Source of the DNA: a virus
Length of the DNA stretch: 36,157 nt
Reading direction: 5' to 3' (one strand)
IMG/VR virus record: IMGVR_UViG_3300030060_006262
Span: 1 to 36,157 of that record
This document shows positions 1-36,157 of the stretch, piece after piece. Both the position numbers and the translations under genes were made by a program. Below the pieces are notes generated by a model. The model made no database searches. It was not told where the DNA came from and saw nothing but the letters and a program-made list of their open reading frames with translations. Numbering within the stretch: position 1 is the first letter of the stretch; each line of letters starts with the position of its first letter.

Positions 1-1031
1 GTTGATATACCAGAAGTTGTAGTACCTGTAAAGGTAATCATCTTCGCACCAGTATTAATTGAAGTAACAGTTGTCAAACCACTGTTAGGTAATCCTGTTC
101 CTTGAACTAAATCATTTTGAGCGATACCCTGAATATCATCTAGAATTGCAGTAGAAACTCCAGATGCAACGGTTTGCATTACAGTTCTAGAACTCGTAAC
201 TTCACCAACCATCATAATTGGATCATTTACAGTTGATTGCGTAGAGTTAACCGTTGTAGTTGTACCATCAACTTGTAAGTTACCTTTGATAATAACATCA
301 CCTTCGTTGCTCAAACCATCTGGGAATGGGTCAATGAAGATTGTATTATCAGAGCCTGATATTGATGAAATTACATTTTCTTTAATTAATATTTTATCAA
401 ATCGACCACCGCCTGGTGCTCTCATTTCACCACCAATGATCAAGTTCTTCGCAACACCGACACCACCATCAAATGATACAGAGCCATCAGTTACTGTATT
501 TGCTTGAGTATCATTTGAAAATCTTACACGACTTCCACCAACTTCAAGTTTATCAATACCTGCTTCGTCATAGCGAATAAATGCATCAATCGCTGCTGTA
601 CCATCTGCACCTCCACCAAAACCAAGTTTGGTATCATCTGGTATTACAACATCACCAGATCCATTTGGATTTACGACAATATCGCCATCAGTATTTTGTG
701 AGGAAAATTCGTTACCGTCTAATCTTAAATTATCTACATTCCATAAATCTATTTTTCGATCACTATCAAGAATTGCTACGATACCACCATCACTATTTCT
801 TGTATTGGTTACACCTGCAAGAGCACCTGCAGCATGTTCCATCATCGAGGTATAAAAATGACCCGCTACTGGGTTTACATTCGTACCATCGTCTCCTAAA
901 AATATTCTATCTTTATACTGAAGTGTTCCACCGAAGCTACCGATACCAGTAACATACGCCATTTCACCCCAATTCAAACTAGCGGGTTTGGCTGTACCCG
1001 ATGATCGTTTGATTCTAATTATACTAGCCAT
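1..1031 (-). CDS. Fibre-like virion structural protein, 5' part only
   Basis: Reading from the ATG at 1031 gives an open frame of about 343 residues that leaves the window at base 1, so the C-terminus is missing. It begins MASIIRIKRSSG and is rich in Gly, Asp, Thr and Asn. It contains beta-type segments such as GNLQVDGTTTTVNSTQ and NDPIMMVGEV near residues 255-285, a pattern I know from tail-fibre or appendage proteins of marine T4-like phages. No transmembrane or catalytic motif is visible. The start follows the stop of the 76-residue gene by one base (TGA-A-ATG), so the two are probably translationally coupled. The role in the adhesion apparatus is inferred from composition and from its place after the baseplate genes. 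Confidence 0.8.
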   Translation of the reverse strand, partial: MASIIRIKRSSGTAKPASLNWGEMAYVTGIGSFGGTLQYKDRIFLGDDGTNVNPVAGHFYTSMMEHAAGALAGVTNTRNSDGGIVAILDSDRKIDLWNVDNLRLDGNEFSSQNTDGDIVVNPNGSGDVVIPDDTKLGFGGGADGTAAIDAFIRYDEAGIDKLEVGGSRVRFSNDTQANTVTDGSVSFDGGVGVAKNLIIGGEMRAPGGGRFDKILIKENVISSISGSDNTIFIDPFPDGLSNEGDVIIKGNLQVDGTTTTVNSTQSTVNDPIMMVGEVTSSRTVMQTVASGVSTAILDDIQGIAQNDLVQGTGLPNSGLTTVTSINTGAKMITFTGTTTSGIS

Positions 1032-1032
1032 T

Positions 1033-1263
1033 TCAGAAATTTCCTCCGTTGATGTCTAAATTCTGTGTCGCACCTGGCGTTAATTCTAATGTGCAATCAA
1101 ATTTTTTCGTAACACCATTAAAAACAAGAACCATCCCATTTTGGAGAGTTCCTGGAACATTCACATCACTTAATTCTGTTAATGATAGAGTTTGGGCACC
1201 TGCCAGAGATGAAATCACCTTCGTGGCATTCTGTTGTCCTACTCTGACTTTTATATCTGCCAT
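1033..1263 (-). CDS. Small conserved structural-region protein, 76 aa
   Basis: This small protein begins MADIKVRVGQQNATKV and contains SLTELSDVNVPG and NGMVLVFNGVTKKF, a short beta-strand pattern reminiscent of segments in phage fibre and appendage proteins. It has no membrane segment or catalytic motif. A TATAAATA late-promoter box lies about 30 bases before the ATG, so this gene probably heads a late transcript with the fibre-like gene one base downstream. It may be a connector or accessory protein of that fibre. The precise function is not recognisable. Confidence 0.75.
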   Translation of the reverse strand: MADIKVRVGQQNATKVISSLAGAQTLSLTELSDVNVPGTLQNGMVLVFNGVTKKFDCTLELTPGATQNLDINGGNF

Positions 1264-1291
1264 CTATTGAAAAGCAATTCAGATCTGAAAG

Positions 1292-1299
1292 TATTTATA
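1292..1299 (-). promoter_or_regulatory. T4-type late promoter box TATAAATA
   Basis: The minus strand reads TATAAATA, identical to the T4 late-promoter consensus recognised by the gp55 sigma factor. It lies 28 bases before the ATG of the 76-residue gene, a normal late-promoter distance. It overlaps the gap just before the stop of the upstream 70-residue gene. Confidence 0.7.
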
Positions 1300-1303
1300 T
1301 TTA

Positions 1304-1516
1304 CTAGGACGTTATCTTTGAGGCAAGAGAATTTAACATAGTTTTTAACTCTTCTATTTCTTTTTTCATTTCATCTAACTCTACTTGTTTATCGTTATTT
1401 CTTCTTTTTTGATCCATATAATCATTATATGCATTTTTATCACGATTTATTATCGCTCCTGAATTTTCATCACGAAAAAGGTTCTTATGACCTTCAACTG
1501 GTATCATTTTACTCAT
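1304..1516 (-). CDS. Conserved small coiled-coil protein, 70 aa
   Basis: The N-terminal half (MSKMIPVEGHKNLFRDENSG) is a sequence I associate with a small conserved protein of marine T4-like phages. The C-terminal half, about residues 40-66, is a predicted coiled coil with regular Leu/Met/Ile spacing (VELDEMKKEIEELKTMLNSL). The start ATG overlaps the stop of the 163-residue gene (ATGA), indicating coupled translation within the baseplate operon. It could be a small structural or chaperone-like accessory protein. The function is unknown. Confidence 0.8.
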   Translation of the reverse strand: MSKMIPVEGHKNLFRDENSGAIINRDKNAYNDYMDQKRRNNDKQVELDEMKKEIEELKTMLNSLASKITS

Positions 1517-2004
1517 TTTAATTTGTCGTCAATTTCTTTATTTTTTAATTTTTTATCTTTCATATTCTGTCTTTGCTTTGCTATTAATTCTCTAGCAACT
1601 TGTGCTGGACTCTTACCTTCTTTCTCTCTGAATTCATCTGAAGCAGAACCAATTATTCCTGTTGAACTTGTTTTTTCAACATTTCTACCTGCACTTAAAC
1701 CTTTTCTATACCTAAGACTTGCATCAACTAATGCATTCTTTATTTTTTCTCTTGTGCTTGGTTTTTCAGCATCTTCCTCTGATTTTTTCTTTAATTTCTC
1801 TCCCTTCCCTAACTGTTGTTGCTTTCTCAAATTCTCAAAGTTACTCTCACCATTACCTCTTGATTGTAAATAAGTACCAACTCCACCCACCAGAGTCATA
1901 GCTGCAGGTACAGCAAATTTTGCTAATTTTGCAATTTTAGGTAAGGCAGTCACTAGTGCAGCTGCCTCATCTATATCCTTTCTAAATTGATCGAACTGTT
2001 TCAT
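1513..2004 (-). CDS. Unknown protein with one hydrophobic stretch, 163 aa
   Basis: The first 30 residues are mixed helix. Residues about 28-46 (KFAVPAAMTLVGGVGTYL) form a short hydrophobic Gly-rich stretch that could be a weak membrane or amphipathic segment. The rest is strongly charged and Lys-rich (GKGEKLKKKSEED, KDKKLKNKEIDDKLK) and probably helical or disordered. It overlaps the stop of the large DUF4815 gene by one base (TAATG) and the next gene by ATGA. It is therefore cotranslated with virion genes and may be a minor structural or assembly factor. No family is confidently recognised. Confidence 0.75.
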   Translation of the reverse strand: MKQFDQFRKDIDEAAALVTALPKIAKLAKFAVPAAMTLVGGVGTYLQSRGNGESNFENLRKQQQLGKGEKLKKKSEEDAEKPSTREKIKNALVDASLRYRKGLSAGRNVEKTSSTGIIGSASDEFREKEGKSPAQVARELIAKQRQNMKDKKLKNKEIDDKLK

Positions 2005-5000
2005 TATGCGAGTGCGATTGCTCTAAAGTCTTTCAGACGAACAGGTGTTGATTCATTGGATGAAAGCATTACAATCTTAATTGTAAATCCATTGAACTCA
2101 TCTAAATTATCAGCAGTGAATTGATATTCCTTAAATTGATTGAATCTACTTGGAGATACAAATCCATCGGGTCTACCATCATTTTGACCCACATCGATAA
2201 CATCATTACCAAAACCATCACCAGTTGTATCCAATAAGTTTTTATAACCAGGAAACGCTCTGTATGTTTGTGATACTTCACTGGAATCAAAACTGAATAG
2301 ACGATAGTATACTCTAAAGTCTGCCTCTGGTTGAACACTCGCAGCAACTAATACTTTAAGTGATGTTGCTGGATTATCTAAGATAACTCTTCTTGATACA
2401 AATATTGAACCATGAGGATCTTCAGATAACTGATTAGTTTGAGAATCACTTGCATAATTTTCTAAACCAATTGGACTATTAATTTTATTACGTCCAAGAA
2501 TAAATGTTGCATTTTTTGTGTCTAATATCGGAGATAAATTAGAATCCGATGTTGACATACTTACATTTAATGTAAGAGATTTATTCTTTGGTAAAGCGGT
2601 TAGTCTTGCTTGCTCATTCACTTTAGATGCAACCATTCTTGGAGTTGGGAAGAATGTGGTTTCATTTAATGTTGTAGGTTCAAAACCTTGATTTATAAAT
2701 GATACCTCATCACCACCTGCACTTGTACCACTTACAGTTCTCACACTTGCACCCATTCTGGTTCTACCAGGTGTCAATGCATTTATCTGTGGTGAGAATG
2801 AACTGAACTGATGATTCTGTGACGCTTGTACATTAACACCACCAAATGCTTTTTCATTTGTAAAACATAATAATGTTTTTCCAGTTCTTTGAGGAGCAAT
2901 TGCACCAACATCAACTTTTAGATAATAATTATCAAAATTATCATCAAGAGTTGAAATATCATGAGTAGTGTTTATACCAACCAACGAAATACCACCTGCT
3001 TCATATGTCTGAATATCAGAACCTGCAATATGTGTTGTCGCTGTGGTATCAAATCTACCTCTGGTTAATGTTAATTGTCCAGTGCCAACTGTATAAGATA
3101 CAATCTCACCACCAATCAACGCCTCTCCTGTAGTTGTTGTTATACCATTAAATGACTTAAATGGTTCTACATTTGGGATATCAACAACATTTGTTTCAGC
3201 AGTTAAATCATTTGTTGTTTGGACTTTTACTGTATCTGGTTTTACATTTTTAATGGCAATCTTATTGTTAACCCCATGATGTGCATGATTGTATTGAGTA
3301 ACCTCAAAAACATCACCAGTGAATAATGAACCATTGACTACTGTACCAGAACCAATATTAACTCCAGCAGCAGTACGAGTATCATTATTTGTATTATAAT
3401 GTATCAAAGGATCACCACTTACAAAAGTTTCACCTTGAACATCAGTTAGATATAAGTGAGTTGTTGTTGAACCTGTTGCTTTTACTGCAACCTTAAATCC
3501 TCCACCCTTTACATATTTTACATTTTGTGCAGTATCAGTAATAATTTCTAAAACATCACCGACTTGATAACCCTCACCAGCGTTACCACCAGTTACAGAT
3601 GCACTAGTAATAACTCCTCCAGAAATAGTTAAGTTTGCTTGTACATTTTCACCAGAACCAGTCAAACTCTTTAATTTAATACCATTTGAATCAGGGCTGA
3701 AGGAGTATCCAGATCCACCATTTACAATCTCAAAGGTTGTTACAGCAGCACCATGTGCCTCTACAACACCTGTGATACTCTTATCATCATCATCTGTAGT
3801 CAAACCTGTACTGACCTTTCTACCTATCGGTGTGACTGTTTTAGCGACTGCTACAGGCACTTTTAATTTACGTGGTAATGATCTAAGAGGATTACTTGGT
3901 AGTAATTGAGTATTTAGATTACCAGCTTCGATTGGTGTATTAAAGAAAGTTGCAGTTCCTGATTCAACAAATGATGCTTTGCGTAATTTAAAGCATAAGT
4001 CTTCATATTGACTTGGTGTCCAAATTGTACCATTTTGTGATTTGAATAAACTACCACCAATATACTGCTTACCAATTACAACATCTTCAACATCAGGTAA
4101 AGTAGTGGATCTAATTGTTTTATCTCCCATTCTTCCAACCCACATTTCATAAAGGTCTGAAGATGGTGCCAAGAATACTAGAGCATACTCTTTACTTGGA
4201 GCAAGATAAATTGGAGATGCAAAACGAATTGTTGTTGGAATAGAAGCATCATCAGATACGTTTATTTGACTTGGATTTAATGCAACTTGTGCAATATCTT
4301 GTACAAGTAAATTAGTAGGTGTTCCAAGTTCAACTGTTCTTAATTCAACAAATAATTTAGCATTTGGATCTTTTGTCGCAAAATATACATCCACTGATGT
4401 AAAGAATGCTCCTGTTTCATCAGTAGTAAATGATTGTGCTAGTGGGTCTCTATCAGGAGCCTCAATGAAGTTAAATCCTCCAAATTGTGAGTTAACATTG
4501 ACAGATGTTCTTGTTTCGTTTGGTCTTGTTGAGTTGGGTGGGGGTGGATTTCTTACACCAACCGTATCTGTTGCCTGTGTGATTATAACACCAGTTCCAG
4601 TAAATGTTCCAGAGGCATCACTACCAAGTGCACTTTGTCCAGGTACTGATAATGTTCCTTCTGGTGCAGCGGTTATTCTAAATGTCTTCGTTCCTGTTCT
4701 AAACGTAATTGGAGGTTTTGGTTCTGCATTTGCATTTCTAAAGAAAAATGCACCAATAATATCTCCCCAATTATCAGAAATTAAATCAACACTTGTTATT
4801 GTTGCAACTGCACCGCTTGTTTCACCAATAATTTTTGCACCTTTAACTGCATATCCAAAGTATTCTTCAGAGTTTGCTAGTGCTGTAACATCAACATTAA
4901 ATAATTTTGATGTTGCTGAATAAGTATTTGATGGAGCAGGACGACTTGTATCATAAGGATCAACCGTATATTCCTCAACAGCTAATGTAGGAGAACCTAG

Positions 5001-8000
5001 TCCAGCAGCTACGTCAGGTCTTGCATTATCTCCAACTTTATGATTTGGTCTCTGAACTCTTACATAACCTATTTGTGGATCATCTTGAACTGTTGTTAAT
5101 TCTATCCTTGCATTCTCAAAGATAGTAAATGATCCTGATACCATCTCAATTTCAATCAATTTGGGTACAATATCAGGTGCTTGACTATCAAGGAAATGTG
5201 AATGTTTTGTCGTTGGTTTTAATCCATTTGCAGAGAAGAAAACATTTCTTGAACGCATGAATGGATCTACTTCACTACCAACTTTAACACTCTCAACATA
5301 ATCAAACTCTCTTGATGGTCCGTCAAGTACATTTGTAAAACTAACTTCTTGTGTTTGAGTGGTTGTAACAGTATTTTGTCGTAATTGTAAAGTATGATTA
5401 CCTGAAAACTCATGTTGATCAGCAGCTATTGGAATATCAAAACTACTTGTTTCAGTCTCTGTAGTTGTATTAGTTGAAACTACATTTGCCTGTTCAACCC
5501 ATGTTGCACCAGATGATTCTTGTCTAAAGTTATCAACATATACAGTTCTAGTCCAATTATCAGAAGGTGGATCTAAAACAACAGCACCAGCGAAAGTGGT
5601 CACAGCAAATGGATTAACATTTACTTTAATAGATGCATTAGGTTGATCTAACCAATCAACTTCGGTATAATTTAATGTTATTAGATCGCCAGTTTTTTTG
5701 CAATTAGGATCCAATAATTGTAAATTAGAGTTCAAATCTGCTGCAGCAGGATCAATATCTGGATTTAATGCTATCTCTGCCCTTAATGACCAGAAATCAA
5801 CTGCACTTACTAATTCACCATCTAATACATTAACGTCACACTGTGAACCTGTTTCTCTACTGAAATCAATAAAGTCACGGTTAAGGAAATTGTTTACTAC
5901 AAATCCACTCTTAAATCTATTAATTCCATCTTTATCTTTAACCTGTATTGTTTTAGTATCTAACTCTAAAGCACTTAATGAAGTTACTAACTCTAGATTT
6001 TCAATTCTTTTTTCAAGAGCACCGATGTCCCTCATAGTAAATCTTCGATTATCAAACATTCTTATGCTTGGTTGTTTGATAACATCATAAAGATATGGAG
6101 GTAATGTAATCTGTGCTATTTTCATTGAAGCACCCACTTCAGTTGGTGGAGCAGGATTTTCTGCTGATTCTCCTCTTACTAATTTTACTTGCTCAAATTG
6201 ATCAATAACTAATGTATCAATTCTAGGTAAGTAAAAACTATATCCTACAGTTGAACTCTCATTTGGTGTAATTACAAATGGATTAGTATCCTCAAATTCT
6301 CTATTATGGAATGAAAATGGTGATCCATTTGTTGTTAAGTCAAACTCTTTGACTCTTGGTCTAAAATCTAATAAATCTGTAACTCTAATACCAGATATTG
6401 ATGGAATATCTTTTTCATATCTATCTGTTGAATAAGAATTAATACTACAAATATCACCCTTATTACCTGTAGGAACTTGATATTTATCAAATACAATTAA
6501 TAATTTCTTTGAGGGAACAGCAGATTTCGCTTTTCTTTCGATTCTTGAGTAATCTAGGTATTGATGATTATGTCCTTTGTTTAATACATAATTTCTTGTT
6601 CTGTCAATATAGTTACCGTTTGTTACTACTTGTGTTACAGAAGTTATCGATGACTCTGTAAATTTAACTTGCTCACCTGTTTCAAATTTATTTGAGTTTA
6701 GATAAACAAAACTAACCGTATTCGATGTTGTTTCAACAATTTGAGCAACAGCACGAGAATCATTACCAATAATTCTTTCACCAATTACTGCATTTACATC
6801 CAAATTAAGTCCAGATACGAATGTTAATTTATCAAATACAGGTTTAGAAGTAGTTTTAGATTCAAGAACCGCAACAACTTTACTTACATCAGGGACGTTA
6901 AGTGAAATTTCATGATCTTCAACTCTTGTACCATATCCAAGATTGTTAGTTAGTCCTGAATCGGTAGTTAATCCTCCATTTGTCGATATACCAACACTCC
7001 TTGTTACTTCAAGTTGTTGACTTCTTACGTAATCTTTTGATTTACTTGTAACACCAACTTTCTTAAGAGTTACATTTACTGTGCATGGTACATTTTGTGA
7101 TAATCCACTAAATTTAATAACATTTCCATCTGCTGACCTTGTAAATTGATCAGATGTAAGGGTTTCTGTGGTATCAGTTGCATCATTATAATGAATACTA
7201 TATTTTTCAGCATCAAATGGTTCAAAGAATGCACTTGTAATTCCTGTCGCTGTATCTAATGCATCTTTAGTTGTTAAGGTTAATGTACCAGTAGTTGGAG
7301 TTTTACCAGTAACTTGGGTACTTACAATTAATTCAGAATTAGCAGAATTAAGTGTTGCAATATTTTTTCGTGGTAAAGTAGAGTATAAACTTGAATTAAA
7401 TAGATTTCTTATTGATGCCTCTTTAACTCTAAACACACCAGAAGTTGATCCAGCTCCGATAATATCACCTTCACATACACCAGCAACATCTTCTACCTCA
7501 ACAAAAGTAATTTGCGATCCGTCACCAACGTCAGTAACTCTATTAAATACAGGATCTGTAAAATTACCAGCAGCGTAAGAAATAATCGCATCAGTAGTGA
7601 TACCAGATACACCACCAAAATTACGTCCAGGTATTGTACCCGTGTTAGTTGAACCTGTGCCCTTTAGAACATTTAATTGATCTGACGTAGAGAAATTAGG
7701 GAGAATACGATCAATTAAAACACTATCAGCTGAAAAATCTGTGACTAGTGTTCCTGATAAAGCATCAGAATCTTGGAATACAGATTTGATATCTCTAGTA
7801 GTATAAGCATTAATTTTTAATATGGAGGCATTAATATTTGTATTCTGCTCATTAACAATTATAGTTTCTCCCTCGACAAATTGTCCTGTTGTTTGTGATA
7901 ATGATATTTCATCAGCTCCACTTGCACCAACTGCTTGAGCAGTGTAACCAATAGCACCACTTGCAAGACCTCTAACTTTTGTTCCTATTGGTGCTGAAGG

Positions 8001-9446
8001 TGTATTTGATAATTTAAGATTAGTATATGTCTGTATATCATATAAATGTAAATCATATTCAGTGCTTGCACCAGCATGTGATGCATCTGTAACTGCGAAT
8101 GAATAAACTCTTGCCTCTCCTATTTTTATACCTGAAGCTGCATTAGTACTACCTTTTCTTCTGTTATGTAAAGAAATAACATTAGTATTAGATCCTCCTA
8201 TGTTTATCCAAGGAGTTCCCTGAATATTATTCACTCTTAATACACTACCCATATTAAATGCGATAGATGCTGTATTAACTGCTTTTGTATCTCTTGGTTT
8301 TTCAACATCTAATACTGTTGTAGCAGGTAATCTTACATCAAAACCCCTCACATATGCTGTGCCTGGTGAGAGTTTAACACACATAATATTATCTGAAGGA
8401 GTATTGCCTTCATCAGTTAATTGATTTTCTCTAAACAATCCATTATTACCAATTTCATCATTCAACGAATTTTGTAAATTAACACGGAATGGTTCAACTG
8501 AATAGTTTCCTGACTCTTCAAATGTTCTTTTTGCAAAGTATTTTTTAAGTTCAGAATATACTGTCATATTCTGTAATTTTTTAGTCTCACCCTCTTTTAC
8601 TCTGAATAATTCAACAAAACTAATATCATTAAAATCAGTTAGAGATTTTTTAGCGAGTCTAACAGAAACCTTAAATCTATCAGCACCTGGTGCAGCAAAA
8701 TTAGAAAATCCTTTTGCATTATCGTATAAAGAATTATCATCATTTGCATTAATGACTTCTTCAATTATATCAAATCCAACTCGATAAGATGGTCTATTGT
8801 TATAAGGATCAAGAACTATTAATGACTCTGGAACATCAATAAATGTACCTCTTATAAAGTAAACACCCTCCTGAACACCAAAAGATGATCCAGTTGCAGA
8901 TGCATTTTCTAATCCTAAAGTTAAAACAGTGTCTCCAGAATTAATAGTAGTATTACCATATGTTAAATTTTCTTCAAGAACTAATACTTCACCATCTGGA
9001 AATGCAACGCTTTCACCATCTGTTCCTGATTCATTGTATTTTACAAAAATAGTAATATCATTTACACCTTCGCTTGGAGGTAAAACATAATTTTTAACAG
9101 TTGCAACTATACCTGAATTTTGACCACGAACTCTTGTTCCTTTACCATTATTTGCTGATATTAAATTATCAAGGTAAACTGTAACATCAATGCCTAAATG
9201 TGTAGAGTTTATCTTACATGAAAAATATGATGAATCATACTGTATGCCACCAGGTATGACCATAGAACCTTCTTTAAAGACATGTTTTCCAAAAGATTCT
9301 ATTTGATTTTGGAGAATAGACTGTAATCCAGTTAATTCTCTTGCCTGTACAGGACTTCCTGGCTTGAATAAAACTTTATAAAAGTTTTTTGCCTTATCAT
9401 AGTCGTCATAGTAAGGACTTATATTTAAATTGGTCTTTTGTGGCAT
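2004..9446 (-). CDS. DUF4815 large virion structural protein, 2480 aa
   Basis: The N-terminus (NISPYYDDYDKAKNFYKVLF, then QARELTGLQSILQNQI) is typical of the DUF4815 family found in large baseplate or tail proteins of marine T4-like phages. Further features in order are a short helical region near residue 1150 (GALEKRIENLELV), a beta-rich module near 1667 (DPLAQSFTTDETGAF), and a GGSGY repeat near 1909 that resembles ones in the neighbouring gp7-like and gp8-like proteins. It starts two bases after the gp8-like gene, in the place where T4 has gp9/gp10. A baseplate-peripheral or fibre-network role is inferred. It is much longer than T4 gp10, and a direct relationship to gp10 cannot be shown here. 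Confidence 0.88.
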   Translation of the reverse strand: MPQKTNLNISPYYDDYDKAKNFYKVLFKPGSPVQARELTGLQSILQNQIESFGKHVFKEGSMVIPGGIQYDSSYFSCKINSTHLGIDVTVYLDNLISANNGKGTRVRGQNSGIVATVKNYVLPPSEGVNDITIFVKYNESGTDGESVAFPDGEVLVLEENLTYGNTTINSGDTVLTLGLENASATGSSFGVQEGVYFIRGTFIDVPESLIVLDPYNNRPSYRVGFDIIEEVINANDDNSLYDNAKGFSNFAAPGADRFKVSVRLAKKSLTDFNDISFVELFRVKEGETKKLQNMTVYSELKKYFAKRTFEESGNYSVEPFRVNLQNSLNDEIGNNGLFRENQLTDEGNTPSDNIMCVKLSPGTAYVRGFDVRLPATTVLDVEKPRDTKAVNTASIAFNMGSVLRVNNIQGTPWINIGGSNTNVISLHNRRKGSTNAASGIKIGEARVYSFAVTDASHAGASTEYDLHLYDIQTYTNLKLSNTPSAPIGTKVRGLASGAIGYTAQAVGASGADEISLSQTTGQFVEGETIIVNEQNTNINASILKINAYTTRDIKSVFQDSDALSGTLVTDFSADSVLIDRILPNFSTSDQLNVLKGTGSTNTGTIPGRNFGGVSGITTDAIISYAAGNFTDPVFNRVTDVGDGSQITFVEVEDVAGVCEGDIIGAGSTSGVFRVKEASIRNLFNSSLYSTLPRKNIATLNSANSELIVSTQVTGKTPTTGTLTLTTKDALDTATGITSAFFEPFDAEKYSIHYNDATDTTETLTSDQFTRSADGNVIKFSGLSQNVPCTVNVTLKKVGVTSKSKDYVRSQQLEVTRSVGISTNGGLTTDSGLTNNLGYGTRVEDHEISLNVPDVSKVVAVLESKTTSKPVFDKLTFVSGLNLDVNAVIGERIIGNDSRAVAQIVETTSNTVSFVYLNSNKFETGEQVKFTESSITSVTQVVTNGNYIDRTRNYVLNKGHNHQYLDYSRIERKAKSAVPSKKLLIVFDKYQVPTGNKGDICSINSYSTDRYEKDIPSISGIRVTDLLDFRPRVKEFDLTTNGSPFSFHNREFEDTNPFVITPNESSTVGYSFYLPRIDTLVIDQFEQVKLVRGESAENPAPPTEVGASMKIAQITLPPYLYDVIKQPSIRMFDNRRFTMRDIGALEKRIENLELVTSLSALELDTKTIQVKDKDGINRFKSGFVVNNFLNRDFIDFSRETGSQCDVNVLDGELVSAVDFWSLRAEIALNPDIDPAAADLNSNLQLLDPNCKKTGDLITLNYTEVDWLDQPNASIKVNVNPFAVTTFAGAVVLDPPSDNWTRTVYVDNFRQESSGATWVEQANVVSTNTTTETETSSFDIPIAADQHEFSGNHTLQLRQNTVTTTQTQEVSFTNVLDGPSREFDYVESVKVGSEVDPFMRSRNVFFSANGLKPTTKHSHFLDSQAPDIVPKLIEIEMVSGSFTIFENARIELTTVQDDPQIGYVRVQRPNHKVGDNARPDVAAGLGSPTLAVEEYTVDPYDTSRPAPSNTYSATSKLFNVDVTALANSEEYFGYAVKGAKIIGETSGAVATITSVDLISDNWGDIIGAFFFRNANAEPKPPITFRTGTKTFRITAAPEGTLSVPGQSALGSDASGTFTGTGVIITQATDTVGVRNPPPPNSTRPNETRTSVNVNSQFGGFNFIEAPDRDPLAQSFTTDETGAFFTSVDVYFATKDPNAKLFVELRTVELGTPTNLLVQDIAQVALNPSQINVSDDASIPTTIRFASPIYLAPSKEYALVFLAPSSDLYEMWVGRMGDKTIRSTTLPDVEDVVIGKQYIGGSLFKSQNGTIWTPSQYEDLCFKLRKASFVESGTATFFNTPIEAGNLNTQLLPSNPLRSLPRKLKVPVAVAKTVTPIGRKVSTGLTTDDDDKSITGVVEAHGAAVTTFEIVNGGSGYSFSPDSNGIKLKSLTGSGENVQANLTISGGVITSASVTGGNAGEGYQVGDVLEIITDTAQNVKYVKGGGFKVAVKATGSTTTHLYLTDVQGETFVSGDPLIHYNTNNDTRTAAGVNIGSGTVVNGSLFTGDVFEVTQYNHAHHGVNNKIAIKNVKPDTVKVQTTNDLTAETNVVDIPNVEPFKSFNGITTTTGEALIGGEIVSYTVGTGQLTLTRGRFDTTATTHIAGSDIQTYEAGGISLVGINTTHDISTLDDNFDNYYLKVDVGAIAPQRTGKTLLCFTNEKAFGGVNVQASQNHQFSSFSPQINALTPGRTRMGASVRTVSGTSAGGDEVSFINQGFEPTTLNETTFFPTPRMVASKVNEQARLTALPKNKSLTLNVSMSTSDSNLSPILDTKNATFILGRNKINSPIGLENYASDSQTNQLSEDPHGSIFVSRRVILDNPATSLKVLVAASVQPEADFRVYYRLFSFDSSEVSQTYRAFPGYKNLLDTTGDGFGNDVIDVGQNDGRPDGFVSPSRFNQFKEYQFTADNLDEFNGFTIKIVMLSSNESTPVRLKDFRAIALA

Positions 9447-9448
9447 TT

Positions 9449-11035
9449 TTAGAATTCGAGTATAATTTTAATGTCCTCTTTTTGTCGGGGACTCCTAGTA
9501 ATTTCAGGTCTATTATCCAAATAGATAACTTCTCCCGACCCTTTATTTATCTCAGAATCAGCGAGTCCCGCTGTGAAGTTAGCACCTAAATTAACTAATT
9601 TACTTCCTGTTGTGATAGTTGATACACCAGTAAAACTAGTTTCAACTGAACCAGTAAATGATGATTCGAGTCCTTTTACACTATTACTTGTAGCAGCACT
9701 CTCAAATTGATATATTCTACCAGTAGTACTAATACCTGAATAATCAGTATGATTATGAAATGTTTGATTAAAGTTCAAAGATCTATCTCTAAAATACTTT
9801 AATACTTTCGTATCCTTATCGAAGGATGCGATATATCCCCTTGCTATTTTTCCGTTTAATGGAGCAACTGTTAATACTTGTTCAATTTCTTCACCAACTT
9901 TTGGTGTGCCATTCACTGATTCAAACTTAATTGCTTGTAATGATGAGTAACTATCAGCCGTGTAAATATCAGTTGAACTTGGTTTAGTGGGATTTTTTAC
10001 AATACCTATTTGAGCAAATGTTGTGTCAGTAGGAAAATCTTTCGTTGTATCATCAAATCTTGCATAACAAATAACTTTATCTGTACCTAATTCAGTGTAA
10101 ATATCATGTCCATGCCCTTTACTAGGTGGAATAATAGGAATTAATTTTGCTCTTGTTGAAACTGCATTAGAACTAATATTTGTTAGATCAACTAATGCGT
10201 AACTATATCCTTTACCACCAGAACTAACAGATACATTAGTTATTACATTTGATTGTACATCAACTCTTGCCTTTGCTCCTGTACCATCACCAATTATATC
10301 AACCTCTTGACCTATTCCATTTTTATACCCAACACCAGCATTTTCAATATAAACATGTTTTATTTGATTTAAGTTAACCTCTGAATCACCATTTTCCCTA
10401 ACATTTCTTATCTGCGTGTCTGTTGATGTTGACCATCCATTTGGAACTGTGATAAATTCAGTGGAATCAAATTTAATAATATCACTTGGTGATATTGTAA
10501 ACAAATACTTCCACACATATCCATCACCACTGGTTCCTGCTTTCGATGGTTCTAAATCAGTAAATGTTGGTTCATCCTGTGATACATTACCAGTTGGATT
10601 TGTTCCACTTGATCCGTTATCAATACAAATATAAACTTTAAAATCTTTATTTAAGACATAGTAGTTTGCATCATATAAACTATTTGCTTTAGTATTTGGA
10701 CTTGGATTATTTGCACTATAGTCATCTCTATAAATTTCATACTTATTACCAGAAACCCAATCAATCCTTCTAATAATTCTCCTTATATTTGCAGATGATA
10801 TCTTTCTACCAAACATCATTGTATCAGTAGTATGTTTTCTATATGAAAAACTATCCGTCGGTGCTGGTGTATTTGTATCCCAATCTGTTGTTCTACCAAA
10901 TCCTACAAGTGTATTTGTACCCGCTGGATTTGATAAACCAATAAAAATATAATATGAATTATTTGTATTTTCGACTGATTCTACAAAATTATTTGCATTT
11001 AATATTCTAAATTGATCAGTAACAATTGCTGACAT
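9449..11035 (-). CDS. 8: Baseplate wedge protein gp8-like, 528 aa
   Basis: The opening (IVTDQFRILNANNFVESV, then YYIFIGLSNPAG) matches the start pattern of T4 gp8, in which an early FRT/FRI-x-N segment is followed by a strand and an RxxWDxN segment. Here the last is GRTTDWDTN, followed by SANIRRIIRRIDW in the position of the T4 RRDW region. In T4, gp8 is a dimeric baseplate wedge component joining gp7 and gp10. This protein is longer than T4 gp8 (334 aa). The extra length includes GxGY repeats near residues 232 (NAGVGYKNG) and 275 (GGKGYSY). It has its own late promoter and lies directly after the gp7-like gene, preserving the T4 gene order. Confidence 0.82.
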   Translation of the reverse strand: MSAIVTDQFRILNANNFVESVENTNNSYYIFIGLSNPAGTNTLVGFGRTTDWDTNTPAPTDSFSYRKHTTDTMMFGRKISSANIRRIIRRIDWVSGNKYEIYRDDYSANNPSPNTKANSLYDANYYVLNKDFKVYICIDNGSSGTNPTGNVSQDEPTFTDLEPSKAGTSGDGYVWKYLFTISPSDIIKFDSTEFITVPNGWSTSTDTQIRNVRENGDSEVNLNQIKHVYIENAGVGYKNGIGQEVDIIGDGTGAKARVDVQSNVITNVSVSSGGKGYSYALVDLTNISSNAVSTRAKLIPIIPPSKGHGHDIYTELGTDKVICYARFDDTTKDFPTDTTFAQIGIVKNPTKPSSTDIYTADSYSSLQAIKFESVNGTPKVGEEIEQVLTVAPLNGKIARGYIASFDKDTKVLKYFRDRSLNFNQTFHNHTDYSGISTTGRIYQFESAATSNSVKGLESSFTGSVETSFTGVSTITTGSKLVNLGANFTAGLADSEINKGSGEVIYLDNRPEITRSPRQKEDIKIILEF

Positions 11036-11055
11036 TGTATCTAAACTTTTCTTTT

Positions 11056-11063
11056 TATTTATA
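11056..11063 (-). promoter_or_regulatory. T4-type late promoter box TATAAATA
   Basis: An exact minus-strand TATAAATA sits in the 40-base gap between the gp7-like and gp8-like genes, 20 bases before the gp8 ATG. It would let gp8 and the DUF4815 gene be transcribed independently of the 13-kb gene upstream. Confidence 0.75.
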
Positions 11064-11075
11064 GTGGTTTGTTCA

Positions 11076-14000
11076 TCATGTTAAATCTGCTCTGTAAGAT
11101 CCAGATGATCTATGACCTCTTTCACCTATGTTATCATAACTCTTACGTTGAATTGTAGGGAATGTAGATAATCCAGTGACACTAAAATTATTCAATGTCT
11201 TACCAGTCACTGTTAGTGATATTGGATTTGATGAACGGACTAAATCTGTACCATACAATACACCCCAATTGAATTTACCTAATATTTCTGACTCACCAAC
11301 AACATTTATACCATTGAATGATCCCGTTGTACCAACACCAACACCAATCGCAGCTGATGAAGTGCTATTACTGTGTATATGGCATGTGATTACACCTTTT
11401 GATCCACTGGGTGTTATTGATTTAACAATATAGATATTATCTAAAAATTGAGTTCCAATTCCAATCACATTATTATTACTTGAATCAACTGAAGTTACTG
11501 CGTTACCAACTTTTGTGCCAGAAACTAATATCGGATATCCAACTTGTAACTCACTAGCAGTTGCATTAGTTAATTCACCATTTGGATCTTCTTTTATAGC
11601 ATGGTAGAAGAATTTAATTGCACCACCAGAAACACTACCTCTATTTGTGGTTGATATTCCAGTTATGATACCAGTATATCCTTGTGCATTCTGTATTCTA
11701 GTAATTTTCTCATAATTAAAGTTTGGTTCCTCTATAAGAACATGTGGTGGATTGGTGAATGTATAACCTAAACCAGGATTTACTACATCAATATCAGATA
11801 CCTGACCATTTGTAATTGTTACTGTTGCAGTTGCAGTAGTTCCTACACCTACAAATTTTTCAACACCTGATGGAGCTGCAATACCAATATCAACAGTTCC
11901 AGAGTATCCTGAACCACCATTTGTTATAACAAAATCTTTAATTGTTCCAGCAACGGATACTATTGCTGTTGCAGAAGCACCAACATTTATATCTCCCGAT
12001 GTAATTAACGCATCAACTTCAGTAACAGTTATTCCTGAATAATTACTCTCCTTGAAGAATGAGTTTGCATCATCAACAAATATACCATCAGCAGCACCAC
12101 CTTTACCATCAGTTGTTGATAGATTACCAATTATCTTTGATGTTGCATATACTTGAGGTTCAAGTATTGATCTAGACTTGTCAATTAATGTTCCATTAAG
12201 ACGTAAATCACGTTTTTGTTTTGTCCATGTTAAAGGTCTTAACGATCCTGTGCTTATACCAGGTCCTGTATAGATATCAGTTTCAACTAAATCAGTGTTT
12301 AAGATATCTTTGACAACTCTTGCTCTATCTTGTGAATCAGTATTATTGTCATTGACAATTGGTAATCCTGCAAGTTTATAATTTTTATTAATCTTCAATG
12401 TGTCGCCAATTTTTACTGTTGGATTAACATCTGCATCAATAGTATCTACACCAGCTGTACCTCTATAGAAGAATATATCAACATCATCGTTATCGTTAAG
12501 TCCTGGTTGTGATTCACCACGGGGTGGTTCTGTGAAGATAAATGTTGATCCACCCTCAAATTGATATGATTCTTTTGGTTTTTGTAATACACCATTTACA
12601 AAGATCAATAGAACAGCATCTAAATCAATTGCTTGAGATTGAGAATTTGTTAAATCTTTCTCAAAACTGAGCAACTCTCCATTAAAGAATAGTGGGAATC
12701 TTCTTCTATTACCGTCCTGTAGTATTTTAATACTATCAATATAGTCTATTTCCCCAAATTGCCATGCTGAAAATCTATCATTAAAGATTTCAAGAACTTC
12801 TAATTCAAATTCTTGTATTGGTTCAGATAAATGAGCATCAGTTACTAGACCTACTGGTTTGAATTTGTCACCTTTCTTAAATGAATGTCCATTTCTAGCA
12901 ATATTAAATGTTTTTATCTCAAATAATGTTGAACCAATACCAACTGATGTTGATGATGCACTCACTGCAACATTAAGTAGTAAATTTGATCCTGTATCAG
13001 TGGTAGTTCCAATACCTATTCGACTAGTACCAACAATCTCAAGATTCTCATAAGATGGTTCAGGTACATTAATTTGTGGATTAATATAACCACTACCAGC
13101 AGAATTAATACTAAAGATTAGTGTACCACCAACACCAACCGTTGCAGTAACATCAGCACCTGTTCCACCACCTCCACCAGCACCTACATCGACTGTAATT
13201 GAATTATCTGTCTTAGATGTAATAGTCAAGAATACACCTGCTGCAGGGTCTGTGGCACGAGGATAAGGGTGATCACTGAAGTTACCATCCTTATTACACT
13301 TAAAGAATAGTGAATTAGTAGCGATTCTTATCTTATTACTGGTAGTAAGACCGTGATTAGGTATAATAAGTGTTAAATCACCTGTATGTGATTCATATAT
13401 TGCATCAGTAGGTGTAAATGGACCTAGTGCTCCACCTTGAACTTCTATTGAGTTTGGATTTGATCTTACAAACTTATGTAAGAAGTTAATATCAGTTACA
13501 CCTATGGCAACTGTTGAACCACGATATCCAGAACCAAATGTTAAATCGTCAAAGAATTCTATCGCATTACCACCACGTTGATAAATGTGAGGTATTGTGC
13601 AAATACCAGCATCAACCTCAAATGTTCTTTCAGATACAATACCAACTAAGAATAATGGTCTTTCATGATCTTGGAATATCGTAGTGGTTACACCCGCATG
13701 TTGTGAAGCACAACTAAATTCTAAGTCTTTTAGATGCACTGAATTTGGTCTACCAAGTGCAAATCCATGTACTTTCTCTGTTGTTACAGTTATAATTCCT
13801 GTTAAATGATCATAGGCAGCAGTTTCTATACCTATATTAACTCCTGATGTTGTACCAACACCAGCAATACTTATGATTCCACCAGCAGGGTTTGTAAATG
13901 GTTGAACTCTCGCACCAACCAATGGGGCATATCCTAGACCTGGTGTAGATCCAAGAGATACGATCAATCCACCTCTAGGAACTTGGTTTTGGTTAATATC

Positions 14001-17000
14001 TGACTCTGATATAATAAATTGTCCATTTTCAGATGTAATGCCAGTGAAAGTGACTGTTGATAAACCTGCAGTTGTATCTGCATCAATTTTGTAATTAAAT
14101 CCTGCATTATTAAGAGTAAATGGTGTTTGGAATACACCATTTATGAATAATACACCGTTACCCACCTGAATACCTGCTGAAGTATTTGCACCACCAACTG
14201 TTAATGAATATGTCTTACCTATTCCAGTAAAGTTATCTGAAATATCATCAAATAACATGTTGGTTGTATAATCCTGTCTTAAGAAAGTTCTACCACTAAA
14301 GTCTGCTTTTATAAATGGTAGTTCAGTTGGAGTCTTTCTCTCTCTCGTATTACCCTTTGGTGGTTCTATAAAGTGCACAAAACTGTCTATGATATTAAAT
14401 GCACCTCTATGAATTCTTGCTGTTGCTCCGTCAGAATGTGATGCTGCAACGATACCTAAAACTCCTCTTTCAACTCTTACTGAAGGCACAGTTGAAATAC
14501 CAAGTGAAATGTTAAGTGAATTATCAATGTCACCAGATCCATCTACTGTACTTGTAAATCCTACCTGCTCAACCTTCATAAATTCATTATCTATTTTTAG
14601 AATATCAGCAGTAAATATCGATCCGATACCACTTAATGCAAATTGAGATGTTGCAGCACCAATATTACCATCTAAAGTATGTGTAATTGATGTAAATGTT
14701 ATCGGTTGTTGAGTAACTCCATCTAATCCAAGAATTGTTTTTGTTAGTTGTTGAGTCATCGTCAACTTGTGTGCATTACCAGCACCAACTCCTGTAAATG
14801 TTATAGCAGTACCTGCTGTTATATCAGCCTTTGTTGGGAATAATTGAAATTCATTCTCATCTCTTACTTTGACAAAAACTGTTGAAGGTAATATGTCAGT
14901 TGTAACACCTGCAAAGTTTACAGTTGATGCGATTGATACTGGTGTGGCAGCAATTCCTACAAAAGTTGATGCCTCCTCATAAGTAATCTCTTCATTAGTA
15001 TTAAAGAAATGATTAGGTATTGTAAAGATACCAGTGCTTTTTTCAAGACCAACAGTATCTGTTGGGTTAAATGTTTTCTGATAAATTGGTACACCTTCAT
15101 GTTTTAGTTCAAATTTTGTTTTATTTGCTCTATTTCCATTTCTACCATCAAATGAAGTAACAAAAACATTTTGTTGAACAGGACCATAATCTAAATCTAT
15201 AGAGGTATTATTGAAATCTGTTTCTGTGTAGAATATTTCGTTAAATGATTGAACTTCTATTAGAGATGAGAATGATGAGTCGGGATAGAATTTAAGGTCA
15301 ATATCATTACCATTAATTTCACCACCAAACGTACCTATTCCTGATGTAGATCCAATTGAAATAAATGGATATTGTACTGTTAAAATATCATCAGCATCTC
15401 TAACAGTTACTATTTGATGAACTGCCGATGTATCTCCACATGATACTCTAACCAGAGATTTAACTGTACTATCATTATCTTTACTTACAGATGTGTAAGT
15501 TATTGGATTTGTTGTGCCTGTATTATACTGTGACTCTAATCTGACACTTCTTTCAGTTCCTGCTGGTTGATCTAATGATAAGAAACGATGTGTACCAGTA
15601 CCTGATGTTGTAGTTCCTAATCCAACAATATTTGCTCTTACATCTAAAGGATTGATTCTATCATTCTGTACCTGTATTTTTATTAAATCATTCTCAAATC
15701 TTGTTGTTACAAGTCCAACCACATTTCCATTTCCTGCAGTATTAGAATCTACAAATATATTTGATTCTGCAGTTGTTGAACCATCAAAATCAATCAAAAC
15801 TTCATTGTAATTAATTTCATTGGTAACTGAATCTTGAACAAATATTTTTGCAAATAATCCATTGAAATCATCTTTAGAAAACTCAGCAATAGAAGTTGTT
15901 GTAAAACCAACAGTTGTTGATCCAACACCAACGTTAGATCCTGTTAATTTTATACTACCTATAATTTTATCCCCATTAGAAACTATATTAGTATCAAAGA
16001 AAGTTTTTAATACTTTAATATCATGATCTCTGTTAAAAGGATCAACTGGTTCAAATATTAAATTATTATCACCACCAGTGGTTGTTTCTGTCTTTAATTC
16101 ACCTAACTTTAAGTTACCATTTTGATTATTAAGTCCAATACCAGCAGAGTCAGATGATTTTTCAATGATAAAATTATCATTTATTGTTTTCATCACAATA
16201 ACTTCACTGATTTGTGTATCAAAAGTATCAGGATCAATTATTTGTATTAAGTAAGTAGCGAAGTCAGTTAGTATTTCGTCAACAATTGTTGTGCCTTCAG
16301 CAAAACTAACACTTGAGAATTGAGAACTTATATCATCATGTATTAGAACTCTATTAGTAAGACATCTAGTAAAGTCTGTAAGTTTTTTGTTTTGTAGTAA
16401 TATATTTTTTGATTTATTATTGACAACATCATAATCATCACCAAAATCAAAATTTCTTTCTTCATCAACTCTTACTTCAGAAACTAAATCAAATATTAGA
16501 GTTGATACAGAGTCTGGACTTATAGTATCAATACCAACTTTAACGTTCCTTATAACACTTGTATCGGCAAAGTTCTTTAATCCTGCAGGGTGAACTAATC
16601 TATTAACTGGATTAGAAAATTGATCCCATGTAATAGTGCTCTTAACTGCGTAAGAGAGATTTTGATAATAATCATTATTAGCAATTACCTGTGTATCATC
16701 ATTTAATTTACCTATACCATCAATCCAACCATATTCCTGACGATTTGCATAATTAATATTAAATTTAGCAAGATTTCTTATAACACTTGAAACTTCTGCT
16801 GATACTCCACTTAATAATCCATTAATTCTATCACCTTTCTTAAATTTGCTTACACCATCTAATTTGATATAATCATCTCTAATTTCTACAACAACTAAAT
16901 CAGTCTTCTCACCATTAACATTTACCTGTTCATTTTTTAGGAATTGTCCCCTTGTCTGTAATGGAATAATTTCTGGATATATTTTTTTGTTAATAAGAGA

Positions 17001-20000
17001 TGCAAATCCAGATTGGAAAGTTTTAGCAATACCAGGATTAGTTGTTAGACCAACTAAACTAAATTTAAGAATTGCTATTGTTCCAGGTGTGTATGATGTA
17101 ACTTTAAAGAATCTATAATCATAATTTTCTGAATTAAATCCATCACCAGTTACAGTGGTAGAAACTCCAACACCACCCGTGCCTATTCCTGATTCACCTA
17201 CTCGTTGAATACCCTCAACATAAATCTCATCACCCTCTGCAAATGGTTGAGGATTAGGGAATCCATTGAATGGTGTTTCCAAGAAACAAGTTACGATTCC
17301 AGAGGTGCTTGTTTGTACAGAATTAATGCCAACACCATTAGAATTATTGATTGAAACTAATCTATGTTGTATTGAGTCTAATCCATTCAATGGAGCAATC
17401 ACCTCAACATCAGTTATTGTTTGGTTTTTAAATACAGGATTGAATGAACTACTATCTACTACAGTGTTAGATTCAGGATTGAAGAGTAGCAAACTAGGAG
17501 CAGATGTAAAATCAGATCCACCATTTATTATGTTTACACTATCAATAACATCAAGATTGTCAATATTAACAACTGAAGGAATTAATGCTTCAGGTCGAAG
17601 TGTCCTATCAGCTGAATATTCGTATCCAAAGTCTTTTATTCTAACATCTTTTATTTTACCAATTTGATTTGATATAGGAACAAGATTTGCATTCTGTCCT
17701 ATAGTAGATTTTACCGACTTAAACTTAGGTAACTTTTCATAATTAAATCCTGGTGTTAGAACTTTAACATCATTTATTGCTCCGTGTGTATTTTTTGATT
17801 TTGTAGAATACTCTAATTTCTCACAATCTGTGCTTTCGTAATTAAAAAATTCTGGTAATTTAGGAGAAAAATTAAATGTTTCGGATGTAACACCTGTAAT
17901 TTTATATTCACCATTGTAAATACTTGGTACAAAAATTATTTCGGAATAATTTTGTACTTCTGTATCAGCAGTGCTTATAAATCCACCTTTTGTTAATCCA
18001 TAATATAAAGTTATTGGAGATGAAGTAGTGTTAGAAAGAGTAAGGTTAGATTCACTTGATTGAGTTCCTACACCAACAGTTCCTACTTGAACAACATTAA
18101 AACTACTTGAATCTTGTGCACTATTATATTCATTTAATAAATTCTTATCATAAAAAATCTTAAAGTCAAAATCAGTTAAAGAAGTGTCAGTGAGACCAAA
18201 TGCCAATTTAGAATTTTTAGTAACGCTTATTCTAGGATTAATTGGTGCAATTGTTTGATTACCACCTGTGTTGGGATTAATTGTTATTAACCTTACTGGA
18301 TCTGAACTTAAATCTTTAAATGTTTCTGCTAGTTGAAAATACCTATCATTTACTCTGTTTACATAATATAATCCAGTCGCAATACCTGTACCATCACCAC
18401 CATCATGTAAAACTTTATCTCCAGTCTTGAATCCATGATTTTGTATATCAATTCTATTTGCCTCTACATCCGAACTTGTAAATGATATTGGATTAATTAA
18501 CAGTTTATCAAATTGACTATTATATTTTACTGATACAGGTGTAGTTGTAGAACCAATACCTACTGCAAGATTTGGAACCACATTAATTTTGACAATATTA
18601 CCGTTCTGTAATCCATGAGTAGTAGTGTTTGCTGCTGAAATATTTGTTGTAACTGTGCTTACAACATGATCAATGTCTCCGATTACTTGATTAAATTTAG
18701 AAGTTAGATAATATAAATTTTCATTTAGTGATTGATTTGGTGTTAAATTAGATGCGTTAGATTTAAAGTATAAACCATCACCTAAAGATCCAATACCAAC
18801 TGTAGATAACCCTATAAAATCTTCTCCCTTTTTAATAACAAATAAATCAATAGTATTTCCAGTAAATGGTATTTGGAAATTATTTGGAAGATCATTTGGA
18901 TCATCAGTGGTTGCAACATTAAATTGTTTATTAGATACTGGCGGTACATTTAATGTTACTTTTTGACCAGTTGTAAATGGGTGTTTAGGAAGATAAATTT
19001 GTCTGTTTGGAATTGAGATTTTATTCTGCACCTCACCAATAACATATGTTGTTTCTGTATTAACACCACTTGTTCCAATTCCAACTGATTGTGGTGCATT
19101 AAAATAAACTACATCATTTTTTCTTGACTCAAATCTTCTTGTTTTTACTGGTATTGATATTTGATTATTAAGAATATCTACATTAGAACCAAAAGTATGT
19201 GCAACACCAGCTACACCTCCACCAGCGGTTCTCATAACTCTTATTACTTTTTGAGAAGCATAAACACTTAATATCTTGAGTGTTTCTTCACCAACTCTTA
19301 AAGAACCACCAATTGAAACTGTATTAGGTAACTTATTTACAAAAATATCTTCTATTACACTGTCTCCAACATTCACAACATTCATTTTTTTACCAAGTTT
19401 GACAGTATCAGTTTTTACACCAACAATGAATGTATCAGTTAAATTTACTACCGCAGTGCTTAAACCAGAGACAGATATTGATTCGTTATCATCAATCTCA
19501 AAAAATGGTAAACAATTTGCACGAACTTCATTATTTCCTTGCCATGTAAATACTGCTTGCTCAAATCTTGAAAGATTTGTTGTGATATTTGATACACCAA
19601 TTCCTAAAATTTCACTTACCTCTGCTCTAAATCCACCACCTTTAGTATCAGTATCATCAAAGTCTATTACATCTCCTACTTTATATCCAGAACCTCCATT
19701 TAATACTTGTACATCTTGAACTCCTCCACTTGTTACAGACTCAATTTCTGTTGCTTGTCTTATGATTTCATTAGATTCAATGATGAAATCATTTTCAGCA
19801 TCTTCTTCTCCAACATTATATGGATAAGTATTACGAGATAAATTAGAATTATTAAAATTAAATGCATGAGTAAGTTCATTATTTTCAGGTATAAGTGGTA
19901 ATCTATAAGTATTACCTATAAAATAAGGATATGAACCAGTTAATTCACCATTAGAATCTACTTCAGATGTTGCAAAATATGCATATATTCCATTAGGAAA

Positions 20001-23000
20001 CTCTGGTGTTTTACAAAAACGTCCATTATGTACGTCTAAATCACCAGATGCATCAAATTGAAAATCATCATTAAAGAATCCATCTACAAATCCACTTGGT
20101 CTGTTGACTACTTTGCTTGAATTTTTAGTATATGAAGAGCGAATTGTTGATAATCCAGAGTTTATATCATCTGGTTTTGTAAATCCAAATGGTCCATAAA
20201 TTGGATTACCATCATATGCCCACCCAATTATTGGTGAATGTTTTAATATTGAATCAAATTCATTATTATTTTTTTTACTAAAGGAATCAGGTTCAAATAT
20301 GGATGCTAATTTTTGTGTATAACCAAGAATTCCAAAATATAAATCACTACTACGTCCTATAAGATGACTACTTCCAAATCTTGTTCTATCATTTAATGAT
20401 AAATCTCTTAAAACAGGTTCAAACTTTGCATTTCTTCCTCTTGCCTCTGCACTAACATTTGTTGTTAAGGCAGTATACCCAAGACCAGAATTAATTACTA
20501 TAGCATCTGTTAACTTACCATTTTCAATAACAGATCTTACGATTGCACCATTACCTGTATCAGAAGTTATTTCTAATAATGGTGGGGAAGAATAATTTGA
20601 TCCTTTATTAACAACAACCACATCCTCAATTTTACCATTTGCAATAATGGGACGTAATTCTGCACCTACTCCAGTTTGTATTTTAACAGAAGGTTTATTA
20701 ACATGATTAACAATTTTTGATCCATAATCAGTGCCTTGCTCATATAAGTATGTTCCTATTATCTCTCCAGATACAATTGGTGTAAAATTAAATGTTCCAG
20801 TTACAGTTGAACCATAAGATACTTCAACATTTACTTTAATTTCAGGATATGTAAATGTCTGGTATCCTGTTCCTGTTGAACCTAAACTTACAAACTTTTC
20901 TCTCTCAAAGTTACTTGAAATTGTAGCACCTATACCAGCATCTGCTAATTTAAATGAATTATCATCTACCTTCATCACATAGTATGAAGAGGTGGTGCTT
21001 AAACCTTGAATAGATTGTGGTGCTGTTGAACCTAAACCAACGGTTGGAGAATATTCAATTATATCACCATGCCCAAAACCATGATTATCATAATTGATTG
21101 TATTGTAAGAAGTTAAAATACCTGCTGGATTAACTCTCAATTTACGATATTGATAACCTGAACCTGAATCTAATACATTTACACCAAAGATTGTATTTTT
21201 CGATTCGGTTCTAAATTTATGAATACCTATTGCAGCAGTATCAGTTGATAAACCAACTGTATTAATGCCAGCAATACCCGACATTGCATCTGATTTATTA
21301 TTAAACAATCTGACTGTTGTTGGGTTTACAACTCTTACAAAATAAGGATCTCCATCAGATAGAGTTCCCTCTACGGTATTTGTACCATATGCAGAACCAA
21401 TACCTACAGATGGATTGCCATTGTTTTTATAATAAACTAATTGACCACTTTCAAGATTATGTTTTGCTCTTGTAGTAATTGTTTCATCGTCTATATCAAT
21501 ACCACCACCAAAGAAAATATTACGACTATCAAATTCTATCTCACGGAATCTATCTCCCAATGCAGCCTGTAATAAGCAACCACTACCATTACCACCAGTT
21601 AATGATATACTCTTTACAGATTCAATATCAAAATCTTGAGGGTCAACTAAAACTGCTTCAACACCTCCTTTTATTATTGGTTCAGCAAGTGCTGATTTAC
21701 CTATACCTACTTCTATTTCAATTTTAGGGGGATTAACAATATCATATCTCTCACCACCATTAGACACAGTTAAATCTTTAAGTGGTCCATAATATATGAT
21801 ATCGGGTGATTTTGGAGATATAATTTCAACACCATCTTTTAATATACCTACCTCATTTACAGTTGGTTCATTTGCAGTGGATGCAAATAAATTTTGTGAT
21901 AAAGGAAATTTTCTTAATATCTTATTTGCTATTAATTTTTTATTAGCATGTCTTTGTAAGGTAAATCTATGTATATCTAATGTTGAGGCACCCACACCTA
22001 TTTGAATGGTACTTGCAGTTCCAATCTGTGCTCTTGAAAAATGAAGTCCAATACGAGTAATATTACCACCAGCAGGTTCTGGTTGAGGATCCACATAGTA
22101 AATACCACCATCAACTAGACCAGGTAATACATCAACAGGAGTAGTATTAATACCAACTTTAATCGCATTATAAACAACAGCATCACCTTTTACAAAATCA
22201 ATAGGATCATTTGTAGCGAAATCAATAAAATAATATAAATTATTATTTGGATTTTGTGAATCTAATGCAAAATCAATATCTGTTGGATTTGTAAATGCAC
22301 TTCCAACTCTTTGTTCACTTGTAACAACATCGGATATTGTATAATCTGGTAATGAATTAGAGGCAACATATCCATCAATATTACTATCTGTATAAACATT
22401 GAGAACATTAGAAATTATAGTATCATTTCCCTCTTTGATTTCAACACCTGTGCTATTTGCTTTTTCAATTATTCTACGTATATCGTATTGGATATTAGAA
22501 TTTGGAGTAAATGTTGTAATAGCTGTAAAACTATTATCCAAATTAATAGTTCCTACCTCTGCAGTGCCTTCTATAGTTTGTTCATTTCTTCTTAATATCT
22601 CAAATTGATCGCCAACTTTTAATGAGGATTTATCTATTTTTGTTTCAAGTGAAAATGTGTTTCCTGTAATTTCAACTCTAAATCTTGAACTTGTATTATA
22701 TTGCCAAATATTTGCAAATTTTTCTTTATAAGATAATTCATTATTTTCAATCTTTTCACCAACATTTTTTACATAAATGTTTTCACCTTCATTTGCAAGA
22801 TTAAGTTCATCAATAACCTCAAGTTCTGATAGTACACCAGTAATTCTAAATTCTATTTTTTTATCTAATTCACCATTTTCATATCCAATTAAAGTTTGAT
22901 TCTTCCTAATATTGTCTGCAGTGTTAATAACTCTTGTTACACCTGTACAACCAAAAAATTGATTTATAGATTTAGATGTGTAATTAATAGTGTTGTTACC

Positions 23001-24047
23001 ACTAATAATTGTGCCAGATTCATCAAACCCTATTGTTGAGTCAACATTTATAATAGATGCACCAACTTGTACAGGATTAAGTGATTTTGTATTTGGAGTT
23101 ACCTCAAATATACCTTTGATTAAATCACTTGGTTCACTAAATCCTACAAATAATGATATCTTAAAATATGATTTTCCCTGTCTTGTAAATATTTCGACCT
23201 CTGATACAGACGCATTCGTATTAAGGTCATCTGACATGAATACGGTTTGTCCAATTATATTTTTAGGTTCTCCACCACTGGTTATTAATTCAGCTACAAT
23301 AGTTTCTCTTCTTATAAATTCTGCACCAGATGGTTTAATTAAGAAACCTTCCAAATCAACAACTTTTGATTCAACTCCATATAAGACCTTGAATAAAATA
23401 GATATTGACTCTTCAATACCTTTTGATTGGTAGAATGAACGAGCAAATTTTACAAAATTACCGACATCTAATTTTGATGATAATTTTGTATCCTCTAAAC
23501 CAGGTAGAAATGTTTTCTTTAATTTACGATAAAATTCTTGTAAAAATAATACGGATAAGTTTTTAACAGAGTCACCAGATGTATGATCTGTCGAACTTGT
23601 ATCCTCAAATATTAAACTTTCTTTATTAACATCAATTAGTGAAGATGAAACACCAACATTATATCCAGTAATACCACTAAATCCACGAATACAACCTGTA
23701 AATGAATTTGTGGTTATTCCTGTATAAGATATAATTTCATCATTAATTTTTATTAAACCATATTCATCAGGAAAACCTTTTGTACTTGTAACATTGATAA
23801 TTGTGTCTGTAGATGCAACACCAGCAGATATGCTTGTTACTCCAACTATGACTTCTGGTACTAAATTATCAACCTTAAGATATTGGTTAAAATTATTAAT
23901 TAAATCACTAGGACCTCCCTGAAATTCTTGGGAGATATAATATTGTTTAAAGAATTCTATCGCTTTTGGAAAATCAGCGAGAATAAACTCTGGTAACTGA
24001 TTTTCTATGATAGTATTGACTTTTATTTTTTTGTCAATTTGTGACAT
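11076..24047 (-). CDS. 7: Giant baseplate wedge protein, gp7-like, 4323 aa
   Basis: This gene is in the gp7 position between gp6 and gp8. Residues about 195-330 resemble the C-terminal core of T4 gp7 as I remember it: FYQSKGIEESISILFKVLYG versus T4 FYSTKGIEASYKFLFKVLYN, then IIGQTVF versus LVGQTIY. A second gp7-like piece, NRLVHPAGL near residue 2486, corresponds to T4 IRFVHPVGF. Between them lie several HGF-x-x-GD beta modules, many GxGY-x-x-P repeats, and a YHYH domain at about 1265-1390 (SPIIGWAYDGNPIYGPFG, then NGRFCKTPEFPNG). Two similar segments containing FINGVFQTP and FVNGVLQKP lie in the last third. T4 gp7 has 1032 residues, so this is a fourfold expansion. A GAGAGG Shine-Dalgarno precedes the ATG, three bases after the gp6 stop. 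Confidence 0.85.
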   Translation of the reverse strand: MSQIDKKIKVNTIIENQLPEFILADFPKAIEFFKQYYISQEFQGGPSDLINNFNQYLKVDNLVPEVIVGVTSISAGVASTDTIINVTSTKGFPDEYGLIKINDEIISYTGITTNSFTGCIRGFSGITGYNVGVSSSLIDVNKESLIFEDTSSTDHTSGDSVKNLSVLFLQEFYRKLKKTFLPGLEDTKLSSKLDVGNFVKFARSFYQSKGIEESISILFKVLYGVESKVVDLEGFLIKPSGAEFIRRETIVAELITSGGEPKNIIGQTVFMSDDLNTNASVSEVEIFTRQGKSYFKISLFVGFSEPSDLIKGIFEVTPNTKSLNPVQVGASIINVDSTIGFDESGTIISGNNTINYTSKSINQFFGCTGVTRVINTADNIRKNQTLIGYENGELDKKIEFRITGVLSELEVIDELNLANEGENIYVKNVGEKIENNELSYKEKFANIWQYNTSSRFRVEITGNTFSLETKIDKSSLKVGDQFEILRRNEQTIEGTAEVGTINLDNSFTAITTFTPNSNIQYDIRRIIEKANSTGVEIKEGNDTIISNVLNVYTDSNIDGYVASNSLPDYTISDVVTSEQRVGSAFTNPTDIDFALDSQNPNNNLYYFIDFATNDPIDFVKGDAVVYNAIKVGINTTPVDVLPGLVDGGIYYVDPQPEPAGGNITRIGLHFSRAQIGTASTIQIGVGASTLDIHRFTLQRHANKKLIANKILRKFPLSQNLFASTANEPTVNEVGILKDGVEIISPKSPDIIYYGPLKDLTVSNGGERYDIVNPPKIEIEVGIGKSALAEPIIKGGVEAVLVDPQDFDIESVKSISLTGGNGSGCLLQAALGDRFREIEFDSRNIFFGGGIDIDDETITTRAKHNLESGQLVYYKNNGNPSVGIGSAYGTNTVEGTLSDGDPYFVRVVNPTTVRLFNNKSDAMSGIAGINTVGLSTDTAAIGIHKFRTESKNTIFGVNVLDSGSGYQYRKLRVNPAGILTSYNTINYDNHGFGHGDIIEYSPTVGLGSTAPQSIQGLSTTSSYYVMKVDDNSFKLADAGIGATISSNFEREKFVSLGSTGTGYQTFTYPEIKVNVEVSYGSTVTGTFNFTPIVSGEIIGTYLYEQGTDYGSKIVNHVNKPSVKIQTGVGAELRPIIANGKIEDVVVVNKGSNYSSPPLLEITSDTGNGAIVRSVIENGKLTDAIVINSGLGYTALTTNVSAEARGRNAKFEPVLRDLSLNDRTRFGSSHLIGRSSDLYFGILGYTQKLASIFEPDSFSKKNNNEFDSILKHSPIIGWAYDGNPIYGPFGFTKPDDINSGLSTIRSSYTKNSSKVVNRPSGFVDGFFNDDFQFDASGDLDVHNGRFCKTPEFPNGIYAYFATSEVDSNGELTGSYPYFIGNTYRLPLIPENNELTHAFNFNNSNLSRNTYPYNVGEEDAENDFIIESNEIIRQATEIESVTSGGVQDVQVLNGGSGYKVGDVIDFDDTDTKGGGFRAEVSEILGIGVSNITTNLSRFEQAVFTWQGNNEVRANCLPFFEIDDNESISVSGLSTAVVNLTDTFIVGVKTDTVKLGKKMNVVNVGDSVIEDIFVNKLPNTVSIGGSLRVGEETLKILSVYASQKVIRVMRTAGGGVAGVAHTFGSNVDILNNQISIPVKTRRFESRKNDVVYFNAPQSVGIGTSGVNTETTYVIGEVQNKISIPNRQIYLPKHPFTTGQKVTLNVPPVSNKQFNVATTDDPNDLPNNFQIPFTGNTIDLFVIKKGEDFIGLSTVGIGSLGDGLYFKSNASNLTPNQSLNENLYYLTSKFNQVIGDIDHVVSTVTTNISAANTTTHGLQNGNIVKINVVPNLAVGIGSTTTPVSVKYNSQFDKLLINPISFTSSDVEANRIDIQNHGFKTGDKVLHDGGDGTGIATGLYYVNRVNDRYFQLAETFKDLSSDPVRLITINPNTGGNQTIAPINPRISVTKNSKLAFGLTDTSLTDFDFKIFYDKNLLNEYNSAQDSSSFNVVQVGTVGVGTQSSESNLTLSNTTSSPITLYYGLTKGGFISTADTEVQNYSEIIFVPSIYNGEYKITGVTSETFNFSPKLPEFFNYESTDCEKLEYSTKSKNTHGAINDVKVLTPGFNYEKLPKFKSVKSTIGQNANLVPISNQIGKIKDVRIKDFGYEYSADRTLRPEALIPSVVNIDNLDVIDSVNIINGGSDFTSAPSLLLFNPESNTVVDSSSFNPVFKNQTITDVEVIAPLNGLDSIQHRLVSINNSNGVGINSVQTSTSGIVTCFLETPFNGFPNPQPFAEGDEIYVEGIQRVGESGIGTGGVGVSTTVTGDGFNSENYDYRFFKVTSYTPGTIAILKFSLVGLTTNPGIAKTFQSGFASLINKKIYPEIIPLQTRGQFLKNEQVNVNGEKTDLVVVEIRDDYIKLDGVSKFKKGDRINGLLSGVSAEVSSVIRNLAKFNINYANRQEYGWIDGIGKLNDDTQVIANNDYYQNLSYAVKSTITWDQFSNPVNRLVHPAGLKNFADTSVIRNVKVGIDTISPDSVSTLIFDLVSEVRVDEERNFDFGDDYDVVNNKSKNILLQNKKLTDFTRCLTNRVLIHDDISSQFSSVSFAEGTTIVDEILTDFATYLIQIIDPDTFDTQISEVIVMKTINDNFIIEKSSDSAGIGLNNQNGNLKLGELKTETTTGGDNNLIFEPVDPFNRDHDIKVLKTFFDTNIVSNGDKIIGSIKLTGSNVGVGSTTVGFTTTSIAEFSKDDFNGLFAKIFVQDSVTNEINYNEVLIDFDGSTTAESNIFVDSNTAGNGNVVGLVTTRFENDLIKIQVQNDRINPLDVRANIVGLGTTTSGTGTHRFLSLDQPAGTERSVRLESQYNTGTTNPITYTSVSKDNDSTVKSLVRVSCGDTSAVHQIVTVRDADDILTVQYPFISIGSTSGIGTFGGEINGNDIDLKFYPDSSFSSLIEVQSFNEIFYTETDFNNTSIDLDYGPVQQNVFVTSFDGRNGNRANKTKFELKHEGVPIYQKTFNPTDTVGLEKSTGIFTIPNHFFNTNEEITYEEASTFVGIAATPVSIASTVNFAGVTTDILPSTVFVKVRDENEFQLFPTKADITAGTAITFTGVGAGNAHKLTMTQQLTKTILGLDGVTQQPITFTSITHTLDGNIGAATSQFALSGIGSIFTADILKIDNEFMKVEQVGFTSTVDGSGDIDNSLNISLGISTVPSVRVERGVLGIVAASHSDGATARIHRGAFNIIDSFVHFIEPPKGNTRERKTPTELPFIKADFSGRTFLRQDYTTNMLFDDISDNFTGIGKTYSLTVGGANTSAGIQVGNGVLFINGVFQTPFTLNNAGFNYKIDADTTAGLSTVTFTGITSENGQFIISESDINQNQVPRGGLIVSLGSTPGLGYAPLVGARVQPFTNPAGGIISIAGVGTTSGVNIGIETAAYDHLTGIITVTTEKVHGFALGRPNSVHLKDLEFSCASQHAGVTTTIFQDHERPLFLVGIVSERTFEVDAGICTIPHIYQRGGNAIEFFDDLTFGSGYRGSTVAIGVTDINFLHKFVRSNPNSIEVQGGALGPFTPTDAIYESHTGDLTLIIPNHGLTTSNKIRIATNSLFFKCNKDGNFSDHPYPRATDPAAGVFLTITSKTDNSITVDVGAGGGGGTGADVTATVGVGGTLIFSINSAGSGYINPQINVPEPSYENLEIVGTSRIGIGTTTDTGSNLLLNVAVSASSTSVGIGSTLFEIKTFNIARNGHSFKKGDKFKPVGLVTDAHLSEPIQEFELEVLEIFNDRFSAWQFGEIDYIDSIKILQDGNRRRFPLFFNGELLSFEKDLTNSQSQAIDLDAVLLIFVNGVLQKPKESYQFEGGSTFIFTEPPRGESQPGLNDNDDVDIFFYRGTAGVDTIDADVNPTVKIGDTLKINKNYKLAGLPIVNDNNTDSQDRARVVKDILNTDLVETDIYTGPGISTGSLRPLTWTKQKRDLRLNGTLIDKSRSILEPQVYATSKIIGNLSTTDGKGGAADGIFVDDANSFFKESNYSGITVTEVDALITSGDINVGASATAIVSVAGTIKDFVITNGGSGYSGTVDIGIAAPSGVEKFVGVGTTATATVTITNGQVSDIDVVNPGLGYTFTNPPHVLIEEPNFNYEKITRIQNAQGYTGIITGISTTNRGSVSGGAIKFFYHAIKEDPNGELTNATASELQVGYPILVSGTKVGNAVTSVDSSNNNVIGIGTQFLDNIYIVKSITPSGSKGVITCHIHSNSTSSAAIGVGVGTTGSFNGINVVGESEILGKFNWGVLYGTDLVRSSNPISLTVTGKTLNNFSVTGLSTFPTIQRKSYDNIGERGHRSSGSYRADLT

Positions 24048-24050
24048 AAA

Positions 24051-25997
24051 TTATTTCCTCTCTAAAACCCCATTTGAGTAACTAGAGGTATAGTAATCTC
24101 TGGTAAATACAACACCTGAAACATCTTCTCCTGATGCAATTACGTCCTTCACCATATTTATGTTACTCTTAGAAACGTCAAAACTTACAAATAAATCCTT
24201 TAATCCTACAACATCAAATGATTCTGGGAATGCTTGAACTTCTATTATATTATTATCTAATGAGGTGGATGTAAAATTAATTGTATTTAATATGACTTCA
24301 CCCTTCATGTAATCAACTCCTCCAGCATCTCTCTTAACAACAACCTGTTGATCTTTGTTATTTCTGGTTACAATACTCAATGTACCCTTCATTGTTCCGT
24401 CTAAATTACCTGCAGAATCTTTGCTTGGTATATCTGTAAGAAAACAAGTTGTATTAACACCTGCTACTGTAAATCCAGTGCTCTTTATGTTAAAACCAGC
24501 GGGATTAACATGAAAACGATTACCGAAACAAAGTTCATATTGTGCAAATTGATTTAATAATGCACTTATATCTCTTCTTACAATAACCTTTGTAATATTA
24601 GATGTGATACCATCATCAATTCGATCAATAAGTTGATTTATTTTACTATACTTGAATCTACCGCCAAATTTATTCATTTCGACGTTATTTGCATATTCAG
24701 TCAATCCAGATATAATATTTGTTCTTAAATCAGAGAATGATGCTACTTGAGCAGGATTATAGTAAATATTGGAATCAATTTCAACATATAATATCTTCAA
24801 ATCTACAATTTCAGAGTTTATACCTGCAACTGCATAAGATTTTAATTTAGTTTTAATTTGTTGTTTATCGAAATCTGATACAAATGTACCATTTTTTGGT
24901 TTTATGCTAATTTGTACCTTACCGAACTGTGGTGGTGTTAATTCTTCACCTCCAATCACAGATACAGACTCAGTTTGTGGGAATATAGTTTCAATTATTG
25001 CCTCATAATCTCTTGGTGTAACTGCCCTATATTGAGACGAGTACAGTCTTGGGGCAAAATACTTAATAGAGGATACATCTTCAACTTCAGCACCGTTAGT
25101 AGCGTTTGAGACAGTTGTAATATCAATAGTATCAGTTGGAACGAAGAATGTTCCATCATCTTTAGTAAAAGTTCCTTGAAAACTAAAATTAGAAGGACCA
25201 TTACCATCTTTACCATCAGTTACAATATAAGTTGCTGTTATTATTTGCTCATTTTCTAATTTTTTACCAAATAATCCATCACCAAACAATATTTCATATT
25301 TTTCATCCTGAACTTCTTGTGCTAAAAATATTTCAGAGTTTTTATTCAACTTTAATATATTATCCACCATACTATACTTTCTACCTAGACTTGTATCACT
25401 AACTCCAGAGACATAAACCCTTAAAGTTGAACTATCAATGTTTGGACTATCAATTATATACCTTTGATCGATTGAAGTATCGACTCGATATGTCCGACTC
25501 AAGTATGTTCCCTCGAAAATTGTAATTTCTCCATCAAATTGAGCAAAAGAGTTACCACCTCGATCAACTACTCTTGAAGATGTGACATTATCTGGTATTG
25601 AGAAACGATATGTTGTTCCCTCTGCATTACCAATACAAATTAACCCTGAACGTAGTGTAATGAACTTTGGAGTGGCACTAGATGTCGGTCCTAAATCAAC
25701 ATCATCTATCTGAATTGTCGCTGTTGCAGCGGTTCTGGAGCGTGGCACATAACCAATATTTCTAGCAAGTGAAACAACATTCTCACGAATTGTAGCAGAG
25801 TCTAAAAACGATTCATTTGCAACTAAATTGGCATTAAATGCGTTGATGTAGGTATTGTATGCTAGAGTATCAATTAAAACAGAAAAGTTAGAACCCTCAA
25901 AATCAAAATCTGTAAAATTTGAGTTTGATCGTAAAAAATCTTTAATTTGTGCCTTGATTTGATCAAAGTCTAGATTTGTAAATTGAGTAAAGGGCAT
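24051..25997 (-). CDS. 6: Baseplate wedge protein gp6, 648 aa
   Basis: The length is close to T4 gp6 (660 aa). The N-terminus (FTNLDFDQIKAQIKDFLRSN, then FSVLIDTLAYNTYINAFNAN and ARNIGYVPRSRTAA) is the conserved signature of the gp6 / P2 gpJ-like baseplate wedge family. In T4, gp6 dimers form the continuous inner ring that links the six wedges and binds gp25, gp7 and gp53. The VTPRDYEAIIETIFPQ segment in the middle is also typical of the family. It starts two bases after the gp25 stop and ends just before the gp7-like gene, as in the T4 6-7-8 order. Confidence 0.93.
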   Translation of the reverse strand: MPFTQFTNLDFDQIKAQIKDFLRSNSNFTDFDFEGSNFSVLIDTLAYNTYINAFNANLVANESFLDSATIRENVVSLARNIGYVPRSRTAATATIQIDDVDLGPTSSATPKFITLRSGLICIGNAEGTTYRFSIPDNVTSSRVVDRGGNSFAQFDGEITIFEGTYLSRTYRVDTSIDQRYIIDSPNIDSSTLRVYVSGVSDTSLGRKYSMVDNILKLNKNSEIFLAQEVQDEKYEILFGDGLFGKKLENEQIITATYIVTDGKDGNGPSNFSFQGTFTKDDGTFFVPTDTIDITTVSNATNGAEVEDVSSIKYFAPRLYSSQYRAVTPRDYEAIIETIFPQTESVSVIGGEELTPPQFGKVQISIKPKNGTFVSDFDKQQIKTKLKSYAVAGINSEIVDLKILYVEIDSNIYYNPAQVASFSDLRTNIISGLTEYANNVEMNKFGGRFKYSKINQLIDRIDDGITSNITKVIVRRDISALLNQFAQYELCFGNRFHVNPAGFNIKSTGFTVAGVNTTCFLTDIPSKDSAGNLDGTMKGTLSIVTRNNKDQQVVVKRDAGGVDYMKGEVILNTINFTSTSLDNNIIEVQAFPESFDVVGLKDLFVSFDVSKSNINMVKDVIASGEDVSGVVFTRDYYTSSYSNGVLERK

Positions 25998-25998
25998 A

Positions 25999-26400
25999 TT
26001 ATCTCGTTGGTTCTAAAATAAATGTAAAAGATTGAACTGGAATCTCTAAACCAATAATATCAAAGATGACTTTTACCTCTAAACGGTTAGAATCAGGTAA
26101 TCCATCAACTTCAACACCGATTTCACCTACTCTTGGTTCAAAGTTTCGTATGGTATTACGAACTTGATCCTCAATAATGGTAACACTAGTCGAATCAAAG
26201 TTCTCAAACAGTGAATCACGGATATCAGTACCGATAAGAGAATTAAAAAACCTCTCTGTAGGTATTGTTTCCACTAAATTTCTCACTGATCTTACGATTG
26301 CACGTTCATTCAAGAGCACAGGCATGTCTTTTGTCACTGGATGAGGTGAAAAAGACAAACTTATATCCTTAAATGCTCTTGATTTGCGTTGAATCGCCAT
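25999..26400 (-). CDS. 25: Baseplate wedge protein gp25 (GPW/gp25 family), 133 aa
   Basis: The size and pattern fit the GPW/gp25 lysozyme-like fold family, which has structural rather than enzymatic roles. The N-terminal part has DISLSFSPHPVTKDM and LNERAIVRSVRNLV, followed by RFFNSLIGTDIRDSLFE, the family's FxPxFGT-like core. The C-terminal strand pair is EVKVIFDI and VQSFTFILEPTR. In contractile tails gp25 forms the core bundle with gp6, gp7 and gp53 and nucleates the sheath. It is the first gene after the late promoter at 26419-26426 and heads the baseplate operon. Confidence 0.93.
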   Translation of the reverse strand: MAIQRKSRAFKDISLSFSPHPVTKDMPVLLNERAIVRSVRNLVETIPTERFFNSLIGTDIRDSLFENFDSTSVTIIEDQVRNTIRNFEPRVGEIGVEVDGLPDSNRLEVKVIFDIIGLEIPVQSFTFILEPTR

Positions 26401-26418
26401 TATTAATGCTTTTAGATT

Positions 26419-26426
26419 TATTTATA
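26419..26426 (-). promoter_or_regulatory. T4-type late promoter box TATAAATA
   Basis: An exact minus-strand TATAAATA lies between the stop of speD and the start of gp25, 18 bases before the gp25 ATG. It marks the switch from the accessory gene cluster to the late baseplate operon. Confidence 0.78.
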
Positions 26427-26428
26427 CC

Positions 26429-26779
26429 CTATCTCTCATAATCGTTCATAATATAATCGTCACTATCGAAGTAATTTAATATCCACCAAGCAACTGAACG
26501 TGGATTTTTGCCTCCACATGTAAAAATATCAATTGCAACACACCTTTTTTCAGGCCAAGTATGAATTGTGAAGTGACTTTCGGCAAGTGTAATGTTAACA
26601 GTCACTCCTTGAGGGTCAAATTCATGAACAAAGCAGTTAAGTAACTTTAAATTCTCTGCTTGAACTGCTTTTACCATCTCATTTGCGATTTCTGTTGGAT
26701 TTGTTAACTTACTTACGTCAATATTATAGACTTCTGCAAGCAAATGAGTGCCCATATGAGCATTTTTAACGTTTTTCAT
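26429..26779 (-). CDS. speD: S-adenosylmethionine decarboxylase proenzyme, 116 aa
   Basis: This is a short bacterial-type (class 1B) AdoMet decarboxylase, which makes decarboxylated AdoMet for spermidine synthesis. The self-cleavage site is LAESHFTIHTWPE. Ser68 would become the pyruvoyl group, with the cut between Glu67 and Ser68. His73 and Cys88 (FTCGG) are the processing and proton-donor residues. Their spacing (68, 73, 88) is the same as Ser63, His68 and Cys83 in the Thermotoga enzyme. All catalytic residues are present, so the enzyme should be active. The gene overlaps the preceding one by ATGA and is last in the accessory operon. Phage speD may alter host polyamine levels during DNA synthesis or packaging; that role is inference. 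Confidence 0.95.
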   Translation of the reverse strand: MKNVKNAHMGTHLLAEVYNIDVSKLTNPTEIANEMVKAVQAENLKLLNCFVHEFDPQGVTVNITLAESHFTIHTWPEKRCVAIDIFTCGGKNPRSVAWWILNYFDSDDYIMNDYER

Positions 26780-27276
26780 TCTAATTCTGGTTCAATGTGA
26801 ATTTCGACAACTTTGTAATCATCCTCTAGGACTTCTTCGAGGTAATCTTTATCCCAATAATCGTAATAATTGGTTTTTGCCAACTTTTTTCGTGCTTCAG
26901 TCAGTTCTTTTCGTAGTTGGCATAGCACTAAATTATATTTCCCGTTACTTGTTTGGATTCCTTGTATATATGTCTTCGTTTTTCCATGATCAGCGATGAA
27001 TTTATAGTCAGGATAGTTCCGATTATAGTCATCAACCGCATCATAAAGAAATTGTGCACTGATATTATCCTCTACCACATAAATTGTAACATCAAAATCC
27101 TGATTTGGCACGATTTGACTTAATTTTTCGTCAACTATTACATAATCTGCCTTTGATGCATAGGGGCATATTGCAAAATTACCTAATTCTGGTCGAATTT
27201 TTGATAATTGCCCAATCCAATGTAAAATATATCTATTTTTCTTGTCGTTCATCGGGTGTTGTCCAGAAATAATCAT
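26776..27276 (-). CDS. Unknown conserved protein, about 166 aa
   Basis: The start is uncertain. The ATG at 27276 has TTAGG eight bases before it and overlaps the preceding gene by 44 bases. A later ATG at 27252 (MNDKKNRYILHWIGQL) would reduce the overlap, and a GTG at 27285 would lengthen it. The segment GNFAICPYASKADYVIV, near residues 35-50, loosely recalls the CPFA motif of DUF1415 proteins, but the rest is not recognisably similar. The C-terminus is acidic. The ATGA junction with speD suggests joint translation. The function is unknown. Confidence 0.78.
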   Translation of the reverse strand: MIISGQHPMNDKKNRYILHWIGQLSKIRPELGNFAICPYASKADYVIVDEKLSQIVPNQDFDVTIYVVEDNISAQFLYDAVDDYNRNYPDYKFIADHGKTKTYIQGIQTSNGKYNLVLCQLRKELTEARKKLAKTNYYDYWDKDYLEEVLEDDYKVVEIHIEPELE

Positions 27277-27889
27277 CACAATCACCTAATCGACCCCACT
27301 TTACATCATTCTCAACCTCAAAAATACGTGTTGATACCTTAAAATCAGGTATTTTAACATTTTCGGGTGTCATTGAGGTATCAAAGATGCGACAACGGTT
27401 GTTTGGATAGAGACAATACTGCCCATTTCGGAGTTCAATCAGATTAAATGACTTATGTTCGTCAGGCATTTCGCTTGTTGATGCATCTATCTGGTCAAAA
27501 TCACCATGATAGTTATCTAAAGTGCAAATATATTGTCCTTTTTGGTTTCCATAGTGCCTTGTACGACATTCCCACTCCATTGGAGCAACAAATTGCTTCT
27601 GAATGACTGTAAAATCATAGTCCATACAGTTCCAGAACTGCAAATTAACTAAATCCATGTCTGGATCAGGTTTTTCTGGTTTCGAGAGAAACGCTGAAAT
27701 GGGTAATTTATCATACATTGCAGCATATTCAGGTAAATATGTCTCAAAATAGAAGGCACGACCTTGTATTGACTTGGCACATACCCAGATTCCTTCAACA
27801 TATTCACCATGACCTGATTGAAAGTCAGTCAGATACTCTTTTCTTACCCATACTTTCTTTGTTGGTAGATTACCAATTAGTTTTGCCAT
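27233..27889 (-). CDS. Unknown conserved phage protein, 218 aa
   Basis: This soluble protein is rich in aromatic residues and acids and has no signal or membrane segment. It begins MAKLIGNLPTKKVWVRKEYL and includes QFWNCMDYDFTVIQKQFV and NGQYCLYPNNRCRIFD. The second half has strand-like segments ending in DDYFWTTPDERQEK. The start overlaps the stop of the acyltransferase-like gene by 13 bases, and the end overlaps the next gene. Its place between an acyltransferase-like gene and speD suggests an accessory metabolic or structural role. No family is recognised with confidence. Confidence 0.8.
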   Translation of the reverse strand: MAKLIGNLPTKKVWVRKEYLTDFQSGHGEYVEGIWVCAKSIQGRAFYFETYLPEYAAMYDKLPISAFLSKPEKPDPDMDLVNLQFWNCMDYDFTVIQKQFVAPMEWECRTRHYGNQKGQYICTLDNYHGDFDQIDASTSEMPDEHKSFNLIELRNGQYCLYPNNRCRIFDTSMTPENVKIPDFKVSTRIFEVENDVKWGRLGDCDDYFWTTPDERQEK

Positions 27890-28326
27890 CCCTTCCAGTC
27901 CTTAAAGAAATTGGAAACTTCATAACCATCGTATTTCTCCATGTATGGTACAGACTCTCCCAAATAATAATAATCATAACCTAATCTTTTATAGTATGCA
28001 AACTCATGTTTATTCGCAACATGCCCCATACTTAACTTTGGATTTTCATAGTCCCATGCAAACTGATCACCCCAGACACTATTCAGACTATCAAAACGAT
28101 AGGCAAGTGTAAAAGCAACGAGTTTATCCTTATCATGATATCCCAAGACATCACAATGAGGTATCTCAAACTCCTCCTTGAATACGGGCACTACGTCCTC
28201 AAACTCTTTATATTCAACATACTTACGATATATTTCAAGACACTCCTTATAATAAGAACTATCAAGAATATGACATCCTTCATACTCCTGATAGTTTGTG
28301 TCCTTTAATCGAATTCGACAATACAT
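27877..28326 (-). CDS. GNAT/ATE-like acyl- or aminoacyl-transferase, 149 aa
   Basis: Residues about 65-122 run DKDKLVAFTLAYRFDS, WDYENPKLSMGHVANKHEF, AYYKRLGYDYYYLGE. This matches the C-terminal GNAT-fold pattern of arginyl-tRNA protein transferases and leucyl-transferase relatives, where a YxPxxxxLSxG strand is followed by an E-x-A-x-x-x-GxxYYYLG helix-strand. The N-terminal Cys-rich domain of full-length ATE enzymes is absent. The enzyme could therefore transfer an acyl or amino-acid group to a protein, or use acyl-CoA like ordinary GNATs. The substrate is unknown. The start codon overlaps the preceding stop by one base (TAATG). Confidence 0.75.
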   Translation of the reverse strand: MYCRIRLKDTNYQEYEGCHILDSSYYKECLEIYRKYVEYKEFEDVVPVFKEEFEIPHCDVLGYHDKDKLVAFTLAYRFDSLNSVWGDQFAWDYENPKLSMGHVANKHEFAYYKRLGYDYYYLGESVPYMEKYDGYEVSNFFKDWKGWQN

Positions 28327-28466
28327 TATTCGTGTTTTAAGTAATAAGAGGAACGATAGTCAGTAATTAAATATCGACAATATTCATTCCCATTATGATA
28401 AAAATCATCTGACATATCAACAGGTATCTTTCCCCGTTTTCCTTGTTCGATTCTTTGAGATCTCAT
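28326..28466 (-). CDS. Tiny conserved protein, 46 aa
   Basis: The ATG at 28466 opens a 46-residue frame beginning MRSQRIEQGKRGKIPVDMSD and ending with a Tyr-rich tail (YCRYLITDYRSSYYLKHE). It overlaps the preceding 47-residue gene by ATGA and the following acyltransferase-like gene by one base. The whole run therefore forms an unbroken chain of stop/start junctions, which supports it being a real gene despite its size. The function is unknown. The basic N-terminus and Tyr-rich C-terminus would fit a nucleic-acid or protein contact peptide. Confidence 0.75.
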   Translation of the reverse strand: MRSQRIEQGKRGKIPVDMSDDFYHNGNEYCRYLITDYRSSYYLKHE

Positions 28467-28606
28467 CTTCCTTGTCCACGGTATCTCTTGCGAGCCGAGT
28501 TACGAGAGGTTGCTGAATATTTAGAGTGCTTTCCTCTTCCTTGTCGAGATTTTTTCGGACGAGCATCACGGTTATAAGTGCTGCCTGATAACATTCCCTT
28601 TGCCAT
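28463..28606 (-). CDS. Very basic tiny protein, 47 aa
   Basis: The frame begins MAKGMLSGSTYNRDARPKKS and ends SARKRYRGQGR. About one residue in three is Lys or Arg and there are almost no acids, as in ribosomal or nucleic-acid-binding peptides. I have seen closely similar small proteins in marine T4-like phages. A very strong Shine-Dalgarno (AAGGAGG) ends eight bases before the ATG. This is the best ribosome site in the window and suggests high expression. It follows the 53-residue gene directly and overlaps the 46-residue gene by ATGA. RNA or DNA binding is inferred from charge only. Confidence 0.85.
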   Translation of the reverse strand: MAKGMLSGSTYNRDARPKKSRQGRGKHSKYSATSRNSARKRYRGQGR

Positions 28607-28768
28607 TTAATCTTCCTCCTTTACAGGTTCATAAGTAATTTGTGAATTTATATTTTCTCCAGTCACATATTGTTCGACTGCGAAATCTTCAAGACGATCA
28701 AGTAATTCATTCTCTGAAATGTTCCAGAAAATGACTTTACCATTTCGTAGAAGGTTGTAACGTGTCAT
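28607..28768 (-). CDS. Small acidic protein, 53 aa
   Basis: The frame from the ATG at 28768 begins MTRYNLLRNGKVIFWNISEN and ends YEPVKEED. It is acidic and predicted helix-rich (ELLDRLEDFAVEQYV). The start overlaps the stop of the glycosyltransferase gene by one base (TAATG), and its stop lies directly before the next ATG. Its last codons carry the Shine-Dalgarno of the 47-residue gene. The pairing of an acidic and a very basic tiny protein could reflect a complex, but that is speculation. Confidence 0.8.
   Translation of the reverse strand: MTRYNLLRNGKVIFWNISENELLDRLEDFAVEQYVTGENINSQITYEPVKEED
28615..28621 (-). promoter_or_regulatory. Strong ribosome binding site AAGGAGG
   Basis: The minus strand reads AAGGAGG eight bases before the ATG at 28606. 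It fixes the start of the 47-residue protein and contrasts with the C-rich leaders of the small genes to the right. Confidence 0.85.
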
Positions 28769-29661
28769 TAAATGATTCGTGTTTTCTCATGACCAACTCG
28801 AATGCGAGGGTCACACCATATTTCAAATCCTGCCTCTTTTGCATCAAGACAGAAAGAAACGTCCTCACCGCACATATCTTGAACCTGTCCTGATTCAAAT
28901 ACCTGCATCTTTGGAGCAAACCAAGGATAAGTCATTTCTTGATGCTCAAAGACTCCATTCTTAATGAGTAACCATCCAAAACCTGTATAATCAACAGTGA
29001 AAGGTTTCTTTCTCTTTGAGATACTTTCAATCGTTTCGTGATTCATGACTCCACCATTCGTTCTGAAATCATCTTCATCTAACCAGTGAGCTACGGACGT
29101 TGTTCTTCCATCTTCGGTGCAGTACCAACCTGCAACAATTGAACGTTCCTTTGATGTATCGATTTTCAGATTCATACCGACAATCTTTGTTGCATCACTT
29201 CCATCCTTATTCTTAACAACTTCTCCTTTCTCATCCTTCATCACATCAGTTACAGGTTCTTTTGTAACTGCATCTGCTGGAATTGCATTCAATACTAACT
29301 GATAGAACTTCTCTGTGTTGAATACAATATCTGAGTCAATCCAGAGTTGATAATCATATTTGAGTTTTCCATCCCAAGGTAATTGATCAGGTCCTCTTAA
29401 TACATTTGCTCCAAGACATTTGCATCTGGCAAAGTTTACCATTGATGAATAATCCTGTGATATCTGAATTGCTGCTCCTGCCTGTACTAAATCAAAAGAG
29501 AGTGATACAAAACTCTTTAGAAAATTATAAGATACTCCTCGACCAGGTAAACAAAAAACAAATGTTTTTCCTCTAACTAACTGTCTTGCTAAAGTATAAT
29601 CCCACTCTGGGGGTTTTTCTTTAACTGGAGATTTCGCTTTTACCGTAAATCCTTTCGCCAT
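28768..29661 (-). CDS. GT-A type glycosyltransferase, 297 aa
   Basis: The protein has the layout of nucleotide-sugar transferases of the GT-A fold. A core strand GKTFVFCLPG (about 31-40) is followed by helices and then YDYQLWIDSDIVFN at about 102-115, containing the metal-binding DSD (109-111). Near 206-260 come FRTNGGVMNHETIES, VDYTGFGWLLIKNGVF and YPWFAPKMQ, and near the end GEDVSFCLDAKEAGFEIW, the acceptor/catalytic ED region typical of family 2-like enzymes. A charged insertion at about 130-170 looks like a surface loop. It probably glycosylates phage DNA, a virion protein or a host surface glycan; which one cannot be told. It heads the accessory operon. Confidence 0.85.
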   Translation of the reverse strand: MAKGFTVKAKSPVKEKPPEWDYTLARQLVRGKTFVFCLPGRGVSYNFLKSFVSLSFDLVQAGAAIQISQDYSSMVNFARCKCLGANVLRGPDQLPWDGKLKYDYQLWIDSDIVFNTEKFYQLVLNAIPADAVTKEPVTDVMKDEKGEVVKNKDGSDATKIVGMNLKIDTSKERSIVAGWYCTEDGRTTSVAHWLDEDDFRTNGGVMNHETIESISKRKKPFTVDYTGFGWLLIKNGVFEHQEMTYPWFAPKMQVFESGQVQDMCGEDVSFCLDAKEAGFEIWCDPRIRVGHEKTRII

Positions 29662-29693
29662 AATGTGTTGTAATTACATTCATATCATACTTC

Positions 29694-29701
29694 AATTTAT
29701 A
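29694..29701 (-). promoter_or_regulatory. Late-like promoter box TATAAATT
   Basis: The minus strand reads TATAAATT, one base from the late consensus TATAAATA, 32 bases before the glycosyltransferase ATG. A TATGAT closer to the gene could serve as a -10 instead. It is the only promoter candidate seen for the accessory operon. Confidence 0.4.
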
Positions 29702-29737
29702 TAGATTGTCAATGTCTATTCTTAAAGGGGGTTTTCC

Positions 29738-29917
29738 CTAATCACTGACTTCTTGTATATGAATACCACTATCATCTACGTGCCAAACTAATTCTGTATC
29801 TTCATACCAATCAAATTCATTGACCACCCATTCTGGTACCGTGATCTTAAATTCATTTGTGACTGGATCTGTATTCAATGATACTTTAGAATCTTCGTAT
29901 TTCTTCATAAGGGTCAT
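29738..29917 (-). CDS. AbrB/SpoVT-like mini-protein, about 59 aa
   Basis: The C-terminal half (FKITVPEWVVNEFDWYEDTE, then WHVDDSGIHIQE) follows the AbrB/MazE swapped-hairpin DNA-binding pattern: V/I-P-x-x-V-x-x-x-h-x-W-x-x-G/E-D-x-h-x-h-x-V-D-x-x-G-I. Such proteins bind DNA as dimers, either as transition-state regulators or as antitoxins. No toxin partner lies next to it. The ATG at 29917 is chosen; a GTG at 29926 and an ATG at 29908 are alternatives. It is the last gene of the small-gene region before the accessory operon. A regulatory role is inferred from the fold resemblance only. Confidence 0.65.
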   Translation of the reverse strand: MTLMKKYEDSKVSLNTDPVTNEFKITVPEWVVNEFDWYEDTELVWHVDDSGIHIQEVSD

Positions 29918-29948
29918 ATTTTTCACTTTTCCAGTATATAGTACTTCG

Positions 29949-30053
29949 CTACGCTCTGTCTACGACTTCCTTATTCTTTTGCGATCCTGTGTGGGCATTT
30001 TTACACACGAAAAAAATTCTGTACCCCCTGTGTAAACACTTTGCGTTTTTCAT
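29949..30053 (-). CDS. Possible 34-aa peptide
   Basis: A short frame from the ATG at 30053 encodes MKNAKCLHRGYRIFFVCKNA and a basic tail. A CCTCTCT stretch precedes the ATG, loosely like the C-rich leaders of neighbouring genes. The region also contains the inverted repeat GTGTGTAAAAATGCCCACAC, so the sequence could instead be an untranslated leader or RNA structure. The evidence for translation is weak. Confidence 0.2.
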   Translation of the reverse strand: MKNAKCLHRGYRIFFVCKNAHTGSQKNKEVVDRA

Positions 30054-30110
30054 AGAGAGGTCGATCTGGGTCGTTTATAGCTTAATGGTACCATGCGTTT
30101 TTATATACGG

Positions 30111-30157
30111 GGGGCGAACCGCCCCACACCTGCTCCTCACGCACGAACAGTGCGGGG
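30111..30157 (-). repeat. Tandem GC-rich stem-loops after a small gene
   Basis: The first stem is GGGGCG-AAC-CGCCCC (30111-30125), a perfect six-pair hairpin. The second is CGCAC-GAACA-GTGCG (about 30140-30154), flanked by CTCC/GGAG. Both lie just after the stop of the 66-residue gene in the minus direction and stand out from the AT-rich surroundings. There is no clear U-run after them, so they may be a non-canonical terminator or an mRNA 3' stabiliser. Confidence 0.5.
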
Positions 30158-30161
30158 AGGG

Positions 30162-30362
30162 TTAGAAGACCCTCTGCCCAAGTGCTGCGGGTCTGTCTCC
30201 GTACTCACCTGCATGGCGACCCCATGCGTCTAAAGTTTCAGCGTATCCGTAAAGCATGGATAGGTCTAAACAGATTTCGGTTGCTGACCAACTGTCAGTC
30301 TGTGTATCTGTTTCTTGTGCTTCGCCAAGTGTGTTGTAAGCGGTAGTTGTAAAAGTGTTCAT
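30162..30362 (-). CDS. Unknown small protein, 66 aa
   Basis: The protein begins MNTFTTTAYNTLGEAQETDT and ends GDRPAALGQRVF. It is acidic and Thr-rich in its first half, with no recognised domain. Support comes from its context: a 13-pair hairpin and TATAAT lie upstream at the same distances as for the other small genes, and strong stem-loops lie downstream. The ATG has no Shine-Dalgarno; the leader ends TTCCTCGTTATT. The function is unknown. Confidence 0.6.
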   Translation of the reverse strand: MNTFTTTAYNTLGEAQETDTQTDSWSATEICLDLSMLYGYAETLDAWGRHAGEYGDRPAALGQRVF

Positions 30363-30439
30363 AATAACGAGGAATTTAATTTATATACTTATTATAACGA
30401 AGGTTTTCAGTTCATGGGGTAAATATCCACGAACTGAAA
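30363..30439 (-). promoter_or_regulatory. Hairpin/-10 module before the 66-aa gene
   Basis: A 13-pair stem (30405-30417 with 30427-30439, one pair being G-U in minus-strand RNA) is followed after eight bases by TATAAT (30391-30396). The start codon lies 28 bases further on. The stem may also end transcription of the 85-residue gene upstream. Confidence 0.65.
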
Positions 30440-30451
30440 CAAAGCGTTACA

Positions 30452-30709
30452 TTATGCGTAACGACCTGCGGGGTGTGGGTTGGAAGGGGTACAACCGAAA
30501 GAAGCAAAGAAACTGTCTAATGCGTCAAGGTCTAATTCTGGGTTTGGTAGAAATCCGCATCCGTAGAGGTCAACCCCTCCAATATGGTCTACTCCCCATT
30601 CGTTGATTTCATCGCAGAATGACTGGAAATCTTCGCAAAGATAAGCAATATCCTTAAAAGATTCTTTCTGGTTAATTCTGTTAATTAGTCTTTCTGTTAA
30701 GTTGTTCAT
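30452..30709 (-). CDS. Unknown acidic protein, 85 aa
   Basis: The protein begins MNNLTERLINRINQKESFKD and continues CEDFQSFCDEINEWGVDHIGG and LDALDSFFASFGC. It is strongly acidic and helical in its first half, with no membrane or catalytic signature. The ATG is directly preceded by TTTTCCCCTT and has no Shine-Dalgarno. It has its own hairpin/-10 module. A small acidic early phage protein of this sort could bind a host enzyme, but nothing in the sequence shows which one. Confidence 0.78.
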   Translation of the reverse strand: MNNLTERLINRINQKESFKDIAYLCEDFQSFCDEINEWGVDHIGGVDLYGCGFLPNPELDLDALDSFFASFGCTPSNPHPAGRYA

Positions 30710-30782
30710 AAGGGGAAAATAAATCTTATATCTTTATTGTATATCTGATTTAGGAATAATGCAACCCCTAAAACAGATATAC
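30710..30782 (-). promoter_or_regulatory. Long hairpin with -10 before the 85-aa gene
   Basis: A stem of 9 + 6 pairs with one mismatch (30739-30754 with 30767-30782) is the longest in the region. A TACAAT (30736-30741) overlaps its foot, with a TATAAG further on. The start codon is 26 bases after TACAAT, and CCCCTT stands directly before it. Confidence 0.6.
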
Positions 30783-30797
30783 TTAATTTCTTAATAT

Positions 30798-31217
30798 TTA
30801 AAAGTTGTTGCTGAATATATATCCGTTAATCTCTGTGTAATCATAGGATAAATTATCCCAAGTTTTCTCCCAGTCTACCTCTATCCAGTAAGGCAACTCT
30901 TGATTGATGTATCCGCAATCGCTTACCAACTGTTCCGCAAATTCTGCTCCGTTTCTCCATGATCCGTGGTAAGCGTCACTAATTCGGTCAACTGCTGACA
31001 ATTCAAATTCCTCAATAAATGAATCTACAATTTCTTTGTCCCATTCTTCAACTGCTTGCTGGTAGTCCTCAAAGTAAAGAACAAAGTCTTTATGTCCGTG
31101 TTCGTCGATGAACTCTTGCATTTCGTCTGTGTCGATTCCGTCCGCTTCTAATTCTTTGAAAAGTTCGGTTGCGTGTTCTTGGTCTGTGAAAGAGGTTGTT
31201 TCTGAATTAATGCTCAT
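30798..31217 (-). CDS. ardA: ArdA-type antirestriction protein, 139 aa
   Basis: The protein is very acidic. The C-terminal part (residues 75-139) reads AVDRISDAYHGSWRNGAEFA, then ELPYWIEVDWEKTWDNL, then DYTEINGYIFSN. This is the ArdA pattern with its A-Y-x-G-x-(W/F)-x-x-x-x-x-FA helix, the IDWE-x-x helix and the DY-x-x-I-x-G-x-x-F ending. ArdA proteins mimic bent DNA and block type I restriction enzymes. The ATG at 31217 is chosen because a longer frame up to 31352 would overlap the preceding gene, and its extra N-terminus looks non-coding. A CCCCC leader precedes the start, and a terminator-like hairpin lies upstream. It would protect incoming phage DNA early in infection. Confidence 0.8.
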   Translation of the reverse strand: MSINSETTSFTDQEHATELFKELEADGIDTDEMQEFIDEHGHKDFVLYFEDYQQAVEEWDKEIVDSFIEEFELSAVDRISDAYHGSWRNGAEFAEQLVSDCGYINQELPYWIEVDWEKTWDNLSYDYTEINGYIFSNNF

Positions 31218-31237
31218 TGATTTAAGGGGGTAAGGGT

Positions 31238-31267
31238 GAATAAAGAAAAGGTGCTTATATGCACCTT
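31238..31267 (-). terminator. Terminator-like hairpin between a 58-aa gene and ardA
   Basis: The minus strand forms AAGGTGC-ATATAA-GCACCTT (31248-31267) followed by TTCTTTATT. The stop codon of the 58-residue gene is inside the loop. With only about 20 bases left before ardA, it may act as an attenuator rather than a full stop. Confidence 0.65.
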
Positions 31268-31431
31268 GTCTCAAATAATGCTCTTGCAGATTTTTCAATC
31301 GCAAGCATGACTCCTTCATGATCTTCGATTTGACGGAACATTTCATAATCAAGTTTATTTGCGATCATGAACTGCTCTACTGCTTCGTCGTAGCAATCTT
31401 CTAAAATTGATTCGTGATGTAAAACTGACAT
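31255..31431 (-). CDS. Unknown small helical protein, 58 aa
   Basis: The ATG at 31431 gives MSVLHHESILEDCYDEAVEQ, then YEMFRQIEDHEGVMLAIEKS, ending in ETRCI. It is a predicted all-helix acidic protein. A longer reading up to 31500 would run through the hairpin/-10 module and is rejected. A leader ending CACCCCTTAAGAAA precedes the start. The last codon and stop lie in the terminator-like hairpin before ardA. The function is unknown; linkage to ardA might mean a counter-defence role, but this is inferred from position only. Confidence 0.72.
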   Translation of the reverse strand: MSVLHHESILEDCYDEAVEQFMIANKLDYEMFRQIEDHEGVMLAIEKSARALFETRCI

Positions 31432-31497
31432 TTTCTTAAGGGGTGTTTGTTTTGTATATACTAATGATAATCGGAAAGGGGGTATTTTGCAACCCCC
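31432..31497 (-). promoter_or_regulatory. Hairpin/-10 module before the 58-aa gene
   Basis: A GGGGGT/ACCCCC stem (31478-31483 with 31492-31497) is followed by TATCAT (31464-31469). The start codon is 32 bases further on, with CCCCTT in the leader. Confidence 0.55.
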
Positions 31498-31503
31498 CAA
31501 ATA

Positions 31504-31764
31504 TTAAGACTTTATTAATTTGTGATCCTTTGCGGGTCTGAATCCGTCAATCCCTAATTCTGCTAATAAACAGCGATCATATAAAGAATTACAGATTTCG
31601 GTTAATTCGTCACTACTTGCCCCCTGTGTGGGGTCGTATGTAACCCACCCGTCAGAGGGATTATCCAAGTCTCCGATTTCTACACTTTGATCAAATTTGT
31701 TGTATTTGGCGATTAGGTTAATATCACCTTTACAGTACATTGGTTGAGTCATTGAATTAAACAT
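31504..31764 (-). CDS. Unknown acidic protein, 86 aa (or 82)
   Basis: The protein begins MFNSMTQPMYCKGDINLIAK and includes VEIGDLDNPSDGWVTYDPTQ and CNSLYDRCLLAELGIDG. It has four Cys scattered without a clear metal-site spacing. Two ATGs are possible. The one at 31764 is only 16 bases after the -10 box; the one at 31752 is 28 bases away and fits the spacing of the other small genes better. The function is unknown. Confidence 0.72.
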   Translation of the reverse strand: MFNSMTQPMYCKGDINLIAKYNKFDQSVEIGDLDNPSDGWVTYDPTQGASSDELTEICNSLYDRCLLAELGIDGFRPAKDHKLIKS

Positions 31765-31808
31765 TTGAGGAACTAATATAATAATAGGGCATATTTGAGG
31801 TTATGCCC
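31765..31808 (-). promoter_or_regulatory. Hairpin/-10 module before the 86-aa gene
   Basis: A GGGCAT/ATGCCC stem (31787-31792 with 31803-31808) directly abuts TATTAT (31781-31786). The leader has CCTC rather than CCCC. The stem begins 16 bases after the stop of the 54-residue gene. Confidence 0.6.
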
Positions 31809-31824
31809 GAACCTGTAACATTAA

Positions 31825-31989
31825 TTAATGTCTGTCTGAAATATACCAACGTCCTGTTGGGTGTTCTAATGGTTGGAAGTCACGTTTTGCCATATCTGCC
31901 AATACTGCCATAAGTACTGGGTCTTTCATCGCTGACTGATTGACTAAAACTCTTCCTTCGTAGATTGGTTTAAGTTGTTTGTCGAACAT
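31825..31989 (-). CDS. Unknown small protein, 54 aa
   Basis: The frame from the ATG at 31989 begins MFDKQLKPIYEGRVLVNQSA and ends HPTGRWYISDRH. Even hydrophobic spacing and the Trp/Tyr-rich end suggest a folded mini-protein. The upstream TATAAT sits 27 bases before the ATG and the leader ends TTTCCCTATT, the same arrangement as the neighbouring small genes. The function is unknown. Confidence 0.75.
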   Translation of the reverse strand: MFDKQLKPIYEGRVLVNQSAMKDPVLMAVLADMAKRDFQPLEHPTGRWYISDRH

Positions 31990-32045
31990 AATAGGGAAAG
32001 TTGTTTAACTACTCTTATTATAGTCTCTGGAAAGAGTATATCCAG
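31990..32045 (-). promoter_or_regulatory. TATAAT promoter with weak hairpin before the 54-aa gene
   Basis: TATAAT (32017-32022) is 27 bases before the ATG. A weak five-pair stem CTGGA/TCCAG (32027-32045) precedes it by four bases. The leader carries CCC. Confidence 0.6.
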
Positions 32046-32078
32046 TATTGTTAATGGAAGTTTAATAATCTGTAACAA

Positions 32079-32225
32079 TTAGATTTGCCTCCTTCTTTTT
32101 AATTCTCTCTTGACTTCCATTAATCTTTTGGTATCCTCTTCAGTATTGAGGAATAATGAAACGGGAGAACTCAACGCTTTTTTCATGTGTGTAAGTTCCC
32201 AAGTTGAACGATTTCTCATATTCAT
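32079..32225 (-). CDS. Unknown basic protein, 48 aa
   Basis: The ATG at 32225 gives MNMRNRSTWELTHMKKALSS, ending in a very basic helix (MEVKRELKRRRQI). A good GGAGG lies eight bases before the start, and the ATG overlaps the preceding 37-residue frame by ATGA, so the two are cotranslated. The basic tail could bind nucleic acid. The function is unknown. Confidence 0.75.
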   Translation of the reverse strand: MNMRNRSTWELTHMKKALSSPVSLFLNTEEDTKRLMEVKRELKRRRQI

Positions 32226-32335
32226 TTGATTTTCCTCCGTGGGTAGGGGCATCTGGGGTTGTTGTTTTGGGTTTCTTTAAGAGATTCACTCTTAAAGACT
32301 ATTTCATAAATTTGTTGAGAAGTTAATCTTTGCAT
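32222..32335 (-). CDS. Unknown tiny protein, 37 aa
   Basis: The ATG at 32335 is preceded by AAGAGG at a suitable distance and gives MQRLTSQQIYEIVFKSESLK, ending PRRKIK. It starts eight bases after the stop of the upstream 202-residue protein and overlaps the next gene by ATGA. The three are therefore probably one transcript, read with normal Shine-Dalgarno sites. Short length and lack of a known relative limit confidence. Confidence 0.6.
   Translation of the reverse strand: MQRLTSQQIYEIVFKSESLKETQNNNPRCPYPRRKIK
32234..32238 (-). promoter_or_regulatory. Ribosome binding site GGAGG
   Basis: GGAGG lies eight bases before the ATG at 32225, inside the end of the 37-residue frame. It supports translation of the 48-residue protein. 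Confidence 0.65.
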
Positions 32336-32343
32336 TTGACCTC

Positions 32344-32952
32344 TTAATATAGGGAAAGAGTTTTGTCGAATAACTCTAAAGACTTTTTGAGTTGTTCTTC
32401 CTTAAGTTTAATATGGTCTTTGTGACTTTGCAACTTCATTTGTCGCATTGTGTTGATAATAGTATATTTGGATAAACTGTAATCTTTCTTTTGGTCGAAC
32501 TGGGAAAAGAACTGTTTTTCCTTCAACATTACTTGACCTGTACCCACGTTGTAATTTGTGTATGGTAACTGTTGATAAAGATCAAATAATGTTACATTAT
32601 TTGTTTTACCATCAATTGAAATTATATAGTAAGAGTCAATTTCACCTTTTAAGTAACGTGTTGAAAGTCTGTTAAATGCAACCATATTTGGTTGACCCTT
32701 CTTATCAAATCCAAATTTGATATTAATAAGGTCGTCATTGAATGATACGTCTTGCATCTCTCTCTTATTATCAGGTGCGGTAAAACGTCCGTCCAATTCA
32801 ACCAATTTTTCAACCAGTACCTCTTCAACCTTCTCTCCGAATGTATGACCAACTTCTTTAACTGTGGGGTCAAAGTTGATCTCTGTTAGAATGTTTGGAA
32901 GTAGTCGTTGAACTAATGCAAGTATGTAAGTTTGGTCGTTTGGTGTAATCAT
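32344..32952 (-). CDS. Unknown protein, possible restriction-nuclease fold, 202 aa
   Basis: The ATG at 32952 (MITPNDQTYILALVQRLLPN) is preferred over one 33 bases upstream because it fits the C-run leader. Residues 36-50 (HTFGEKVEEVLVEKL) form a helix with Glu40. Residues 68-95 read DVSFNDDLINIKFGFDKKGQ, PNMVAFNRL. A D-x(n)-N-x-K arrangement on adjacent strands, preceded by a Glu helix, recalls PD-(D/E)XK restriction enzymes. However, Asn77 stands where Glu or Asp is usual, so the assignment is weak. The last 40 residues are a Lys/Leu-rich helix. The next two tiny genes appear to be cotranscribed. Confidence 0.72.
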   Translation of the reverse strand: MITPNDQTYILALVQRLLPNILTEINFDPTVKEVGHTFGEKVEEVLVEKLVELDGRFTAPDNKREMQDVSFNDDLINIKFGFDKKGQPNMVAFNRLSTRYLKGEIDSYYIISIDGKTNNVTLFDLYQQLPYTNYNVGTGQVMLKEKQFFSQFDQKKDYSLSKYTIINTMRQMKLQSHKDHIKLKEEQLKKSLELFDKTLSLY

Positions 32953-33001
32953 TTGGGGTTTCTGTGTATGTATTAATGATACCAAATTACATTAATGTAA
33001 T
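32953..33001 (-). promoter_or_regulatory. Palindrome/-10 module before the 202-aa gene
   Basis: A perfect 16-base palindrome ATTACATTAATGTAAT (32986-33001) is followed after four bases by TATCAT (32976-32981). The ATG is 23 bases further on, with AAACCCCAA just before it. Confidence 0.55.
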
Positions 33002-33038
33002 CAAGTACATATTTAATTGTGTGTTGTATCATATGTAC

Positions 33039-33067
33039 TTGCACGTTTTTAGCTAATTTTCTATAAT
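33039..33067 (+). promoter_or_regulatory. Plus-strand sigma70-like promoter without a gene
   Basis: TTGCAC (33039-33044), a 17-base spacer and TATAAT (33062-33067) match a bacterial housekeeping promoter. No plus-strand gene follows. The transcript would begin near 33074 and contain a GGTG/CACC stem and a GAAATTTT/AAAATTTC stem before meeting the 3' end of the 90-residue minus-strand gene. A small or antisense RNA is possible. Confidence 0.5.
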
Positions 33068-33150
33068 AAAGGTATAAGAGGTGGAGGGTATCACCGAAGA
33101 CGAAAAAGATCGACACCCAAGCAGCGAAATTTTTTTTATAAAATTTCCAT

Positions 33151-33172
33151 AAAAAAATCCCCCGTAGGGGAT
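33151..33172 (-). terminator. Intrinsic terminator after the 90-aa gene
   Basis: The minus strand forms ATCCCC-TACG-GGGGAT (33157-33172) followed by a T-run. A second GCGG-ATAA-CCGC stem (33175-33186) lies between it and the gene's stop. This is the clearest intrinsic terminator in the window. Confidence 0.8.
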
Positions 33173-33188
33173 GGGCGGTTATCCGCAC

Positions 33189-33461
33189 CTAGTAATCTGA
33201 CCCAGTTGGGTTAAGTTCTTCGATGAGTTCTTGCATCTCTGTTAAATCCGCTTCTCCCCAGTCTGCTCCATCTGGTGTAGCGTGGGGATAAACTCCGATT
33301 TCTACCATCTCCTGTAGAAATTCTGTGTAAGTCTCACACTCTTTAGCGATACTGTAAAGACTGTAATCGTTCTGAATCCATAAGGCACAATTCCAAGTTG
33401 TCCAGTCTGCCCATCCGTTGTAGGTTTTCTTTGTGTCTGATAGGTTTAATTTAGTTTGCAT
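33189..33461 (-). CDS. NGWxxWTTWN-family phage protein, 90 aa
   Basis: The core NGWADWTTWNCALWIQNDYS (residues 15-34) is the hallmark of a widespread small phage family with the pattern NGW-x-N/D-W-x-TWNVALWI (DUF7249-like, from memory). It continues with an acidic helix (CETYTEFLQEMVEIG) and TPDGADW, also typical of the family. The biochemical function of the family is not known to me. The gene stands alone, with a cassette promoter upstream and a strong terminator downstream, so its expression is individually controlled. Confidence 0.82.
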   Translation of the reverse strand: MQTKLNLSDTKKTYNGWADWTTWNCALWIQNDYSLYSIAKECETYTEFLQEMVEIGVYPHATPDGADWGEADLTEMQELIEELNPTGSDY

Positions 33462-33539
33462 AATAGGGGTTTTTTGCTTATGTACTTATTATAATGGATA
33501 CTGGCACGAATACCAGCATCCTTAACAATCTCTTAACAA
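33462..33539 (-). promoter_or_regulatory. UUCG-hairpin promoter cassette, copy A
   Basis: In minus-strand RNA the stem GGATGCTGGTA-TTCG-TGCCAGTATCC (33496-33521) is fully paired with two G-U pairs and a UUCG loop. TATAAT (33488-33493) follows after two bases, and the ATG lies 26 bases further on with AACCCCTATT before it. The cassette is nearly identical to copy B at 34113-34183. Confidence 0.8.
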
Positions 33540-34112
33540 TTAATTTAACCAGTTGATAAAGTCATTATAAACTGATGTATCAAGTTCAAAATCATCCTGA
33601 AATAACGCATTATAAATTGGTCTTGAACCTGATCTCCTACGTTTTGGATTAACGAAAAATATCTTAACTTCTTTTCCTGTAATCTTCTTGAAAAATGCGG
33701 GATAGTATGTTAAAGCATCTTTACCGCATGCATTTTGACCCGCAAAAATTGCATATTCTACATTTTCGGGAACTTCGGGAGATTGTTCTAATTCAATAAA
33801 ATCCATTACAGCACGTTTTAAATAACATGCATCCAAATAAGTTTTAGATTCGATTGCTTTTGTCATTTTAGCATTTTTGTAAACGTGCCAATCAACTTGT
33901 AGGTTTTTAAGGCAATGTCCATTAACTTCTTCAGTTCTTTTATAATCATTCTTTTTAGCGTCTAAATTTAACGCATTACAAGTTCTTTTGATTAGATTCT
34001 CATATACAAGACCCGATCCATTCCGTGCCTTACCTCCACCAAATTCTTTATGAAGTTTTGGAAGTTCGGTTATGTCCTGATTGTATGATTCAATAATTGA
34101 TAAAGTTTTCAT
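33540..34112 (-). CDS. Probable PD-(D/E)XK nuclease, 190 aa
   Basis: A restriction-enzyme-like core is visible. Glu38 lies in a helix (GSGLVYENLIKRTC), Asp74 in a strand (LQVDWHVYK), and Glu88-Ser-Lys90 in the next strand (TKAIESKTYLDACYLKR), forming the D-x(13)-E-x-K metal site. The N-terminus carries a Gly-rich HKEFGGGKARNGSG segment and the C-terminus is basic (NPKRRRSGSRP), suiting DNA contact. No methyltransferase partner lies nearby, so it may be a lone phage nuclease acting on host or rival DNA, or one used in recombination. The specific target cannot be deduced. It is expressed from its own cassette promoter (copy B). Confidence 0.72.
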   Translation of the reverse strand: MKTLSIIESYNQDITELPKLHKEFGGGKARNGSGLVYENLIKRTCNALNLDAKKNDYKRTEEVNGHCLKNLQVDWHVYKNAKMTKAIESKTYLDACYLKRAVMDFIELEQSPEVPENVEYAIFAGQNACGKDALTYYPAFFKKITGKEVKIFFVNPKRRRSGSRPIYNALFQDDFELDTSVYNDFINWLN

Positions 34113-34183
34113 AATAGGGGTTTTTTGCTTATGTAATTATTATAAAGGATTCAGGCACGAATACCCGAATCCTTAACAATCTC
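34113..34183 (-). promoter_or_regulatory. UUCG-hairpin promoter cassette, copy B
   Basis: The stem GGATTCGGGTA-TTCG-TGCCTGAATCC (34147-34172) is followed after two bases by TATAAT (34139-34144), and the ATG is 26 bases further on. Compared with copy A, paired positions change together (G-U to U-A and U-A to G-U), so pairing is conserved in the minus-strand RNA. Confidence 0.8.
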
Positions 34184-34456
34184 TTAATACTCTGCAATCT
34201 CTCTTAAATATACATCGACTTCATGGAAGCATAACCAACCTTTAATGCTATCATCGACGATGTGCCCTGCGGGATTGACTTCTGCAAGTTCGTAGAGTCC
34301 TTCATCCCCGCCATAAGACCCAGAATGACAAGCAACAGATGCCCCCCAACCATTACGAAAGCGAAATTTTTCAACTTGCCCGCCATCCCTCTCATAAATG
34401 GCAAATGGTTTAAAAGTGTCATAGGATCTTAAATCTAATTGTTTGAATGTTGTCAT
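34184..34456 (-). CDS. Conserved phage protein of unknown function, 90 aa
   Basis: The pattern NGWGASVACHSGSYGGDEGL followed by YELAEV resembles a small conserved phage family whose members share the G-A-S-V-x-x-H-x-x-SYGG-x-x-GLxE core. The C-terminal half (KGWLCFHEVDVYLREIAEY) forms a helix. No enzymatic motif is evident. It ends just before cassette B, and its own leader has TTCCCT directly before the ATG. The function is unknown. Confidence 0.8.
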   Translation of the reverse strand: MTTFKQLDLRSYDTFKPFAIYERDGGQVEKFRFRNGWGASVACHSGSYGGDEGLYELAEVNPAGHIVDDSIKGWLCFHEVDVYLREIAEY

Positions 34457-34487
34457 AGGGAATAATTAACTAACTGAATTAATAATA
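34457..34487 (-). promoter_or_regulatory. TATTAT promoter before the 90-aa conserved gene
   Basis: TATTAT (34482-34487) lies 25 bases before the ATG with TTCCCT directly before the start. Unlike the other modules, no stem directly abuts the -10; the nearest stem is at 34519-34540. Confidence 0.5.
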
Positions 34488-34518
34488 AACGAATGAGGGA
34501 AGGTATGCAATAGGTAAT

Positions 34519-34582
34519 GTGCCAGTTCCCCATCTGGCACATTTCCAGCTGCGAGTGTGACAGTTCCCCTTCTGTCACACTC
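34519..34582. repeat. Two stem-loops with similar CCCC/GGGG loops
   Basis: GTGCCAG-TTCCCCAT-CTGGCAC (34519-34540) and GAGTGTGACAG-TTCCCCTT-CTGTCACACTC (34553-34582) are perfect stems of 7 and 11 pairs with nearly the same loop. In minus-strand RNA the loops read ATGGGGAA and AAGGGGAA, complementary to the C-runs before several start codons. No U-run follows either stem. Confidence 0.7.
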
Positions 34583-34586
34583 TGAC

Positions 34587-34617
34587 TTGACACATTGTAG
34601 AAGTTGTGTCCTATAAT
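34587..34617 (+). promoter_or_regulatory. Plus-strand promoter-like site with a dyad
   Basis: TTGACA (34587-34592), a 19-base spacer and TATAAT (34612-34617) form a plus-strand promoter with a longer spacer than ideal. The spacer holds an inverted repeat GACACA/TGTGTC that could be an operator. No convincing plus-strand gene follows; only a 22-codon frame is present near 34661. Confidence 0.4.
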
Positions 34618-34672
34618 GGGACTTACATGAGATCATAACCCTTAAGAGGTATAACTACGCAATGCCCAAATG

Positions 34673-34807
34673 TTACAATGGCATTGATATTTCTTTACCA
34701 GAGATGCCATCAAGACCAAACAACGCATAATATAATTCTGACCCGTTGTAATAGTCTTCGAGGAGCAACTTATAGCACTCCTCCGTGATTTCGTAACGTG
34801 TATCCAT
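34673..34807 (-). CDS. Unknown small acidic protein, 44 aa
   Basis: The frame from the ATG at 34807 begins MDTRYEITEECYKLLLEDYY and ends GKEISMPL. It overlaps the stop of the 46-residue gene by one base (TAATG), so both are read from one transcript. It is acidic and helical in its first half. The function is unknown. Two stem-loops lie downstream. Confidence 0.7.
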   Translation of the reverse strand: MDTRYEITEECYKLLLEDYYNGSELYYALFGLDGISGKEISMPL

Positions 34808-34947
34808 TACTTCATCACCTCATCTACTAGGTTGTCGTAAGTCTGAATGTCCCAACCTTTCTGTTCGGGGACTTCCATCTCGTATGCAAACATAACTAGG
34901 TCTTGTAGATATTCTAGTTGATTTTCTGTAAGATTGAGAGTTTTCAT
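34807..34947 (-). CDS. Unknown small acidic protein, 46 aa
   Basis: The ATG at 34947 gives MKTLNLTENQLEYLQDLVMF and ends NLVDEVMK, an acidic, mostly helical mini-protein. A longer frame up to 35016 would read through the hairpin and -10 box and is rejected. AACCCCT stands directly before the ATG. The stop overlaps the next start. The function is unknown. Confidence 0.75.
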   Translation of the reverse strand: MKTLNLTENQLEYLQDLVMFAYEMEVPEQKGWDIQTYDNLVDEVMK

Positions 34948-35005
34948 AGGGGTTCTCGATTGAATTACTTTAATTATAGAGTACTGGACGAGATGTGTCC
35001 AGTAC
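34948..35005 (-). promoter_or_regulatory. Hairpin/-10 module before the 46-aa gene
   Basis: A nine-pair stem GTACTGGAC/GTCCAGTAC (34981-35005) is followed after two bases by TATAAT (34973-34978). The ATG is 25 bases further on, with CCCCT directly before it. Confidence 0.75.
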
Positions 35006-35016
35006 ATTTGATACAT

Positions 35017-35475
35017 CTAATAGTATCCTGCCGCCTCCATTCCTGGTTCATCATAGAAACAAGTGAATGATAAGTCAGGGTATCTTTCTTTTAACTCCTG
35101 CATTACTCCTTCAGGTGGCGACCACGCAGTACTAAATTCAAGTTCTAACTGTTCGGAATCATCATAATCAATAGTAAGTTCCGATAAATCCCACTTCGTT
35201 CCCCAGTTGTTAATGCACCAGTGATACCAGCGATCATCATTTTTACCATCTGGAAAGTTGTATGTTTCCCACACAATTTCTCCGTTTGGGTTCTTCATTT
35301 GTTCAAGTTTGGGAAGTTCTCCCTTTTCGTTTGGGATATTCTTAAAATCAGGTATTGGAAGTATCTGATTAAATGGGTCTTGATGATTGTTAAAAATGTC
35401 GTAAATCTCTTTGAGTTGATTCACTTGATCTTCATCTGCATCAATTCTGATTCGGTTGTAGCACCAATTAGGCAT
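35017..35475 (-). CDS. Api92/DUF1281-like protein, 152 aa
   Basis: The start MPNWCYNRIRI with a following acidic helix, together with YHWCINNWGTKWDLSELT and STAWSPPEGVMQELKERYPD, is the signature of the DUF1281 / Api92-like family (ferredoxin-like domain) found in plasmids and phages. The family's biochemical role is not established. The ATG at 35475 is chosen because the family begins MPNWCxN and because the promoter module lies just upstream; a longer frame would cross the -10. CCCCT occurs 11 bases before the ATG. Confidence 0.82.
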   Translation of the reverse strand: MPNWCYNRIRIDADEDQVNQLKEIYDIFNNHQDPFNQILPIPDFKNIPNEKGELPKLEQMKNPNGEIVWETYNFPDGKNDDRWYHWCINNWGTKWDLSELTIDYDDSEQLELEFSTAWSPPEGVMQELKERYPDLSFTCFYDEPGMEAAGYY

Positions 35476-35534
35476 AATCTTTAGGGGTGTTGTTGTACTA
35501 ATTATAAGGCATAGGGTTGCAAAAAGCAACCCTA
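35476..35534 (-). promoter_or_regulatory. Hairpin/-10 module before the Api92-like gene
   Basis: A nine-pair stem TAGGGTTGC-TTTTT-GCAACCCTA (35512-35534) is followed after five bases by TATAAT (35501-35506). The ATG is 25 bases further on, with ACACCCCT in the leader. Confidence 0.75.
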
Positions 35535-35545
35535 CGAATATTAAA

Positions 35546-35758
35546 TTAACGTAAAGAATAACCTACCACCTCATCACCAAACATTTCTGACGCATCAACA
35601 TCAATACGTCCATCAGTCATTAGACTGTCAATGTAACAATCTTCTTCAATTTCACGAAGTTCATCATACTGTGTGGGTAGGTCTTCATCTTCGGGAATAC
35701 CATAACCAATTTTTAACTCATCTTGTAAAAGAAGTTCGTTGTACTCTTCAATAGTCAT
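35546..35758 (-). CDS. Unknown acidic protein, 70 aa
   Basis: The ATG at 35758 gives MTIEEYNELLLQDELKIGYG, continuing DLPTQYDELREIEEDCYIDS and ending in VVGYSLR. It is strongly acidic and could be a protein-binding or DNA-mimic type early protein, but no family is recognised. A longer frame up to 35794 would include the -10 region. CACCCCT lies directly before the chosen ATG. Confidence 0.75.
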   Translation of the reverse strand: MTIEEYNELLLQDELKIGYGIPEDEDLPTQYDELREIEEDCYIDSLMTDGRIDVDASEMFGDEVVGYSLR

Positions 35759-35810
35759 AGGGGTGTTTGTGTAACTGTTTATAATATAACCCACTTTTGG
35801 TCAGAGTGGG
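35759..35810 (-). promoter_or_regulatory. Hairpin/-10 module before the 70-aa gene
   Basis: A CCCACT/AGTGGG stem (35790-35810) is followed by TATATTAT, giving TATATT (35783-35788) or TATTAT (35781-35786). The ATG is 22-24 bases further on, with CCCCT before it. Confidence 0.6.
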
Positions 35811-35826
35811 GGAACTGTGTGCAACT

Positions 35827-36006
35827 TTACGAACTGGCACATTGCCAGCTGATTTTGTTTTCTGAATCTGCTATATCAAAACAGATCTCACACATTGCGT
35901 CAACCTGCGGGAAGTTATCCCGCCAATCATAATCTTCCTCTAATGGAGCGTCCCAGTAGTAGTAAAGTGATGAATCGGTTATCCCGCAGTTGTCGCAAGT
36001 TGTCAT
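35827..36006 (-). CDS. Small CxxC protein, zinc-ribbon-like, 59 aa
   Basis: The frame from the ATG at 36006 begins MTTCDNCGITDSSLYYYWDA and carries CDNC near the N-terminus and CEIC (residues 39-42). These two CxxC knuckles could bind one zinc ion. It ends ISWQCASS, over a CTGGCA-CAT-TGCCAG stem. The start overlaps the stop of the upstream gene by ATGA. The function is unknown; zinc binding is inferred from the Cys spacing. Confidence 0.78.
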   Translation of the reverse strand: MTTCDNCGITDSSLYYYWDAPLEEDYDWRDNFPQVDAMCEICFDIADSENKISWQCASS

Positions 36007-36157
36007 TTAACCTTCACTCCGTCAACGAATGGAACTGTCTTACCATCACGGGCATGAAACCACTGGTAGTTTTTCTGAAAGATACCACCTAATCCAAATT
36101 CAGACATTAACGCATTAAGTCTTGATTTTGTGGTCACGGTCTCCCACCCGCAAGAAC
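36003..36157 (-). CDS. Unknown protein, C-terminal part only
   Basis: An open minus-strand frame enters from the right edge and ends with TGA at 36003. The visible 50 residues read SCGWETVTTKSRLNALMSEF, then GIFQKNYQWFHARDGKTVPF and a short end. The upstream part is outside the window, so start and length are unknown. The ATGA junction with the zinc-ribbon-like gene supports it as a real coding end. No function can be assigned. Confidence 0.65.
   Translation of the reverse strand, partial: SCGWETVTTKSRLNALMSEFGLGGIFQKNYQWFHARDGKTVPFVDGVKVK

Follow-up and report, generated by a model that had tools for sequence, protein, structure and literature searches.

Putative terminator-promoter cassettes between small accessory genes of a T4-like cyanophage

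Stem-loop promoters in T4-type phages and in the window

The T4-type phages RB49/phi1, T4/PST and KVP40/nt-1 reportedly carry PeSL (promoter-early stem-loop) cassettes, each a fusion of a sigma70-type promoter with a stem-loop. The cassettes are said to occupy the spaces separating small accessory genes in hyperplastic regions, to recur as near-identical copies before unrelated genes, and to serve as sites of recombination. PeSL-type shuffling has been documented in T4-type phages of other hosts and is judged to be sparse in the cyanophage S-PM2 (PMC4503421). A second paper, which cites others on this point, reports T4-like cyanophages to be without T4 middle promoters and motA/asiA (PMC5780444).

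The gaps at 30.3-35.8 kb of the window, the whole 36,157-nucleotide stretch of viral DNA analysed, resemble this arrangement. They lie in the hyperplastic accessory region of a T4-type myovirus (relatives P-SSM2, S-SKS1 and S-SRM01; modules next to gp25/gp6); a sigma70-like promoter adjoins or overlaps a stem-loop here as in RB49; homologous cassettes recur and are tied, here by sequence evidence, to modular shuffling; and the density is high where shuffling occurs, with 9 of 13 promoter gaps occupied. When RB49 gaps were read directly, the stem abutted the -10 box, for example TTGAC-GGGGATCGCGAGATCCCC-TATACT. In RB49 examples, however, a clear TTGAC -35 directly precedes the hairpin, or else the loop holds the -10, whereas most gaps of the window are without a clear -35; the window cassettes are unlike those of RB49 in sequence and much denser, and many cassettes in the window's relatives bear a 24-bp inverted repeat that was not found in the RB49 stretch. 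Under a single rule, the counts of promoter gaps with such a stem were 9 of 13 gaps for the window, 3 of 15 for S-PM2, 4 of 13 for S-SKS1, 0 of 11 for P-TIM68 and 5 of 20 for RB49.

We consider it probable, taking the model as a whole, that these gaps of a T4-like cyanophage, in its hyperplastic accessory-gene region, are composite, PeSL-like terminator-promoter cassettes; that most small accessory genes have such a compact hairpin-promoter cassette 5' of them; that the -10 boxes are of the host sigma70 type, a minority having a -35 as well, placed in the hairpin's loop or 5' arm; and that related viruses exchange genes through recombination within the cassettes. PeSL-type gene shuffling would thereby be extended to cyanophages. 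An earlier, sequence-only reading of this DNA had missed the PeSL precedent, the presence of -35 elements in several of the hairpins, and the signs that the cassettes are points of recombination.

Stem-loops beside the -10 boxes

That reading had described at least eleven minus-strand gaps sharing a stem-loop or palindrome, a TATAAT-like box and a short leader, nine of them with clear stems. All nine stems were present, exactly or within a few bases of where it had placed them (Table 1); the distance from stem end to a -10-like box is -2 to 8 nt, and the box itself is located 16-32 nt before an ATG. The other two, a perfect palindrome at 32986-33001 (stem score 7.0) and the stem at 32027-32045 (6.5), were unconvincing alone, the TACATTAATGTA of the former gap being retained in the relative L057. 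At a strand-neutral stem score of at least 8.5, a strong stem directly 5' of the box was found in 9 of the 13 minus-strand gaps, as compared with a mean of 0.2 qualifying gaps, and a maximum of 2, in dinucleotide shuffles of the same 13. The shared stem, -10 and ATG design is real, given this excess over shuffles and its recurrence at related loci.

The recurrence emerged from a search of related phages, as the earlier reading had proposed; the window and 81 related loci supplied 253 non-redundant TATAAT sites located 12-45 nt upstream of an ORF, and 550 other TATAAT sites served as control. The mean MFE of 30-nt segments that end at the box was -5.99 kcal/mol for the promoter-like sites and -2.43 kcal/mol for the others, with 37% and 7% of sites, respectively, falling below -6 kcal/mol; the folding excess had faded out within 14 nt on the upstream side and 10 nt on the downstream side. 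No Rfam family reached its gathering score within 29600-36157, and no tRNA genes were found.

The stems had also been thought to leave no room for a normal -35. This held for most gaps, which are without a clear -35, but not for g30709, g31431, g35475 and g34947, where a -35 lies within the hairpin exactly 17 bp from the -10; TTGA/TTGC in relatives shows a peak at the same spacer. Past the box, the consensus AAGTAYA is conserved, its Y-A falling at the expected start, and transcripts would begin approximately 7 nt past the -10, at the A of this motif. With the start so placed, the hairpin would be absent from the next mRNA, whose leader would be roughly 20 nt, and could belong only to the preceding transcript.

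Table 1. Stem-loops and repeats in the accessory-gene gaps of the window
Feature	Position	Strand	Associated elements
g30362 stem-loop, TTTCAGTTCGTGG/atatttacc/CCATGAACTGAAA	30405..30439	-	-10 TATAAT 30391-30396; ATG 30362
g30709 stem-loop	30740..30781	-	-35 TTGCAT in loop, 17 bp before -10 TACAAT 30736-30741
g31431 stem-loop	31478..31497	-	-35 TTGCAA 17 bp before -10 TATCAT 31464-31469; recombination breakpoint in module
g31764 stem-loop	31787..31808	-	-10 TATTAT 31781-31786
g31989 weak stem	32027..32045	-	before TATAAT 32017-32022; score 6.5, alone not above chance
g32952 palindrome/weak stem	32980..33007	-	before TATCAT 32976-32981; score 7.0
g33461 stem-loop, TTCG loop	33496..33521	-	-10 TATAAT 33488-33493; cassette copy of g34112 module
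g34112 stem-loop, TTCG loop	34145..34174	-	-10 TATAAT 34139-34144
g34947 stem-loop	34981..35005	-	-35 TGGACA 17 bp before -10 TATAAT 34973-34978
g35475 stem-loop	35510..35536	-	-35 TTGCTT 17 bp before -10 TATAAT 35501-35506
g35758 stem-loop	35790..35810	-	-10 TATATT 35783-35788
Inverted repeat TGTGCCAGTTCGTAAAGTTGCACA	35818..35841	-	29 bp before g35758 -10
Inverted repeat TGTGCCAGATGGGGAACTGGCACA	34518..34541	-	30 bp before TATTAT 34482-34487 of g34456
Further inverted repeat copy, TGTGACAG..CTGTCACA	34556..34579		+ strand TATAAT after it at 34612-34617
Direct repeat TTAAG-N6-TTAAG	33521..33536	-	ends 27 bp before g33461 -10
Direct repeat TTAAG-N6-TTAAG, second instance	34172..34187	-	before g34112

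Pairing in the stems and the end of the upstream message

On the sense strand, mismatches in promoter stems were G.U rather than A.C by 72 to 21, the corresponding ratios being 15:22 for the other TATAAT sites and 60:71 for shuffled sequences; strict redundancy removal left 41:15 against 37:35. The stems therefore allow G.U, and not A.C, on the transcribed strand, which argues that they function as RNA where the upstream message ends and not as DNA operators. Homologues of the g30362 hairpin precede non-homologous genes in 8 other phage contigs and exhibit a G-C to A-U exchange with U-G intermediates, and in one hairpin family 97% of cells were paired, versus 30-56% on sliding. In the covariation check that had been suggested earlier, formal covariation in one hairpin family was modest, a single pair having changed on both sides.

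As an alternative to a fused terminator-promoter, the sequence-only reading had offered a dyad operator controlled by a phage factor. A DNA dyad recognised in the -35 region by a regulator of either phage or host origin would suit the fixed position beside the -10, the perfect palindrome in the g32952 gap and the near-perfect inverted repeats formed by some stems, but the stem sequences differ and so provide no common recognition sequence, the G.U bias is not expected of a DNA dyad, the stems have TTCG loops and compensatory exchanges, and the separate upstream inverted repeat is the better candidate for a regulator site. The operator was rejected for the stems on wobble asymmetry and sequence diversity, and we judge it very unlikely. 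We give practically no credence to an N4-like promoter, in which an extruded DNA hairpin is read by a phage RNA polymerase; the hairpins do adjoin the start region, but an ordinary -10 follows them, in several cases with a -35 spaced at 17 bp, their wobble is that of RNA and not DNA pairing, and their sequence is unconserved. This candidate was rejected on the wobble asymmetry, the diverse stems and the sigma70-type boxes.

The fused terminator-promoter was supported by the sense-strand pairing rules, the position before the start, and U-tracts where stems have room, from which we infer termination. Where a stem ends 7-15 nt before the box, the 8 nt that come next hold about 5 T (at least 5 T in 14 of 22). 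U-tracts are poor in stems that abut the -10 (about 3.2 T of 8), and such stems may therefore make RNA polymerase pause, or shield 3' ends, instead of terminating efficiently. An RNA hairpin soon past the stop codon, with a U-tract if space permits, is the likeness to intrinsic terminators; abutting cassettes differ in having the -10 sequence in place of the U-tract. A terminator should be absent between divergent genes; two of the 16 promoters at 8 divergent pairs have weak stems, numbers too few to serve as a control for terminator absence. The sense-strand RNA character and the weak U-tracts of abutting stems would also suit hairpins that protect the 3' end or direct processing of the upstream message with little termination, the next promoter being adjacent through compact packing; this is improbable, although it deserves some weight, since U-tracts are present where stems have room before the box, and the sharp placement at the -10 and the shared cassettes favour one joint unit.

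Under the terminator-promoter model, RNA polymerase exiting the upstream gene would transcribe the hairpin, which probably closes the previous message, and the U/A-rich stretch after it (a U-tract, or TTATAATA itself) would end or pause the upstream transcript; the same DNA would act as promoter of the next gene. As the cassette would both end and start transcripts, every small gene would be transcribed separately and could be exchanged as a unit, with homologous recombination within cassettes shuffling genes between phages.

Upstream repeats and cassette exchange

Of 442 promoter-like sites, 100 have the inverted repeat TGTGMCASTT-N4-AASTGKCACA upstream, its end 29+/-1 bp from the -10; the repeat is concentrated in the accessory region, is rare in sampled cyanobacterial genomes, and has half-sites that vary independently. 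At g34456, which has no hairpin at its -10, a -35 (TTGCAT, 34505-34510) lies between the repeat and the -10. The repeat looks like a candidate regulator binding site, and many cassettes in relatives carry it at its fixed upstream position, probably in this role. We propose, tentatively and at less than even odds, that it is the site of an undescribed phage or host regulator defining an accessory-region promoter class of T4-like cyanophages, with stem-loop, promoter and site recombining as one cassette. The fixed repeat offers a handle on promoter classes in these phages, which are reportedly without T4 middle promoters and motA/asiA.

Some -10 boxes have TTAAG-N6-TTAAG direct repeats (period 11 bp) ending 27 bp upstream. 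These repeats recall the pho boxes of cyanophages (P-SSM2 pstS; S-PM2, PMC10976474) and resemble the consensus PyTTAAPyPyT/A only loosely, being candidate sites by sequence; pho boxes predicted from sequence have been found unreliable (PMC10976474).

The stems had been called unrelated to one another. Most do differ in sequence, but those of g33461 and g34112 derive from one duplicated cassette (90% identity across 61 nt), for which a direct IMG/VR search returned no exact match, and the g30362 stem has its homologues elsewhere. Like cassettes stood before dissimilar proteins in 119 of 18,306 hairpin pairs, versus 65 of 145,337 non-hairpin pairs. Cassettes of this kind would explain how ORFan genes are swapped with correct start and stop kept, and the single-gene resolution here allows recombination points to be read directly. 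The modules cluster in the accessory region, adjoining gp25/gp6, and are rare across the rest of a 236-kb relative. Gene order is shuffled among relatives, and the upstream regions of g34112 and g35475 orthologues look heterogeneous, which we read as cassette exchange; the g31764/g31431 gap is itself mosaic, the breakpoint lying within the module.

Stem-loops and -10 boxes among the small genes

The region between 30.2 and 36 kb of the window adjoins gp6/gp25 and holds about 16 small minus-strand genes (named here by ATG coordinate, as in g31217), the function of most being unknown; g31217 (30798-31217, minus strand) matches PHROG phrog_36653, annotated as an anti-restriction protein (E=5e-31). 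The nearest annotated relatives of the window, a stretch of viral DNA 36,157 bases long, are the T4-like cyanomyoviruses P-SSM2, S-SKS1 and S-SRM01. Bordering the structural genes, a non-coding stretch (30060-30130, minus strand) contains a hairpin, CCCCCGTATATAAAA and GGTACCAT, and recurs in related contigs (L128 near rc 6789, L141 near 6606).

All nine stems that the sequence-only reading had described as clear were found in the gaps, with ends -2 to 8 nt from a -10-like box located 16-32 nt upstream of the ATG. When the same scoring rule was applied to real gaps and to their dinucleotide shuffles (n=200), 9 of 13 real gaps qualified, whereas shuffles averaged 0.2 and never exceeded 2; the observation of a stem before the -10 box is correct and well above chance. 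A weak stem at 32027-32045 and a palindrome at 32986-33001, counted with the others in that reading, were each non-significant alone.

The layout was also present in relatives. The comparison set comprised the window and 81 related loci collected by protein similarity, with sites termed promoter-like when TATAAT lay 12-45 nt upstream of an ORF; mean folding energy of the 30 nt ending at the box was -5.99 kcal/mol at non-redundant promoter-like sites (n=253) versus -2.43 at other TATAAT sites (n=550). The folding excess peaked directly upstream of the box, with a smaller second peak about 26 nt upstream, and stem scores of at least 10 occurred at 25% of promoter-like versus 2% of other sites. 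The stem-promoter layout is a shared design and not a local accident. In a 236-kb relative, modules (a stem-loop plus -10 box before a gene) were concentrated in the corresponding region, with few elsewhere. By the same rule that gave 9/13 promoter gaps in the window, modules were found in 4/13 for S-SKS1, 3/15 for S-PM2, 2/6 for S-SRM01, 0/11 for P-TIM68 and 5/20 for RB49.

RNA character of the stem and its place in the promoter

The stem finder is strand-neutral, scoring G.T and A.C mismatches alike. On the sense strand, G.T:A.C was 72:21 in stems next to promoters (binomial p about 1e-9), 15:22 at other TATAAT sites and 60:71 at shuffled promoters; after strict redundancy removal it was 41:15 versus 37:35. 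Only RNA tolerates G.U but not A.C, and this bias therefore argues against the alternative that the stems are dyad operators, which is disfavoured, and indicates that the stem belongs, as an RNA element, to the upstream transcript, read in the gene direction. Lying upstream of the inferred start, the hairpin cannot belong to the downstream mRNA and must form the 3' portion of the message before it. In a hairpin family that includes that of g30362 (core GTGGATATTTACCYCAC), one pair changes from G-C to A-U in three sequences, neighbouring pairs show U-G intermediates, and 97% of cells are paired, versus 30-56% with the partner slid by 1-3 columns; formal covariation was modest, as only eight sequences are available.

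The sequence-only reading held that the stem replaces a normal -35, which stood only in part. TTGA/TTGC hexamers showed a sharp maximum at a spacing of precisely 17 bp, with or without a hairpin, and a -35 lies inside the hairpin of g30709, g31431 and g35475 (TTGCNN) and of g34947 (TGGACA). The consensus AAGTAYA follows the box, and its pyrimidine-A step, 6-7 nt downstream, is the expected transcription start. Stems ending 7-15 nt before the box had 4.8-5.3 T among the next 8 nt (at least 5 T in 14/22); those abutting it had about 3.2, the -10 sequence itself standing in place of a U-tract. These forms can be read as a single continuum, with terminator and promoter in succession at one end and fully overlapped at the other, where termination is putative. 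The RNA-type stem and the U-tract of the more distant stems favour a fused terminator-promoter, with termination itself putative.

Leaders of the genes starting at 35758, 35475, 34947, 34112, 33461, 31431, 30709 and 32952 often contain CCCCT or CCCC, at most about 12 nt away from the ATG, and no Shine-Dalgarno sequence; some relatives' leaders have GGAG followed by ACCCCTATG (L061).

Repeats upstream of the module

Of 442 non-redundant promoter-like TATAAT sites, 100 have a 24-bp inverted repeat, TGTGMCASTT-N4-AASTGKCACA, whose end lies 29+/-1 bp upstream of the -10 box. With a strict threshold the repeat was found at 26 of 1,522 other TATAAT sites, and at none of the promoter sites when placed at six control offsets. 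Its half-sites vary independently, as they would in a site bound by protein and not in a hairpin; the repeat is likely a regulator site. Where a hairpin co-occurs, it occupies the 29-bp interval. The repeat is concentrated in accessory regions of relatives, S-SKS1, S-PM2 and S-SRM01; none turned up in the stretches of P-TIM68 and RB49 that were examined. It is common in viral contigs (at least 120 stretches), whereas bacterial genomes rarely combine it with a -10 at this spacing (12 stretches); the repeat alone occurred in 4 of 149 genomes, from one cyanobacterial order, a set that may not include true marine hosts.

Upstream repeats in the window
Feature	Coordinates	Strand	Position
Inverted repeat	35818-35841	-	before g35758
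Inverted repeat	34518-34541	-	before g34456
Inverted repeat copy	34556-34579	.	followed on the + strand by TTGACA and TATAAT (34612-34617)
TTAAG-N6-TTAAG	33521-33536	-	before g33461
TTAAG-N6-TTAAG	34172-34187	-	before g34112

The plus-strand array (34556-34617) is possibly an antisense promoter, directed against otherwise minus-strand genes. About ten -10 boxes, those of g33461 and g34112 among them, have a weaker direct repeat, TTAAG-N6-TTAAG, that ends 27 bp upstream. This repeat bears a loose resemblance to the pho box, and pho boxes predicted from sequence in cyanophages are reported to be unreliable (PMC10976474).

Recombination of cassettes and likeness to PeSLs

In the 90 nt preceding the ATG, the g33461 and g34112 modules share about 80% identity, versus 28% further upstream and 42% after the ATG, and the encoded proteins are unrelated. 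In other phages the g30362 hairpin family precedes at least two clearly unrelated gene kinds, a 66-aa or 58-aa gene and a 190-aa g34112 homologue. Across all modules, alike cassettes preceded dissimilar proteins in 119 of 18,306 hairpin pairs versus 65 of 145,337 non-hairpin pairs. The g31764-g31431 gap is a mosaic of two gaps in contig L003: its upstream half, up to and including the 5' arm and TTGCA, matches the g31764/g30709 gap, its downstream half, from the -10 onward, matches the g34456/g31431 gap, and the breakpoint falls within the module. The order of the same genes differs among the window, L003 and two longer relatives. Together these comparisons indicate that the cassettes recombine.

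Promoter-early stem-loops (PeSLs) mediate gene shuffling between T4-like phages (PMC4503421). The cyanophage modules match those of T4-type phages in layout, location and shuffling, and on these grounds we call them PeSL-like, with terminator activity and early timing putative. RB49 DNA contains stems between -35 and -10, stems abutting the -10 and boxes within loops. S-PM2 was described as being without the high PeSL density of other phages (PMC4503421); one of its modules, before the gene at 11,428, corresponds to a stem at 11369-11391 previously noted there (PMC4503421). The kind of element is already known; what is new, judging from the available literature, is the density of the elements, their occurrence in cyanophages, the resolution of breakpoints and the inverted repeat at a fixed distance upstream.
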